Of a stretch of DNA of 64,000 nucleotides, positions 1 through 64,000 are shown piece after piece. How positions within the stretch are numbered: position 1 is the stretch's first letter; the number at the start of each line of letters is the position of its first letter. The stretch is from Alphaproteobacteria bacterium (GTDB lineage Bacteria > Pseudomonadota > Alphaproteobacteria > Sphingomonadales > Kordiimonadaceae). The stretch is from NCBI GenBank assembly GCA_006226495.1, contig SBGU01000016.1:62001-126000 (forward strand). Reading direction: 5' to 3'. The notes under the pieces were generated by a model that was not told the origin of the DNA, ran no database searches, and saw only the letters and a list, made by a program, of their open reading frames with translations. A program made the position numbers and the translations under genes.

Positions 1-2
1 GC

Positions 3-566
3 CACAAGGACCATGAGCGCGACACGGTGTTTGCGGTCATCGGCGTCACGTCGCTTTCCACCCTCGCCATGATCTTCTATCCGATCATCAGCGCCGCATT
101 GGGCCTCAATGACGCTGAAGCCGGCATTTTCATCGGCGCCACCATCCATGATGTCGCGCAGGTGATCGGCGCCGGGTATTCCATCTCCGAGCAGGCGGGT
201 GATCTGGCAACCGTGACCAAGCTGATGCGCGTGGCGCTGCTGTTGCCGGTTGTGCTCACCTTCGTGCTGGCGTTCCGCAGCCATCCGGACGCGGCCCAGG
301 GCAAAAGGCCGCCGCTGCTGCCCCTGTTCCTGGTCGGTTTTGTAATCTGTGTGGTCATCAACAGCCTGGTCACGCTGCCCGAAGTGGTGACGAGCGGCTT
401 GACGACCTTCTCGCGCCTGTGTCTCATTACAGCGATTGCCGCCATCGGGCTGAAGACCAACCTGCGCAAACTGGCAGGTGTCGGCTTCCGCCCCGTATTG
501 TTGATGGTGGCAGAAACCGTATGGCTGGCAGCCCTGATCCTGATCTGCCTGCCTTTTGTGGCATGA
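3..566 (+). CDS. YeiH/UPF0324-family membrane protein (5' truncated)
   Basis: C-terminal part of a polytopic inner-membrane protein of the YeiH/UPF0324 family (putative sulfate exporters; the substrate is not established for most members). The reading frame is open to the window edge and already matches the family at HKDHERDTVFAVIG, so the true start lies outside; the GTG at 27 is internal. The family signature GATIHDVAQVIGAGYSIS follows around visible residues 45-65, then several hydrophobic helices (e.g. LLLPVVLTFVLAF) up to the C terminus. Its stop is 6 bp before pncC, so the two are probably co-transcribed. Family call is solid, transported substrate unknown. Confidence 0.88.
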   Translation, partial: HKDHERDTVFAVIGVTSLSTLAMIFYPIISAALGLNDAEAGIFIGATIHDVAQVIGAGYSISEQAGDLATVTKLMRVALLLPVVLTFVLAFRSHPDAAQGKRPPLLPLFLVGFVICVVINSLVTLPEVVTSGLTTFSRLCLITAIAAIGLKTNLRKLAGVGFRPVLLMVAETVWLAALILICLPFVA

Positions 567-572
567 GGTTCC

Positions 573-1067
573 ATGTTCGACCCTGACATCAGAAAACTGG
601 CCAGCGAGATTTTGGACGAGGCCCGCGCGCGCGGCCTGATGATCACCACCGCCGAATCCTGCACCGGCGGCCTGATCGCGGGCGCGCTCACCGATATCGC
701 CGGCTCGTCCGACGTGGTCGAACGCGGTTTTGTGACCTATTCCAACGAAGCCAAGAACCAGATGCTGAGCGTGAGCGCCGAAAGCCTGACGCGCTTCGGC
801 GCGGTCTCGGAAGCCGTGGCCAAGGAAATGGCCTATGGCGCGCTGGTGAACAGCCGCGCCGACGTCAGCGTATCGGTGACCGGTATCGCCGGCCCGGGTG
901 GCGGCAGCGAGGAAAAACCGGTCGGCATGGTGTGCTTCGGCACCGCGCGCCAGGGCGAGATGCCGAACGCCACCACCTGCCGCTTTGGCGACCTGGGCCG
1001 CGAAGGCGTGCGCCTGGCCGCGCTCAAACACGCGCTCCGGCTGCTGAGGGACGCGGTAACCGCCTGA
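573..1067 (+). CDS. pncC: CinA C-terminal family nicotinamide-nucleotide amidohydrolase
   Basis: Stand-alone CinA C-terminal domain of 164 residues, the usual length for PncC, which deamidates nicotinamide mononucleotide to nicotinate mononucleotide in the pyridine nucleotide salvage cycle. Visible family motifs are TTAESCTGG near residue 25, with the catalytic serine in ESCTGG, GFVTYSNEAK, GAVSEAVAKEMA, and VTGIAGPGGGSEEKPVG near residue 110. Cytosolic, no signal peptide. It starts at ATG 573, 6 bp after the YeiH-like gene, and is followed by convergent genes. No N-terminal molybdopterin-binding CinA domain is present. Confidence 0.93.
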   Translation: MFDPDIRKLASEILDEARARGLMITTAESCTGGLIAGALTDIAGSSDVVERGFVTYSNEAKNQMLSVSAESLTRFGAVSEAVAKEMAYGALVNSRADVSVSVTGIAGPGGGSEEKPVGMVCFGTARQGEMPNATTCRFGDLGREGVRLAALKHALRLLRDAVTA

Positions 1068-1070
1068 GCG

Positions 1071-1346
1071 TTACTTCAGCGTCTTGGCCCAGCTATCGAT
1101 CCTGAGCTGGATGAGCCGGCCCTTTTCCTTCAGGTCCTTCTCGAAATGTTTGGCGAAATCCTTGCCGGCTTCGCGGGCCTTGTCGACTTCGGCGACAAAG
1201 GCTTTCAGTTCCGCGACCAGCCGGTCATATTCCCGGGCGGCGTGGCTTTCGGGGTCGTCGGCAAAAGCGGGATGGCTGGAATGGTCCTCGAGATATTGTT
1301 CCCGGACCCTGAGTTCCTCGGCCAGACGGTGCAGAAATTCAGACAT
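1071..1346 (-). CDS. Small hypothetical helical protein
   Basis: 91-residue protein that I do not recognise. I start it at the ATG at 1346 (MSEFLHRLAEEL) because GGAGA lies 6-8 nt upstream; an upstream in-frame start would add 11 residues but has no ribosome site. It is highly charged and probably all-helical (e.g. DRLVAELKAFVAEVDKAREA), with no membrane segment or signal peptide, suggesting a small cytosolic coiled-coil protein. It converges tail-to-tail with pncC (3 bp between the stops) and lies downstream of ratA. Confidence 0.6.
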   Translation of the reverse strand: MSEFLHRLAEELRVREQYLEDHSSHPAFADDPESHAAREYDRLVAELKAFVAEVDKAREAGKDFAKHFEKDLKEKGRLIQLRIDSWAKTLK

Positions 1347-1409
1347 GGCTGCTCTCCTTTCACCCGGCCAGTATAACACAGGGCGGCAGGCAGAAAGCTT
1401 TGACCCCGG

Positions 1410-1847
1410 TCAATCCTGCCCGTAAAGCGCCGCGGCGCGCACCTCGAAGGCATGCACCATGCGTTTGCAGGCTTCGCCGAAAAGGCCGCCGATCATCTGG
1501 TTGAGAAGCGTGCTCTTGAAATCGAAATCGACCTCGAAGTCGACGAGGCAACTGCCGTCTTCCTGCTGGATAAACTGCCAGTGATTATAAAGCCGCTTCA
1601 TCGGGCCCTTGATATAATCCACATCCACCCGCGTGCCGGGTGTGAAGGTGACGCGCGAGGTGAAGCGTTCGCGGAACATCTTGAAACCGATCACCACATC
1701 GGCGTCGAACTGGCCGTCGCGCCGGTTATAGACCCGCGCCCCCACACACCAGGGCAAAAATTCGGGATAACGCGCCACATCGGCCACCAGGGCAAAAACC
1801 TGGTCTGCGCTATAGGGCAGTATTTTCTTTTCGGCGTAGCGGGGCAT
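1410..1847 (-). CDS. ratA: RatA/Coq10-family START-domain protein
   Basis: 145-residue START/SRPBCC fold protein of the COQ10/RatA family (ubiquinone-binding protein; the E. coli member was described as a ribosome-associated toxin). Family features are the N-terminal LPYSADQVFALVADVARYPE followed by FLPWCVGARV, the central FTSRVTFTPGTRVDVDYIKG, and the C-terminal helix NQMIGGLFGEACKRMVHAFE. Alphaproteobacteria commonly keep this gene beside lipA, as here with one gene between. A role in helping ubiquinone function is more likely than toxicity, but that is inference from the family. Confidence 0.88.
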   Translation of the reverse strand: MPRYAEKKILPYSADQVFALVADVARYPEFLPWCVGARVYNRRDGQFDADVVIGFKMFRERFTSRVTFTPGTRVDVDYIKGPMKRLYNHWQFIQQEDGSCLVDFEVDFDFKSTLLNQMIGGLFGEACKRMVHAFEVRAAALYGQD

Positions 1848-1928
1848 GGCGGTCTCTGGTTATTGGCGTTTTTCTAGCCGCCCGTCGCGCGCCCGTAAAG
1901 GGGCAAGGCCGGCTTGCGGCAAAAAAGC

Positions 1929-2678
1929 CTAGAACACGCCGGCCAACGTCAGGAAGGCCAGCGCCAGCGCAGCCAGCACCGTGCATATCATGTAGAAAAA
2001 CAGCGTGATCAACAGCCCGCCCAGTGCCCTGGGCCAACTGAGGCCAAAGAAGGTCCGGGCGCCCACCGTGAACAGCACCACAAGCACCAGCCCGCGCGGG
2101 GTGCCGCTATAGGTGCCGAACAGCCACAAGATCAGGACAAACAGCGCGCCATACAGCGACCCTATGCCGCCGATATAACACAGGAAACACAGTGTTTCCG
2201 CATAGTTGCGGCCTGCCTTCCAATATTGCCAGCGCACAGCCGCCGCCAGAAGCGGCAGGCTGACAAAAAACAGAAGGTTGAAATGGGACCTGAGCACCGA
2301 TTGCAGGGCAATCGCCATCTTCACCGGCAGGCTTTGCATATCCGTGCCTTCACCGATATGCACCGCATCATCGGCGATATAGTCAAGGGTACCGGTGACC
2401 GCCAGGATGAAGACATAAAAGGCAAAAACGGTGAGGAAAAACTTGACCGGGCCGATATAGCGCGCGCGCTGGCCCGCGATATAATTCAGGGTCACCCTGC
2501 CCGGATCGCGGCTTAATTCGGCGACCGTGCGCCACAGGCTGCTGTCAAGCTCGGTCAGCGACGCGGCGATATTTCGGGCCATGTCCGGCAGGCTCAGCCG
2601 CCCGGGCACATGTTTCTGCCCGCAGGCCGCACACCATGGCCCCGTCAGTTCAGCCCCGCAATTCCGGCACGTCTCCAT
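1929..2678 (-). CDS. DUF3667-type zinc-ribbon membrane protein
   Basis: 249 residues from the ATG at 2678, chosen because GGGGGAAC lies just upstream and the product then begins with a four-cysteine zinc ribbon (CRNCGAELTGPWCAACGQ). After a soluble stretch of about 60 residues come four to five hydrophobic segments (e.g. FFLTVFAFYVFILAV, FNLLFFVSLPLLAAAV, ALFVLILWLFGTY, and two at the C terminus). This matches the DUF3667 architecture, an inner-membrane family of unknown function. It sits between lipA and ratA, breaking up a pair that is often adjacent. No function can be assigned. Confidence 0.8.
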   Translation of the reverse strand: METCRNCGAELTGPWCAACGQKHVPGRLSLPDMARNIAASLTELDSSLWRTVAELSRDPGRVTLNYIAGQRARYIGPVKFFLTVFAFYVFILAVTGTLDYIADDAVHIGEGTDMQSLPVKMAIALQSVLRSHFNLLFFVSLPLLAAAVRWQYWKAGRNYAETLCFLCYIGGIGSLYGALFVLILWLFGTYSGTPRGLVLVVLFTVGARTFFGLSWPRALGGLLITLFFYMICTVLAALALAFLTLAGVF

Positions 2679-2744
2679 GGCCGTTCCCCCTGTGCCCTCA
2701 GGCAACAGGGTTTGCGCAATCGGCCCCGGTGTCAAGCGGTTCGC

Positions 2745-3662
2745 TTATTCGGCGGCCTTCAGCCGGGCTTCGCGCGCGGCGCGCAGTTTGGCGAAATCAT
2801 CGCCGGCATGGTAGCTGGAGCGTGTGAGCGGCGTGGCCGAAACCATCAGGAAGCCCTTGCCCTTGGCCATGCGTTCATAGGCCTTGAACTCGTCCGGCGT
2901 GACGAAGCGTTCCAGCTTGGCGTGGCGCGGGGTCGGCTGCAGATACTGGCCGATGGTGATGAAATCGATATCCGCCATGCGCATGTCGTCCATGATCTGG
3001 CTGACTTCCATGCGCTCTTCACCGAGGCCGACCATGATGCCGGATTTGGTGAAAATGGTCGGGTCGACCTTCTTCACGGTCTCCAGCAGCCGGAGCGAAT
3101 GGTAATAACGCGCACCCGGACGGATTTTCGGATAGTTCCGCGGCACGGTCTCGAGGTTATGGTTGAACACATCGGGCCGCGCCGCCGCGACCTTTTCAAT
3201 GGCACCCGGTTTGTTGCGGAAATCGGGGGTCAGGATTTCGATGGTGGTTTGCGGGCTGCGCTCGCGCAGCGCCTGGATCACCTTCACGAACTGGTCGGCG
3301 CCGCCGTCCGGCAGGTCATCCCGGTCCACCGACGTGATGACGATATGGTTGAGGCCCATGGCCGCACAGGCTTCTGCCGTGTTCATCGGCTCCAAGGGGT
3401 CCACCGCCATCGGGCGGCCGGTCTTGACGTTACAGAAGGCGCAAGCGCGGGTGCAGGTGTCACCCAAAATCATGATGGTCGCATGTTTCTGCTTCCAGCA
3501 TTCGCCGATGTTCGGGCAGGCCGCTTCCTCGCACACAGTGTGCAGCTTCAGGTCCCGCATCATCTTGCGGGTTTCGCCATATTCGCGGCTGGTGGGCGCC
3601 TTGACCCTGATCCAGCTTGGTTTGCGCGGGAACTGCGGTTGCGGCTTTACGTCGTCTGCCAT
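2745..3662 (-). CDS. lipA: Lipoyl synthase (radical SAM)
   Basis: 305 residues from ATG 3662. LipA inserts two sulfurs into protein-bound octanoyl groups to make lipoyl cofactor, needed by the PDH E2 and E1-beta lipoyl domains encoded just upstream. Both iron-sulfur cluster motifs are visible: the auxiliary cluster [12 protein letters not shown] near residue 45 and the radical-SAM CTRACAFC near residue 75; the C-terminal RSSYHA serine motif that ligates the auxiliary cluster is also present. The upstream gene ends TAG with one base before this ATG, favouring 3662 over in-frame starts at 3671 and 3680 that overlap it. Confidence 0.97.
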
Positions 3663-3663
3663 G

Positions 3664-4272
3664 CTACTCATCCAACTCATAGGCCTGTTTCAGCCAGTGT
3701 GTAAGCTCGGGCCCGATATCTTCCGGCCCCTCGACCCCATAAACATGGGTGATGCGGTCGCCTTTTTCAGCCCCGCCCGTATCCTTCAGGCAGGCGGCAA
3801 GGGCACCACTATAGCGCCCGAGTGCCAGGCCGACATCCAGCCTTTTCTGCGTGGCTGCTTTTACCTGAGCGAACACCCGATGTCTATAAAAGGGCACCAT
3901 GGTCTTGGCCGGCGCTGCCGCCACATCGGGGCCGATGCTGTCGATCAGCGCAAACAGCCGGTCCGCGAGCGGCCTGAGGGCGGCTTTTTTGCCCGCGTAT
4001 TGCGCATCGATCTTGGCGGGCGCGGCGGCAAGATACGCCGCGTCCTCATATTCCGCCAGATTGTCACCCAGCGCATAATCCGCAATCATCCAGGCCGTGG
4101 GTTTGCCGAGGCCATGCCCGTCCTTCAATTTCGCCGCCGCCCTGTTGACGTCAGACTCCCCCAGCGACCGGGCAATGGCGCACCAGTCCTCCAGCGGCTT
4201 GCCGGTCCGCTTCTCCAGGCTCGCCAGCATGGCCTGCACATGGGATACGGCGGGATGAACGCGGATACGCAT
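3664..4272 (-). CDS. DUF4287/DUF5655 domain protein
   Basis: 202 residues from the ATG at 4272, which has GGAG about 9 nt upstream. The N-terminal part ([18 protein letters not shown] then [18 protein letters not shown]) resembles DUF4287, and the C-terminal part ([50 protein letters not shown]) resembles DUF5655, a pairing common in small soluble bacterial proteins of unknown role. No membrane segment. It is directly coupled to lipA (1 bp between stop and start). No function is proposed; the domain calls rest on remembered motifs. Confidence 0.75.
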
Positions 4273-4333
4273 GGTCTGGCTCCCTTGTTCGGCCCCGGGG
4301 CCGCGCAAAACTTTCCGGCACCAAGTGCCTGGG

Positions 4334-4411
4334 TTCGCCGGTCAAGCCGGCGAATGACGAAAGGGGTTTGGCTTCCTCTCCAGTCGTCACCCGCCGACTT
4401 GATCGGCGGGT
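4334..4411. repeat. REP-like pair of intergenic palindromes
   Basis: Two perfect hairpins lie in the gap between lpdA and the DUF4287 gene. The first has 8-bp arms (TTCGCCGG/CCGGCGAA, 4334-4354), the second 9-bp arms (ACCCGCCGA/TCGGCGGGT, 4389-4411), each with a 5-nt loop. The arms resemble each other in inverted orientation, as in alphaproteobacterial REP elements with GxxGATGACG-type flanks. Neither is followed by a T-run, so this is a REP unit rather than a classical terminator, though it may protect the 3' end of the pdh message. Confidence 0.7.
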
Positions 4412-4441
4412 CCAGCATGTATCGTGTCGGCCCGCGCGAAC

Positions 4442-5842
4442 TCAGAAATGGATCGCGCGGCCGTAGGCGTCGAGCACGCTTTCGTGCATCATTTCGCTGA
4501 GCGTCGGGTGCGGGAACACCGTGTGCATCAGTTCGACTTCGGTGGTCTCCAGGGTCCGCGCGACCGCATAACCCTGGATCATCTCGGTCACTTCGGCGCC
4601 GATCATGTGGGCGCCCAGCAGTTCGCCGGTCTTTTTGTCGAACACGGTTTTCACGAAACCTTCGGCTTCACCCAGCGCCACGGCCTTGCCGTTGCCGATG
4701 AAGGGGAATTTGCCGACCCGGACCTCGTGCCCCTGCTCTTTCGCTTTGGCTTCAGTGAGGCCCACAGACGCCACCTGCGGGCGGCAATAGGTGCAGCCGG
4801 GGATGTTGCCCTTGTCCATGGGGTGCAGGCCCTTCAGCCCCGCGATCTTTTCAACCGCGATGATGCCTTCGTGGCTGGCCTTGTGCGCGAGCCACGGTGC
4901 GCCCGCCACGTCGCCGATGGCCCAGAAGCCGTCCACACCCGTGCGGCCCCATTTGTCGGTGACGATATGGCCGCGGTCGACCTTGATGCCCGCGGCTTCA
5001 AGCCCGAGGTTTTCGATGTTGCCGGTGATGCCGATGGCCAGGATCACACGGTCGACGGTGATTTCCTGTTTTTTGCCGTCCTGTTCCACCACGCAGGTGA
5101 CGGTCTCGGCGGCTTTCTTGAGTTCGGTCACCGAAGCCTTGGTCATGATCTTCATGCCCTGCTTCTTGAAGGCTTTTTCGGCGAAGGCCGACACGTCGGC
5201 ATCCTCGACCGGCAGCACCCGGTCCATCATCTCGACAACCGTGACGTCAGACCCCAGCTCGTTGAAGAAGCTCGCGAATTCGATGCCGATGGCGCCCGAG
5301 CCGATGACCAGAAGGCGCTTGGGCATGGTGTTGGGCGCCAGCGCATGTTTGTAGGTCCAGACCAGTTTGCCGTCCGCCTTCAGGTGCGGCAGTTCGCGCG
5401 CGCGGGCCCCGGTGGCGATGATGATATCCTTGGCGGTTACCTCGGTGGTTTTGCCGTCAGCGCCCTTCACCGAAACCTTGCCCTTGCCGGCCACCGTGGC
5501 TTCGCCCGCGATATGGTCGACCTTGTTTTTCTTGAACAGGCTTTTGATGCCGCCGTTCATCTGGGCCGCGATGCCGCGGCTGCGCTTGACGATGGCGTCC
5601 AGGTCAAATTCGACCTTGTCGATCTTCAGGCCATAATCCTTGGCATGTTTGGCAAGGTGGAACACTTCGGCCGAGCGCAAGAGCGCCTTCGTGGGGATGC
5701 AACCCCAATTGAGGCAGATGCCGCCCAGGTGTTCGCGTTCCACACACGCCACCTTCATGCCCAACTGGGCACCGCGGATTGCCGCCACATAACCGCCGGG
5801 GCCACCGCCCACAACAACCAGATCATACGCTTGAGACATCAT
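4442..5842 (-). CDS. lpdA: Dihydrolipoyl dehydrogenase (E3)
   Basis: 466 residues. E3 reoxidises dihydrolipoyl groups of the PDH complex, passing electrons through FAD to NAD. Visible are the FAD motif VVVGGGPGGYVAAI at the N terminus, the redox-active disulfide CLNWGCIPTKALL near residue 45, the NAD motif LLVIGSGAIGIEFASFFNE near residue 180, and the C-terminal catalytic HPTLSEMMHE. Start 5842 has AAAGGA upstream and overlaps the cupin stop by one base (TGATG), which implies translational coupling. It is the last gene of the pdh operon. Confidence 0.97.
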   Translation of the reverse strand: MMSQAYDLVVVGGGPGGYVAAIRGAQLGMKVACVEREHLGGICLNWGCIPTKALLRSAEVFHLAKHAKDYGLKIDKVEFDLDAIVKRSRGIAAQMNGGIKSLFKKNKVDHIAGEATVAGKGKVSVKGADGKTTEVTAKDIIIATGARARELPHLKADGKLVWTYKHALAPNTMPKRLLVIGSGAIGIEFASFFNELGSDVTVVEMMDRVLPVEDADVSAFAEKAFKKQGMKIMTKASVTELKKAAETVTCVVEQDGKKQEITVDRVILAIGITGNIENLGLEAAGIKVDRGHIVTDKWGRTGVDGFWAIGDVAGAPWLAHKASHEGIIAVEKIAGLKGLHPMDKGNIPGCTYCRPQVASVGLTEAKAKEQGHEVRVGKFPFIGNGKAVALGEAEGFVKTVFDKKTGELLGAHMIGAEVTEMIQGYAVARTLETTEVELMHTVFPHPTLSEMMHESVLDAYGRAIHF

Positions 5843-6201
5843 CAGATCCTTTCAGGACTTTCCTGGCGCCTTGGATCGGCCACGCCGCCCGTATGGTCGG
5901 TCGTCGCCCTTTCGATCAACAAAGCGCTGCATTCCTTGGGCGCATAGGGTTTGTGCTCGGTCCCTTTTGGCACAATCACCATCTCGCCAGTTTCCACCCA
6001 GACCTGCCGGTCCCGGTAATCCATGCGGAAACGCCCATCCAGCACAAGGAACAGCTCGTCCTCATCCGTATGGGCGTGCCAGACAAAATCGCCTTCGATT
6101 TTCGCCAGTTTGACATGGTGACCGTCCAGTTGCCCCACAAGCTTCGGCGACCACAGATCGCCGAAAAGCCCGAGTTTTTGCCGGAGGTTCACCACATCCA
6201 T
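5842..6201 (-). CDS. Small single-domain cupin
   Basis: 119-residue cupin-fold protein. The metal-site motif is present as HAHTDEDELFLVLDG with a following GEMVIVPKGTEHKP, giving the usual His/Glu ligands of the two conserved cupin motifs. Start ATG 6201 is preceded by GGGGGA at 7 nt; an in-frame GTG at 6207 is too close to that site. It sits between pdhC and lpdA and is coupled to lpdA by a one-base overlap. Single-domain cupins have many roles (small-molecule binding, isomerases, dioxygenases), so no substrate is assigned. Its position suggests expression with PDH. Confidence 0.85.
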   Translation of the reverse strand: MDVVNLRQKLGLFGDLWSPKLVGQLDGHHVKLAKIEGDFVWHAHTDEDELFLVLDGRFRMDYRDRQVWVETGEMVIVPKGTEHKPYAPKECSALLIERATTDHTGGVADPRRQESPERI

Positions 6202-6219
6202 GGCCACATCCCCCGCCCC

Positions 6220-7554
6220 TTAAAGGAGCATGGTGATCGGGTCTTCGATATAACCCTTGAAGGCGGCCAGGAACTCGGCACCCACGGCACCGTCGACCGC
6301 GCGGTGGTCACAGCTCAGGGTGCAGCTCATCACCGTGGCAACCGCCAGCGCGCCATCCTTCACCACCGGGCGCTGTTCACCGGCACCCACGGCCAGGATC
6401 GCGCCCTGCGGCGGGTTGATGACGGCGCCAAATTCCTTGATGCCATACATGCCAAGGTTCGAGATGGAGAAGGTGCCACCGGCATAATCTTCCGGCATCA
6501 GCTTGCCGTCGCGCGCGCGGGTGGCCAGGTCCTTCATGTCAGCCGAAATCTGACTCAGGCCCTTCTGGTCGGCGCCGCGGATCACCGGGGTCACCAGGCC
6601 GCCTTCGATGGCCACCGCCACCGAAATGTCGGCACGCTCGTACCAGTACATCTTGTCGCCGGCATATTGCACGTTCGCCGCCGGCACTTTTTTGAGCGCC
6701 AGCGCCGACGCGCGGATGATGAAATCATTGACCGACAGTTTGGTGCCACTGGACGCCAGCTTGGCATTCAGCTCGGACCGCTGGGCCAGAAGCTTGTCCA
6801 GTTCACAATCGATGGTCAGGTAGAAATGCGGCACATGCTGCTTCGATTCCGTCAGGCGCTTGGCGATGGTCTTGCGCATGTTCGAGAGGCGTTCCTCGCG
6901 GTACGGAATGTCGGCATGCGGGCCATAGCTCGGTGTTGTTGCAGCCGGGGCGGCAGGTGTTGCAGATGCAACAGTTTTGGGGGCGCTTTCGGCGGCTTTT
7001 GTTGCATCTGCAACAGCTTTGGGCGCATCGCCCTTGAGCGCGGCTTCCACGTCGCGTTTCACCACGCGGCCATTGGGGCCGGTGCCGGAAAGCGCAGCAA
7101 TATCAACACCTTCCTGGCCTGCAATACGGCGCGCGAGCGGCGAGGCCTTGACGCGGTCACCATCGTCCGGCTTTTGTGCTTTCGCCGGGGCCGGTGCGGG
7201 CGCCGGGGCTTTTTCAGCCGGTGCTTCAGCTTTCGGGGCCGGTGCGGCGGCTTCGGCTTTGGGCGCCGGGACCGCGGTTTCCTTCGGTGTTTCCACATCC
7301 GAAACGTCTTCGCCCTCTTCCGCCAGAAGTGCGATCAGCTTGCCGACCGGCACATCGTCCGTGCCTTCCGACACCAGGATCTTGGCAACCGTACCATCGT
7401 CGATACTTTCGACTTCCATGGTGGCCTTGTCGGTCTCGATCTCGGCGATCACATCACCGGAGACGACCTTATCCCCTTCTTTTACAAGCCATTTTGCCAA
7501 CGTGCCCTTCTCCATGGTGGGCGACAGGGCGGGCATGAAAATCTCAATAGCCAT
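6220..7554 (-). CDS. pdhC: Pyruvate dehydrogenase E2, dihydrolipoamide acetyltransferase
   Basis: 444 residues. E2 forms the PDH core and transfers acetyl groups from lipoamide to CoA. Domain order: one lipoyl domain (residues 1-80, lipoylated lysine in [12 protein letters not shown]), an Ala/Pro/Lys-rich linker, a peripheral-subunit binding domain (VKASPLARRIAGQEGVDIAA, about 135-170), a second Ala-rich linker, then the catalytic domain with the active-site motif DHRAVDGAVGAEFL near the C terminus. GAGGAA precedes ATG 7554. The linkers are the source of long spurious antisense ORFs. Confidence 0.97.
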   Translation of the reverse strand: MAIEIFMPALSPTMEKGTLAKWLVKEGDKVVSGDVIAEIETDKATMEVESIDDGTVAKILVSEGTDDVPVGKLIALLAEEGEDVSDVETPKETAVPAPKAEAAAPAPKAEAPAEKAPAPAPAPAKAQKPDDGDRVKASPLARRIAGQEGVDIAALSGTGPNGRVVKRDVEAALKGDAPKAVADATKAAESAPKTVASATPAAPAATTPSYGPHADIPYREERLSNMRKTIAKRLTESKQHVPHFYLTIDCELDKLLAQRSELNAKLASSGTKLSVNDFIIRASALALKKVPAANVQYAGDKMYWYERADISVAVAIEGGLVTPVIRGADQKGLSQISADMKDLATRARDGKLMPEDYAGGTFSISNLGMYGIKEFGAVINPPQGAILAVGAGEQRPVVKDGALAVATVMSCTLSCDHRAVDGAVGAEFLAAFKGYIEDPITMLL

Positions 7555-7613
7555 CTCTTGTTCCTCATCACAACCCGCCGTGCGGGTCCGTGCTCAATCA
7601 ACTTCAACGGTTC

Positions 7614-7820
7614 TCAGCGAAAGCCGAACATATTATGCCCATAGGCATAAAGCAGGATCGCCAGACCAATCAGCAGCACCAGGCCGAACAACCATTGTTC
7701 CGCCCCGTAAACGTTCCGGATCGACCCTTTCGGCAGCCCCTTGCTGCTCGAATTGATCCGCGGGGGCTTTTCGGCCCCCGTCTCCCGCCGCGCTAACCGC
7801 CTGATTTTCCTGAGCCTTAT
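7614..7820 (-). CDS. Small membrane protein B of the pdh operon, AUA start
   Basis: 68 codons read from an ATA at 7820 to TGA at 7614. No usual start codon occurs before residue 43, an in-frame TGA lies six codons upstream of the ATA, and AGGAG sits 7 nt before the ATA, overlapping the stop of protein A. The product has a basic N terminus (RLRKIRRLARR), a conserved PPRINS..., LPKG core, and one hydrophobic helix at residues 43-60 (WLFGLVLLIGLAILLYAY), predicting a tail-anchored inner-membrane protein. It aligns without gaps to protein A from the ATA codon onward, differing mostly by synonymous or conservative changes. Family not recognised. Confidence 0.72.
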   Translation of the reverse strand: MRLRKIRRLARRETGAEKPPRINSSSKGLPKGSIRNVYGAEQWLFGLVLLIGLAILLYAYGHNMFGFR

Positions 7821-7830
7821 GGCCGGTCTC

Positions 7831-8022
7831 CTATATCAGTCCCCAGGCATGCATTAAGGCTCCGAAACAAACCAGTAGTACCATCAGGAAGACCCAGCGT
7901 TCGAGTTGCCCCAAACCGCTGGCCGGTCCCTTTGGCAATTGCCTGATGGCAGAGTTTATCCGGGGTGGACTGTCGCCCATTGCCGGCCTGCGCATCAGGT
8001 GCCTGAGTTTGCGTAACCCTAT
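7831..8022 (-). CDS. Small membrane protein A of the pdh operon, AUA start
   Basis: 63 codons from ATA 8022 to TAG 7831, beginning 12 nt after the pdhB stop; GGAGG lies 6 nt before the ATA. The pdhB TAA is in frame just upstream, so no earlier start exists. An internal ATG at codon 10 is possible but would cut off LRKLRHL, which is conserved in paralogue B. Layout: basic N terminus, PPRINS (19-24), LPKG (29-32), one hydrophobic helix at 43-60 (WVFLMVLLVCFGALMHAW). 27 of 63 positions equal B. Lies between PDH E1-beta and E2, so a membrane role tied to PDH is conceivable but unproven. Confidence 0.74.
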   Translation of the reverse strand: MGLRKLRHLMRRPAMGDSPPRINSAIRQLPKGPASGLGQLERWVFLMVLLVCFGALMHAWGLI

Positions 8023-8034
8023 GGCCTGCCTCCG

Positions 8035-9405
8035 TTATTCCGCGTAACAGACGGCCTTGGCCGCCTTGACGATCTTGTCGGCATTCACAACCGCGGCTTT
8101 TTCGAGGTTGTTGGCATAGGGCAGCGGCACATCGACACTGTTCACACGCGTGACCGGTGCATCCAGCCAGTCGAACGCCTTTTCCATCAACTGGGCGGAA
8201 ACATCCGACGCCACCGAACATTGCGGCCAGCCTTCTTCGGCAACCACGCAGCGGTTGGTCTTTTTCACGCTTTCGATGATGGTATCGATGTCGAGCGGAC
8301 GGATTGTCCGGAGGTCGATCACCTCGGCGCTGATGCCCTCTTCCGCCAGCTTTTCCGCGGCTTTGAGCGCTTCACCCACTGTGATCGAATAGGATACGAT
8401 GGTCACGTCCGTGCCTTCGCGGTAGACACGCGCCTTGCCGATCGGCAGCACATAATCTTCCACATCCGGCACGTCGAAGCTTTCGCCGTACATCAGTTCG
8501 TTTTCAAGGAACACAACCGGGTTCGGGTCGCGGATCGCGGCCTTCAGCAGGCCCTTGCAGTCCGCGGCGTCATAGGGTGCGATCACCTTCAGGCCCGGCA
8601 CATGGGCGTACCATGCGGCATAGTTCTGGCTGTGCTGGGCGCCCACGCGGCTGGCGGCCCCGTTCGGGCCCCGGAATACGATCGGGCACTGCACCAGGCC
8701 ACCGGACATATAGCGCGTCTTGGCGGCCGAGTTGATGATATGGTCGATGGCCTGCATGGCGAAGTTGAAGGTCATGAATTCGATGACCGGCTTCAGCCCG
8801 GTGAAGGCAGCACCGGCACCAAGGCCGGCGAAACCATGTTCGGTGATCGGGGTATCGATCACACGCTCGGACCCGAATTCCTGCAACAGACCTTGCGTCA
8901 CCTTGTAGGCGCCCTGGTATTCCGCCACTTCTTCGCCCATGACGAACACATCGCCGTCCTTGCGCATTTCTTCGGCCATGGCGTCGCGCAGCGCTTCACG
9001 CACGGTCAGCGAAATCATTTCGGTACCGGCAGGAACGTCTGGGTCGGCAAGCGCCGGCGCGGCTTTTGCGGCCGGCGCGGCGGCCTTTTCAGGCGCGGGT
9101 GCCGGTGCGGGTGCAGCCTCGGCCTTCTGGGCCTTGGGCGCGGCCACATCCGCCGGGTCTTCGTCCTCTTCGGCCAGGATCGCGATCACTTCGCCAACCG
9201 GCACATCGTCCGTGCCTTCGGCGACCAGGATCTTGGCGATCACGCCTTCATCGACGGCTTCCACTTCCATGGTGGCCTTGTCGGTTTCGATTTCGGCAAT
9301 CACATCGCCGGATTCGACGGTGTCGCCTTCTTTTTTCAGCCATTTGGCCAGGGTGCCCTTTTCCATGGTCGGGGACAGGGCGGGCATGGTGATTTCAATA
9401 GCCAT
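8035..9405 (-). CDS. pdhB: Pyruvate dehydrogenase E1 beta with N-terminal lipoyl domain
   Basis: 456 residues from ATG 9405. With PdhA it forms the thiamin-diphosphate E1 that decarboxylates pyruvate. An extra lipoyl domain occupies residues 1-80 (lysine in [12 protein letters not shown]), followed by an Ala/Pro linker and the E1-beta domain ([61 protein letters not shown]). This lipoyl-E1-beta fusion is typical of alphaproteobacteria. A longer in-frame extension to 9468 overlaps pdhA and has no family similarity. GGGA overlaps the pdhA stop codon. Confidence 0.97.
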
Positions 9406-9419
9406 AGCGTGACAATCCC

Positions 9420-10451
9420 TTACGCCAGCACATCGGTATAAAGTTCGCTCAGGGCCGGTTCCGGACATTCGGTGGCGAAGGTCGCGGCGTCGGCAACGAT
9501 GGACTTGAGCTCCTTGTCCATGTCCTTGAGGCCGGCTTCATCCATGATTTTCTTGTCCAGAATCAGTTGCTTGAGCTGATCGATACAGTCGCGCTCGGCG
9601 CGCATCTTCTGCACTTCTTCCTTCGAGCGGTATTTCGCCGGGTCGGACATGGAGTGGCCGCGATACCGGTAGGTCTTCATCTCAAGCACAAACGGGCCTT
9701 CGCCGGCACGGCAGTGGGCCACAGCTTCGTCCATCGCGGCGCGCACGGCCAGCACATTCATGCCGTCGACCTGCTTGCCTGGGATGCGGAAGCTTTCGCC
9801 GCGGCGGAACAGTTCGACTTCCGAGCTCGAGCGCGTGACGGACGTGCCCATGGCATACTGGTTGTTCTCGATGATATAGATCACCGGCAGGTTCCAGATG
9901 CGCGCCATGTTGAAGCTTTCGTAAACCTGGCCCTGGTTGGCGGCACCGTCACCAAAATAGGCGACCGAGATATTGTCGGTCTTGCGGTATTTGGCTGCGA
10001 ACGCGAGGCCGGTGCCCAGCGATACCTGCGCGCCCACGATACCATGACCGCCATAAAAACCGCGCTCGGGGTCGAACATATGCATCGAACCGCCCTTGCC
10101 GCGCGAGCAACCGCCTTCGCGGCCGGTCAGTTCGGCCATGACACCACGCGGGTCGGAGCCGGCGGCGATCATATGACCGTGTTCACGGTAACCGGTGATG
10201 ACGGAATCGCCTTTTTTCAGCGCGCTCTGCACACCAACGGCAACGGCTTCCTGGCCGATATACAGGTGGCAGAAACCACCGATCAGGCCCATGCCATACA
10301 TCTGGCCGGCTTTTTCTTCGAAGCGGCGCACCAGCAGCATTTGGCGATAGAATTCAACAAGTTCGTCATTGGACGCTTCATAGAGCGCCGGCTTGGCGGT
10401 GCGGCGGCGGGTCGGCGTTGCCGTCTTTTTAGTCGGTTTTGCAGTAGTCAT
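9420..10451 (-). CDS. pdhA: Pyruvate dehydrogenase E1 alpha
   Basis: 343 residues; catalytic alpha subunit of E1. The thiamin-diphosphate motif [17 protein letters not shown] with following [17 protein letters not shown] is near residue 165, the regulatory-type loop [20 protein letters not shown] near 265. The N-terminal 20 residues are Lys/Arg/Thr-rich and precede the conserved [20 protein letters not shown], a usual arrangement in alphaproteobacterial PdhA. First gene of the pdh operon, preceded by an AT-rich region with a promoter-like -10 and an inverted repeat. Confidence 0.97.
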
Positions 10452-10543
10452 CTCGGCCTTCCAGAAAAAGGGCGCGGGCAGGATACCCGAAACATGAGAA
10501 GTTCGAGATCATGGATAACCCGACCGGGATGATTTTGCAATAG

Positions 10544-10600
10544 AGTATAAGATTTTGAAAAATAACGATAAAATACAATTAACTCGATTTTGGTTAATTG
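10544..10600 (-). promoter_or_regulatory. Putative pdh promoter with operator-like inverted repeat
   Basis: An AT-rich island in a GC-rich genome, between ftsB and pdhA. It holds a -10-like TATACT on the minus strand (10544-10549) and, 27-51 bp upstream, a perfect inverted repeat CAATTAAC-N9-GTTAATTG (arms 10576-10583 and 10593-10600). The -35 element is weak. The spacing fits a dimeric regulator acting just upstream of RNA polymerase on the pdh operon. It does not look like a terminator of ftsB, since the stem is A/T-rich. Which regulator binds is unknown. Confidence 0.5.
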
Positions 10601-10610
10601 TTACAGTCGC

Positions 10611-10931
10611 TCAGCTTGCGTCCGGCACCAGAATGACGATTTCATCGGGATGCGTAAAACCCAGGCGCAGGCGAACCTGTTCCTCCAGCATGTCGGGATC
10701 GATGGCCTTGCCGGACAGTTTGGCGGTACGGGCTTCAAGGAACGCACGCTCGCGGGCGGTTTGTTCCGCAACCGTTTTGAGTTCCGCTTCCTGGCGCTCA
10801 AGCGCCTTCAGCGCCACAAGGCTGTTGTCGCCCTGGAACGCATGAAACGCAAAATAGGCACCAAGGAAGATCCAGACTCCGGTCATCCAGGCGCGCCCAA
10901 GGTAGCGTGATATTTTTCCGACTCGTTTCAT
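10611..10931 (-). CDS. ftsB: FtsB/DivIC-family septum formation initiator
   Basis: 106 residues from the ATG at 10931 (other in-frame ATGs at 10943 and 10967; none has a clear ribosome site). FtsB is a bitopic division protein that joins FtsL and FtsQ in the divisome. Visible: short cytoplasmic basic N terminus, one membrane helix (WMTGVWIFLGAYFAFHAF), a periplasmic coiled coil (LVALKALERQEAELKTVAEQ), and the C-terminal EEQVRLRLGFTHPDEIVIL typical of the family. Position between eno and pdhA is the standard alphaproteobacterial one. Confidence 0.9.
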   Translation of the reverse strand: MKRVGKISRYLGRAWMTGVWIFLGAYFAFHAFQGDNSLVALKALERQEAELKTVAEQTARERAFLEARTAKLSGKAIDPDMLEEQVRLRLGFTHPDEIVILVPDAS

Positions 10932-10957
10932 GATTCGAATCATCTCATAGCCGAATC
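10930..10957. promoter_or_regulatory. GANTC cluster and palindrome over the ftsB start
   Basis: Three GANTC sites (10932-10936, 10937-10941, 10953-10957) fall within 26 bp, two of them inside the perfect 14-bp palindrome ATGATTCGAATCAT (10930-10943) whose ends form two of the candidate ftsB start codons. GANTC is the target of the CcrM adenine methyltransferase that times transcription of cell-cycle genes in many alphaproteobacteria. The clustering is seen directly; the regulatory role is inferred. Confidence 0.45.
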
Positions 10958-11074
10958 GGCCATGCAAGGGGAAAACGAGAAAAAGAAAGGGAAATCTTCA
11001 GATTTTATGCGCCCCCGCCCAACAGGCAGAGGCGCGAAATTTCAGGCCGGAACCAGACCTGGCCCCAAGGCGTT

Positions 11075-12361
<1,287 letters not shown>

Positions 12362-12502
12362 TCAATCGGTAAAAGGAAAAAACGGAAATCGGTGCCGCGA
12401 TATGTACCCCGGAAGCCGCGTGCTCGCAAGGTTTGGCGGCCTGGGCACTGGAAAAAAGCTGACACCGCGCTACAGTGACCGCAATCACCATAGGGGAATT
12501 TC

Positions 12503-14050
12503 ATGACAGCACGCCTTCGCCATCTGCTCTTCAGCACCACGCTCTGCCTTGCCGTTACGGCGCCAAGCCTTGCCACACCAAGCTACCTTGAGGATGTGCA
12601 GGCCTGGCGCGCCAACAATGAAGGCCGGATCATGGGCGACTTTCGCGACCTGTTATCCATGCCCAACGTATCCGCGAATGCCGCGGACATGCACAAGAAT
12701 GCCGACTGGATCATGGCCTATCTTGGCGCGCGTGGTTTCACCTCCGAAACGGTCAGCGCGGGCGGCGCACCCTATATCCTGGCCGAGCGCAAGGCCGAGG
12801 GTGCCCAAAAGACCGTGCTGATCTATGCCCATTTCGACGGCCAGCCTGTGGTGCCCGAAGACTGGTCCAGCCCGCCCTTCAGCCCGACCCTGAGGGACGG
12901 CACCATCGAAGCCGGCGGCCAGCCGGTGGAATGGCCCACCGATGGCGGCTTTGACCCCGAGTGGCGCCTGTTCGCGCGCTCGGCCGGCGATGACAAGGCG
13001 CCGGTGATTGCGCTGATGGCCGCCATCGATGCCCTGACTGCCGCCGAACGCGACATCAGCGTGAATATCAAACTGATCCTGGACGGCGAAGAAGAAGCCG
13101 GGTCCCCCACCCTGCCCGACATCCTGGCCGAACATGCCGACAAGCTGCAGGCCGACCTGATGCTGTTCTGCGACGGCCCCATGCACCAGAGCCGCAAGCG
13201 CCAGTTGGTGTTCGGCGTGCGCGGCGACATGGGTGTGGATATCACCACTTACGGCGCCATCCGTCCGCTGCACAGCGGCCATTATGGCAACTGGGCGCCC
13301 AACCCGGCGGATCGGCTGATGCGGTTGCTCTCGGGCATGAAAGACGCCGATGGCCGGATCATTGTACCGGGCTACAGCGACGATGTCGCACCCATCAGCC
13401 CCGCCGAGCAAGCCGCCATCGACGCCCTGCCCGACATGGCAACTGCGCTCAAGGAAGACCTTGCCCTCGGCTCAACCGATGGCGCCGGTGCCCGCATCGA
13501 GGAACTGATCATGGAACCGGCCATTGTGGTGCGCGGCATCCGTTCAGCCGAAGTGGGCGACAAGGGCCGCAATATCATCCCGTCCACGGCAACGGCATCC
13601 CTGGACCTGCGGCTGGTGCCGAACCAGACACCGGAAGGCGCACGGGCAAGCCTGACGGCCTATTTCGAATCCGCCGGTTATTACCTGACCGGTGAAACGC
13701 CGACACCCGACATGCTGCGCGCCCATGAAAAGGTACTGAAGGTTGACTGGAAGGATGGCGCCTATGCCGCGTTCCGCAGCTCGCTGGATGGGGCCGAGGC
13801 GAAAAAACTGAAAAAGATACTGGATGGCATCGGCGATGGCGAAACCCTGATGACCCCCACCATGGGCGGCAGCCTGCCGATCTACCTTTTCGGGAACGCG
13901 CTTGATGCGCCGATCATCCTCTTGCCGATTGCCAACCACGACAATAACCAGCATGGTCGGGACGAAAATATCAGGATCAGGAACCTGTTCGACGCGATCG
14001 ATACCTATGCAGCCGTTCTGGTCGAATTCGGCCGCCCCGACGCGGAATGA
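12503..14050 (+). CDS. Exported M20-family metallopeptidase
   Basis: 515 residues with an N-terminal signal peptide (TARLRHLLFSTTLCLAVTAPSLA, cleavage likely near residue 24). M20 peptidases use two metal ions to cleave short peptides or deacylate amino acids. The ligand motifs are present: YAHFDGQPV near residue 110, DDKAPVIALMAAIDAL near 165, and DGEEEAGSP near 195, plus a dimerisation-domain segment and the C-terminal HDNNQHGRDENIRI. GGGGAATTTC precedes ATG 12503. Probably periplasmic; the exact substrate is not predictable. Confidence 0.92.
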   Translation: MTARLRHLLFSTTLCLAVTAPSLATPSYLEDVQAWRANNEGRIMGDFRDLLSMPNVSANAADMHKNADWIMAYLGARGFTSETVSAGGAPYILAERKAEGAQKTVLIYAHFDGQPVVPEDWSSPPFSPTLRDGTIEAGGQPVEWPTDGGFDPEWRLFARSAGDDKAPVIALMAAIDALTAAERDISVNIKLILDGEEEAGSPTLPDILAEHADKLQADLMLFCDGPMHQSRKRQLVFGVRGDMGVDITTYGAIRPLHSGHYGNWAPNPADRLMRLLSGMKDADGRIIVPGYSDDVAPISPAEQAAIDALPDMATALKEDLALGSTDGAGARIEELIMEPAIVVRGIRSAEVGDKGRNIIPSTATASLDLRLVPNQTPEGARASLTAYFESAGYYLTGETPTPDMLRAHEKVLKVDWKDGAYAAFRSSLDGAEAKKLKKILDGIGDGETLMTPTMGGSLPIYLFGNALDAPIILLPIANHDNNQHGRDENIRIRNLFDAIDTYAAVLVEFGRPDAE

Positions 14051-14845
14051 TCAAAGCTTGAAACGATCCTCAAGGGCATAAAACAGGGTGCGCACGCGCT
14101 CCTTGTAGCCCGGAGGGGCGGCGCCGTTCATGCCCTTCTGCATAAGCACGATGTCTGCTTTCAGCTTCGACAGTGCCTCGCGCTTTTCCTTGTCGTCAGG
14201 TTCGAAATCCAGGCGGATTTCCGCCTCGGCCACCAGCGCTTCAAGGCGCGGCACGGTCCACATGGGGAAGCCTTCCGAAAATTCACGCAGGTCAGCGAGC
14301 GAATCCCTGAGTTCACGCCAGGACATGTCCCCGCCTATGGTTTTCAGTTCCTGCGCGCGGATCTGCAGGCGGCTGACATTGGCGCCGTCCCCACGCACAA
14401 AGCTGTAGGCGCGGGCCGCTGCATAATATTGACCGGCGGTTTCGCTATCGCCCGCTGCGGCAACTGCGGCCGCCGCCTCAAGATACAGCGGCAGAAGTTC
14501 ATTGGGCTGCGATTGGGTCGACAGGAAACCCATAGTAGTCTTCCAGGCCTCGATGGAGCGGCGTTTGTCATGACGCGCGGTCGCCGCGCGCGCCCGCAGG
14601 AGTGACAGCTTGGGCGCCAGCTCATGGGTGGGACCATAATATTGTATCAGGTCGCGCCAGACCTTTTCGATCATGCCGTCTTTTTCCGCCAGGACTTCCG
14701 GGGCGCTTTGGTGTTGCAGCTCCAGCACCACGCTTGAGGCATTGAGAAGCGCCTGTGCTGCGCGCTCCTCGTCGGTTGCGGCATTTGCGCCGGCGGCAAG
14801 GGAAACACCCAAGAATAAGGCAATAACGCTGTTTCTGACCGTCAT
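14051..14845 (-). CDS. Exported helical protein of unknown function
   Basis: 264 residues if started at ATG 14845, where AGGA lies about 11 nt upstream; ATGs at 14863 and 14869 are also in frame. A signal peptide is clear (VRNSVIALFLGVSLAAGANA). The mature part is almost entirely alpha-helical and Ala-rich, with stretches such as LLPLYLEAAAAVAAAGDSET followed by AGQYYAAARAY that look like TPR-type helical hairpins. Its stop directly abuts that of the M20 peptidase (convergent). I do not recognise the family; periplasmic location is inferred from the signal peptide. Confidence 0.75.
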   Translation of the reverse strand: MTVRNSVIALFLGVSLAAGANAATDEERAAQALLNASSVVLELQHQSAPEVLAEKDGMIEKVWRDLIQYYGPTHELAPKLSLLRARAATARHDKRRSIEAWKTTMGFLSTQSQPNELLPLYLEAAAAVAAAGDSETAGQYYAAARAYSFVRGDGANVSRLQIRAQELKTIGGDMSWRELRDSLADLREFSEGFPMWTVPRLEALVAEAEIRLDFEPDDKEKREALSKLKADIVLMQKGMNGAAPPGYKERVRTLFYALEDRFKL

Positions 14846-14917
14846 GGTTTTCCGTGTCCTCATAGGCATATTTTACCGGAACGGCGCCCGATATGCATCT
14901 GTTACCCAACAAGAATG

Positions 14918-14943
14918 CAAAAAGGGGGCCGAAAAGCCCCCTT
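14918..14943 (-). terminator. Rho-independent terminator after pyrG
   Basis: On the minus strand an 8-bp stem (AAGGGGGC/GCCCCCTT, loop TTTTCG) is followed by TTTGC, 29 bp beyond the pyrG stop. Good stem strength and T-rich tail. Confidence 0.8.
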
Positions 14944-14971
14944 CCCTGAAACCTTTTTCAGTGCGCGCCGG

Positions 14972-16606
14972 TCAGACCAGGCGGCTCTGGTCCACCGCCG
15001 CACGGATGAAGCTCGCAAACAGCGGGTGCGGGTCAAACGGCTTGGACTTGAGTTCCGGATGATACTGCACCCCCACAAACCAGGGGTGGCCCGGCAATTC
15101 CATGATCTCCGGTAGTTCGCCGTCCGGCGACATGCCGGAGAACAGCACACCGGCTTCCTCGAGCTTTTTCACATAGCCGATGTTCACCTCGAAGCGGTGG
15201 CGGTGGCGTTCACTGATCTCGGTCTTGCCGTTATAAATGTCGCACACGCGCGAGCCTTCCTTGAGCACGGCCTGATAGGCACCAAGGCGCATGGTGCCGC
15301 CCAGATCGGTCTTTTCCGTGCGTGTCTCGACACTGCCGTCCTCGCGCACCCATTCGGTGATCAGGCCGACAACCGGGTCCTTCTGTTCCCCGAACTCCGT
15401 AGAGCCGGCACCTTTGATGCCTGCCATGTTGCGGGCGGCTTCGATGGTCGCCATCTGCATGCCAAGGCAAATGCCGAAATACGGCACACCACGTTCACGG
15501 GCAAAGGTTGCAGCCGCGATCTTGCCTTCGGTGCCACGTTTGCCGAAGCCACCGGGCACCAGAATGCCATGCACGCCCTCAAGGCGGCTGATGGCATCAG
15601 GGCGTTCGAAGACTTCGGATTCGATCCATTCAATATTCACCTTCACCTTGTTGGCGATACCGCCATGGGCAATGGCTTCGTTCAAGGACTTGTAGGCGTC
15701 CTTGAGGCCGGTGTATTTGCCGACAACCGCGATGGTGACCTCGCCTTCCGGGTTCTTGACCCGATCGACGATATCTTCCCAGCGCGTCAGGTCCGGGCGC
15801 GATGAATGGGCAAGACCAAAGGCTTTCAGCACTTCCACGTCCAGCCCTTCCTTGTGGTAGGAAATCGGCACTTCATAGATGGTGCTGACGTCCAGCGCCG
15901 GAATAACGGCAGTTTCGGCCACGTTGCAGAACAGCGACATCTTGCGGCGCTCGCTGTCCGGGATCGGATGCTCGGAGCGGCACACCAGGATATCCGGCTG
16001 GATGCCGATGGCACGCAGGTCGCGCACGCTGTGCTGGGTCGGTTTGGTCTTCAGTTCACCCGCTGCGGCCAGATAGGGCACCAGGGTCAGGTGAACGAAG
16101 ATCGAACGGCCCTTGCCCATTTCGATCGAAAGCTGGCGGATGGCTTCCATGAAGGGCATGGCTTCAATGTCGCCGGCGGTACCACCGATTTCACACAGCA
16201 TGAAATCGATGCCGTCCTGTTCGGCGAGGGCAAATTCCTTGATGGCGTCGGTTACATGGGGAATCACCTGCACGGTGCCACCCAGATAGTCGCCGCGGCG
16301 CTCTTTCTGAATGATCTGCTGGTAAATGCGGCCCGAGGTGATGTTGTCGCTCTGGCGCGAGGCAACGCCGGTAAAGCGCTCATAGTGGCCGAGGTCGAGG
16401 TCGGTCTCGGCGCCATCGTCCGTTACATACACTTCGCCATGCTGATACGGGCTCATGGTGCCCGGGTCGACGTTCAGGTACGGGTCCAGCTTCCTGAGCC
16501 GCACGGAATAGCCTCGTGCCTGCAGCAGGGCACCAAGGGATGCCGAAAGCAGGCCCTTGCCCAGCGAACTGACCACACCACCAGTAATGAAAATATAGCG
16601 CGTCAT
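14972..16606 (-). CDS. pyrG: CTP synthase
   Basis: 544 residues, full length. Converts UTP to CTP using ATP and glutamine. The N-terminal synthase domain has the nucleotide loop [17 protein letters not shown] (residues 9-25) and [20 protein letters not shown] near 140. The C-terminal class I glutamine amidotransferase shows [12 protein letters not shown], the nucleophile in YFGICLGMQ, and the catalytic VQYHPE near residue 515. Lies downstream of secG, as is common in alphaproteobacteria. Confidence 0.98.
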
Positions 16607-16689
16607 GGTGCCTCTCTATCCAACAATAACGGTCGCGATACCCGGTTCTGGGGAAACAGGGTACACACATATAGCTTCTACACAAAGAG

Positions 16690-16714
16690 AAGCGGGGGCA
16701 CTTGGCCCCCGCTT
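16690..16714 (-). terminator. Rho-independent terminator after secG
   Basis: Perfect 10-bp stem AAGCGGGGGC/GCCCCCGCTT with a 5-nt loop, followed on the minus strand by CTCTTTG. It lies 9 bp beyond the secG stop and before pyrG; the short T-tract suggests partial termination. Confidence 0.7.
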
Positions 16715-16723
16715 TGAAGTCTC

Positions 16724-17053
16724 CTATTCCGAGCCGTCCTGCGGGACGGTTGGAATTTCCGGCAACTGGCTGCCGCTGTCCTCGTCTGCCGGCTTCTCAG
16801 CCGCCTTTTCGATGACAGAGACGTTGTCGTCCTTGCGGTGTGCCGCAAACCAGCCAAGTGCCAGGGAATTGGCAAGGAAGAAGATGGCCAGCCACTTGGT
16901 CGTCCGGCTGAGGGCGTCACCTGCACCGCGTGCAGTCATGAAACCGCCGCCGCCACCGATACCAAGGGCGCCGCCCTCGGAACGCTGCAGCAGAATCGTC
17001 GCAACAAGCGCAATCGCCAACATCAGGTGAATGACAAGCAGTACCGATTCCAT
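16724..17053 (-). CDS. secG: Protein translocase subunit SecG
   Basis: 109 residues. SecG is the accessory subunit of the SecYEG channel in the inner membrane. Two membrane helices are visible, ESVLLVIHLMLAIALVATILL at residues 2-22 and TTKWLAIFFLANSLALGWFA at about 51-70, with the family linker QRSEGGALGIGGGGGFMTAR between them. A charged C-terminal tail (EKAAEKPADEDSG) extends beyond the second helix. Synteny with tpiA upstream and pyrG downstream is usual, though here a PEP mutase-like gene intervenes. Confidence 0.95.
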   Translation of the reverse strand: MESVLLVIHLMLAIALVATILLQRSEGGALGIGGGGGFMTARGAGDALSRTTKWLAIFFLANSLALGWFAAHRKDDNVSVIEKAAEKPADEDSGSQLPEIPTVPQDGSE

Positions 17054-17415
17054 CTAACCCGTCCTATAACTCGATGCAGGACACCCATGTACCACGCGCC
17101 AAACCGGGCGCATTTCAGGCGTCCATTTCAAAGCGCGGTTTCTAGACCAAGTCGCCGCCTTTGCCAAGCCCTATTTCCCGCCTTGTGGCAGATGGCGATC
17201 CTTGCACGTGCCAAGGCGCGGAAAGCCGCGCATTCCCGACACCCGGACAAGCCGGTTCTGCGATCCCCTGCAGCAGGTATAGTGCTGGAACAGGAAAGTG
17301 TGCAACGCCGAGCCCGCACTTCCAGCCGACAGTCAAATCCAATGTTCCCTATTTGTTCTTTATTCTGTCACGTTCCTGCGTTACTCTGCGACACATACCA
17401 GAGGGGAGCAGACTA
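17054..17415. other. Intergenic region between divergent secG and PEP mutase-like gene
   Basis: 362 bp without a convincing gene. ORFs that cross it have no ribosome site and no coding character. It must carry the secG promoter on the left and that of the mutase-like gene on the right. The only clear motif is the GTTC-N7-GTTC box listed separately. Confidence 0.6.
17344..17358 (+). promoter_or_regulatory. Possible LexA/SOS box upstream of the PEP mutase-like gene
   Basis: GTTC at 17344-17347, seven bases, GTTC at 17355-17358: an exact match to the alphaproteobacterial LexA consensus, 57 bp before the ATG at 17416. The same motif in opposite orientation precedes lexA in this window. A match is expected about twice by chance in 64 kb counting both strands, so this is suggestive only. 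Confidence 0.4.
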
Positions 17416-18237
17416 ATGACAGACAGCGACAAGTGCCATTTGACCTTCCGCCAGCTACATGATGGCCCTGGCGCTTTCATTATTCCCAATCCCTACGATA
17501 TCGGCACGGCACGCATTCTTGCTGCGTTGGGTTTCAAGGCCCTTGCAACCACGAGCGCGGGTTATGCATTCGGCCGGGGCCGCAAGGACAACAATATCGG
17601 CAGGGACGAAATGATGGCCCATGTGCGGGAGATCGTTACCGCCACAGCCCTGCCCGTCAGCGCCGACCTCGAGAACGGTTTTGGCAACAAGCCGGAAGAT
17701 GCCGCCGATACTATACGACAAGGCATAGCGGCCGGCCTCGCCGGGGGCTCGATCGAGGATTCTATCAACGGTATGCAGACGGGTGCGCAATATGACATCG
17801 GCCTCGCGAAAGATCGTATCGTCGCAGCGATAGAGGCCGCCCGGAATGCCCCTGACGATTTTGTTCTGACCGCCCGGGCAGAGAACTATCTGGTCGGGAA
17901 CCCGGACCTTGGCGACACTATCCGGCGCCTGCAGGCCTATCAGGAGGCAGGCGCGGATGTGCTTTATGCGCCAGGCCTGCGGTCCAGACAGGATATAGAG
18001 GCCGTGGTCAGCAGTGTCGACCGGCCGGTGAATGTGGTGATGGGCCTTCAGGGTGTGCAGCTTGATCTTGAGACCCTGTCCGCAATCGGTGTCAGGCGTA
18101 TCAGTGTTGGCAGTGCCCTGTCGCGGGCAGCCCTTGGTGCCTTTCTGCGGGCGGCAAGGGAAATGCAAGGTGCGGGCACCTTCGGCTTTGCCGAAGCCGC
18201 GGTGCCCTACCCTGAAATTTCAACCTATTTCGACTGA
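17416..18237 (+). CDS. Isocitrate lyase/PEP mutase superfamily protein
   Basis: 273 residues from ATG 17416, supported by GGGGAG 7-8 nt upstream; a longer frame open to 17161 lacks similarity. The TIM-barrel fold of the superfamily shows as FIIPNPYDIGTARILAALG, TTSAGYAFGRG, LPVSADLENGFG, GGSIEDS, FVLTARAENYL and DVLYAPGLRS. The metal site acids (SADLE, IED) are kept, but the Cys-containing KKCGH motif of isocitrate lyase is not; the gating loop is NGFGNKPED. PEP mutase-like or phosphonopyruvate/oxaloacetate hydrolase chemistry is therefore likelier than isocitrate cleavage. Substrate unknown. Confidence 0.88.
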   Translation: MTDSDKCHLTFRQLHDGPGAFIIPNPYDIGTARILAALGFKALATTSAGYAFGRGRKDNNIGRDEMMAHVREIVTATALPVSADLENGFGNKPEDAADTIRQGIAAGLAGGSIEDSINGMQTGAQYDIGLAKDRIVAAIEAARNAPDDFVLTARAENYLVGNPDLGDTIRRLQAYQEAGADVLYAPGLRSRQDIEAVVSSVDRPVNVVMGLQGVQLDLETLSAIGVRRISVGSALSRAALGAFLRAAREMQGAGTFGFAEAAVPYPEISTYFD

Positions 18238-18245
18238 AGGCCGGC

Positions 18246-18995
18246 TCAGGAGCGATAGGCGTCGATAATGCCGGTAAAGTCGCTGGCCTTGAGGCTGGCA
18301 CCACCCACAAGCGCGCCGTCAACATTGTCGGCTGCCATCAGTTCGTTCGCATTGTCCGGCTTCACCGAGCCCCCATAAAGAATGCGGAAACCCGTGCCGT
18401 CAGCCCCGAAGCGAGCAACGAGCGCGCTCCGGATCGCGGTATGCACTTCAGCCACCTCGGCCACAGTCGGCGTGCGACCGGTACCGATGGCCCAAACGGG
18501 TTCGTAGGCGATAACGGTGTTCGCGGCGGTGGACCCGGTGGGTACGGAACCCGCAAGCTGGCCCAGCACCACATCAAGGGTTTTGCCGGCGTCGCGTTCG
18601 GATTCGGTCTCGCCGATACAGACGATCGGTTTCAGGCCTTCGGCAAGCACAGCTTCAGCCTTTGCGCGCACGGCTTCGCTGCTTTCGCCGTGATCAGCCC
18701 GGCGCTCGGAATGGCCGACAATCACATAACCGGCGCCGGCATCTTTCAGCATTTCAGCGCTGATATCACCCGTATGCGCGCCAGACTGCTTGGCGTGGCA
18801 GTCCTGTGCGCCAATGGCGACCTTGTCGCCTGTAGCGGCGGCAAAAGCTGCCACCAGGGTGAACGGTGGACATATAAGCACCTCGCAAGGTGCCCCCTTG
18901 GCCGTAAGGACGGCGTTTAAAGCATCAAGCTCGGCCTGGCTCGCGCGCAGGCCGTTCATCTTCCAGTTTCCCGCAACAAGCGGCATTGGTTTCAT
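18246..18995 (-). CDS. tpiA: Triose-phosphate isomerase
   Basis: 249 residues. Interconverts dihydroxyacetone phosphate and glyceraldehyde 3-phosphate. All catalytic elements are present: GNWKMNG with the lysine near residue 12, VGHSERR near 95 and [11 protein letters not shown] near 165, then the phosphate loop [11 protein letters not shown] and [12 protein letters not shown] is 8 nt before ATG 18995. Divergent from ppiD across a 219-bp gap, convergent with the PEP mutase-like gene (8 bp). Confidence 0.97.
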
Positions 18996-19214
18996 TATCG
19001 GGGCCTCTTTTGTTTATTGGTTTTGTGTTTTGTTTTATGTGCCGGTCCTTAGCAAAAATGTTGCGTCATGACCAGCAATCAGCAAGCGCGCAAGATTCTG
19101 CCATTTCCCCTGTTGCGGCCTTGGATAAGCATGCTTATGATGCGCGCCCTGTAGTGACGGTGCACCACCGCCGCATAATAATAGTAACGATTTGATCGAC
19201 GGGAGCACGGGCGC

Positions 19215-21143
19215 ATGCTGCTCAAACTTCGTGGGGGACTGGACTCCATCTTTGTCACCATCCTTCTGGGTATCCTGATTGCGGCCTTCGCCATCTTCGG
19301 GATCGGCCCGAATATGCTGGGCGGCAGCACACGCAATGTTGCCAAAGTAGGCGAAACCGAAATCGACCCGCAGCAATATTCGACCCTCGTGCGCCGTCAG
19401 GCCCAGCGCCTGCAACAACAGTTTGGCGGCCAGATCGGCGCCGACCAGATCATCAGCATGATGGGCCTCGACCGTCAGGTTCTGAACCAGATGTTGCAGG
19501 ACGCGTTTATCACCGAGCATGCCCGCGAACTTGGCCTGCGCGCCACTCAGGACCAGATCGTGGATGAACTGCACCAACTGGATGCCTTCATGTTGCCCGA
19601 CGGCCGTTTCAGCCGCGACATGATGGAACAGGCGCTCAGGAATGCCGGCGTGACCGAAAAGGAACTGCTGACCGACCTGCGCCGCTCTGTCGTGCGCAAC
19701 CAGCTTCTGGAAAGCATGTTCACCGGCGCCAAACCGCCGCGCGCCCTGGCTGAAGAGCTTTATATCTGGCAGGCCGAACGCCGCCGTGCCGACATGATCA
19801 ATATCGCCGCAACCGACATTGTGGATATCCCGGCGCCGACCGAAGAAGAGCTATTGGCCTTCTATGATGCCAACAAGCCGAGCTACATGACGCCTGAGCG
19901 TCGCTCCTACAGCTATATCATGGTCACCCCCGCCCAGTTCACGGACAAGGTGGAAGTTACCGAAGACGATCTGGCCGCCGCCTACAACGAGCGCCAGGGC
20001 GATTATGTGAAGCCCGAACTGCGTGGCCTGATGATGGTCAGCTTCCCCGATCAGGCGGCTGCCGATGCCTTCATCGCAGAGGTACAGGGCGGCAAGGACT
20101 TTTCGGCCGCTGCGGCTGCTGCCACCGATTTCTCGGCGGACGAGATCGACATTGGCGACCAGGCCCAGAGCGACATCGTAACCGATTTCGACCAAGCGAC
20201 GGCCGATGCCGTGTTTGCAGCGGACCAGGGCGCCATCGTCGGCCCGATCCAGGGCCTGGCCGGCTGGAACGTGTTCAAGGTGAATTCGATTACCGCAGGC
20301 GCCACCCGCGCACTTGATGAAGTTCGTGATGAACTGATGACCGAACTGAAGCATGACCATGCGGTCAATGCCATGTTCGACTTCCTGCCTGACCTTGAAG
20401 ATGCCGTGTCAGCCCATGGCACCCTGCCCGAGATTGCCGAACAGCTCAAACTGCCGCTGGCCACTGTGTCCGACATCGACAATCGGGGCCGCAATGCTGC
20501 GGGCACGCAGGTTATCACCCAGCAGGAAGAAGGCATGATCCTGACCGATGCCTTCGGCCATCAGGTTGAAGACGAAGTCGAACTGAAGGATATCAATCCG
20601 CAGGATAACACCGTTGGCGTGTATCTTCTGAAGGTAAACAATATCGCTACCCCGGTGGAACGGCCCTTCGAAGAGGTGAAAACGCAGGTCCAGACAGCTT
20701 GGGAAACCGAGAAAAAACAGACCCGCGCCGGCGAAATTGCCGAACAGGCTACCGCGCGCCTCGCGGCAGGTGAAAACGCCGACCAGATCGCGACCGAACT
20801 TGGTGGCACCTCGTTTGACGCCAAGAATGTCGCACGTACCGGCGACAATAATTCCAGCCTGTCGCCCAACATTCGCCGGCTGATCTTCGACCTGCCGCTG
20901 AATGGTGCTGATGCCGAACGTTCTGCTGACGGCAATGGTTATGTGGTCGTGCGGGTTCAGGAAATTGTACCGGGTGACCCGGCTGCCCAGAAAGCCGGTG
21001 TCGACACGCTGTGGCAACAACTGGAATCGCAATATGCCAACGAGCTCTATGAAGAGTATCAAGGCTATCTGCGCGACCGCTACACGCCTGAGGTCAATTA
21101 CCAGTTGATCCAGCGCCTGTTCCCGCGTGAGGGTGCCCAGTAA
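19215..21143 (+). CDS. ppiD: PpiD/SurA-like membrane-anchored peptidyl-prolyl isomerase
   Basis: 642 residues, PpiD architecture: short cytoplasmic tip, one membrane helix (SIFVTILLGILIAAFAIFG, residues 11-29), then a large periplasmic SurA_N-type chaperone region (VAKVGETEIDPQQYSTLVRR, DAFITEHARELGL) and a divergent parvulin domain around residues 260-360 ending in a second helical region. PpiD is a chaperone beside the Sec translocon helping exported proteins fold; parvulin activity may be weak. It lies between tpiA and trpE, its normal alphaproteobacterial place. Confidence 0.92.
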   Translation: MLLKLRGGLDSIFVTILLGILIAAFAIFGIGPNMLGGSTRNVAKVGETEIDPQQYSTLVRRQAQRLQQQFGGQIGADQIISMMGLDRQVLNQMLQDAFITEHARELGLRATQDQIVDELHQLDAFMLPDGRFSRDMMEQALRNAGVTEKELLTDLRRSVVRNQLLESMFTGAKPPRALAEELYIWQAERRRADMINIAATDIVDIPAPTEEELLAFYDANKPSYMTPERRSYSYIMVTPAQFTDKVEVTEDDLAAAYNERQGDYVKPELRGLMMVSFPDQAAADAFIAEVQGGKDFSAAAAAATDFSADEIDIGDQAQSDIVTDFDQATADAVFAADQGAIVGPIQGLAGWNVFKVNSITAGATRALDEVRDELMTELKHDHAVNAMFDFLPDLEDAVSAHGTLPEIAEQLKLPLATVSDIDNRGRNAAGTQVITQQEEGMILTDAFGHQVEDEVELKDINPQDNTVGVYLLKVNNIATPVERPFEEVKTQVQTAWETEKKQTRAGEIAEQATARLAAGENADQIATELGGTSFDAKNVARTGDNNSSLSPNIRRLIFDLPLNGADAERSADGNGYVVVRVQEIVPGDPAAQKAGVDTLWQQLESQYANELYEEYQGYLRDRYTPEVNYQLIQRLFPREGAQ

Positions 21144-21185
21144 GGCACCCCACCGTCCCCAACGCCGATAGGAGCCCGCGTTACC

Positions 21186-22691
21186 GTGAGCGACAAGTCC
21201 GACACTGCGGCCTTCAGCCGCCTCTATGACGCGGGTGTGCCGCAGGTCCTTTCGGAAACTCTGGTAGCCGACCTCGACACGCCGGTGTCGGCCTACCTGA
21301 AACTTGCGCGTGGCGAGAAATACAGTTGCCTGCTGGAATCGGTCGAAGGCGGTGAAACCCGCGGACGTTATTCCATCATCGGCCTGAGGCCCGATATCGT
21401 CTGGCGCACAGACGGCAACAAGGTCGAGATCTGCCGCACGGCGATCGATGACGACACGGCCTTTGCACCGCTTGATGCAAAACCGCTTGAAAGCCTGCGC
21501 GCCCTGGTGGCCGAAAGCCTGATCGACCTGCCGCACCCCTTGCCCCCGATGGCCGCTGGGGTCGTGGGTTATATGGGTTACGATATGGTGCGCCAGATGG
21601 AAGACATCGGCGACGGCAAACCCGATAGCCTGGGCATCGCCACGTCTGTCTTTATCCGCCCGACCGTGATGGCCATCTTCGACAGTGTGACCAACCTGAT
21701 TACCCTGGTGACACCGGTTCGGACGCAAGAAGGTGTTTCCGCCCATGCAGCCCGTTCAGCCGCAGGGCGCCTGCTCGACGAAATGCTCGACCGGCTGGAC
21801 GCGCCCCTGCCTCTGACCGCGTCGCCGGCCCTGCCTGAAATCGCCGAAGCTGAATCCAACACCGGCCGTGAACGCTTTTTCGAGATGATCGCGCGGGCCA
21901 AGGAATATATCCTGGCGGGCGACATCTTCCAAGTGGTCCTGAGCCAGCGGTTTTCCATGCCGTTCGAGCTGCCGCCCTTCGCGCTTTACCGCGCGCTCAG
22001 GCGCACCAACCCCTCGCCCTTCATGTATCATCTCGCGTTCGGCGACCTGGCGATTGTTGGCTCAAGCCCCGAAATCCTGGTGCGGCTCAGGAACGGTGAA
22101 GTGACCATCCGTCCGATTGCCGGCACCCGCAAGCGCGGCGCCACGCCGGATGAGGACGCGGCACTGGCCGCCGACCTCTTGGCCGACCAGAAAGAACTGG
22201 CCGAACATCTGATGCTCTTGGACCTCGGGCGTAACGATGTCGGTCGGGTTGCGAAGCCCGGTACCGTGAAGGTGACCGCACGCAACACCATCGAATATTA
22301 TTCCCATGTCATGCATATCGTCTCGAACGTCGTTGGCGAAATTGCCGATGGCGCCGACGCCATTGACGCCCTGTCTGCGGGGTTCCCTGCCGGCACGGTT
22401 TCCGGCGCCCCCAAGGTGCGCGCCATGGAAATCATTGACGAACTGGAAGTGGACGCCCGCGGCCCCTATGCCGGCAGCGTCGGTTATTTCAGCGCCAACG
22501 GCAGCATGGATAGCTGCATCGTCCTGAGGACCGCCATCGTCAAGGACGGCATGATGCATGTGCAGGCCGGCGCCGGCATCGTGGCCGACAGCCAGCCGGA
22601 ATCCGAATATCAGGAATGCGAGAACAAGGCCCGGGCCCTGGTGACCGCCGCCAAGGAAGCTGTTCGGTTCGCCCGTTCCAACCGGGGCTAG
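21186..22691 (+). CDS. trpE: Anthranilate synthase component I
   Basis: 501 residues from GTG 21186, with AGGAG 12-16 nt upstream. TrpE makes anthranilate from chorismate with ammonia from TrpG. N-terminal feedback-binding region includes LLESVEGGETRGRYSIIG; the chorismate-binding domain shows GDIFQVVLSQRF, RPIAGTRKRG, LDLGRNDVGRVAKPGTV, and FPAGTVSGAPKVRAMEIIDE with the C-terminal AGAGIVADSQPESEYQEC. Its partner trpG is 2.2 kb downstream, beyond two inverted genes whose last stop overlaps the trpE end by 4 bp. Confidence 0.97.
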   Translation: MSDKSDTAAFSRLYDAGVPQVLSETLVADLDTPVSAYLKLARGEKYSCLLESVEGGETRGRYSIIGLRPDIVWRTDGNKVEICRTAIDDDTAFAPLDAKPLESLRALVAESLIDLPHPLPPMAAGVVGYMGYDMVRQMEDIGDGKPDSLGIATSVFIRPTVMAIFDSVTNLITLVTPVRTQEGVSAHAARSAAGRLLDEMLDRLDAPLPLTASPALPEIAEAESNTGRERFFEMIARAKEYILAGDIFQVVLSQRFSMPFELPPFALYRALRRTNPSPFMYHLAFGDLAIVGSSPEILVRLRNGEVTIRPIAGTRKRGATPDEDAALAADLLADQKELAEHLMLLDLGRNDVGRVAKPGTVKVTARNTIEYYSHVMHIVSNVVGEIADGADAIDALSAGFPAGTVSGAPKVRAMEIIDELEVDARGPYAGSVGYFSANGSMDSCIVLRTAIVKDGMMHVQAGAGIVADSQPESEYQECENKARALVTAAKEAVRFARSNRG

Positions 22692-23650
22692 CTTTCTTCA
22701 GAAAGCGTCTCAAAAGCGTCCAGCAAGTAATTGATCGCCAAGCCATCTTCCGCGCTTACCGGCGCGGGCGTGTCATAGCCAAGCAGCCGGTCAATCAGCG
22801 CGCGTGGACTGTCTGCCGCTGCCGTCCAGTCGCCGCGCATCAGGACTTCGGGTTCGTCATTGGCGTCATAGCGCCCCAGCGCCTTGCCCCTCAGCCACAG
22901 ACTACCGGCCTCGCCGTCGGCCCGTATCTCGAACCGGGGGCCCTTCATCACCGAGCCGTTGAACAACCGGACCAGTGTACCATCCGTGCTGCGAGCAAGG
23001 GCGGCCCCGCCGACATCAAGCCGATAGCGCCGGTCCCACTGTTTGACACAGGAAAGCGGGGTAAGATCCCCCAGCATCAGCCGTGCGATATCCAGCGCAT
23101 GGGCCGCCATGTCGGAAAAAGCGCCATAACCCATGCGTCCCCGATCGTCGAACGCCGGCCAGTCATCGAGCCAGCCCTCGAGCCGACCCGCATGTCCGAA
23201 AGTGATGGCAAGGTGCCTGAGCGTGCCGATCTCGCCCGCTTTCACACGTGAGACCAGTTCGATGACCAACGGGTTCAACCGGGCAAAAAAGCCGACAGCG
23301 AACCGCTCACCATAAGGCGCGGCAAGCATTGCCACAGCATCCGCGTCCTGTGCGTTCAGACCGAGGGGCTTGTCCAGATGCACGGCCCCTGCCCGGCCTT
23401 CCAGAAGCCGCATCACCGGCAGGTGGCTGGCGGTGTCTGTGGTCACGAGCGCGAGATCGACCGGCGGCAGGGTGTCGAGCGTGTCAAGCGCCACAAGGCC
23501 AAAGCGCGCTGCGAACTGGGCCGCCCGCACCGGGTCGGCGCCCCACACGGCCACGACCTCCACATCATCCCGCTTTTCCAGAAGCGTGCTGTTGCCGCGC
23601 ACATGGCAATGTTCACAGCCGACAATGGCCACCTTCAGTCTGGTGCTCAT
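22688..23650 (-). CDS. Gfo/Idh/MocA-family oxidoreductase
   Basis: 320 residues, NAD(P)-dependent dehydrogenase fold. The N terminus carries the Rossmann loop VAIVGCEHCHVRGN, unusual in having Cys-His-Cys-His after VG where GxGxxG is normal. The catalytic lysine motif, usually EKP, reads HLDKPLG. The C-terminal alpha/beta domain includes the GAFSDMAAHALDIARLMLGD histidine motif. Members act on sugars or related polyols; the substrate is unknown. It overlaps the following gene by ATGA and trpE by 4 bp. Confidence 0.88.
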   Translation of the reverse strand: MSTRLKVAIVGCEHCHVRGNSTLLEKRDDVEVVAVWGADPVRAAQFAARFGLVALDTLDTLPPVDLALVTTDTASHLPVMRLLEGRAGAVHLDKPLGLNAQDADAVAMLAAPYGERFAVGFFARLNPLVIELVSRVKAGEIGTLRHLAITFGHAGRLEGWLDDWPAFDDRGRMGYGAFSDMAAHALDIARLMLGDLTPLSCVKQWDRRYRLDVGGAALARSTDGTLVRLFNGSVMKGPRFEIRADGEAGSLWLRGKALGRYDANDEPEVLMRGDWTAAADSPRALIDRLLGYDTPAPVSAEDGLAINYLLDAFETLSEES

Positions 23651-24801
23651 CGCCTATGTTCCCCTTTGGCGGGCTGGTTGGCCGCGTGCATTTCCTGCGC
23701 CTTCAGATCCGCGACCAACTGGCTCAGGGGCACCAGTACAAAATGGCGGCGCTTCAAGCCCTTGCGCCACTTCGTCAGCGCCTCCAGGGTTTCCGGATAA
23801 GGATGTCCGATCGCGACCGACCAGCCGCGCACGCGGGCGATTTCTTCGGTTTTGGCCAACTGTTCCATGATCGGCTTTTCATCGCGTACATTGTCGAGGA
23901 ACACATCGCGCGCGATGGTGGGCACACCGGCCGTGTGGGCCGCGCTGGCAGCCACACTTCGCGGGGATGTCAGGCTGTCCAGGAACAGAAGCCCATTTTT
24001 TTTCAGATGCACCATCACCCGCACCATTGGCGCCGGCTGGGCAGTGAGAAGACTGCCCATATGGTTGTTGATGCCGACAAAGCCCTCGAACCGGGTCAGG
24101 TTCCAGTCCAGGCGCCGGTCGAATTCTGCGGTCGTCAGTCCGCTCAGCAGTGCATTTGTGCCAGGGTCGGCATCTGTGCTTTCGGGCTGCATGGGCATAT
24201 GCACCATCAGTTCATGCCCCGCTGCACGCACCCGGCGGGTCTGGGCCGGCAGATCCTCGGCATAGGGCAGGAAGGCTAGAGTATAAGGGCCCTGCATGCC
24301 GGCCAGGCGATCCGTCGCCTCGCCTGACAGGCCAAGGTCGTCGATCACGATGGCGATCTTGGGGTCACCGCTCACCACCCAGTGGGCAGCATATTGCACC
24401 CAGGCCGGGTCTTTCTGCGGCTTGGGCAGCAGATGTTCAATATCCTGCACGGAAGTACCATTGCCAGGTGCAGGCCTGGCCTTGGCAGGCGGGATCGGCT
24501 TTCGGCTCATATCCGACAGCACAGCCTGCACCTCGGGGTCGCTTACAGCGACTTCGGGGGCGACCACCTGCTCGTCCCGGTCGTGCAGCACATAGACAAG
24601 ACCACCCAGCACAGCGAGGATCACGCCGGCATACAAAAGCTTGGCGGCGCGTGCGATCCGTGCCCATGTCCAACCCTTGCGGCTGCTGCTGTGTTTGCGC
24701 CCGAAGCCCTTCTTTTGCCTGTGCCTGTTGTTCCTGACCGCCACGCGAAGCCTGCTCTTTACCCGGTACCCTGCCGCGCCTGCGGCCTTTGTTTCAGTCA
24801 C
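23647..24801 (-). CDS. YibQ-like divergent polysaccharide deacetylase
   Basis: 384 residues from GTG 24801. A very basic N terminus ([17 protein letters not shown]) precedes one membrane helix ([18 protein letters not shown]), then a low-complexity linker, then the DUF610/YibQ domain: [70 protein letters not shown]. The HxH and DD residues resemble metal ligands of NodB-type deacetylases. Predicted periplasmic enzyme anchored in the inner membrane; its substrate is not established. Divergent from trpG by 65 bp. Confidence 0.9.
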
Positions 24802-24866
24802 ATGTTGACAATCAGGCGGAAAGCCGCATTGTCCATTCTAAATCCAGAATCAGCGGACCGCCTGTA

Positions 24867-25448
24867 ATGTATATACTGATCGATAACTACGACAGCTTTA
24901 CCTACAATTTATACCATTATCTGGTCGAGTTGGGGGCAACGGTCGAAGTTTATCGCAACGACCAGATAACGGTCGATGACGTGCTGGCAAAACAGCCGAC
25001 CGGCATCATCATCAGCCCCGGCCCCTGCACCCCCAATGAAGCGGGTATCTGCCTTGCGCTCATTGACGCGGTCAAGGGCAAGATCCCGCTCCTGGGTGTG
25101 TGCCTGGGTCATCAAAGTCTCGGACAGGTTTTTGGCGGGAATGTGGTGCGCGCACCTTATGTGATGCACGGCAAGACCAGCAGCATCAGCCACGCTGGCA
25201 AAGGCATCTTCAAGGACATTCCCAGTCCCTATCTCGGGACCCGCTATCATTCCCTGATCGTGGCGCGCGACAGCCTGCCCGATTGCCTGGATGTGACGGC
25301 GGAAACCGAAGACGGGCTGATCATGGGCCTCGCGCACAAGGATTATCAATTGCACGGCGTGCAGTTCCACCCGGAAAGCATCGCGTCGGAGCATGGCCAC
25401 ACGCTCCTGAAAAACTTCCTCAACATCGCTGAGGGCAAGGCGGCATGA
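24867..25448 (+). CDS. trpG: Anthranilate synthase component II (glutamine amidotransferase)
   Basis: 193 residues from ATG 24867 ([19 protein letters not shown], the classic TrpG N terminus). It supplies ammonia to TrpE. The class I amidotransferase triad is visible: nucleophile in [15 protein letters not shown] near residue 80, and HGVQFHPES near 170. PabA-type dual use with aminodeoxychorismate synthase is possible, as often in alphaproteobacteria. The stop overlaps trpD by ATGA. Confidence 0.97.
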
Positions 25449-26482
25449 ATGACCTGCGCCCCATCCTGGCCCGGCTTGCAGACGGCGCCCGCCTGAACCT
25501 CGAGGAAGCCGAACAAGCCTTCGACATCATCATGTCGGGCGCCGCCGATCTTGCCCAGATGGCGGCCTTCATCATGGCGCTTCGGCTCAGGGGTGAAGAA
25601 GTCGACGAAATCGTTGGCGGCGCCAAGGTGCTCAGGGCCAAGGCCAACCGCATCCAGGGACCAGAAGGCATCATCGATACCTGCGGTACCGGGGGCGACG
25701 GCTTCGGCACCTACAATATCTCAACCGCTGCGGCGCTTGTCACGGCCGCCGCCGGTGTGCCGGTCGCCAAACATGGCAACAGGTCCGTTTCCTCCAAATC
25801 CGGCTCGGCTGACGTGCTGATGGCACTTGGGGCCAACCTTGAAATGGCCGACGCTGCCAACGAACAGGCGCTTCGGGACATCGGTTTCGCCTTCCTGTTT
25901 GCGCCCGCACACCACAAGGCCATGCGCCATGTCGCCCCTGCCCGCGGCTCCCTGCAGCTTCGCACCATCTTCAACCTCCTGGGCCCGCTCGCGAACCCCG
26001 CGCATGCGCGCCGGCAGGTACTGGGCGTGTTCGACCGCAAATGGCTGCGCCCCATGGCCGAAGTGCTGATGAAGCTGGGCAGCGAACATGTCTGGGTGGT
26101 GCATGGCAGCGACGGCCTTGATGAAGTCACCACCACCGGTGAAACCTATGTGGCCGAACTAAAGGACGGCGCCATCCGCGAATTTACAGTAAGCCCCTCG
26201 GACGTCGGGCTGCCATTGGCCACCATGGATGCGCTCAAGGGTGGCGACGCAGACGTGAATGCCGCCGCCATCCGGGCGCTTCTGGACGGCGAAGCCTCCG
26301 CCTACCGCGATATCGTGCTGATGAACGCCGGCGCAGGCCTGGTGGTTGGAAGGCGTGTGCCAGACCTGGCTGCAGGCGTCGAACTTGCTGCCGAGACCAT
26401 TGACAGCGGCCGCGCCCGTGCGACACTCGACCAGTGGATCGCCTTCACCAACGCCCACAAGCCGGAGCCCAAGGATGCGTGA
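25445..26482 (+). CDS. trpD: Anthranilate phosphoribosyltransferase
   Basis: 345 residues. Second step of tryptophan synthesis, joining anthranilate and PRPP. Motifs: [17 protein letters not shown] with [19 protein letters not shown] near residues 80-120, and the anthranilate-site [18 protein letters not shown], then [20 protein letters not shown]. Overlaps trpG by 4 bp and trpC by 8 bp, so translation is coupled. Confidence 0.97.
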
Positions 26483-27272
26483 TATTCTGGCCGAAATCTG
26501 CGACCGCAAACGCGACCATGTTGCAGCGACCAAAGCTGCCATTTCGCTTTCCGAACAGGAAAGCCGCGCCAAGGCTGCATCGGCGCCGCGCGGCTTCATT
26601 GCTGCTCTTCGGGCCGCGCGCAAGGCCGGCAGCTACGGTTTCATCTGTGAAATCAAGAAAGCCAGCCCGTCCAAAGGCCTGATCCGTCCAAACGATTTCG
26701 ACCCCGCGACACTGGCCCGTGCCTACGAACGTGGCGGTGCCACCTGCCTTTCGGTCCTGACCGACATTCCCTATTTCCAGGGGCATGACGACTATCTGGT
26801 CGCCGCGCGGGCTGCTGTCAGCCTGCCGGCGCTGCGCAAGGACTTCATGGTCGATACCTATCAGGTAACCGAAGCACGGGCCTTGGGGGCAGATTGTATC
26901 CTGATCATCATGGCCGCGCTTGACGACACGCTTGCCGCCGAGATCGAAGCGGCAGCCCACCATTATGGTATGGATGTGCTGATCGAGGTTCATGACGGCG
27001 AAGAGCTCGACCGCGCCCTCAGACTGAAAAGCCCGCTGGTTGGCGTCAATAATCGCAACCTCAAGACCATGGAAGTCTCTATCCAGACCACCCTGGACCT
27101 TGCGGCACGCGTTCCGGTCGACCACCTGCTTGTCGCGGAATCGGGCCTGCGTACAGCAGACGACCTTGCTGCATGCGACGCTGCAGGCGCCGGCTGTTTC
27201 CTGATCGGTGAAACCTTCATGCGTGAAAGCGATGTCGAAGCCGCTGTGCGCAAGCTGCAGAAAGCCGGCTGA
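26475..27272 (+). CDS. trpC: Indole-3-glycerol phosphate synthase
   Basis: 265 residues from ATG 26475 ([20 protein letters not shown]); the longer frame upstream is within trpD and not used. The TIM-barrel motifs [74 protein letters not shown] and VAESGLRT are all present, including the catalytic lysines and glutamates. A monofunctional enzyme (no TrpF fusion). Confidence 0.97.
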
Positions 27273-27748
27273 TGACTGGTAAACTGAGCCATATCGACGA
27301 CAAGGGTGCGGCCCGCATGGTCGATGTCGGTCAGAAGGCAGTGACCGAGCGGCTGGCAGTCGCGGAAGCCTATGTGCTGATGCAGCCTGAAACCCTGAAG
27401 CTGATCATGGCGGACGACCTGCCCAAGGGCGATGTGCTGGCTGCGGCGCGGCTTGCCGGCATCATGGCGGCCAAAAAGACCAGCGAGTTGATCCCGCTTT
27501 GTCATCCGCTGATGCTGACCAGCGTCAAGCTGGATATCGAACCGGCGGGCGATGACCGGCTGCGCCTTGAGGCCCGGGTGAAGCTTTCGGGCCAGACCGG
27601 TGTCGAGATGGAAGCCCTGACCGCGGTTTCTGTAGCCGCACTTACCCTCTATGACATGGCCAAGGCGGTGGATAAGGGCATGCGGATCGACGGCGTTCGT
27701 CTTCTACGAAAAGAAGGTGGAAAATCTGGCACTTACGAGGCAGACTGA
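27272..27748 (+). CDS. moaC: Cyclic pyranopterin monophosphate synthase
   Basis: 158 residues. Acts with MoaA to make cyclic pyranopterin monophosphate from GTP in molybdenum cofactor synthesis. Signature residues: [54 protein letters not shown] and the catalytic [10 protein letters not shown]. Start overlaps the trpC stop by one base (TGATG). trpC-moaC-moeA-lexA is standard alphaproteobacterial order. Confidence 0.97.
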
Positions 27749-28944
27749 TGATTTCAGTTGAAGAAGCATTTGACCGTATTGTCGGCAAGGCCAAGCCGCT
27801 GACCACCGAAAAAGTCACTCTTGTCGACGCGTCTGGCCGGGTTCTGGCGGCTCCCTTGCCCGCGCGTCGTTCCCAGCCCGGTGCCAACCTTTCCGCCATG
27901 GACGGCTATGCTGTCAGGAGCACGGATCTTGGTGGCGCAGACCAGGCGCAATTGACCCTGATCGGCGAAAGCGCGGCAGGCGCCCCCTATTCCGGTGAAA
28001 TTGGGCCCGATCAGGCGGTGCGCATTTTCACAGGCGCCGTGGTGCCGACGGGCGCCGACCAGGTGGTGATCCAGGAAAATGCCACCGTATCAAAGGGCCT
28101 GGTTCATTTGCGGGACGTCGCCAAAGCGGGCGCAAACATCCGCGACAAGGGCATTGATTTCCTTGAGGGCCAGACAGTCCTGGACGCAGGCACGTTCCTG
28201 AGCCCGAAGTCCATCGGGCTCACGGCCAGCGCGGGCTATGGCCACCTGATGGTCTATCGTGCGCCGCGCGTGGCGATCCTGTCGACAGGCGATGAACTTG
28301 TCTCGCCTGACAACAAGCAATTTGCCGCGCATGAAACGGTGAACAGCACCGCGCCGCAGCTTGCTGCCCTGTTCAGGGATGCTGGCGCCCACGTCACGGT
28401 GATCGAGCAGGCAGGCGACGACCTGAAAGCCCTGAAAGCTGCGATTTCCAAGGCATCGGATGCCGATATCCTCGTCACCCTTGGTGGCGCGTCGGTCGGC
28501 GACAAGGACCTGATGCAGCAAGCCTTGTCGGAAAGCGGCATGAAGCTCGATTTCTGGAAGATCGCCATGCGACCGGGCAAACCGTTGATATTTGGCCACA
28601 TGGGCAGCCGCCATGTGCTGGGCCTGCCCGGCAATCCGGTTTCAGCCTTCGTATGCGCCCTGATTTATGTGCGTCCGCTCATTGACGCGCTCATGGGACG
28701 GCCGGCGCCGCTGCCTGCGGGCGTCATGCTGCCGCTTGCGGCCAGCCTGCCTGAAAACGGCGACAGGCAGCATTATATGCGTGCCCGCCTTGTGGGTATC
28801 CCCGGCAGCCGCACGGTCGACCCGGCGGTTTCACAGGACAGCAGCCTCCTGAGCGTGCTGTCACAAAGCGACGGCCTCATCGTGCGCGCGCCCGGTGCAC
28901 CGGCAGCCAAAGCCGGCGATCCGGTACCTTTCCTGCCCTTCTGA
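27748..28944 (+). CDS. moeA: Molybdopterin molybdenumtransferase
   Basis: 398 residues. Inserts molybdate into adenylylated molybdopterin. Visible: N-terminal ARRSQPGANLSAMDGYAVRS, GEIGPDQAVRIFTGAVVPTGAD, the MoCF_biosynth domain with AILSTGDELVSP, HETVNSTAPQLAAL and VTLGGASVGDKDL, then KPLIFGHM and VLGLPGNPVSAFVC, and a C-terminal domain ending near FLPF. Coupled to moaC by TGATG. Confidence 0.97.
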   Translation: MISVEEAFDRIVGKAKPLTTEKVTLVDASGRVLAAPLPARRSQPGANLSAMDGYAVRSTDLGGADQAQLTLIGESAAGAPYSGEIGPDQAVRIFTGAVVPTGADQVVIQENATVSKGLVHLRDVAKAGANIRDKGIDFLEGQTVLDAGTFLSPKSIGLTASAGYGHLMVYRAPRVAILSTGDELVSPDNKQFAAHETVNSTAPQLAALFRDAGAHVTVIEQAGDDLKALKAAISKASDADILVTLGGASVGDKDLMQQALSESGMKLDFWKIAMRPGKPLIFGHMGSRHVLGLPGNPVSAFVCALIYVRPLIDALMGRPAPLPAGVMLPLAASLPENGDRQHYMRARLVGIPGSRTVDPAVSQDSSLLSVLSQSDGLIVRAPGAPAAKAGDPVPFLPF

Positions 28945-28955
28945 TCCCTTCGGCC

Positions 28956-28990
28956 TTGACACACAGCCAAAAGGTGAACTAAAAGAGAAC
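28956..28990 (+). promoter_or_regulatory. lexA promoter with SOS box
   Basis: A perfect -35 TTGACA (28956-28961) is followed by GAAC-N7-GAAC (28976-28979 and 28987-28990), the direct-repeat LexA target of alphaproteobacteria, placed where the -10 should lie. LexA binding here would block polymerase, the usual autoregulation. lexA starts 33 bp further on. Confidence 0.85.
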
Positions 28991-29022
28991 ATATAGAAAA
29001 CAAACGGGGTAAAGGAACGACC

Positions 29023-29712
29023 ATGCTTACCGCCAAACAGCATCAGCTTCTGTTGTTCATCAGGGACCGGCTTGCCGATACCGGCGTGTCGCCCTCCTTC
29101 GACGAAATGAAGGATGCCCTTGGCCTCAAGTCCAAGTCCGGCGTACACCGGCTGATCAATGCCCTTGAGGAACGCGGTTTCATCCGCCGCATGGCGAATC
29201 GCGCCCGCGCGCTGGAAGTGGTGCGGGTCCCCGAAACCCAGGCAGCCAAACCCGCGGCCAACAATGTGGTCAGCGCGCCCTTCGGCCAGAAGGCACCGCA
29301 AGCCCCTGCCCCCGCCAACGACGAACATTCCATCGACATTCCGCTGCATGGTCGCATTGCGGCAGGCACGCCGATCGAAGCGTTGGAAAACCGGGATACT
29401 TTCGTGTCCGTGCCCATGAATATGATGGGCCGGGGCGACTGTTATGCGCTTGAGGTATCGGGCGATTCCATGGTTGAACTCGGCATTCTGGACGGCGACA
29501 CGGTGATCATCGAAAGCTGCAATACGGCGCGTGACGGCGAAGTGGTCGTTGCGCTGGTGGACCGCGAGGAAGCAACGCTGAAGACCCTGCGCCGCAACGG
29601 CCAGCATATCGCGCTTATCCCCGCCAACCGGGACTATGAGACCCAGATTTACGAGTCTGCCCGCGTGCAGGTGCAGGGCCGCCTTGTCGGGCTGATGCGC
29701 ACCTACCACTAG
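29023..29712 (+). CDS. lexA: LexA repressor
   Basis: 229 residues. SOS repressor and RecA-stimulated autoprotease. N-terminal winged helix ([37 protein letters not shown]), then an Ala/Pro linker longer than in E. coli, then the S24 peptidase-like domain. The cleavage bond is Ala114-Gly115 in GRIAAGTP, the nucleophile Ser149 in [13 protein letters not shown], and the base Lys187 in EEATLKTL. Its own SOS box lies just upstream. Confidence 0.97.
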
Positions 29713-29740
29713 ACGCGTGCGAAATACTCGCAGAATACCC

Positions 29741-31894
29741 TCAGTGGCCCTGGCTCGCCTGTTGGCGCCAGGGCCTTTCTGTTTCCGGCTGGCTCCATGC
29801 CATTTCGATGGCACCGGCGCCTCGGGATGCCGTCGGAGGCAGATAGAGCGCGAGCGGGCCTTTCTCCAGAAGCTCCTCCTCATTCAGGACCAGTTGTTTG
29901 CTTTTGCATAAATTTCGCCAGCGCGTGGGTACAATGACAATATCTCCGCCGCCGCAGGCGCGCCTGAGCGCTTCTATGGATTTTGCCTGGGTGAGATAAA
30001 GACCAGCCCCCAAAGGAACGCGGCAACCGCCGGTATCGCAGCGCCTTTCCAGCCGCACCGGCGGTGACAAAGGGTCATAGCCCCAATATTGTTGCCAACT
30101 GGTATCGCGGAAACTGCCTCGGCGGCCACCAACAATAGCCATATTGCCTGCTGTCGCGCTGTGCGTCGCAACGACCCGCCCGCCACTATCGATCAATATA
30201 TCCGCCTGCCGCGCGGGCATTACAAAAAGCAGAACCGCCATCACCCCCGCAGCCGGCAAGCAGAACCAGCGCCCCCGTAACAAGAGCGCGAACACAAGCA
30301 TGCCGGTGATGCCGGCAAGAAACAGATCGTCCGGCGCCCCTGACCGGAAAAGCGCCATGGGCGCCGCCGCGAAATAATGAGCCAGGTCCAGGACCAGGCT
30401 CAGGCTGGCTCCAAGTGGCGTGGCGACAAGTGTCATCAGCCCAAAAGGCATCAGGAGCAGCGCCAGCAACGCCAGCGGCATCACCAGAAGGCTTACGATG
30501 GGCACGATAACCACGTTCGCCGCAATGCCAATGACCGAAACCGACTGAAAATGATACAAGGCAAAGGGCGCAACGGCCGCCTGCGCTACCAGGCTCGTAA
30601 GCGCTGTTGCCATGACATAACGCCCAACGCGCCCGACGGGCCCCGCCGACCGGTCGCCGATGCGTAGCCAGCCCTTTCGGGACACGACCTCATAGACCGC
30701 AACCAACACTGCGGTTGCCGCGAACGACATCTGAAAGCCGATGGACAACACGGCCTCGGGCCACAGGACCAGGATCAGAAGTGCTGCAAGTGCAACACTT
30801 CTGAGCGACAGCACGCGGCGGTCCAACAGGACGGCAAGGATGGCAACGGACACCATGATAAACGCCCTGATGGTGGCAACACTGGCGCCCGAAAGTACCA
30901 GATAGCCAAGTGCAATGCCCCACGCCCCCACAGCCGCAAGCTTTTTCGGGCGCCAGCGCAGGGCCAGTGCCGGGATGGCCGCAAACATATATTCAAGTAC
31001 AAAGAATGCCGCAGCGGTCACCAGCCCCATATGCAGACCAGATATGGCAAGGAGGTGCGACAGCCCCGCCTGCCTGAGCGTCCGGGCCGTATCCTCGGTC
31101 AGGTTGTTGCGATAACCAACCGTCAGGGCCACAGCAACTGCACCGGCCTGCCCGGGTATCGCATCCTGTATTTCCGCTGCGACATCACGCCGCAAGCGTT
31201 CCATGCGGGCACGCCACCCGCCCGGGTCGTATGGGCCGAGCCGTACAATCGCGCTGGTGGCATATCCTTCGGCGCCGATACCGGCAAAATAGGCATCGCG
31301 CGCAAAATCATAACCCCCGGGCACACCTGGACCATCCGGCGGCACCAAGAGCGCGGAAAGCCTTACATGCTCGCCAGCCAGCAGGGTATCCGGCAATTCG
31401 GTCCGCACAAGCAGGCGAATGCGCGGCGGCAGATGCAAGCCCTTGCGCGAAAAGGCAATTGGTCTGAGCCACAGGCGTGTCGCCCGCTCCGGTCGATATT
31501 CTACCCTCTCGACGACAGCATCCAGGTGTGTATAGGTCTCCTCTGCCACAACGGATGGAGTGCCCGAGCCAACGCGCAGCGCAGCCGCGAATGCCCCAAA
31601 CAGCAGGAATGCGAGCAGTTGCAGCAAGAAGTGGCGCCTGAAGGCCGGATTGGCCATCAGCCCGAGCATGATGCCTGCAGGCACGCCGGTCCAGGCAAGG
31701 GATGGCAGGCCCAAAGGGCCGGCTATATAGAATGCGGCAGCAGCACCAAAGCCGGCGGTCAGGCTGACAAGGCGCCATTCGCCGTGCAGGTCCAGGGGAC
31801 CAAGGATTTCCGCGATGCGCGCCCATAATTTCTGCCACCATGCATCAGCGGCAGGCGGTACGGGTGCCATATCCATGCCCAAGGGATCATACAT
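29741..31894 (-). CDS. comEC: ComEC/Rec2-family DNA-uptake channel protein
   Basis: 717 residues from ATG 31894 (an in-frame TTG at 31912 is possible). ComEC forms the inner-membrane channel for single-stranded DNA in transformation. An N-terminal pair of helices and DUF4131/OB-like region (to about 250) are followed by the competence domain with the family motif GLSHLLAISGLHMGLVTAAA near 290 and many membrane helices to about 600. The C-terminal 120 residues (ADILIDSGGRVVATHS...) are a remnant of the metallo-beta-lactamase-like domain without the HxHxDH motif, as in most alphaproteobacterial homologues. No other competence gene is in view. Confidence 0.92.
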   Translation of the reverse strand: MYDPLGMDMAPVPPAADAWWQKLWARIAEILGPLDLHGEWRLVSLTAGFGAAAAFYIAGPLGLPSLAWTGVPAGIMLGLMANPAFRRHFLLQLLAFLLFGAFAAALRVGSGTPSVVAEETYTHLDAVVERVEYRPERATRLWLRPIAFSRKGLHLPPRIRLLVRTELPDTLLAGEHVRLSALLVPPDGPGVPGGYDFARDAYFAGIGAEGYATSAIVRLGPYDPGGWRARMERLRRDVAAEIQDAIPGQAGAVAVALTVGYRNNLTEDTARTLRQAGLSHLLAISGLHMGLVTAAAFFVLEYMFAAIPALALRWRPKKLAAVGAWGIALGYLVLSGASVATIRAFIMVSVAILAVLLDRRVLSLRSVALAALLILVLWPEAVLSIGFQMSFAATAVLVAVYEVVSRKGWLRIGDRSAGPVGRVGRYVMATALTSLVAQAAVAPFALYHFQSVSVIGIAANVVIVPIVSLLVMPLALLALLLMPFGLMTLVATPLGASLSLVLDLAHYFAAAPMALFRSGAPDDLFLAGITGMLVFALLLRGRWFCLPAAGVMAVLLFVMPARQADILIDSGGRVVATHSATAGNMAIVGGRRGSFRDTSWQQYWGYDPLSPPVRLERRCDTGGCRVPLGAGLYLTQAKSIEALRRACGGGDIVIVPTRWRNLCKSKQLVLNEEELLEKGPLALYLPPTASRGAGAIEMAWSQPETERPWRQQASQGH

Positions 31895-32050
31895 CCGTGG
31901 GTTCCCGTTCAATCAACCAGTCGGTACATCGCCAGTATGCCCACGCAAGCCCCGGATACGGATAACTTTTTTTTGCTGCACTGCAATTTGTGTTGCGAGA
32001 AAACATGTGCTACAAGCCATTCAAACACTCACGAGGCGGGTGTGCAATTT

Positions 32051-32078
32051 TTGTTCCGCACCCCGATTTTGTTATAAA
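32051..32078 (+). promoter_or_regulatory. Putative gltX promoter
   Basis: TTGTTC (32051-32056) and TATAAA (32073-32078) are spaced by 16 bp, 23 bp before the gltX start. Composition is AT-rich relative to surroundings. Sequence match only. Confidence 0.5.
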
Positions 32079-32101
32079 AGACAAGGGTTTAGCAGTTGAG
32101 C

Positions 32102-33517
32102 ATGCAAGCAGACATGCCCAAAGTGGTCACGCGGTTCGCGCCTTCGCCAACCGGCTTCCTACATATCGGCGGTGCCCGCACCGCACTCTATAACTGGCTG
32201 TTTGCACGCCATCATGGCGGCGACTTCCTCCTGCGCATCGAAGACACCGATCGCAAGCGCTCCACCGAGCCCGCGATCGAGGCCATCCTGAAGGGTATGA
32301 CGTGGCTCGGCTTGGACTGGGACGGTGATGCCGTCAGCCAGTTTGCGCGCGCCGGTCGCCACAAGGAAGTGGCTGAAGCCATGCTTGCGGAAGGCAAGGC
32401 CTATCGCTGTTTTGCATCGCCCGAGGAACTGAATGCCGCCCGCGAAACCGCCCGTGAAAACGGCGAGAATTTCCGCGGTGACCTGTGGCGCGACCGCGAT
32501 CCGGCCGAGGCCCCCGAGGGTGCAGCCTATTCGATCCGCATCCGCATGCCGCGCGAGGGTGAAACCACCATCGAGGACCGTGTGCAAGGCCCTGTAACCG
32601 TTCGCAACAGCGAACTGGATGACATGATCCTGCTGCGTTCCGACGGCACACCGACCTATATGCTGGCTGTGGTTGTCGACGACCATGACATGGGCGTCAC
32701 CCATATCATTCGTGGTGACGACCACCTGAACAATGCCTTCCGCCAGTATCAGGTCTATGCCGCCATGGGCTGGCACATCCCTGAGTTCGCCCATATCCCG
32801 CTGATCCATGGCCCGGACGGCAAAAAACTGTCCAAGCGCCATGGCGCCCTGGGTGTCGAAGCTTATGAGGAAATGGGCTTTTTGCCGGAAGCCATGCGCA
32901 ATTATCTGCTGCGCCTGGGCTGGAGCCATGGTGACGCCGAGATCATCTCGACCGACGAAGCCATTGCCTGGTTCAACCTGGAACATGTGGGGCGCAGTCC
33001 TGCCCGGTTCGACTTCGACAAGCTCGATAACCTCAACGGCCACTATCTGCGGGCGCTGGATGCGAAAAGCCTCTTGTCTTCCGTGCGTTCCGCGCTAGAA
33101 AAACACATTGGACATTCGCTTGATCCGAGCGAAGAAGAGCGCCTTCTGGCAGCCCTTCCCTCGCTTGCTGAACGGGCAAAAAGGCTGCCGGATCTGACAG
33201 AGAGCGCGTCTCTGTTTTGTAACACCCGGCCGCTAAGTCTTACGGACGATGCAGCCAGGCAGCTGGCGGCAGAAATTCTGCCGGTTCTGGGCCGTCTGGC
33301 GGATAATTTGGAAGCCGTCACCGAATGGGAAACCGGGGTGATAAAGGCTGCCATTATGTCCTTCGCGGAAGCGGAGGGCCTTAAACTTGGCAAAGTGATG
33401 CAGCCGGTCAGGGCTGCCGTGACGGGCGGAAGACCCTCAGGCGACCTTGTAGAGACACTGGCCATATTAGGTCAGGCAGAAACCATCGGCCGCCTGAGGG
33501 ACCGCATTGCCGCATAG
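32102..33517 (+). CDS. gltX: Glutamyl-tRNA synthetase
   Basis: 471 residues from ATG 32102; TTG at 32096 has the better-placed AAGGG and ATG at 32114 is closest to the family N terminus, so the start is uncertain by a few codons. Class I synthetase: the HIGH motif is in [19 protein letters not shown], the KMSKS equivalent in [11 protein letters not shown]. The C-terminal anticodon-binding domain is complete. Many alphaproteobacteria have two GltX copies and use one to mischarge tRNA-Gln for GatCAB; which this is cannot be told here. Confidence 0.96.
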
Positions 33518-33577
33518 CTACCGGTCGGTGCGCCAGAGATGGCGCCCGGCTGTCACATTTAGGAAGGAGTAAGGACC

Positions 33578-34864
33578 ATGTCGAATGATCCCCTTAAACT
33601 GGCCGGCGCCGGTCTTGACGTCGACCTCCCCATCATGGAGGGGGCTGTAGGTCCGAAGGTCATTGATATCCGCAAGCTCTATGCCCAATCCGGCATGTTC
33701 ACCTTTGACCCCGGTTTCACCTCGACCGCAAGCTGCGAGTCCAAGATCACCTATATCGACGGTGACAAGGGCGAACTGCAGTATCGCGGCTACCCGATCG
33801 AACAACTGGCAGAACACAGCGACTTCATGGAATGTTGTTACCTGCTGCTGTTCGGTGAACTGCCGAACAAGGCTGAGAAGGAAAAGTTCGAGTATGACAT
33901 CACGCACCACACCATGGTGCATGAGCAACTGCATCGTTTCTTCACCGGTTTCCGCCGCGACGCACACCCGATGGCCATCATGGTCGGTGTTGTGGGTGCC
34001 CTCGCCGCCTTCTACCATGACAGCACGGACATCAACGACCCGCACCAGCGCATGGTGGCAAGCTACCGCCTGATCGCCAAGATCCCGACGATCGCGGCCA
34101 TGGCCTACAAATATTCGGTCGGCCAGCCGTTCGTCTATCCGCAGAACGAATTGTCCTATGCCGGCAACTTCCTGCACATGATGTTCTCGGTACCGGCAGA
34201 ACAGTATAAGATCAGCCCGACGCTTGAGCGCGCCATGGACCTGATTTTCATCCTGCACGCAGATCACGAACAGAATGCCTCGACCTCGACCGTGCGCCTT
34301 GCCGGTTCGTCGGGTGCCAACCCGTTCGCCTGCATCGCGGCCGGCATTGCCTGCCTGTGGGGCCCGGCACACGGTGGTGCCAACGAAGCCTGCCTCAACA
34401 TGCTTGAGGAAATCGGCACCGTTGACCGTATTCCGGAATTCATTGCCCGTGCCAAGGACAAGAACGATCCGTTCCGCCTGATGGGCTTTGGCCACCGCGT
34501 GTACAAGAACTTCGACCCGCGTGCGACTGTGATGCGCGACACCGCCCACAAGGTTCTGGCCGAACTGGGTGTTGACGATCCGCTGTTCGATGTCGCCATG
34601 GAACTGGAAAAGATCGCCCGCGAGGACACCTACTTTATCGAGAAGAAGCTGTATCCGAACGTCGATTTCTATTCCGGCATCATCCTGCGCGCCATGGGTT
34701 TCCCGACCAGCATGTTCACCGTGCTGTTCGCCCTGGCCCGTACCGCCGGCTGGGTTGCCCAGTGGAAAGAGATGATCGAGGACCCGACACAGAAGATCGG
34801 TCGCCCGCGCCAGCTTTATACCGGTGCCCCGATGCGCGACTATGTGCCGCTCGACCAGCGCTGA
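33578..34864 (+). CDS. gltA: Citrate synthase
   Basis: 428 residues, type II (hexameric, proteobacterial) length. Condenses oxaloacetate and acetyl-CoA. Catalytic motifs: [20 protein letters not shown] near 230, [15 protein letters not shown] with the histidine near 265, [15 protein letters not shown] near 305 and the aspartate in [16 protein letters not shown] near 365. Strong ribosome site AGGAAGGAG. In alphaproteobacteria lpxB usually follows; here a terminator and an unrelated gene do. Confidence 0.97.
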
Positions 34865-34886
34865 TACGCTGGGCACCTGAAAAAAC

Positions 34887-34916
34887 AAAAGCCAGCCTGA
34901 ACGGGCTGGCTTTTTT
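34887..34916. terminator. Bidirectional terminator between gltA and the sulfotransferase-like gene
   Basis: Stem GCCAGCC/GGCTGGC with a 6-nt loop, a T6 run on the right and an A-run on the left, 22 bp beyond the gltA stop and 22 bp beyond the stop of the convergent gene. It can serve both. Confidence 0.9.
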
Positions 34917-34938
34917 CATTGGAACAGACGTTTATTGA

Positions 34939-35910
34939 TCAGCGCCAGAACATCAGGCGGTCAAGGATGAGCTTGCGGCGGCGATACCGCGCCAGTTCAG
35001 CGGTAAAGCGGCTGAGGCGTGCCAGATAATCGGAAACCTGTTCCGATGTCGCATCACCAGGTTCCCAGGGCTCGCGCGTCAGTACATCCTGTATGGCGGC
35101 AAGTTTGGGGTGATCAAGCTGTACGGCACCTTCTGCACATAATGCCCGTGCGACGATACGCACCGCCGGCGGCTGAAAATCCATGCCGGCAAAATGCTTG
35201 GCATACATGTCCCGCACTTTGTGGAATGTGTTGATGCTGTTGCTGTAGCCGCTTGCACTCAACAGCAGTTGGGTCGCAAAATCGAGACTGAGATTCTGCT
35301 TGCGCGGTGTTTTGGGCAGGCGTTTTTCAATCTCTGCCTCCGGGATTCCGAAACGGCCATAGAACGCCTGCAGAAGGCGGTTCTTTTCGAGGTCATAACA
35401 CCTGACATCAAGCCGGTCGCCCGGTGCAACGGCCTCCCAGGTCCGGATAACCCCGGCATAGTCCAGGTTACGGTGCGTACCAGCGACAATGGCCCTGAGC
35501 GGTGCCATGCGGTGGTTATATTTGATGGTCTGGATCAGGGCGCTGATCCCATAATCATAGATGTTGCGGAAATTCACGATCACATGCAGGTCATGATCCC
35601 GGAACATCTCCGCTACGACCGCCACTTCCCTTTCTCCGAAATGGCAGAAACCCTCACCTGACAGGAACAGCATCGACGCACCACTTCGCTCCGCTGCGGC
35701 AATAGCGCGGGCAATATAGGCTTTAGCGACATCAGCTTCACCTGTCATTATCATGCGCGCCAGGATCGAATGCTGATGCACATTTGCCTTCAGCGCTTCT
35801 TCCGGCCAGTAGATGCCATATTTTGCCAGGAGCTTCGGATTGTCGTGGGCAAAATGCTGGATCGCGGTCGTGCCGGTCTTGTGCGTGCCGATATGCAGGG
35901 TGATCTTCAT
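34939..35910 (-). CDS. Sulfotransferase-like P-loop protein
   Basis: 323 residues. The N terminus ITLHIGTHKTGTTAIQHF has the 5'-phosphosulfate-binding loop of PAPS-dependent sulfotransferases, and LHVIVNFRNIYDYGISALIQ could supply the Arg/Ser of the 3'-phosphate site, so transfer of sulfate to a glycan or small molecule is plausible. No membrane segment or signal peptide. It occupies the position between gltA and fabZ where alphaproteobacteria normally have lpxA, lpxI and lpxB. The target and even the activity are unproven; some family members are annotated only as P-loop proteins. Confidence 0.75.
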   Translation of the reverse strand: MKITLHIGTHKTGTTAIQHFAHDNPKLLAKYGIYWPEEALKANVHQHSILARMIMTGEADVAKAYIARAIAAAERSGASMLFLSGEGFCHFGEREVAVVAEMFRDHDLHVIVNFRNIYDYGISALIQTIKYNHRMAPLRAIVAGTHRNLDYAGVIRTWEAVAPGDRLDVRCYDLEKNRLLQAFYGRFGIPEAEIEKRLPKTPRKQNLSLDFATQLLLSASGYSNSINTFHKVRDMYAKHFAGMDFQPPAVRIVARALCAEGAVQLDHPKLAAIQDVLTREPWEPGDATSEQVSDYLARLSRFTAELARYRRRKLILDRLMFWR

Positions 35911-35985
35911 TTTGACAGTCTGTATCCGGGCGAGAGCCGTAATGCAAGGTCCAGAAGATGTTGGCGCCTGGCGCCTGATTGACTT

Positions 35986-36031
35986 ACGGGGCTGAACCTA
36001 GCCGCAACATGTGCAGGAGGTTCAGCCCCGT
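35986..36031. repeat. Perfect 14-bp inverted repeat between fabZ and the sulfotransferase-like gene
   Basis: Arms ACGGGGCTGAACCT (35986-35999) and AGGTTCAGCCCCGT (36018-36031) with an 18-nt spacer. It lies 33 bp downstream of the fabZ stop, so could end the rpsB-to-fabZ transcript, but on that strand it is followed by AAGTCAATC and not by T residues. On the plus strand a T5 run follows 5 nt later. Terminator, mRNA-stabilising hairpin or rearrangement scar are all possible. Confidence 0.65.
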
Positions 36032-36064
36032 CGGTATTTTTATGCAGGCCGAACGGCCGGTGCC

Positions 36065-36502
36065 TTATTCTGCACCCAGCATGGCGGTCAGGGTCGCTTC
36101 CGCAACCAGCGCGCCATCCACATAGGCCTTGCCGGAAAACTTCCAGACAGCACCGCGCCCGCGTTCCTTGACCAGCTTCATTTCAAGCCGGTCGCCGGGG
36201 CCCACAGGCTTGCGGAACTTGGCACCGTCGATGGCCATGAAATAGACCACCTTGCCCTTGGCGTCCTCGCCCAGGAAATCGACGGCCAGCACACCGGCCG
36301 TCTGCGCCATGGCTTCCAGGATCAGCACACCCGGCATAACCGGTTTCTGCGGAAAATGGCCCGGGAAAAACGGTTCATTGATGGTCACGTTCTTGATGCC
36401 GGTCGCACATTCGCCCGGCACCACGTCAACGATCTTGTCCACCAGGAGGAATGGATAGCGATGCGGAATCGCCTCCATGATTTTCTGGATGTCAAATTCC
36501 AT
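36065..36502 (-). CDS. fabZ: 3-hydroxyacyl-ACP dehydratase
   Basis: 145 residues from ATG 36502 (a GTG codon precedes it at 36505). Hot-dog-fold dehydratase of fatty acid synthesis. The N-terminal IPHRYPFLLVDKIVDV, the catalytic FPGHFPQKPVMPGVLILEAM (His near residue 50, Glu near 64) and CATGIKNVTINEP are all present. It follows skp by 12 bp. In most relatives lpxD lies directly before and lpxA directly after this gene; both are missing. Confidence 0.96.
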   Translation of the reverse strand: MEFDIQKIMEAIPHRYPFLLVDKIVDVVPGECATGIKNVTINEPFFPGHFPQKPVMPGVLILEAMAQTAGVLAVDFLGEDAKGKVVYFMAIDGAKFRKPVGPGDRLEMKLVKERGRGAVWKFSGKAYVDGALVAEATLTAMLGAE

Positions 36503-36514
36503 CACGGTTTCCGA

Positions 36515-37111
36515 TTACTGCTTCTTTTCACCTTGCGGCGCCGCCGGTTTGGCATCATCAGCCTTCTGCGGCATGCTGATAGTAACATTCGGCAGCTCGG
36601 CGTTCAGCTTTTCAATGAATTCGGTGGTGATATCGATACCCGATGCCGAACCGAGAACCAGACGCTTCAGCATGATAACCTGTGCCTTGCGTTCCTGCAG
36701 CAGCGACCGGATAACCGGCTGACGGGCGCGCTCGACCTGTACCATGGCTTCCTGGCGCAGCTTGTCGAAGGTGTATTCAAGCTGGCTCAGTGCATTCTGG
36801 GCCTGGATATACTGTCCTTCAAGCTTGCGCTTCTCTTCTTCGTACTTGTCGTTGCCGATGATGGACTTGCGCTTTTCAAGGTCAGCAAGCTGCTGTTCGA
36901 CCACACCACCCCGGGTGATGAACTGACGAAGCTGCAGGATGTTGTTCCGGAGCTCGTTGGTCTGGAGGTTGAAGTCCTTGTACGCAAGCGCTTCACGCTC
37001 GACCCGGTCGTCATCGACGATCAGGATTTGTGCGCTGACGGCACCGGTCACGCCTACGGCAGTCATCAGTGCGATTACTGCAATCCTCAGCGATTTCATC
37101 ATGTTACCCAT
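36515..37111 (-). CDS. skp: Skp/OmpH-family periplasmic chaperone
   Basis: 198 residues with a signal peptide (SLRIAVIALMTAVGVTGAVSA; cleavage near residue 27). Skp holds unfolded outer-membrane proteins in the periplasm for BamA. The mature protein is a long helical hairpin (EEEKRKLEGQYIQAQNALSQ, LRQEAMVQVERARQP) with a short beta part at the N and C ends and a Lys/Ala/Pro-rich tail. AGGGA lies 8 nt before ATG 37111. Immediately downstream of bamA. Confidence 0.9.
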   Translation of the reverse strand: MGNMMKSLRIAVIALMTAVGVTGAVSAQILIVDDDRVEREALAYKDFNLQTNELRNNILQLRQFITRGGVVEQQLADLEKRKSIIGNDKYEEEKRKLEGQYIQAQNALSQLEYTFDKLRQEAMVQVERARQPVIRSLLQERKAQVIMLKRLVLGSASGIDITTEFIEKLNAELPNVTISMPQKADDAKPAAPQGEKKQ

Positions 37112-37132
37112 TATACTTATCCCTATGATCTC

Positions 37133-39733
37133 TTAGAAAGTGGTGCCCACGTTGAATTGGAGCGTCTGGGTTTGGTCACCCAGTTGTTTCTTCAGTGTTT
37201 TGGCCAGGTCGATACGGAACGGACCGAACGGTGACTGCCACGAGAAGCCAATACCGATCGCGATACGCGGCGACGGTGAATCCCCTGCCAGACAGTCGAA
37301 GTTGAGGTCAGGAATATCGTCGGCGCCGCTGTCCACAGCCGCCTGATATGCCTTATATTCCGAAAGGCCAAACGTACATTTCTGGAATGTATCGGTTTCT
37401 TCCTGCGAACGGAACAGCGAACCGGCATCGATAAAGGCGGAAGCGCCAATACCGGATTCCAGGGCCGCATCACCCAGCGGGAAGAAGAGCTCGCCGCGGG
37501 CGATATAGTAGGCCGTACCACCAAGGGCACCGGTCGAACTGCTGATACCGCCGTTGAAGTCGCGCGGGCCGATACCCGAGGTATCGAAACCACGGATACG
37601 CGGGCCGCCAATATAGAACTTGTCGGTCAGACGGATATCCTGGCCAAGGCCCTGGATAAGGCCTGTCTCGCCGCCGAAGCGGAAGGTCCAGCCGGCGAAC
37701 GGCGTCCAGTAATTGTCGAAGTTGATACGGGTACGCAGGTAGCGCACGTCACCGCCAAGGCCGGCAAAGTCCTGGCTGAAGGCGAAGGAGTGGCCGCGTG
37801 TCGGACGGATGATGTTGTTCCGCGTATCAAAGAACACCGTGTAGCCAAGGATCGACTGCCAACGTTTGCCTTCGGCTTCCTTCAGGTAGCGCGGCAGGCC
37901 GGCTTCGCTTTGTTCTGCGACACTGACTTCCCCGTCACCGTTGGTGTCGAAGTCGAGCTCGGTGATCGAGCCGTCATTGTTGGCATCATACAGGTCCAGA
38001 AGTTCCTGCACCTCATCATCTTCCATATCCGATGTCGGCGTGATGCCATTCAGGAAATAGGAGAAGTAGGTATTGATATAATAGTCCGGAATGGTCGTGT
38101 CGTCCTGACGGATGGTATAGCGCGTGGACAGGGTCCAATATTCATTGAGCGCCAGACCGCCGCGCAGCGACAGGCCATAGGACTTGGTGTTGAAGCTTGC
38201 CTGGTTCTGGGTCGAATCTGTCCGGCGTGCGAACAGGTCGAAGCCCGCAGCGATGTTGCGACCCATGAAATAAGGCTCGGTGAAGCCGAGGTTGATTTCC
38301 TTGCGGTAGCCCGACAGGCGCAGGCCCAGGTTCAGGTTCTGGCCACGGCCCTGCAGGTTGCGCTGCTCGACCGAGAAATCGAAGATGAAGCTTTCAAGGC
38401 TCGAGAAACCGGCCCCCAGGTTCAACTGGCCTGTCGGCTGTTCCTCAACCTTGACGTCAAGCACCATGCGGTCGGGCTCGCTGCCCTGCAACTGCTCGAT
38501 CTCGACGCTGCGGAAGAAGTTCAGGCGGTTCAGGCGGTTTTCCGAACGCTTCACATGTGCCGAGTTGAAGGCATCGCCTTCCTGCAGGCGGAATTCACGG
38601 CGGATCACCCGGTCAAGGGTCACGACGTTACCGTGAATATTGATGCGTTCAACATACACACGCGGTGCATCGAGCACGCGGAAGGTGATGTTGATCTTGC
38701 GGGTATCGCGGTCGCGCTTGATCTGCGGACGCACGTCCACAAATGCGTAGCCCAGAAGGCCGGCGGCGTTCGAGAGGGACTCGATGGTCTTCTCGATCGC
38801 TTCGGCGTTATAGGTCATGCCTTCACGCATCAGGAGAAACGCGCGGAACAGGCTGGCATCGACATCGCGGATTTCGCTTTCAACGTCGATCTTGCCAAAT
38901 TCGTAAATCTCGCCCTCTTCCACCGTGAAGGTGATGAAGAAGTCCTTGCGGTCCGGGGTCAGTTCCGACACGGCGGAAACCACGCGGAAGTCGGCATAAC
39001 CCTCGTTCAGGTAATGCTGGCGCAGGACCTGCTGGTCATAGGCAAGGCGGTTGGGGTCGAACGTGTCGTTCGAGGTGAAGAATTTCCACCAGCGGGCTTC
39101 CTTGGTCGCGAGCACATCGCGCAGGTCGCCGTCGCTGTAGACATGGTTGCCGAGGAAGTTGATACGGCTGACCTTGGTTTTCGGGCCTTCCTGGATTTCG
39201 AAGATCAGGTCGACGCGGTTCTGCTCGAGCTGCACCACCTTCGGTTCGATGATGGCGGCAAAGCGACCGGACGTGCGATACAGGTCCATCATGCGCTGGA
39301 CGTCGGCACGCACTTTCGCGCGCGTGAACACCATGCGCGGCCGAAGCTGCACTTCCTCGTTCAGCTTCTCATTGTCGAGGCGCTTGTTGCCCTCGTAGAT
39401 AATGCGGTTGATGATCGGGTTCTCAACGACCCGAACCACAAGCGCGCCCTGGTTCTCGGTGAATTCAACATCCGAAAACAGGCCGGTAGCAAAAAGATTC
39501 TTGAGGCTGGCATCAAGACGGGCCGGATCGAACGGGTCGCCCGGCTTGACCTCGAGGTACGAGGCAATGGTTTCAGGCTCAACGCGTTCGTTGCCGATAA
39601 CGCTGATCTGACGGATGGTCGGTGTCTGGCGAGCGGCCTGATCCTGCGCAAAGGCAGATCCAGTCAGCGCTATTCCCCCGAATGTGACCACCAGCAACAG
39701 GCGCCACACAACGCACAATTTATTCAAACGCAA
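37133..39733 (-). CDS. bamA: Outer membrane protein assembly factor BamA with EF-hand insert
   Basis: 866 residues. BamA folds beta-barrel proteins into the outer membrane. Signal peptide at residues 8-30 (WRLLLVVTFGGIALTGSAFA), then POTRA domains (IRQISVIGNERVEPETIASY to about 425) and the C-terminal 16-strand barrel ending in the TLQFNVGTTF signature. Start is a TTG with no good ribosome site, so it may be off by several codons. It is longer than usual; part of the excess is an insert near residues 565-620 with two canonical EF-hand loops (DANNDGSITELD at 583-594 and DTNGDGEVSVAE at 596-607), probably in an extracellular loop. Confidence 0.95.
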   Translation of the reverse strand: MRLNKLCVVWRLLLVVTFGGIALTGSAFAQDQAARQTPTIRQISVIGNERVEPETIASYLEVKPGDPFDPARLDASLKNLFATGLFSDVEFTENQGALVVRVVENPIINRIIYEGNKRLDNEKLNEEVQLRPRMVFTRAKVRADVQRMMDLYRTSGRFAAIIEPKVVQLEQNRVDLIFEIQEGPKTKVSRINFLGNHVYSDGDLRDVLATKEARWWKFFTSNDTFDPNRLAYDQQVLRQHYLNEGYADFRVVSAVSELTPDRKDFFITFTVEEGEIYEFGKIDVESEIRDVDASLFRAFLLMREGMTYNAEAIEKTIESLSNAAGLLGYAFVDVRPQIKRDRDTRKINITFRVLDAPRVYVERINIHGNVVTLDRVIRREFRLQEGDAFNSAHVKRSENRLNRLNFFRSVEIEQLQGSEPDRMVLDVKVEEQPTGQLNLGAGFSSLESFIFDFSVEQRNLQGRGQNLNLGLRLSGYRKEINLGFTEPYFMGRNIAAGFDLFARRTDSTQNQASFNTKSYGLSLRGGLALNEYWTLSTRYTIRQDDTTIPDYYINTYFSYFLNGITPTSDMEDDEVQELLDLYDANNDGSITELDFDTNGDGEVSVAEQSEAGLPRYLKEAEGKRWQSILGYTVFFDTRNNIIRPTRGHSFAFSQDFAGLGGDVRYLRTRINFDNYWTPFAGWTFRFGGETGLIQGLGQDIRLTDKFYIGGPRIRGFDTSGIGPRDFNGGISSSTGALGGTAYYIARGELFFPLGDAALESGIGASAFIDAGSLFRSQEETDTFQKCTFGLSEYKAYQAAVDSGADDIPDLNFDCLAGDSPSPRIAIGIGFSWQSPFGPFRIDLAKTLKKQLGDQTQTLQFNVGTTF

Positions 39734-39781
39734 CTTTCCAGCCCATTCTTATCTTTTTGGCAACACGGCGGTGAAATTGGC

Positions 39782-40891
39782 CTAAGGTGCCATGGATTGC
39801 AAGTCATTCAGTGTTACAAGCAGCATAAAAATCAGCATCAGGGCAAAGCCGGCGACAAATCCGGCCTCCTGTGCTTTTTTGCTGAGTGGGGACCCCTTGA
39901 TGGCTTCGAGGGCATAAAAAAGCAGGTGCCCGCCATCGAGCACCGGTATCGGCAGCAGATTGACGATCGCCAGGTTGAGCGACAGCAGCGCCAGTATCCA
40001 GGCAAAATTCTCTGCGCCCGCACTTGCGGCCTCCCCCACCATATTGGCGATCCTGAGCGGACCACCCATCTCTCTTACGGACCGCACCCCCAGAAGCATT
40101 TGGCCCATGGTCGTAAATATCGTGTTGGTCATATCCGCCGTCTGGCGTGCGCCTTCGACGATGGCGCCAATCGGGCCAAGCTCGACCCGTTTCGGATCGT
40201 AGGCATAAACGCCAAGCTGGCCGTAAGGATACTCGTTGCCAAAACGGTCCTCGAGATAGGCAATGCCCAGGGTCGCATTGAGGTTCATCACCTTGCCGTC
40301 ACGCTCGACCTGGATATCGACATGTCCGCCGGGATAGAGGCGCACGACCGAGGCGATGTCGGCAAAACGGTGGACTTCTTCACCCCGCACAGAAAGGATG
40401 CGGTCATCTTTCTGAAGGCCGATGGATTCTGCCGCCGAATTGGGCGCAACACCCGCGATCACGGGTTCGGAAATACCAACGCCATAGGTGAAGTTGAAAG
40501 CCGCAAACACCAGGATCGCTGCGATCAGGTTCACAGCCGGTCCGGCAAACACGATCAGGGCACGCTGCCACAGCGGCTTGTAGTGGAAACAGACAGCGCG
40601 TTCCTCGGGGCTCAGCCCCACGGGCATATCGCCCGGATTGCTGGCGGCGGATGCATCGCCGAAGAATTTCACATAACCGCCAACGGGCAACAAGCTGATT
40701 TTCCAGCGGGTGCCATTCTTTGCGGTCCAGCCGAAAACTTCGCGGCCCATGCCGATAGAGAAAGTATCCACCTTGACGCCGAACAGCCGCGCGACGGCGA
40801 AGTGGCCCCATTCGTGGATGAATACCAGGATACTGAAGCCACCTACGAACGCGGCAATGGTAAACAGCAAACCCGGGCCTTCGGTTTCCAT
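39782..40891 (-). CDS. rseP: Site-2 zinc protease RseP
   Basis: 369 residues from ATG 40891, supported by GGAGG at 8 nt. Intramembrane protease that cuts anti-sigma factors and signal-peptide remnants. The zinc site FIHEWGHFAVARLFG is in the first helix (about residue 20-35), a PDZ domain (GVAPNSAAESIGLQKDDRIL) is in the middle, and the third ligand motif NLLPIPVLDGGHLLFYALEA is near residue 315. Four membrane helices. Single PDZ domain as in alphaproteobacterial versions. Confidence 0.96.
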   Translation of the reverse strand: METEGPGLLFTIAAFVGGFSILVFIHEWGHFAVARLFGVKVDTFSIGMGREVFGWTAKNGTRWKISLLPVGGYVKFFGDASAASNPGDMPVGLSPEERAVCFHYKPLWQRALIVFAGPAVNLIAAILVFAAFNFTYGVGISEPVIAGVAPNSAAESIGLQKDDRILSVRGEEVHRFADIASVVRLYPGGHVDIQVERDGKVMNLNATLGIAYLEDRFGNEYPYGQLGVYAYDPKRVELGPIGAIVEGARQTADMTNTIFTTMGQMLLGVRSVREMGGPLRIANMVGEAASAGAENFAWILALLSLNLAIVNLLPIPVLDGGHLLFYALEAIKGSPLSKKAQEAGFVAGFALMLIFMLLVTLNDLQSMAP

Positions 40892-40904
40892 GACCGGTTC
40901 CTCC

Positions 40905-42080
40905 CTAACACTTGTCGGCCAGACGGTCGGCAAATGCCCGGGCAACCCGCCGTGCCTCCCCGTCTATGGCCATCACACTCTGCAGCGATTGTGGCGCTTT
41001 CATGTCGCATGCCGCAAGTGTTTCCTGAACCACGGCCCCGATATTGAGAAAGGCCAATCGCTGGTTGAGGAACGCTTCCACAGCCACCTCGTTTGCGGCG
41101 TTCAGCACCGCCGGTGCCGCACCACCTTCCTTCAGTGCCGCCATAGCCAGTGCAAGGCACTGGAAACGCTCCAGATCCGGCGCCTCGAACGACAGTTGGC
41201 CGATTTCCTCAAGCCGCAGGCGCTTGACGGGTGCAGCCATACGCCCCGGCCAGGCCAGGCAATAGGCAATGGGCGTGCGCATATCCGGCGAGCCAAGCTG
41301 CGCAAGCGTGCTGCCATCGACATATTCGACCATGGAATGAATCACCGACTGCGGATGCACCAGCACGTCAATCTGGTCACGCCTGACCGGGAACAGGTGG
41401 TAGGCCTCGATCATCTCGAGGCCCTTGTTCATCATGGTCGCGGAATCGACGGAAATCTTGGCACCCATGTCCCAGTTCGGGTGGGCAACAGCCTGGGCCG
41501 GCGTCACCGAACGCAGGGTATCGATGCCGGCGCTGCGGAACGGCCCGCCCGACGCCGTCAGGATGATCCGTTCAACAGCTTTCTGTTCCTCGAATTCGAA
41601 GACCTGGAAGATGGCATTATGTTCGGAATCAACAGGCAGCAGGGTTGCGCCGTGGATTTGCACCTCGTGCATCATCAGGTCGCCCGCACAAACGAGACAT
41701 TCCTTGTTTGCCAAGGCAACTGTCGCACCGCGGCGCACCGCCGCAAGGGTTGGTTCCAGCCCTGCAGCACCGACGATAGCCGCCATCACGATGTCTGCGT
41801 CGCGTCCTGCCGCTTCGATCAGGCCCGAAGGGCCGGCCGCAGCCTCAATGCCAGACCCCTCAAGCGCTTCTTTCAGCGCCGGCAGCAGGCGTACATCACC
41901 AATGACCGCAAGCTCGGCACCAAAGGCCCGGGCATCGGCCGCCAGTTCCTGAACCTTGCTATAGGCCGTCAGGGCCACAACCCGGAAATTTCCGGCATTG
42001 CGGCGCACAAGATCAAGGGTGCTCTGGCCAACCGAACCGGTTGCGCCAAGGATGCTTATTGTTTTTGTCTGCTTGTTCAT
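40905..42080 (-). CDS. dxr: 1-deoxy-D-xylulose 5-phosphate reductoisomerase
   Basis: 391 residues from ATG 42080 (MNKQTKTISILGATGSVGQS). First committed enzyme of the non-mevalonate isoprenoid pathway. NADPH loop GATGSVGQST; metal and substrate motifs LANKECLVCAGD, LPVDSEHNAIFQ, LTASGGPF, and NWDMGAKISVDSATMMNKGL. The upstream in-frame extension overlaps cdsA and is not used. Gap of 7 bp to cdsA. Confidence 0.97.
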   Translation of the reverse strand: MNKQTKTISILGATGSVGQSTLDLVRRNAGNFRVVALTAYSKVQELAADARAFGAELAVIGDVRLLPALKEALEGSGIEAAAGPSGLIEAAGRDADIVMAAIVGAAGLEPTLAAVRRGATVALANKECLVCAGDLMMHEVQIHGATLLPVDSEHNAIFQVFEFEEQKAVERIILTASGGPFRSAGIDTLRSVTPAQAVAHPNWDMGAKISVDSATMMNKGLEMIEAYHLFPVRRDQIDVLVHPQSVIHSMVEYVDGSTLAQLGSPDMRTPIAYCLAWPGRMAAPVKRLRLEEIGQLSFEAPDLERFQCLALAMAALKEGGAAPAVLNAANEVAVEAFLNQRLAFLNIGAVVQETLAACDMKAPQSLQSVMAIDGEARRVARAFADRLADKC

Positions 42081-42087
42081 CACACGC

Positions 42088-42897
42088 CTACAGAATGAGG
42101 CCGATATTGTCCCGGCCCAGCAGGATCGCAACCACCGCCGGCGCGGCAAACACCAGGCCATCCACCCGGTCCAGAAGGCCGCCATGGCCCGGGATCAGGC
42201 CACCCGAGTCCTTGACGCCGAAATGGCGTTTGACGCCACTTTCCACCAGGTCGCCGACCTGCGCCCAGATAGCAAGAAGGCCAGACCAAAGCGCCAGCGA
42301 CCAGGCTGTCGCACCAACATCGAACCCGTAATGCAGCACGAGGCTGACCAGCATACTGAGGGCCATGCCGCCAAACAGGCCGGCCCATGTTTTCTTGGGG
42401 CTGATGCGCGGTGCCAGCTTGGGGCCACCAATACCCTTGCCGGCAAAATAGCCGCCAACGTCGGTTGCCCAAACGACCAGGAACACCCAGAAAAGCAGCA
42501 TGCCGTCGACGCCACGTATCCACCAGAGCGACGCAATCGGCAGCGCCACATACGCAACACCGGTCAGCCACCAGCCGGACTGAACACCTGTGCGTACAAG
42601 CAGCGCCCCCACAATGGCGATGCCTACCAGCAGTAGGAGCAGCAGCCCCACGGGAACAGCGGGCCACAGCATCAGCACCACAACACCACCCACAATCAAT
42701 GCGGCGGAAACAGCCTGGGCCGGCAATGCGCGCATGCCGGTGAGGCCGCACCATTCCAGGACCATGAGGGCACCGCCCAGCATCAAAAGCGCAGCAAAGT
42801 ACCAGCCGCCAAAATAGATGGCGCCCAATACAGGCGGCAGCAGCAGCAGCGCGGAGGTGATGCGCTGGAACAGGTTGTCAGACATACCGAGGGGCAT
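42088..42897 (-). CDS. cdsA: Phosphatidate cytidylyltransferase
   Basis: 269 residues from ATG 42897, which has AAGG 6 nt upstream. Makes CDP-diacylglycerol for phospholipid synthesis at the inner membrane. Seven or eight hydrophobic helices and the family signature SGVKRHFGVKDSGGLIPGHG with LLDRVDGLVF near the C terminus. The N-terminal SDNLFQRITSALLLLPPVLG is typical. Between uppS and dxr as expected. Confidence 0.96.
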   Translation of the reverse strand: MPLGMSDNLFQRITSALLLLPPVLGAIYFGGWYFAALLMLGGALMVLEWCGLTGMRALPAQAVSAALIVGGVVVLMLWPAVPVGLLLLLLVGIAIVGALLVRTGVQSGWWLTGVAYVALPIASLWWIRGVDGMLLFWVFLVVWATDVGGYFAGKGIGGPKLAPRISPKKTWAGLFGGMALSMLVSLVLHYGFDVGATAWSLALWSGLLAIWAQVGDLVESGVKRHFGVKDSGGLIPGHGGLLDRVDGLVFAAPAVVAILLGRDNIGLIL

Positions 42898-42911
42898 GAA
42901 AGGCCTTCTCG

Positions 42912-43658
42912 TTACGGGCGGGCGCCGAACCGGCGGTCCCTGCCCTGAAATTCCTCGATCGCAGCGGCAAAGGTTTCTTCGGTGAAGTCCGGCCACAGGG
43001 TATCGAGAAACAGGAATTCAGAATAGGCGGCCTGCCACAACAGGAAATTGGACAGGCGCTGTTCGCCACTGGTGCGAATGATCAGGTCGGGATCAGGCAG
43101 TCCGTGCGTCGAGAGCGCGCTTTCAAACCGGGCTTCATCAATCGCCTCGATCGACTCCCGCCCTTCGACAACGGCCGTGGCGATGGCCCGCGCTGCATCG
43201 ATGATCTCGTCCCGGCTGCCATAGCTGAGGGCGATCACCAGGGTCATGCGGCGATTGTCGCGCGTCATTTCCTCGGCCTTGTCGATCATCTCATTGATAT
43301 CACGCGACAGGCGGCTGCGACGCCCGATCACGCGCAGGCGGATGCCCTGCTTGTCCAGGCTGCGGATCTCGCGGCTGAGATAGAGCTTCAGAAGCCCCAT
43401 CAGGTCCATGACTTCATCAGCCGGCCGGTTCCAGTTCTCGGACGAGAATGCATAAAGGGTCAGGTACCCGACCCCTGCTTTCACGGCCCCGGTAATGGCC
43501 TCGCGCACGGCTTCCGCACCACGCTTGTGACCGGCAGAGCGCGGCAGGCCGCGCTGCGACGCCCAGCGCCCGTTGCCATCCATGATGATGGCAACATGGC
43601 GAGGTGTCGCGACTTCGCCGCCCGGGTTTTCCGACACTGGCTGGATGCCTGCCGTCAT
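42912..43658 (-). CDS. uppS: Undecaprenyl diphosphate synthase
   Basis: 248 residues. Cis-prenyltransferase that builds the C55 carrier for peptidoglycan and other glycans. Motifs: HVAIIMDGNGRWASQRGLPR near residue 22, GHKRGAEAVR, TLYAFSSENWNRP near 75, and the C-terminal DLIIRTSGEQRLSNFLLWQA with YSEFLFLDTLWPDF. Two bases separate the frr stop from this ATG. Confidence 0.97.
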   Translation of the reverse strand: MTAGIQPVSENPGGEVATPRHVAIIMDGNGRWASQRGLPRSAGHKRGAEAVREAITGAVKAGVGYLTLYAFSSENWNRPADEVMDLMGLLKLYLSREIRSLDKQGIRLRVIGRRSRLSRDINEMIDKAEEMTRDNRRMTLVIALSYGSRDEIIDAARAIATAVVEGRESIEAIDEARFESALSTHGLPDPDLIIRTSGEQRLSNFLLWQAAYSEFLFLDTLWPDFTEETFAAAIEEFQGRDRRFGARP

Positions 43659-43660
43659 GA

Positions 43661-44224
43661 TCAGACCTGTACGATCTCGGCTTCTTTGGCGCGCAGGGTA
43701 TCATCTACCACGCCAATATATTTGTTGGTCAGCTCCTGGACCTCGTCGGCATACATTTTATGCTCGTCTTCGCTGATCGCCTTGTCTTTTTCCATGCGCT
43801 TCAACTGGTCCATGCCGTCGCGACGCACGTTGCGGATGGCAATCCGGCCCTGTTCGGCATATTTGCCGGCAACCTTGGCAAGCTCGGCCCGGCGTTCGGC
43901 GTTCAATTCGGGGATCGGAATCCGCACAAGGGTGCCATCCAGCATCGGGTTCAGGCCAAGGCCGGAATTGCGGATGGCTTTTTCCACAGCCGATGCGTTC
44001 GACTTGTCCCAAACCGAAACGGAAAGCATGCGCGGCTCTGGCACCGAGATGGTACCGACCTGGTTGAGCGGCATCGATGCGCCATAGACATCAACCGTGA
44101 TCGGCTCCAGAAGGCTTGCGGACGCCCGCCCGCTGCGCAGGCCGGCAAATTCGTGTTTAAGGGCGTCTACGGCGCCTTTCATGCGGCGCTCGATATCGTC
44201 CAGATCCAGTTCTTCATCGCTCAT
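43661..44224 (-). CDS. frr: Ribosome recycling factor
   Basis: 187 residues from ATG 44224 ([20 protein letters not shown]), one base after the pyrH stop; the longer frame overlaps pyrH. Splits post-termination ribosomes with EF-G. Family motifs [55 protein letters not shown] and [20 protein letters not shown] are present. Confidence 0.97.
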
Positions 44225-44225
44225 A

Positions 44226-44951
44226 TCATTGCTCCTCACCAACTACAGTGCAGGTCCCCTCGCCTTTGAGCACTTTGACCAGCGCGTTCTGGGCATGAAT
44301 GGAAAACACCACGATGGGAATATTGTTTTCACGGCTGAGCGAAATGGCAGAGGCATCCATGACCTTGAGGTCCTGGGTCAGCACATCCATGTAGCTCAGG
44401 CTGTCATACCGGACGGCCGTGGGGTCCTTTTTCGGATCGGCGCTATAGACGCCGTCCACCTGGGTGCCCTTCAGCAGGGCGTTACAATTCATTTCTGCGG
44501 CCCGAAGTGCAGCAGCCGTATCGGTTGTGAAGAAGGGGTTGCCGGTGCCGGCGGCAAAGATGACAACGCGGTTCTTCTCAAGGTGGCGAATGGCGCGGCG
44601 GCGGATATAGGGTTCGCTGACACTGGCCATCGGAATGGCGGACAATACGCGCGTATCAACACCGATTTTTTCAAGCGCATTCTGAAGCGCAAGCGCGTTC
44701 ATCACGGTTGCCAGCATACCCATATAGTCGGCGGTCGAACGGTCGAGGCCTTCGGCCGCTCCCTTGAGGCCGCGGAAGATATTGCCACCACCAACGACGA
44801 CACAGACTTCAGTGCCGATCTCGCGGGCTTGCTTGATTTCTTCCGATACCCGCGCAGCGGTTTCAGGATCGATACCATAGCTGCCGTCGCCCATCAGGGC
44901 TTCACCGGACAGCTTCAAAAGAACGCGCTTGTATCTTGGCCCGCTCGCCAT
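44226..44951 (-). CDS. pyrH: Uridylate kinase
   Basis: 241 residues. Phosphorylates UMP to UDP; amino-acid-kinase fold. Visible [17 protein letters not shown] at the N terminus, [14 protein letters not shown] near 55-70, [39 protein letters not shown] near 140, and the C-terminal [18 protein letters not shown]. Separated from tsf by a terminator, so it probably has its own promoter in the 180-bp gap. Confidence 0.97.
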
Positions 44952-45082
44952 AGTTTGCCACCTCCCTCAACCACTTAGCCCGGTGCAGCTTATCCGCTCA
45001 GGCACCCGATGGCTACCGAAGTTTCGTTAAAATTACATACAAAGATTATCGTAGCGCCGGCCAGCCCGCCGGGCGCGATAAA

Positions 45083-45110
45083 AAAGCCCAGGAGAAACCT
45101 CCTGGGCTTT
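45083..45110 (-). terminator. Rho-independent terminator after tsf
   Basis: 12-bp perfect stem AAAGCCCAGGAG/CTCCTGGGCTTT with a 4-nt loop, followed on the minus strand by TTTATC. 22 bp beyond the tsf stop. Confidence 0.9.
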
Positions 45111-45132
45111 CAATTTCTAGCGCGCCGCTGGT

Positions 45133-46059
45133 TTAGCGACCAGCAGCGGCGGCAACTTCTGCTGCGAAGTCGTCTTCTTTCTTCTCGAGGCCCTGGCCCA
45201 TTTCCATGCGGACAAAACCAACCAGCTCGATCGGGGTGCCGGCAGCTTTGGCAGCCTTGGCAATCACGTCAGAGATCTTGCTTTCGCCATCGATCACGAA
45301 GATCTGGTTCAGAAGAACAACTTCTTCATAATATTTGCGCATACGGCCAACGATCATCTTTTCGATGATTTCCATCGGCTTGCCGGATTCCTTGGCTTTC
45401 TCGATCTGAACCTGGCGCTCGCGCTCTACCAGTTCCGGGTCCAGGTCGCTTTCCGACAAGGAAGCCGGATTGGCAGCAGCAACATGCATGGCCAGTTGTT
45501 TGCCAAGAGCAGCCAGAACGTCTTCGCCAGCGGCCGATTTCAGCGCAACCAGAACACCGATTTTGCCGAGGTTGTCAGCAACACCGCCATGTACATAGTT
45601 GGCAACCAGGCCTTCTTCAACTTCGAGCGTTACAGCGCGACGGATGGTCTGGTTCTCGCCGATTTTGGCGATATTGTCGGTCAGGACTTCAGAAACCGGC
45701 TTGGACGAACCCGGGTAGGTCGCAGCCTTGATGGCATCTACGTCGGAGCCAACTTCAGCGGCAACGGCAGCTATGTCGGAAACAAACTTCTGGAACAGTT
45801 CGTTGCGGGCAACGAAGTCGGTCTCGGAGTTCACTTCAACAACAGTTGCCTTGGTGCCTTCGGCTTTCACGCCTACGAGGCCTTCAGCGGCAACACGGCC
45901 GGATTTCTTGGCAGCAGCAGCCAGACCTTTGGTGCGCAGCCAGTCAACGGCAGCTTCGAGATCACCGTCGGTTTCGGCCAGAGCCTTTTTGCAATCCATC
46001 ATGCCGGCGCCGGACTTTTCGCGCAGTTCTTTAACAAGAGCGGCGGTAATTTGTGCCAT
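45133..46059 (-). CDS. tsf: Elongation factor Ts
   Basis: 308 residues. Nucleotide exchange factor of EF-Tu. N-terminal UBA-like domain ([20 protein letters not shown]), then the EF-Ts core with [20 protein letters not shown] near 75-95, [20 protein letters not shown] near 195, and the C-terminal GKMIVG-type segment and [15 protein letters not shown]. Follows rpsB with a hairpin in the 93-bp spacer. Confidence 0.97.
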
Positions 46060-46108
46060 TGGGATTCCCCTTTAGATCGTTTACGCGTTCGCGCTTAAAT
46101 ATGAGTAA

Positions 46109-46137
46109 GCTCCCGGATGGCCGGGCCACCCGGGAGC
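46109..46137 (-). terminator. Hairpin between rpsB and tsf
   Basis: Arms GCTCCCGG/CCGGGAGC with a 13-nt loop that is itself partly self-complementary, 16 bp after the rpsB stop. No T-run follows, so it may be a weak attenuator or processing site that lowers tsf relative to rpsB and not a full terminator. Confidence 0.5.
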
Positions 46138-46152
46138 CATAGAACAGAATTG

Positions 46153-46944
46153 TTACGCGGTTGCTTCTTCAGCGACGGCTTCGTCAGTTGTTGCATCTGC
46201 AACAACTTCTTCAACCGGAGCGTCCGACGCGCCAAGGTCAACACCCTGTGCGCTCAGCTCGGCCTGAATGCCGTCGAGGGCGGCTTCAGCGATCAGGTCG
46301 CAGTACAGACGCAGGGCGCGGGTCGCGTCGTCGTTACCCGGAACCGGGTAGTCAACGCCATCCGGCTTGGAGTTGGTGTCGATAACGCCAACAACCGGGA
46401 TACCCAGACGGTTGGCTTCAGCAATCGCGATATCGTCACGGATCACGTCGATCACAACGATGATGTCCGGCAGGCCGCCCATGTCCTGGATACCACCGAG
46501 CGACAGCTTCAGCTTGTCGCGCTGACGGGTCAGGGTCAGGGTTTCTTTTTTGGTCAGGCCGGTGTGTTCCTGGTTCAGTTGCTCGTCCAGGGCTTTCAGG
46601 CGCTTGATCGACTGGCTGATGGTCTGCCAGTTGGTCATCATGCCACCGAGCCAGCGGTGGTTCACATAATACTGGCCACAACGCTCGGCAGCTTCGGCCA
46701 CGATCGGCGCAGCCTGGCGTTTGGTGCCAACGAACAGAACGCGGCCGCCACCGGCTACAACGTCACGAACAGCCTGGATCGCACGGGTCAGGTACGGAAC
46801 GGTCTGGCTCAGGTCGATGATATGAACGCCGTTACGCTCGCCGAAGATAAACGGCGCCATTTTCGGGTTCCAGCGGTGGGTTTGGTGACCAAAGTGTACG
46901 CCAGCTTCGAGAAGGGCGCGCATGTCGACTACGGGCATTGCCAT
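46153..46944 (-). CDS. rpsB: 30S ribosomal protein S2
   Basis: 263 residues from ATG 46944, which has AAGGAG at 8 nt; the longer in-frame extension has no similarity. Family motifs: [26 protein letters not shown]-type segment [54 protein letters not shown] and [20 protein letters not shown]. The C-terminal 40 residues are an acidic Ala/Glu-rich tail as in other alphaproteobacteria. Confidence 0.97.
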
Positions 46945-47058
46945 GTAAAATCTCCTTTTCCGGTTAAGCCTCCGTGAGGTATGCGCCCGGAAATCCGGAC
47001 ACCGGATGGCGGCCTGCCAACTCAGCAGGAAGCCTACCCCACGTGTGAAGTCGCGGCC

Positions 47059-47087
47059 CATATAGGCCGGGCCGGGGCCAAGATCAA
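47059..47087 (-). promoter_or_regulatory. Putative rpsB promoter
   Basis: On the minus strand TTGATC (47087-47082) and TATATG (47064-47059) are spaced by exactly 17 bp, about 115 bp before the rpsB ATG. The long leader could host S2 autoregulation, but I see no specific structure. Confidence 0.6.
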
Positions 47088-47113
47088 GCTTTTTCTTAAG
47101 GGTACGGCGGTTT

Positions 47114-47869
47114 TCAGGGCTTCTCGACCGCCAGTTCGCGTTCGGTGGCCTGGGTCACGCCATATCCGGTGTCCTGCCCGATGGTCAGCCGTACCTGCCC
47201 CTGCCCCATGTTGATGATCGGCAGAGTGCGCACAACCTGGGCCCGGCGGGCATTCAACAGCGCCTGCGTGACCGTGCTGGCGCGCGCCAGCTTCATCAGG
47301 TTCAGCCGCGTCGGGAACATGAGCGGCGTGCGGTCTGCTTCCCAGTCCGCCAGCAGCCTGCGCGGGCTGACCCAGCGCAGGGACACGGCTTCCGAACCGT
47401 CATGACGGGCGATCTGCCCCCGGTGGGCGGCCAGGTAAAAATAGGTATCGAACCGGCGCGGCATCGGCTCCGGTGTCACCCAGTGCGCGAACGGCACAAG
47501 CGATGCCGTATCCAACAGCCCGCCGGCCATTTCCATAACCCGCCGGAACGGCAGGCGCGATGACAGGCGCAGGTCGGGGATCGGCTGGTCAGTATGCAGC
47601 ACCCCGGCTTCTTCATAGAGTTCACGCAGGGCGGCAACCCGGAAGGCCAGGTCGCGGGTTACGCCGGCCCCCGTCGTCCGCCCCTGCCAGCGCCAGTGCC
47701 CGGTGTCCTGCCTGTCGACCTTGCCCCCCGGAAAGACAAAAGCACCCGGGGCAAATTTCATGGTCCTTGCCCGTTCTGTCATCAACACCTCAAGGCCCGA
47801 GCGTCCATCCCGGATCAGGATGATCGACGATGCGGGTTTCGGAGTTGCGACACGCGGGGGCTGGTTCAT
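47114..47869 (-). CDS. Nudix hydrolase with split Nudix box (NUDT19-like)
   Basis: 251 residues from ATG 47869, 4 bp after the dnaE stop. The Nudix helix [13 protein letters not shown] is intact but is separated from the glycine part [12 protein letters not shown] by about 25 residues instead of a few, an arrangement known in NUDT19/RP2-type CoA diphosphatases. N-terminal strands [20 protein letters not shown] fit the fold. Likely hydrolyses a nucleoside diphosphate linked compound, perhaps CoA derivatives; substrate is inference. Follows dnaE on the same strand. Confidence 0.87.
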
Positions 47870-47873
47870 GGTC

Positions 47874-50800
47874 CTAGACTTCCTCGACCGACAACACACC
47901 CATTTCGGCGGCGATGGCCTGCTTCAGTTCGGGTGTCACCTTGTAGCGTCCCTGCAGCCGGAACTCGGCATAGCGTTTGTTTTCCGCCACCGGCAGGCGC
48001 ACGGTGATGCGCCCCTTGCCGCCGGCCTTGCGGTCCAGGCTCGCCTTGATTGCAAGGAAGGCCTTGCCGTCCTCGATTTCAACAAACAGGCCCTTGGAGG
48101 ACTGTGATGCCACGGTTTCGAGCGATTCAATCGAGCGGCATGACAGGCCGACCGTATCGTCCTCGTCGCGTTTGCGTACCTGCACGGAAACCACGACAGG
48201 CGCGCCCTCCTCGACAAGCGCCCGCACACGTTCGAGATCGTCCTCGAAGGCCATGATCTCGAAGGCATCCGAGCGGTCGGACAGGGTCAGGCGACCAAAC
48301 TTGCTGCCGCGTTTGGTATTGCCCTCGCGGTAACCGGCGATGGCACCAGCCATGCGGATGGTCTGGCCAACAAGGCCGCCATCGGTATAGACCTCGCGCG
48401 CCGGCACGATACGCTCGCGCTCCAGCACCGTCTCGTAGGCATCCAGCGGGTGGGCGGAAATATAGAAGCCGACGGCCTTTTTCTCTTCCTCAAGCTTTTC
48501 GGTGTCGGTCCAGTTCCTGACCACAGGCAAGGTCGGGCGTTCCACCGTTTTTGCCATCTCGCCGCCAAACAGGTTCACCTGGTCGCTTTCGCGCTCGCGC
48601 GCTTCCATTTGTGCGGTGCGCATGATCAGGTCGGCGGCGGCAAAAGCCTGCGCCCGGTCCGGCACCAGGCAATCGAAGGCACCGGCAGCCGCCAGGCGTT
48701 CGATCTGGCGCTTGTTCAACAGCTTCGGATCAACCCGTTCAGCAAAGTCGAACAAGTCCTTGAACGGACCATTTTTTTTGCGTTCATCAACGATGGCTTC
48801 CATGGCCTTTTCGCCGACCCCCTTGATAGCACCAAGGGCATAGCGCACACCGAGATTATGGCGTGGATCATCTTCGTCACAGTAGGGCTCGGGCAATTTC
48901 TGGACCGTGAACGGCACTTCCGAACTGTTGATGTCCGGCAAGAGGAGCGGGATTTCGCTCCGCTGCAGTTCCTGTTTGAACGCTGCCAGTTTGTCGGTGT
49001 TGCCCATGTCGAGCGTCATGATCGCAGCCATGAATTCAACCGGATAGTTCGCCTTCAGGTACGCCGTGTGATAGGCCACAAGCGCATAGGCTGCGGCGTG
49101 CGACTTGTTGAAGCCATAGGACGCAAACTTGGTCACCAGATCGAAGATATAGCTGGCTTTTTCCGCATCAATGCCACGTTCGACCGCGCCGTCGCAGAAA
49201 CGACCGCGCTGCTTGTCCATCTCTTCCTTGATTTTCTTGCCCATGGCGCGCCTGAGCAAATCTGCCTCGCCCAGGCTGTAGCCGGACATGACCTGCGCAA
49301 TCTGCATCACCTGTTCCTGATAGATGATCACGCCGTAGGTTTCGCCCAGGATTTCCTCAAGGATCGGGTGCGGATATTCGACCGGCTCGCGGCCGTGCTT
49401 GCGGTGTACATAGGTGGGGATATTGTCCATTGGGCCCGGTCGGTAAAGCGCCACGATAGCGATGATATCCTCGAATTTGTCAGGCCTCAGGCCCTTGAGC
49501 ACCGAACGCATGCCCGTGCTCTCGAGCTGGAACACACCAGCCGTGTCGCCGGCGGTCAGCAGCTTGTAGCTGGGCGCGTCATCCAGCGGCACGGCCGCGA
49601 GGTCGATCTCGATACCGCGTTCCTTGATATAGGCCACGGCACGGTCTAGCACGGTCAGGGTCTTCAGGCCCAGGAAGTCAAACTTCACAAGGCCCGCCAG
49701 TTCCACCCATTTCATGTTGAACTGAGTCACCGGCATGTCGGATTTCGGATCTCGGTACAGCGGCACCAACTGGTCAAGCGGACGGTCGCCGATCACCACC
49801 CCCGCCGCGTGGGTGGACGAATGCGCGTAAAAGCCTTCAAGCTTCAGGGCATGTTCCATCACCCGGCGCGTCAGTTCGTCGGAATCGATCTCGCGCTGCA
49901 GCCGCGGTTCCGCATCGATGGCTTCCTTGAGTGTCATGGCACTGCCGGGATCGTTCGGGATCATTTTCGACAGCCGGTCGGTCACCGGGTGTGGCTGCTG
50001 CATCACCCGGCCACAGGCCTTCACCACCGCACGCGCCTGCAGCTTACCGAAGGTAATGATCTGCGCCACACGGTCGTAGCCGTACTTGTCCTGCACATAA
50101 CGGATAACCCGGTCGCGTTTGTCCTGGCAGAAATCGACGTCAAAGTCGGGCATGGAAACCCGTTCGGGGTTCAGGAAACGTTCGAACAGCAGCGAGAAAC
50201 GAAGCGGGTCCAGGTCCGTGATCTTCAGGACCCAGGCCACAACCGACCCCGCGCCCGAGCCCCGGCCCGGCCCCACCGGGATATCGTGGTTCTTGGCCCA
50301 CTGGATGAAGTCGGCAACGATCAGGAAGTAACCGGGGAAGCCCATCTGGTTGATGATGCCCAGCTCATATTCCAGCCGGTCCCAATATTCCTGTTGCCAC
50401 TCCTGGTCGCGACCGGCGGCCAACTTTTCCTCGCGGGCCTTGAAATCGAGCCGTTCGCGCAGACCTTCCTCCGACATCTTGCGCAGCATGTCGGCTTCCG
50501 ACACGTCCTGGCCCTGGGTGAAGTTCGGCAACAGGGGTGCAATCTTGTCCACTTTCGTGACACAGCGACGCGCGATATTTACCGTATTTTCAATTGCTTC
50601 CGGAAGGTCCTTAAACAACTCAATCATCTCGTCGGCGCTTTTGAACCGGTATTCCTTGTTCAATTTCCGCCGGTCGGTGACCGCGACATAGGTGCTTTCC
50701 GCCATACAGAGAAGCGCATCGTGGGCCGCGTACATGTCGGGCCCGACAAAGAAGGGACGGTTAGTCGCAACAATCGGCAGATTGTGTTTGTAGGCCAGGT

Positions 50801-51383
50801 CGAGGAAACCCTCCTCCGTCGCGTTTTCCTTGGCTTCGCCGTGACGGCTGAGTTCGATATAAAGCCGGTCGCCAAACAGGGCCTGCAGTCTGAGAAGGCA
50901 GGCTTCGGCGTTTTCGTCCTGCCCGGCCTGCAACAGGCGCCCCACAGGGCCGTCCGGACCACCGGTCAGGCAGATGATGCCGTCCGACAGGCCCTCGAAT
51001 GCTTCGAACGGCAATTGCACACCGTCATGCGCGTCACTTTCAAGGTGGGCCTTCGAGACCAGCTTCATCAGGTTGGCGTAGCCGTCAGCCGTCTGCGCCA
51101 GAAGCACCAGCTCGTCCGGCTCCACGACCTTGCGCGCGCGACCGGTTTCTTCCACATACGGGTTTTTCACATGCAGGGTGACACCGACAATCGGCTGCAG
51201 GCCAGCGTCGGTGGCATAGCTTGAGAATTCGAGCGCCGCGAACATATTGTCCGTGTCGGTCATGGCAACCGCCGGCATCTTGTGGCCCACACACTGTTTC
51301 ACCAGGTCCTTCACATGGATGGCGCCTTCGGACAGCGAATAGGCGGTATGGACACGCAGATGCACAAAGCCGGCATGGCTCAT
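47874..51383 (-). CDS. dnaE: DNA polymerase III subunit alpha
   Basis: 1169 residues, full-length replicative polymerase. N-terminal PHP domain (GFVHLRVHTAYSLSEGAIHV, AMTDTDNMFAALEF), the polymerase palm with PVGPGRGSGAGSVVAW near residue 370 and the catalytic aspartates in MPDFDVDFCQDKRDRVI near 410, the thumb/fingers, a helix-hairpin-helix region (ALGAIKGVGEKAMEAIVDER near 850) and a C-terminal OB fold. It is the DnaE1 type, not the ImuB-associated DnaE2. Gap of 139 bp to lolD upstream. Confidence 0.98.
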   Translation of the reverse strand: MSHAGFVHLRVHTAYSLSEGAIHVKDLVKQCVGHKMPAVAMTDTDNMFAALEFSSYATDAGLQPIVGVTLHVKNPYVEETGRARKVVEPDELVLLAQTADGYANLMKLVSKAHLESDAHDGVQLPFEAFEGLSDGIICLTGGPDGPVGRLLQAGQDENAEACLLRLQALFGDRLYIELSRHGEAKENATEEGFLDLAYKHNLPIVATNRPFFVGPDMYAAHDALLCMAESTYVAVTDRRKLNKEYRFKSADEMIELFKDLPEAIENTVNIARRCVTKVDKIAPLLPNFTQGQDVSEADMLRKMSEEGLRERLDFKAREEKLAAGRDQEWQQEYWDRLEYELGIINQMGFPGYFLIVADFIQWAKNHDIPVGPGRGSGAGSVVAWVLKITDLDPLRFSLLFERFLNPERVSMPDFDVDFCQDKRDRVIRYVQDKYGYDRVAQIITFGKLQARAVVKACGRVMQQPHPVTDRLSKMIPNDPGSAMTLKEAIDAEPRLQREIDSDELTRRVMEHALKLEGFYAHSSTHAAGVVIGDRPLDQLVPLYRDPKSDMPVTQFNMKWVELAGLVKFDFLGLKTLTVLDRAVAYIKERGIEIDLAAVPLDDAPSYKLLTAGDTAGVFQLESTGMRSVLKGLRPDKFEDIIAIVALYRPGPMDNIPTYVHRKHGREPVEYPHPILEEILGETYGVIIYQEQVMQIAQVMSGYSLGEADLLRRAMGKKIKEEMDKQRGRFCDGAVERGIDAEKASYIFDLVTKFASYGFNKSHAAAYALVAYHTAYLKANYPVEFMAAIMTLDMGNTDKLAAFKQELQRSEIPLLLPDINSSEVPFTVQKLPEPYCDEDDPRHNLGVRYALGAIKGVGEKAMEAIVDERKKNGPFKDLFDFAERVDPKLLNKRQIERLAAAGAFDCLVPDRAQAFAAADLIMRTAQMEARERESDQVNLFGGEMAKTVERPTLPVVRNWTDTEKLEEEKKAVGFYISAHPLDAYETVLERERIVPAREVYTDGGLVGQTIRMAGAIAGYREGNTKRGSKFGRLTLSDRSDAFEIMAFEDDLERVRALVEEGAPVVVSVQVRKRDEDDTVGLSCRSIESLETVASQSSKGLFVEIEDGKAFLAIKASLDRKAGGKGRITVRLPVAENKRYAEFRLQGRYKVTPELKQAIAAEMGVLSVEEV

Positions 51384-51522
51384 GACAGAATCACTCCAGT
51401 AACGTCAGTATGGCCGGGACGCCGGAAAAGGCAGAAAAGCTTGCGCCAAAGCGTTGGCACAGCGTCCCTCCCCCATCCGGCGATGCGGATTTGAAATAGC
51501 CTAGCGCGGCCTTGGGCGTCAC

Positions 51523-52200
51523 TCAAGCGTCGCGCAACAGGCCTTCGCGCAGATGCAACTGCCGATCGGCCTGTGCGGCCAGGCTGCGGTCGTGGGTGGC
51601 GATCACCGCGGCAAGGCCACGTTCCCGCACAAGGCGCACGAACAGTTCAAACACCCGCGCTGCGGTATCTTCGTCAAGATTGCCCGTCGGTTCGTCCGCC
51701 AGCAGCAATACCGGCCCACCAGAGACGGCCCGGGCAATGGCAACCCGCTGTTGTTCGCCACCCGAAAGCTGTGAGGGCGCATGGTCCAGCCTGTCGGCGA
51801 GGCCCATATATCCAAGGATATCCTTCGCTTCGGTGGCAGCCGTCTTTTCGCTGAGACCCTTGATACGCAGTGCGATCTGCACATTTTCGAGCGCCGTGAA
51901 ATCCGGCAGCAGGTGATGGAACTGGTAGACAAACCCGAGCTTCTGTTGCCTCAGCCGTGTGCGACCGTCGTCGCGCATGGTCGATGCATCTTCACCGCCG
52001 ATGGTGATGGTGCCGCTGGTAGCGCGGTCCAGAAGGCCGGCAATCTGCAACAGGGTCGACTTGCCCGAGCCCGAGGCACCGACAAGCGCCACCAGTTCGC
52101 CCGACCGCACATCCAGGTCGATACCACGCAGCACTTCGAGGCTTTTGTGCCCCTGAACATATTCTTTCCGGATTGCCCGAAGGGCCAATGCAAGGTCCAT
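51523..52200 (-). CDS. lolD: Lipoprotein-releasing ABC transporter ATPase LolD
   Basis: 225 residues from ATG 52200, with AGGAG overlapping the lolC stop. ATPase that powers release of outer-membrane lipoproteins. Walker A GASGSGKST, Q-loop region LGFVYQFHHLLPDFTA (the QFHHLLPDF sequence is characteristic of LolD), signature LSGGEQQR, Walker B VLLLADEPTGNLDE and switch HDRSLA are present. An upstream in-frame extension is not used. Confidence 0.97.
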   Translation of the reverse strand: MDLALALRAIRKEYVQGHKSLEVLRGIDLDVRSGELVALVGASGSGKSTLLQIAGLLDRATSGTITIGGEDASTMRDDGRTRLRQQKLGFVYQFHHLLPDFTALENVQIALRIKGLSEKTAATEAKDILGYMGLADRLDHAPSQLSGGEQQRVAIARAVSGGPVLLLADEPTGNLDEDTAARVFELFVRLVRERGLAAVIATHDRSLAAQADRQLHLREGLLRDA

Positions 52201-52210
52201 CGTGCCTCTC

Positions 52211-53458
52211 CTATTCGTATCGCAGGATTTCGACAGGATCGAGCTTGGCCGCCCGCCGCGCCGGCACAACGGCCGCCAGGAACGACAGTACAACCGCAAT
52301 CCCTATGGTCAGCCCGGCCTCGAACCAGTCCACTTGCGCCTTGATCGTGGTAATGAAGCGCACCGCCGGGTCCCAGGCATCGAAACCGAACAGATATTCG
52401 ATCCCGTCCTTGATGCTTTCAATGTTCGTGACCACAAGGGCCGCCAGCAAGCAGCCGACCAATATGCCCATCAGGCCAACCGTCAGGCCAACAGTCACAA
52501 AAATGCGCCGGATCGAAGCTTCTGTCGCACCCACCGTGCGCAGGATCGCGATATCTGGCGACTTGTCCTTCACCAGCATGAAAAGGCTGGAGGAGATATT
52601 GAATACCGCAACAACAATAATCAGACCCACCACCAGGAACATGACCACCCGTTCCGTCTGCAGCGCCCCCACAAGGGCAGTGTTGAAGCTGCGCCAACTG
52701 CGAACATAGCCCTGATTGCCCACAATCTCGGAGATCGCGGGGCCGACCCTGTCGACATCGTCCGGGTTCGGCAGGAATACCTCGATATCGGACACGGTGT
52801 CGCCCATGCGGAAGAAACGCTGGGCTTCTTCCATCGGCATGCCGATGAAAATCTCGTCAAACTGATAGATGCCGATTTCGACCACGGCCACAACGGGGTA
52901 GGACAGATACCTGAGGGTCGACCCAAAGGGCGTCGGGATCGACTGGGGGCTGACAATCGTGATGTCGTCACCAACCGTGACACCAAGGTTCTTGGCAAGC
53001 TGTTCGCCCAGGACCACGCCACCCAGCTTCGGGGCATCCGACAGTGTGCCGGCTTTCACGTCCGCGACATTCAGCTTGGCTGGATCGAAAAACTCGTCTG
53101 GCAGGCCGCGGACAATACCGCCCACGGCTTCGCCACCATGCGTGGCCATCACCTGATTCTGGGTGAAGGGCATGACCTTCACCACACCGTCGGTCTTGCG
53201 GAACCGGTCCACCAGCGACTGGTAATTCTCGATCTTGCCGCCATAGCCGCCCACCAGCACATGGCCATGGTAACTGAGGATCTTGTCCATCAGTTCGGCC
53301 CTGAAGCCGTTCATGACCGCCATGACAATGATCAGCGCGGCAACACCAAGTGCGATGGCGGTAACGGACAGGAAAGCGGTGACGGAGATATAGAGGTCGC
53401 GGTTGCGTGCCAAGAGGTAGCGTTTGGCCACCGCCCATTCATATCCCCGTGCTATCAC
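52211..53458 (-). CDS. lolC: Lipoprotein-releasing ABC transporter permease LolC/LolE
   Basis: 415 residues from GTG 53458. Inner-membrane permease with the N-terminal helix and MacB-type large periplasmic domain (residues 45-265), then three C-terminal helices; opening motif EWAVAKRYLLARNRDLYISV and ALIIVMAVMNGFRAEL are typical of LolC/E. Alphaproteobacteria usually have a single permease working as homodimer (LolF-like), and only one is present here. 16 bp after proS. Confidence 0.95.
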   Translation of the reverse strand: MIARGYEWAVAKRYLLARNRDLYISVTAFLSVTAIALGVAALIIVMAVMNGFRAELMDKILSYHGHVLVGGYGGKIENYQSLVDRFRKTDGVVKVMPFTQNQVMATHGGEAVGGIVRGLPDEFFDPAKLNVADVKAGTLSDAPKLGGVVLGEQLAKNLGVTVGDDITIVSPQSIPTPFGSTLRYLSYPVVAVVEIGIYQFDEIFIGMPMEEAQRFFRMGDTVSDIEVFLPNPDDVDRVGPAISEIVGNQGYVRSWRSFNTALVGALQTERVVMFLVVGLIIVVAVFNISSSLFMLVKDKSPDIAILRTVGATEASIRRIFVTVGLTVGLMGILVGCLLAALVVTNIESIKDGIEYLFGFDAWDPAVRFITTIKAQVDWFEAGLTIGIAVVLSFLAAVVPARRAAKLDPVEILRYE

Positions 53459-53474
53459 CAGTTCGTTCCTTCAA

Positions 53475-54788
53475 TCAGGCCGACAGTTTCCGGATCGCAT
53501 CCGCCGCCGGCAGTTCGTCACGGTCGCCCGTGGCCCTGTTCTTCAGTTCAATAACGCCTTTTTCAAGGCCACGCGGACCAACCGCAATCTGCCAGGGCAG
53601 ACCGATCAGGTCCATGTTGGCGAACTTTGCACCGGCGCGCTCATCGCGGTCGTCATACAGGACCTCGATGCCCGCAGCCTGCAACTCGGCATACAGCTTG
53701 TCGCAGGCGGCAGTACAGGCCTCGTCGCCGGCCCTGAGGTTGATCAGGCCAACCTTGAACGGGGCCACGCTCTCGGGCCAGATGATGCCATTCTCGTCGT
53801 GGCTGGCTTCGATGATGCCGCCCACAAGGCGCGACACGCCAATGCCGTAGGACCCCATCTGCACATTGACCGTTTCGCCTTCCGGCCCTTGCACGGTTGC
53901 GTTCATCGGCTTCGAATATTTGTCGCCGAAATAGAAGATGTGGCCAACCTCGATGCCGCGACCGGTGACCAGGTCTTCTGCGGCAACCGGGCAGTTGGCG
54001 GCATCATGCATTTCTTCCGTGGCGGCATAGATGCCGGTCCAGCGGTCGACGATGGGCTGCAGGTCCGCGCCATAGTCGGCGTCGTCCGCCAGCGGGTCGA
54101 TGGCATCGAAATCCTTGTGGAAAAAGACTTCGCTCTCGCCGGTGTCGGCCAGGATGATGAATTCGTGGCTCAGGTCGCCGCCGATGGGGCCGGTATCTGC
54201 ACGCATCGGGATTGCCTTCAGGCCCAGACGCGCGAACGTGCGCAGATAGGCGACAAACATGGCATTATAAGACTTTACGGCGCCTTCAGGCGTCAGGTCG
54301 AAACTGTAGGCGTCCTTCATCAGGAATTCACGGCCTCGCATCACGCCAAAGCGCGGGCGGATCTCGTCCCGGAACTTCCACTGGATATGGTACAGGTTCT
54401 TCGGCAGGTCGCGGTAGGAACGCACCTCACGGCGGAAAATGTCGGTGATCATTTCCTCGTTGGTGGGACCATAGAGCATGTTGCGGCCGTGGCGGTCCTC
54501 AATGCGCAGCATTTCCTTGCCGTAATCGTCGTACCGGCCGCTTTCGACCCACAGGTCGGCGGACTGGATGGTCGGCATCAGCACTTCCTGCGCGCCGGCG
54601 CGGTCCTGTTCCTCACGCACGATCTGCTCGATCTTGCGCAGGACCCTGAGGCCCAGCGGCAGCCAGCTATAGATACCGGCAGCGCCCTGACGAATCATGC
54701 CCGCGCGCAGCATCAACCGGTGCGACGCAATCTGGGCTTCGGAGGGGGTTTCCTTGAGCGTGGGCAGGAAATAGCGGCTTAGACGCAT
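53475..54788 (-). CDS. proS: Prolyl-tRNA synthetase (short alphaproteobacterial type)
   Basis: 437 residues, class II synthetase without the INS editing domain and so about 130 residues shorter than the E. coli enzyme, as usual in alphaproteobacteria. Motif 1 region [20 protein letters not shown], motif 2 [20 protein letters not shown] and motif 3 [20 protein letters not shown] are visible, followed by the anticodon-binding domain. Co-oriented with lolCD. Confidence 0.97.
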
Positions 54789-55170
54789 GGCTCTGACTAT
54801 CTTTCACATATTCGCTGAAAACGGACTGTCGAACCCGTGGTTCGCACATGCGCCTCTTTTGCCGGTCGTGGCGTTTTTTGGCAACGGCTTTCTGTCCCGG
54901 CAGGGCTCAAAAGCGCAAGATTTGGTCGATTTTCACGCCACCACAACGGTCCCACATGCGAATATGTTGCAACTGAGCAACATCCGCCACAAACAAACAC
55001 AAGATATTGTATTTGACCCCACGTAGAGTGATGACATCCCCGCCAGCTTTCCATAGCTTCATCGGTGCGCGGAGCGAGTGGCTCACCAACGTGGCCCACG
55101 CTCAGGGAGGACACTAGCGCGACACAATCAGACGGGCGCTAAAAAAAATTGCCTGTTAAAATATAAAAGA
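54789..55170. other. Intergenic region upstream of proS
   Basis: About 380 bp with lower GC than its surroundings and no gene I can support. It should hold the proS-lolCD promoter. A minus-strand ORF ending at 54907 has a plausible-looking 51-codon core but no ribosome site. No tRNA-like clover leaf or T-loop was seen. Confidence 0.5.
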
Positions 55171-55205
55171 AAAGCAAGGCCACCGCGCCTTGCTTTTTCT
55201 TTTTT
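55169..55205. terminator. Bidirectional terminator after the nuo-DUF1467 operon
   Basis: 10-bp stem AAAGCAAGGC/GCCTTGCTTT (55171-55195), 6-nt loop, flanked by T-rich tracts on both strands (TTTTCTTTT on minus). 49 bp beyond the DUF1467 stop. Confidence 0.9.
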
Positions 55206-55244
55206 GGGCTTTCTCTTTTGTGTCCAGCCCCGGATATGGGGACA

Positions 55245-55499
55245 TCAGGCTTTCGGCGGCCGGAAGTTGATCAGGTCCGATGTCGCGAGGAAATAATAGC
55301 CCGCCGTCAGCACCAGCGCGATCAGGCTGGTCGCCAACACTTTCTTTTTCAGGTTCGGGTTTGATGGCGCACCGGGTTCGGTGCCTGCCGTCACGCCTTC
55401 GTCGCTTTCATGCTGCGAGCGCACACCGATCGGCAGCACCGCAAAGAATGTCATCCACCAGGCGATGACATAGACCAGAATCAAAGTTGGAATACCCAT
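55245..55499 (-). CDS. DUF1467 small membrane protein
   Basis: 84 residues with two membrane helices, PTLILVYVIAWWMTFFAVLP at 4-23 and VLATSLIALVLTAGYYFLA at about 54-72, and a short acidic loop containing GVRSQHESDEGV, the conserved core of DUF1467. Almost restricted to alphaproteobacteria, where it sits between mce and proS as here. Function unknown. 5 bp after mce. Confidence 0.93.
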   Translation of the reverse strand: MGIPTLILVYVIAWWMTFFAVLPIGVRSQHESDEGVTAGTEPGAPSNPNLKKKVLATSLIALVLTAGYYFLATSDLINFRPPKA

Positions 55500-55504
55500 C
55501 AGCG

Positions 55505-55909
55505 TTACACCTGTTCGATTTCTACCAATGTACCGGAAAAGTCCTTGGGATGCAGGAACAGCACCGGCTTGCCGTGCGCGCCGATTTTCGGTTCACCATC
55601 CCCCAGGATGCGGGCGCCCTGCTCCACAAGCTTGTCGCGGGCGGCCAGGATATCCTCCACTTCGTAACAGACATGGTGCATGCCGCCCGAGGCATTCTTT
55701 TCCAGGAACTTGGCGATCGGCGAATTGTCACCAAGGGGCAGCAGCAATTCGATCTTGGTATTCGGCAATTCGACAAACACCGTGGTGACACCATGGTCCG
55801 GCAGGTCGACCGGCGCGGACACCTTGGCACCCAGCGTATCGCGGTAGGTTGCAGCCGCGGCCTCAAGGTCCGGCACGGCGATGGCAACATGGTTCAGGCG
55901 TCCGATCAT
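55505..55909 (-). CDS. mce: Methylmalonyl-CoA epimerase
   Basis: 134 residues, glyoxalase/VOC fold. Interconverts R- and S-methylmalonyl-CoA in propionate breakdown. Metal ligands are in LNHVAIAVPDLEAAAATY (His near residue 6), FVELPNTKIELLLPLG, GGMHHVCYEVEDI (His near 82) and GTLVEIEQV (Glu near 131). The partner mutase and propionyl-CoA carboxylase are not in the window. Confidence 0.94.
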   Translation of the reverse strand: MIGRLNHVAIAVPDLEAAAATYRDTLGAKVSAPVDLPDHGVTTVFVELPNTKIELLLPLGDNSPIAKFLEKNASGGMHHVCYEVEDILAARDKLVEQGARILGDGEPKIGAHGKPVLFLHPKDFSGTLVEIEQV

Positions 55910-55920
55910 TCTACTGGCTC

Positions 55921-57600
55921 CTACCTAAAATCTATTTCATCCCGGCGCGTGATCAGGGTCGCGACACCCGGGTTTTTGCCGATTTCGCTGCGGCAATAGC
56001 GGCGGATGGCAATGCGGGTCGTCTCCTCCACCATGGCATCAATATCGCGCGCGGCGGGTTTCATGCGTTCGAGCGCATGCTCAAGCGCATAGACCATGCC
56101 GTCATAGAAACTGTCGTCATCGCCGCGCGGCAGGCCCATAACCGCAAGGATTGGTTCTGCGGCCAAAGCGCCGTCGTCATCAAAGATCAGGCTTGCCGTT
56201 ACGAAGCCGTTCACCGAAGCCCGGCGGCGGTCGACAATGGCCGGATCGTCGATGCCGATGATAGCCGTGCCATCAAGCGCAAGACGCCCGACCGGGGCCT
56301 CGTCAACCAGTTCCAGCCCACGTTCGCTGATCTCGATGACATCACCATTCTTGGGCACAGTCGTGTGCTCGACCCCCAGTTCGCGCGCCAGTTTGGCGTG
56401 CCTCATGAGATGGCGAGCCTCCCCATGCACCGGAATGGCGCTGAAGGGTCTGGTCCAGCCATACATCTTGGCAAGCTCGGCGCGACCGGGATGGCCGGAC
56501 ACATGGATGAAGGCGTCCTTTTCGGTCACCACGTTGATGCCCTTGCTGGCAAGTGTGTTGAACAACTGACCCAGAACCAGTTCGTTCCCCGGAATGATCT
56601 TCGACGAGAAGATCACATTGTCATCGGGGCTCAGTTGCAGGTGTTTATGGTCGTCGCGGGCGATGCGGGCGATGGCTGCCCGCGGTTCACCCTGGCAGCC
56701 GGTGCAGGCGATCAGCACACGGTCCTTCGGCAGGTGGTCCGCGTCTTCCTCTGGCACCAGGGTCGGGAAATCTTTCAGATAGCCGGTTTCCTTGGCGGCC
56801 CGCACCACGCGCTCCATGGACCGCCCCAGCAGCACCAAATGCCGGCCACTGGCTTTTGCGACCTCGCCAATGGTTTCCAGCCGGGCCACGTTCGACGCGA
56901 ACGTGGTAATAACCACCCGGTTTTTCAGGCCCTGCACCAGTTCGATCAGGCTTTCGCGCACCGCGGCTTCCGAGCCAGATTCGCTCGGGTTGAACACATT
57001 GGTGGAATCGCCCACAAGGGCCAGCACGCCTTTTTCGCCCAATTCGCTCAGCACCGGCGACGGACAGGCAGGGCCGATCAGCGGACGGTCATCCAGCTTC
57101 CAGTCGCCGGTATGGAAAATGGTGCCCTTCGAGGTTTCGATGGCCAGGCCATGGCCTTCGGCGATGGAATGGGCAAGCGGCACATAGCGCACCGTGAACG
57201 GGCCGATCTTGATGGGCGTCAGCGCGTCAACCACATGCAGCGGCACCTGTTCCAGAAGACCGGCTTCCTTCAGCTTGTCCTTCACCAGCTCCGCCGTAAA
57301 CGGTGTTGCATAGACCGGGCAGCGAAGCCGCGGCCACAGGTAGGGCACGGCGCCGATATGGTCTTCATGGCCGTGGGTCAACACAAGGCCGATCAGCGCT
57401 TCCTGCTCGCTTTCGATGAAGGTTGGGTCCGGGAAAATCAGGTCGACACCCGGGACGTGGGTTTCAGCGAAGGTCATGCCGCAATCGACCATCAGCCAGG
57501 TCCCCTTGTGGCCATAGAGATTGAGGTTCATGCCGATCTCGCCGGACCCGCCCAGGGGCAGGAACAGAAGCCGGTCGTCTGATTTCCGCATATAGGCCAT
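55921..57600 (-). CDS. rnj: Ribonuclease J
   Basis: 559 residues. Metallo-beta-lactamase/beta-CASP nuclease with 5'-3' exo- and endonuclease activity on RNA; used in alphaproteobacteria for rRNA and mRNA processing. Zinc motif LVLTHGHEDHIGAVPYLW near residue 75, PLAHSIAEGHGLAIET and FHTGDWKLDDRP near 165, SSKIIPGNE and VHVSGHP-type FIHVSGHPGRAELAKM near 365, PVHGEARHLMRHAKLA near 395. C-terminal domain complete. ATG 57600 is 4 bp after the coaX stop. Confidence 0.95.
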   Translation of the reverse strand: MAYMRKSDDRLLFLPLGGSGEIGMNLNLYGHKGTWLMVDCGMTFAETHVPGVDLIFPDPTFIESEQEALIGLVLTHGHEDHIGAVPYLWPRLRCPVYATPFTAELVKDKLKEAGLLEQVPLHVVDALTPIKIGPFTVRYVPLAHSIAEGHGLAIETSKGTIFHTGDWKLDDRPLIGPACPSPVLSELGEKGVLALVGDSTNVFNPSESGSEAAVRESLIELVQGLKNRVVITTFASNVARLETIGEVAKASGRHLVLLGRSMERVVRAAKETGYLKDFPTLVPEEDADHLPKDRVLIACTGCQGEPRAAIARIARDDHKHLQLSPDDNVIFSSKIIPGNELVLGQLFNTLASKGINVVTEKDAFIHVSGHPGRAELAKMYGWTRPFSAIPVHGEARHLMRHAKLARELGVEHTTVPKNGDVIEISERGLELVDEAPVGRLALDGTAIIGIDDPAIVDRRRASVNGFVTASLIFDDDGALAAEPILAVMGLPRGDDDSFYDGMVYALEHALERMKPAARDIDAMVEETTRIAIRRYCRSEIGKNPGVATLITRRDEIDFR

Positions 57601-57604
57601 GCGC

Positions 57605-58378
57605 CTATCGGTTCCTTTCGTAAATGAGCCTCAGGCCCTGCAGGGTCAGGTCGCCGACCACATCGTCGATGGCGTCGGTATGGTTGGCGAAAATGGGCGC
57701 CAGACCGCCGGTGGCCAGCACTTTCATATGGTCGCCATGTTCTTTTTTCAGGCGCGCCGTCAGGCCTTCGATCATGCCGACATAGCCCCAGAAGATACCG
57801 GCCTGCATGGCTTCAAGCGTGCTTTTGCCGGTCACCCGATCACTGGTGGGTGCGGCGACCGCGATGCGCGGCAGTTTGGCCGCCGCCTGATGCAGCGCAT
57901 GCAGGGACAGGTTGATGCCAGGGCAGATCACGCCGCCAAGATATGCGCCGGTCTCGCCCACGATGTCAAACGTGGTGGCGGTGCCAAAGTCGACCACCGC
58001 AATCGGGCCGCCATACAGTGCGTCGGCGGCGACGGCATTCACCAGCCGGTCGGCGCCCACTTCCTGCGGGTTGGTGACCAGCACCTCGACCCCCAGCTTG
58101 ACGTCAGGCGCGCCCACGACCAGCGGCTCGGCATGGAAATATTTCTTGCAAAGCTGGGTCAAGGGCCACAGCACCTGCGGCACCACGCTTGCGATAATGG
58201 CACCTGTCACGTCGGTCGACTTGCGGCCATGCAGCGCCATCAGGTGGCTGATCCAGACCATATATTCGTCGACCGTGCGCTGGTCGCCGGTCGAAATACG
58301 CCATTGTTCGACGATCTCTTCGCCGTCGATCAGCGCAAACACCGTATTTGTGTTGCCGGCGTCAATGGTGAGTAACAT
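57605..58378 (-). CDS. coaX: Type III pantothenate kinase
   Basis: 257 residues. First step of CoA synthesis, ASKHA fold. Phosphate-binding motifs MLLTIDAGNTNTVFALIDGE at the N terminus, VGADRLVNAVAADALYGG near 105, VVDFGTATTFDIVGE near 128 and LATGGLAPIFANHTDAIDDV near 215. Usual place between birA and rnj. Confidence 0.96.
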   Translation of the reverse strand: MLLTIDAGNTNTVFALIDGEEIVEQWRISTGDQRTVDEYMVWISHLMALHGRKSTDVTGAIIASVVPQVLWPLTQLCKKYFHAEPLVVGAPDVKLGVEVLVTNPQEVGADRLVNAVAADALYGGPIAVVDFGTATTFDIVGETGAYLGGVICPGINLSLHALHQAAAKLPRIAVAAPTSDRVTGKSTLEAMQAGIFWGYVGMIEGLTARLKKEHGDHMKVLATGGLAPIFANHTDAIDDVVGDLTLQGLRLIYERNR

Positions 58379-58389
58379 CTTGTGCCCTC

Positions 58390-59172
58390 TCAGTCCGTGC
58401 TCGCCACGGGAAAAATATCCCCTGCATATAGGCGCTTTTGCCCGCCGCCGTCCAGCGCCACGAGCAGGCCACCATCGGCTTCAAGCGCAAGCGGCGTGCC
58501 CTTGAACTCGGCGTCATTGGTGCGCAGGGTTACAGGCTTACCTAATCCCCATGCGGCATTTGTCCAGTCCCGTGCGATGGTGCCAAAGTCGGCAACATCC
58601 CACTCCGTGAGCCGGGCATAGAGCCGCCCCGCCAGAAGCGCCGCCGCCTCGCGTACCGTGGGCGCCTGCCCCGCAGCGGCAAAAAGCGATGTGGCCGGGA
58701 ACAGGGCATCAGCCGGGAAATGCATCAGGTTCATGCCGATGCCGATGACAATGAAATCAACCAGATTTGAACTGCGGGCGCTGCTTTCGATCAGGATGCC
58801 GCTGGCTTTTTTGCCGCCGATCAGCACATCGTTCGGCCATTTGCACTGTACCATTTCGGCCGGTGCCCCAAGCGCGATGAAGGTGTCCCGCACCGCAAGC
58901 GCACAGATGAACGGCAAGGCCGCAAGGTCAGATGGCGCCAGCTTCGGCCGAAACATAAGGGAGGCATAGAGATTGCCTTCATCCGACGTCCAGGCCCTGC
59001 CCCGGCGCCCGCGCCCGGCTTCCTGCCGGCCCGCAATGAACCAGCATGGCCCCGCGAGGCCCGCCACCGCAGCCGCGGACGCCACCCGGTTCGTGCTGTC
59101 GCAGGCAACAAAGAAACGGGCCCCGACACCTGCCGGCATCGAGGCCCCCCAATCCTGAAAGTCGCTGTCCAC
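58390..59172 (-). CDS. birA: Biotin--[acetyl-CoA-carboxylase] ligase
   Basis: 260 residues from GTG 59172, sharing one base with the nuoN stop (TAGTG). Attaches biotin to carboxylases. Catalytic loop AGRGRRGRAWTSDEGNLYAS near residue 55, VQCKWPNDVLIGGKKASGIL near 110, and VIGIGMNL near 140. No N-terminal DNA-binding domain, so it is not a repressor of biotin genes. Confidence 0.95.
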   Translation of the reverse strand: MDSDFQDWGASMPAGVGARFFVACDSTNRVASAAAVAGLAGPCWFIAGRQEAGRGRRGRAWTSDEGNLYASLMFRPKLAPSDLAALPFICALAVRDTFIALGAPAEMVQCKWPNDVLIGGKKASGILIESSARSSNLVDFIVIGIGMNLMHFPADALFPATSLFAAAGQAPTVREAAALLAGRLYARLTEWDVADFGTIARDWTNAAWGLGKPVTLRTNDAEFKGTPLALEADGGLLVALDGGGQKRLYAGDIFPVASTD

Positions 59173-60623
59173 TAGAAGAGCAGCGAGCCCGCGGCCCAGG
59201 CGGCAGCAGCCACCAGAGGCGAGATCAACAGGAAGCTGACCGGCGAGTTGAGCACGGCCGCGACCCCGACAACAAGGCTGACAGCCTTGCCCTGGCCGCC
59301 TTCAAAGGCCGGCGCCGGTTCGTCGAAGAACATGATCTTGATGATCCGCAGGTAATAATAGCAGCTAACCACGCTGGTCACGAGGCCGATGACCGCGAGC
59401 GGCACCAGACCGGCGTCAACCGCAGCCTTGAACACATACCATTTGCCGAAGAAGCCCGCGAGCAACGGAATGCCGGCCAGAGAGAACATCAGGGTCGCGA
59501 TACCAATGGCCATGGGCAGGTTGGTCTGCGACAGGCCAGCGAGGTCGCTGATATCCTCGACCATGCCTTCCGAACGGCGCATCGACAGGATGGCAGCGAA
59601 GGCACCCAGGGTCATGGTCAGGTAGATGGCGATATATACCAGCAGTGCCTCGACACCCTGCTGGGTGCCGGCGGCAAGGCCGACAAGCGCAAAACCGACA
59701 TGGCCGATGGACGAATAGGCCATCAGGCGTTTGATGTTGGTTTGTACCAGCGCGATAAAAGCCCCCACCAGCATCGAGGCGATGGAGACAAACACCACAA
59801 CCTGCTGCCATTCACCGGTCATGGCCGGGAACGCACCGACCATGGCGCGCACAAACAGGGCCAGTGCGGCGATCTTGGGCGCGGCGGCAAAGAAGGCAGT
59901 CACCGGCGTCGGCGCACCTTCATAAACGTCCGGGGTCCACATGTGGAACGGCACGGCCGAAACCTTGAAGCACAGGCCCGCCAGCAGGAAGACCATGCCA
60001 ACGGTGATGCCGAGTGCCGGCTCGTGCAAGCCCTTCAGGGTCGTGGCCAGCATGTCGAAATCGGTGGTGCCTGCGAAGCCATAGATCAGCGAGATGCCGT
60101 ACAGCAGCATGCCCGACGACAGCGCGCCCAGCACAAAATACTTCAGACCGGCTTCGGTCGAACGGCTGCGGTCGCGGTTCATGGCGGCCAGCACATAAAG
60201 CGACAGGCTTTGCAGCTCGAGGCCGACATAGACGCTCATCAGGTTGTTGGCCGAAATCATCAGCATCATGCCGACGGTGGCCAACAGGACAAGGATCGGG
60301 AACTCGAAGCGGCCGATCTTATGGTCCTGCATGAAACGGCCCGACATCAGAAGCGCGATGCCCGAGCCCACGAACACGAGGGTTTTGGCAAACACGGCAA
60401 AGGCGTCGGTGACGAACATGCCGCCGAAAGTGAGTTGGCGTTCGCCGCCCACTTGCGTGAACATCACCACGCCGGCTGCGATCAGCAAAATCACCGACAG
60501 GCTGGTAATCTGGTTATAGCTCTTGTCGCCCTGGAACACGCCCAGCATCAAAAGCACCATGGCACCGACCGCCAGGATGATCTCCGGCAGGACAGGGACA
60601 AGGGTTGGAAGGTCACCGGTCAT
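59172..60623 (-). CDS. nuoN: NADH-quinone oxidoreductase subunit N
   Basis: 483 residues, antiporter-like proton-pumping subunit of complex I with about 14 membrane helices. Conserved lysines are in FVLGALSSGMLLYGISLIYG-adjacent TEAGLKYFVLG and LVQTNIKRLMAYSSIGHVGF; FKVSAVPFHMWTPDVYEGAP is the core family motif. Last nuo gene of the operon; the upstream nuo genes lie outside the window. Confidence 0.97.
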   Translation of the reverse strand: MTGDLPTLVPVLPEIILAVGAMVLLMLGVFQGDKSYNQITSLSVILLIAAGVVMFTQVGGERQLTFGGMFVTDAFAVFAKTLVFVGSGIALLMSGRFMQDHKIGRFEFPILVLLATVGMMLMISANNLMSVYVGLELQSLSLYVLAAMNRDRSRSTEAGLKYFVLGALSSGMLLYGISLIYGFAGTTDFDMLATTLKGLHEPALGITVGMVFLLAGLCFKVSAVPFHMWTPDVYEGAPTPVTAFFAAAPKIAALALFVRAMVGAFPAMTGEWQQVVVFVSIASMLVGAFIALVQTNIKRLMAYSSIGHVGFALVGLAAGTQQGVEALLVYIAIYLTMTLGAFAAILSMRRSEGMVEDISDLAGLSQTNLPMAIGIATLMFSLAGIPLLAGFFGKWYVFKAAVDAGLVPLAVIGLVTSVVSCYYYLRIIKIMFFDEPAPAFEGGQGKAVSLVVGVAAVLNSPVSFLLISPLVAAAAWAAGSLLF

Positions 60624-60636
60624 CGGTACTTACTCC

Positions 60637-62199
60637 TTAGTGGGCTTCGTGTTCGGCATGCGCCGGCGCGGCGTGCTCGCCCTGCATTTCAGCAGGAGCG
60701 GGCGCGGCGTGCTTGACGACAGCGAAATGGGTGGAGATCAGCTTCTCGACCGAGGCATGAACCGGGTCAAGGAAGCTGTTCGGGTAAATACCCATCCAGA
60801 AGACAGCCGCGATCAGCGGGGCGAAAATGATCTTTTCGCGCAGGCTGAGGTCCGGCATTGCCTTCACGTCGTCTTTGTCCAGTTCACCGAACACCAGGCG
60901 GCGCACCAGATACAGCATATAGGCTGCACCCAGGATCACACCGGTGGCAGCACCGAAGCTCACCCAGCTATTGTAGGCGAACGAACCGTTGAGCACGAGG
61001 AATTCGCCAACAAAACCACTGGTGCCCGGCAGGCCGACAGAAGCCATCGAAAGAATGACAAAGATGGTGGCATAGATCTTCATATTGACCGACAGGCCAC
61101 CATAACGCTTGATTTCGCGGGTATGCAGGCGGTCATAGATCACACCGACACACAGGAACAGCGCGCCCGAGACCACACCATGGCTCAGCATCGTGAAGAT
61201 GGCGCCTTCGATACCGTTCGCATTGAACACAAAGATACCGATGGTCACGAAACCCATATGGGCAACGGACGAATAGGCGATCAGCTTCTTGATGTCTTCC
61301 TGCACCAGTGCCACCAGCGACGTGTAGACCACGGCGATGATCGACAGGGCGAAGATAAGCCACGCGAAGTCCTGGCTTGCATCCGGGAACATCGGCAGGC
61401 TGAAGCGCAGGAAGCCGTAACCACCCATCTTGAGGAGAACACCTGCCAGGATGACCGAGCCGCCGGTCGGCGCCTGTACGTGCGCGTCAGGCAACCAGGT
61501 GTGTACCGGCCACATGGGCATCTTCACCGCAAAGGATGCGAAGAAGGCAAGCCACAGCCAGGTCTGCACCGACGGCGCAAAATGGTGGGTCATCAGGAGC
61601 GGAATGTCGGTCGTGCCGGTTTCCATGTACATGTACAGGATGGCAACCAGCATCAGCACCGAACCCAGAAGGGTATAAAGGAAGAATTTGAAGCTGGCAT
61701 AAATCCGGTTCACGCCACCCCAGACACCGATCAGCAGGTACATGGGGATCAGGCCGCCTTCGAAGAAGACATAGAACAGGAAGATATCGAGCGCGCAGAA
61801 CACACCGATCATCAGCGTTTCAAGAAGCAGGAACGCGATCATGTATTCCTTGACACGGGTCTCTACCGATTCCCAGCTTCCCAGCACCACAATCGGCATC
61901 AGGAACGCAGTCAGAACCACGAACAGCATGGAAATGCCATCGACACCGATATTGTAGCGCACGGTGTCGCCAATCCAGGCATAGTTCTCGGTGAACTGGA
62001 AGCCGGCATCGGCGTTATCGAACCCTGCCCACAACAGGCAACTGAGCGCGAAGGTCGCAAGCGTCGCCAGCAAGGCGACCGAACGGATATTCCGTTTTTC
62101 GATTTCCTTGTCCTGGTGACGGATGATCAGGATGAAGAAGGCCCCGATCATCGGCACCAGCATCATCAGCGAAAGCAGGTAATTCTGAAGAAAAATCAT
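60637..62199 (-). CDS. nuoM: NADH-quinone oxidoreductase subunit M
   Basis: 520 residues, second antiporter-like subunit of complex I. Motifs [39 protein letters not shown] (with the key glutamate), [36 protein letters not shown] and many hydrophobic helices. The C-terminal tail is His/Ala/Glu-rich ([20 protein letters not shown]), which may bind metal or be a simple low-complexity extension. 13 bp from nuoN. Confidence 0.97.
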
Positions 62200-62216
62200 G
62201 TCCTAATCCCCTGCCC

Positions 62217-64000
62217 TCAATGCCCGCTGCCGGACGCCATGAACCAGGTCACAAGGCCGGCAAGGCCGATGATCATGGCGAAGGCATAGTGGTAAACGTA
62301 ACCCGACTGCAGCTTGCGGGCGCGGGCGGCAATGCCGGCCACCAGGGCGGACACACCATTGGGGCCGAAGCCGTCGATGGTCTGCTCGTCACCGCGCTTC
62401 CAGAAGGTACGGCCAAGCCAGAAGGCCGGACGCACGAACAGGAAGTTATAGAGCTCGTCGAAATACCATTTGTTCAGGAGGAAGGCATAAAGGCCATCCC
62501 ACATTTCGGCAGTGCGCTGCGGCAGGTCGGTCTTGCGCTGGTAGAACCAGGCGGCAAGCGCCGCACCAAGGACCATCACCACAAACGGTGCCCATTTCAC
62601 GCCGGCCGGAACATGGTGCGCATGGTCCATGACATCATCGACATGGGTCATCAGCGCGCCGTTCCAGAAGTCGAACCGGTCATGGCCAATGAAGCTTGCA
62701 GCGAAATAGCCACCGGCCGCGATGGCACCGACCGTCAGGACCAGGAGCGGAATACGCATGGTCCAGGGACCTTCATGCGCATGATCGAACGTATGATGGT
62801 CGGCACGGGTGCCGGGGCCAGCGAAGGTCATGATCCACAGGCGCCAGCTATAGAAGCTGGTCATGAAGGCCGCTGCAACCGCAAGCACGAAGCCATACTG
62901 GGCCCCTGCACTATGCGACGCATAAGCCGCCTCGATGATCATATCTTTCGAGAAATAGCCCGAAAGATACGGGAAACCCGTGATCGCGAGGTTGCCGACA
63001 AACATCACACCGGCGGTGAACGGAATTTTCCGCCACAGGCCGCCCATGTTGCGCATATCCTGTTCATGATGCATGGCATGGATCACCGAACCGGCACCAA
63101 GGAACAGCAGCGCCTTGAAGAAGGCGTGCGTGAACAGGTGGAAGATGGCCGCGCCATATGCCGACAGGCCAAGGGCAAGGAACATGTAACCAAGCTGCGA
63201 ACAGGTCGAATAGGCGATCACACGTTTGATGTCGTTCTGCACCAGGCCCACGGTGGCCGCAAAAAAGGCGGTCGAGGCGCCGACGATGGTCACCACATGC
63301 AGTGCGGTCGGCGAAAATTCGAAGACCGGGCTGAAGCGCGCCACCAGGAACACACCGGCGGTCACCATGGTTGCGGCGTGGATGAGCGCCGACACCGGGG
63401 TCGGGCCTTCCATGGCGTCCGGCAGCCAGGTGTGCAGGCCAAGCTGGGCCGATTTACCCATGGCACCAACGAACAGCAACAGGCAGATCACGGTCAGCGC
63501 ATGATAGTCATGGCCCAGGAAATTGATGCTGTAGTTCTGGAATTCACCGGCGCGGGCGAAGATGTCGTCGAACATCACCGACCCCGTGAGCATGAACACG
63601 GCATAGATACCAAGGGCAAAACCGAAGTCACCGACACGGTTGACCACAAAGGCCTTGATGGCGGCGGCGTTTGCGCTCGGTTTCTTGAACCAGAAACCGA
63701 TCAGCAGGTATGACGCCAGGCCGACGCCTTCCCAACCGAAGAACATCTGCACCAGGTTGTCGGAGGTCACGAGCATCAGCATCGCGAAGGTGAACAGCGA
63801 CAGGTAAGCAAAGAAGCGCGGCTTGTCGGGGTCTTCATGCATATAGCCCATGGAATACCAGTGCACGAGCGCGGAAACAGTGTTCACCACCACCAGCATC
63901 ACGGCGGTCAGGGTATCGATCTTGAAGGCCCAGTTGAAGCTGAGGTCGCCCGAGGTCACCCAAGAGAGCACATGCACGGCGTATTTTTCACCGCCGAAGG
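62217..64000 (-). CDS. nuoL: NADH-quinone oxidoreductase subunit L (5' truncated)
   Basis: About 593 codons visible; the frame is open to the window end and the sequence [17 protein letters not shown] before the GTG at 63977 belongs to the protein, so the start lies outside. Largest antiporter-like subunit of complex I. Motifs [79 protein letters not shown] and the C-terminal long amphipathic helix with a final membrane anchor ([16 protein letters not shown]). 17 bp from nuoM. Confidence 0.97.

What the first reader, a model, noticed from the sequence alone, without database searches (positions are those of the whole stretch)
7614..8022. Two tandem small membrane proteins with AUA start codons inside the PDH operon
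Seen: between pdhB and pdhC two frames of 63 and 68 codons each begin with ATA placed 6-7 nt after a strong Shine-Dalgarno (GGAGG and AGGAG). No ATG, GTG or TTG exists at that position; in-frame stops lie just upstream. Starting at the ATA, the two products align without gaps and share 27 of 63 residues (LRK, PPRINS, LPKG, a C-terminal membrane helix), while the DNA differs largely at synonymous sites, which indicates selection on the protein. Two independent ATG-to-ATA sequencing errors at matching sites are unlikely. Known: AUA is a very poor initiator, and gene finders limited to ATG/GTG/TTG would miss both genes. Inference: low, IF3-sensitive or stop-codon-coupled expression of a single-span protein pair made with PDH, possibly tethering the complex to the membrane or regulating it.
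Basis: partly seen in the sequence, partly recalled or inferred. Interest (0 to 1): 0.85.

Follow-up and report, generated by a model that had tools for sequence, protein, structure and literature searches.

The report
AUN-start small proteins in PDH operon
Inside the pyruvate dehydrogenase operon of Kordiimonas-like bacteria sit tiny genes, probably for single-span membrane proteins, whose apparent start codon is AUA, AUU, AUC or AUG, a gene type that usual start-codon rules could overlook.

Summary
Between pdhB and pdhC (minus strand) lie two tandem paralogous frames, 63 and 68 codons, each starting at ATA 6-7 nt after a strong Shine-Dalgarno. Alone, such a frame is not rare; relatives make the case. 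At the same junction, 7 of 29 family genomes carry homologues: 8 intact genes in 6 genomes plus one interrupted copy. The intact start codons are ATA 2, ATT 2, ATC 2, ATG 2, never GTG or TTG. At codon 1 the first two bases are invariant and the third is evenly split, while the residues just upstream are not conserved. Codon-position differences fit coding selection. In the same family infC (IF3) has ATA at its apparent start in 28 of 28 loci. Each product has a basic N-terminus and one predicted C-terminal membrane helix and reaches no family cut-off in the libraries tried. Best reading: real, weakly initiated, probably IF3-sensitive and termination-coupled genes for bitopic membrane proteins made in small amounts with PDH. 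Anchoring or regulating PDH is inference. Nothing here shows expression.

The parts
7831..8022 (-). ORF1, 63 aa, start ATA at 8022, basic N-terminus plus C-terminal membrane helix (predicted)
7614..7820 (-). ORF2, 68 aa, start ATA at 7820, paralogue of ORF1
   Evidence: AlphaFold helices 2-13 and 34-66
8029..8033 (-). Shine-Dalgarno GGAGG of ORF1, 6 nt spacer
   Evidence: sequence
7828..7832 (-). Shine-Dalgarno AGGAG of ORF2, 7 nt spacer, overlaps the ORF1 stop UAG
   Evidence: sequence
7834..7890 (-). predicted membrane segment of ORF1 (residues 45-63)
   Evidence: hydropathy window of 19
7638..7694 (-). predicted membrane segment of ORF2 (residues 43-61)
   Evidence: hydropathy; helix; mean pLDDT 93 and 92 for residues 41-50 and 51-60
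8035..9405 (-). pdhB, PDH E1 beta with N-terminal lipoyl domain; its stop TAA is 12 nt before the ORF1 start and in frame with it
6220..7554 (-). pdhC, PDH E2 acyltransferase
9420..10451 (-). pdhA, PDH E1 alpha, upstream in the operon
   Evidence: translation; name recalled from sequence features, not searched

Best explanation
These are two real small genes, duplicated in tandem, that encode bitopic membrane proteins: an arginine-rich cytoplasmic N-terminus of about 12 residues, a flexible linker and one C-terminal membrane helix. Translation starts at the AUA codons, read by initiator tRNA, driven by a strong Shine-Dalgarno sequence and by ribosomes that have just terminated on pdhB (12 nt upstream) or on ORF1 (10 nt upstream; the SD overlaps its stop). 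In the family the start is AUN with a free third base. The yield is therefore probably a small fraction of that of the PDH subunits and should fall when IF3 is high, as expected for infC, which has AUA at its apparent start in the same clade. Shown by sequence: the frames, SDs, homology, coding signal and the AUN pattern. Predicted: the helices and topology. Inferred: actual initiation at AUA, IF3 sensitivity, coupling. Most likely role, inferred only: a few copies dock the large, acidic PDH complex (lipoyl regions of E1 beta and E2, residues 1-88, have net charge -17 and -14) at the inner membrane or modulate it there. I give the AUN-start gene reading about 0.8 and the docking role about 0.25.
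For: Homologues at the same junction in 7 of 29 family genomes. Start codons of the 8 intact genes: ATA 2, ATT 2, ATC 2, ATG 2; bases 1-2 invariant, third base 2/2/2/2; residues just upstream unconserved; R4, R7, R12 invariant. All 6 AUH genes have a GGAG-type SD 6-8 nt upstream. If starts had simply been lost, all 6 changes falling on the third base has a naive chance of (1/3)^6 = 0.0014, or 0.004 if the G000 pair counts once. Differences over 21 gene pairs of 7 genes are highest at codon position 3 and lowest at position 2 (0.57, 0.41, 0.70; pairs other than G000-G000 were aligned as proteins, which favours the frame). Leave-one-out profile scores of the 7 core genes are 29-64 bits against at most 9 for 200 shuffles each. 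infC has ATA at its apparent start in 28 of 28 loci. All 8 products have a hydrophobic segment with a basic N-side (net +6 to +14). Precedent: AUA and AUU starts in S. aureus give about 10% of AUG output in poor medium, up to 30% for ccpN in rich medium (PMC13009471, section 10 read).
Against: No expression data. Patchy: 22 of 29 family genomes lack a detectable copy, and the G023 copy has an internal stop. The two G000 proteins score only 7.0 and 8.1 bits with a profile built without them (shuffles up to 5.9 and 4.1). G026 was missed by the profile search and recognised by place and N-terminus (10.6 bits, shuffles up to 5.7). Synonymous sites are saturated in most pairs, so formal dN/dS is unreliable. 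Two of 8 genes use ATG, so a weak start is not required. Canonical codons occur elsewhere in several frames: codon 10 is ATG in ORF1 and TTG in the first G014 gene. The E. coli finding that IF3 inhibits re-initiation was explained by its authors through lack of an SD (PMC2268962, passages), which may not carry over to these strong-SD sites. No unusual fold at 7 of the 8 starts. The charge argument for docking is generic.
Confidence: 0.72

Rival explanations
1. Decaying pseudogenes: the genes lost their ATG by mutation and the open frames are remnants not yet broken.
For: G023 copy interrupted by a stop, possible remnants in G003 and G025, 22 of 29 genomes without the gene.
Against: All 6 non-ATG starts keep AT at bases 1-2 and all keep a GGAG-type SD; frames are intact and the G000 paralogues show a coding signal; three genomes besides G000 (G014, G007, G026) show the same pattern.
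Confidence: 0.12
2. Stop-codon readthrough of pdhB: the first frame is a C-terminal membrane-anchoring extension of E1 beta rather than a separate protein.
For: In 6 of 7 genomes the first gene is in frame with the pdhB stop (9-18 nt gap; naive binomial 0.007, not corrected for shared ancestry).
Against: G026 is out of frame, G007 has two stops in a row, ORF2 of G000 is out of frame with ORF1, and ORF2 of G014 lies beyond further stops; the SD and the AUN at the aligned start are unexplained.
Confidence: 0.06
3. Initiation at other canonical codons: an internal ATG, GTG or TTG, or in G014 ORF2 and G026 an upstream TTG, giving shortened or extended proteins.
For: Codon 10 is ATG in G000 ORF1 and TTG in the first G014 gene (2 of 8 genes); upstream in-frame TTGs exist in G014 ORF2 and G026.
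Against: Codon 10 is not canonical in the other 6 genes. A start at codon 10 would drop the invariant R4 and R7. ORF2 of G000 has no canonical codon before 44. The GGAG-type SD sits 6-8 nt before the AUH codon in all 6 AUH genes; SD strength at the rival codons was not computed.
Confidence: 0.08

Closest known systems
infC (IF3) with AUU, AUC or AUA start and IF3 autoregulation
   Same: Start differs from AUG only at the third base, with an SD; ATT in E. coli and ATC in Streptomyces (PMC5472188, passages), AUA in S. aureus (PMC13009471, section 10); in the family studied here ATA at the apparent start in 28 of 28 loci.
   Different: infC is a translation factor with a fixed ATA here; the pdh genes vary among ATA, ATT, ATC and ATG.
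cvfC1 (AUU) and ccpN (AUA) of Staphylococcus aureus
   Same: cvfC1 is a 61-aa small protein; both have a conserved non-canonical AUH start with a strong SD, mapped by Ribo-Ret, with output about 10% of AUG in poor medium (PMC13009471, section 10 read).
   Different: Unrelated proteins; cvfC1 is first in its operon (the context of ccpN was not seen). [quoted passage not shown] here 2 of 8 genes have ATG.
sigR of Streptomyces (GTC start)
   Same: A non-canonical start repressed by IF3 sets the balance between partner proteins encoded side by side (PMC5472188, passages read).
   Different: Sigma factor, GTC, unrelated protein.
pcnB of E. coli (AUU start)
   Same: AUU start limits expression (seen only as a reference title in PMC13009471).
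   Different: Unrelated enzyme (recalled), not in a PDH operon (recalled).

Membership tests
Genes with IF3-discriminated non-canonical starts (infC, pcnB, ccpN, sigR kind) | Start codon other than AUG, GUG, UUG supported by comparison | tested here: met
   6 of 8 intact genes have AUH at the aligned start
Genes with IF3-discriminated non-canonical starts (infC, pcnB, ccpN, sigR kind) | Non-canonical start kept among relatives | tested here: inconclusive
   AUN kept, but 2 of 8 intact genes have ATG
Genes with IF3-discriminated non-canonical starts (infC, pcnB, ccpN, sigR kind) | Strong SD at proper spacing | tested here: met
   GGAG-type in 6 of 6 AUH genes, 6-8 nt
Genes with IF3-discriminated non-canonical starts (infC, pcnB, ccpN, sigR kind) | Initiation and IF3 repression measured | not testable with these tools
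   needs profiling and reporters
Any catalogued protein family | Match above curated cut-off or at a significant E-value | tested here: not met
   Pfam and NCBIfam: 7 of 8 proteins scanned (G026 not), none reaches a cut-off; PHROGs: 8 of 8, best E 0.081; PDB sequences with the profile of 8: none up to E 1; PADLOC not scanned
PDH membrane anchor | Single-span membrane protein encoded among the PDH genes | tested here: met
   (membrane helix predicted, not measured)
PDH membrane anchor | Binds PDH and moves it to the membrane | not testable with these tools
   needs fractionation and pull-down

The most novel reading that the evidence does not exclude
In this bacterial family the third base of the start codon is unconstrained for a whole gene family, because ribosomes terminating on the gene just upstream re-initiate at any AUN behind a strong SD. 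The proteins are sub-stoichiometric anchors that dock the PDH complex at the membrane, and many more AUN-started small genes hide in operon gaps of Alphaproteobacteria.
Probability: 0.18. Interest if true: 0.82.

Novelty: new variant of a known kind. Interest (0 to 1): 0.6.

Why it matters
Very few non-canonical starts have been characterised by experiment (as PMC5472188 puts it, passages read). Here one gene family shows all four AUN codons at one aligned start in close relatives, a natural series for testing how IF3, the SD and termination coupling set start-codon strictness. It also points to an uncatalogued family of small, probably membrane-bound proteins inside a central metabolic operon that start-codon rules can hide from annotation.

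Tried and rejected
Viral-contig search with ORF2: 114 pattern matches, no relative. Search of 59 relatives with ORF2 alone: beyond the own pair only the G014 hit held. Of its weak rows, looked at six besides G014 (L003, L006, L007, L025, L027, L029), but read the five minus-strand ones on the wrong strand; one search read these five and L008 on the right strand and found frames without the family's features. The remaining weak rows were not read. Order-wide profile search of 296 genomes, family included: hits with E below 0.001 only in 6 family genomes. 30 of the 33 weaker rows (E 0.001-0.05) lie in frames over 120 aa or with internal stops; none was inspected. Class-wide search of 385 genomes: three hits at E 7e-4 to 8e-4 outside the own genome. 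The one inspected (L230, ATC codon, upstream of a frame that looks like rho) has no SD and no evident membrane segment; the other two were not inspected (their rows show a 445-aa frame and a frame with two stops). G042 (another family, ATG start, similar design) scores 1.2 bits, below shuffles (5.9), and is not counted as a homologue. Folding of single start regions: 7 of 8 starts (G026 not folded), z-scores -1.24 to 0.85; no consensus fold was attempted. The link between AUH starts and GGAG-type SD (6 of 6 against 1 of 3 ATG genes, the interrupted copy included) is not significant (Fisher 0.083). Start regions of G003 and G025 look like remnants with ATT and ATA, but too little is left to count. 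The pdhB tree has rough supports (bootstrap not settled), so the number of independent start changes was not estimated. Paper searches: eight, open-licence PMC only, the listings capped (15 of 76, 9 of 9, 15 of 186, 1 of 1, 6 of 6, 10 of 11, 0 and 0 papers shown). None of the papers shown is, by title and abstract start, about this protein family, Kordiimonas start codons or an AUA infC in Alphaproteobacteria; I claim nothing about print beyond that.

Full report
What is there. On the minus strand, between pdhB (E1 beta, 8035-9405) and pdhC (E2, 6220-7554), lie two open frames: ORF1 8022..7831 (63 aa) and ORF2 7820..7614 (68 aa). Each begins with ATA; the SDs are GGAGG with a 6 nt spacer and AGGAG with a 7 nt spacer, and the second SD overlaps the stop codon of ORF1. 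ORF1 also has in-frame ATGs at codons 10 and 15. ORF2 has no canonical start codon before codon 44 (read).

More than chance? Not by itself. In the window, 58 places in about 7.9 kb outside crudely called genes have an SD-like word, a suitable spacer and 50 or more open codons, and 4 of these carry an AUH codon, two of them in one frame. That scan lists ORF1 but not ORF2, because its longest-frame-first gene calls include an opposite-strand frame at 5779-7644 that overlaps 31 of the 207 bases of ORF2. The two frames are however paralogous: 27 of 63 residues identical without gaps against 12-18 in the other five frames, and against a null of mean 16.5, maximum 26 in 5000. In the own genome a search with ORF2 gives itself (E 9.8e-42), ORF1 (4.5e-11) and two chance-level rows (0.27 and 9.8).

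Relatives. I read the pdhB-pdhC junction of all 29 genomes that the family search holds (19 of the genus; 10 of other genera). Homologues sit there in 7 of 29: G000 (two), G014 (two), G007, G006, G011, G026 (one each), and G023 (one, with an internal TGA). The profile search finds 6 of these 7. G026 was recognised by place and N-terminus; it scores 10.6 bits against at most 5.7 for 200 shuffles. 18 of 29 junctions are 119 nt or shorter, and 4 of 29 (G002, G004, G020, G024) hold other open frames that read, by eye, as membrane proteins. In a sample of 296 genomes of the order, hits with E below 0.001 lie only in the family; among 385 genomes of the class, three hits at 7e-4 to 8e-4 lie outside it, of which one was inspected and rejected and two were not inspected.

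Start codons. The 8 intact genes start, at the aligned first residue, with ATA (G000 both), ATT (G014 first, G026), ATC (G014 second, G007) and ATG (G006, G011). Bases 1 and 2 are invariant; base 3 is 2/2/2/2. The residues just upstream are not conserved, and R4, R7 and R12 are invariant just downstream. No GTG or TTG occurs at this place. All six AUH genes have a GGAG-type SD 6-8 nt upstream; of the ATG genes G011 has one, G006 and the interrupted G023 copy do not (Fisher 0.083). Were these lost starts, substitutions would be expected at all three positions; all six falling on the third has a naive chance of 0.0014 (0.004 with the G000 pair counted once). Since the pattern recurs in four separate assemblies (G000, G014, G007, G026), shared sequencing error is unlikely.

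Coding signal. Over 21 pairs of 7 genes the mean fraction of differing sites is 0.57, 0.41 and 0.70 at codon positions 1, 2 and 3; all pairs but the G000 pair needed a protein-guided alignment, which favours this frame. Formal dS is saturated in most pairs, so I quote no dN/dS as evidence. Leave-one-out profile scores of the 7 genes are 29-64 bits, shuffles at most 9; with both G000 genes left out they score 7.0 and 8.1 bits against 5.9 and 4.1 for shuffles, which is above chance but weak.

A comparison gene in the same clade. infC, the gene of IF3, carries ATA at its apparent start behind a GGAG in 28 of 28 loci (28 of 29 family genomes gave a hit; two rows written '?' also show ATA, and the two loci that one search failed to parse show ATA). 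That this ATA is the start is my reading of the alignment and the SD. In 3 of 28 (G000, G011, G023) an in-frame ATG lies two codons upstream, very close to the SD, and in 3 others (G026, G028, G021) an in-frame ATG lies five codons downstream, far from it. AUA initiation is thus probably in use in these cells, on the gene known elsewhere to be autoregulated through such a codon (PMC5472188, passages; PMC13009471, passages and section 10).

The proteins. All eight intact products have a basic N-side (net +6 to +14) and one strongly hydrophobic stretch towards the C-terminal end. AlphaFold on ORF2 with five relatives gives helices 2-13 and 34-66, mean pLDDT 69.9, pTM 0.34; block means exceed 90 only for residues 41-60. 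No family reaches a cut-off in Pfam or NCBIfam for the 7 of 8 proteins scanned, and nothing significant came from PHROGs (8 of 8) or PDB sequences (profile of 8).

How it most likely works. A ribosome finishing pdhB meets, within 9-18 nt in all seven first genes, a new start; in six of the seven first genes and both second genes the distance to that start holds an SD of some strength, strongest in the AUH genes. Initiator tRNA pairs with AUN. Output should be a fraction of that of an AUG start (about 10% for AUA and AUU in S. aureus in poor medium, up to 30% for ccpN in rich medium) and should fall with more IF3. Overproduced IF3 also inhibits coupled re-initiation in E. coli, but the authors' favoured explanation there rests on the lack of an SD (PMC2268962, passages), so this may not carry over. 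Since two genes use AUG, the data do not show selection for a weak start; a free third base fits better. For function I commit, at about 0.25, to sub-stoichiometric membrane docking or modulation of the PDH complex: the operon position, the predicted helix, the basic N-terminus and the acidic lipoyl regions (-17 and -14) fit, but nothing tests it. The patchy distribution says the protein is dispensable.

Against this reading. Expression is unmeasured; one copy is interrupted; the gene is undetected in 22 of 29 relatives; codon 10 is a canonical start codon in 2 of 8 genes; in 6 of 7 genomes the first gene is in frame with the pdhB stop, which a readthrough model would predict, although G026 (out of frame) and G007 (double stop) contradict readthrough.

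Novelty. Non-canonical AUH starts are known (infC, pcnB, ccpN, cvfC1). New here, so far as the eight paper searches and the family libraries listed show, are the gene family itself, its place in the PDH operon, and the interchange of all four AUN codons at one start.

Noticed in passing
L221-L228, L233-L252 (infC loci): infC has ATA at its apparent start behind GGAG in 28 of 28 Kordiimonadaceae loci; 3 also have an in-frame ATG two codons upstream and 3 others one five codons downstream.
   Followed up: yes
pdhB-pdhC junction in L037, L042, L109, L117 (family) and L124, L218 (another family): The same junction holds other open frames reading as membrane proteins of roughly 150-190 aa (stop to stop); G020 has two, and some look related to each other across genera (by eye).
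   Followed up: partly
window 8022-8037 and the other junctions: The first small gene is in frame with the pdhB stop in 6 of 7 genomes (gaps 9, 12, 12, 15, 15, 18 nt; G026 10 nt, out of frame).
   Followed up: partly
L044 (G003) and L112 (G025) junctions: Short sequences resembling decayed copies, beginning SD-like word plus ATT AGA CGT and GGAG plus ATA respectively.
   Followed up: no
window 5842-6207, minus strand: A Cupin_2 domain gene (GTG start) lies between pdhC and the dihydrolipoamide-dehydrogenase-like gene at 4442-5842.
   Followed up: no
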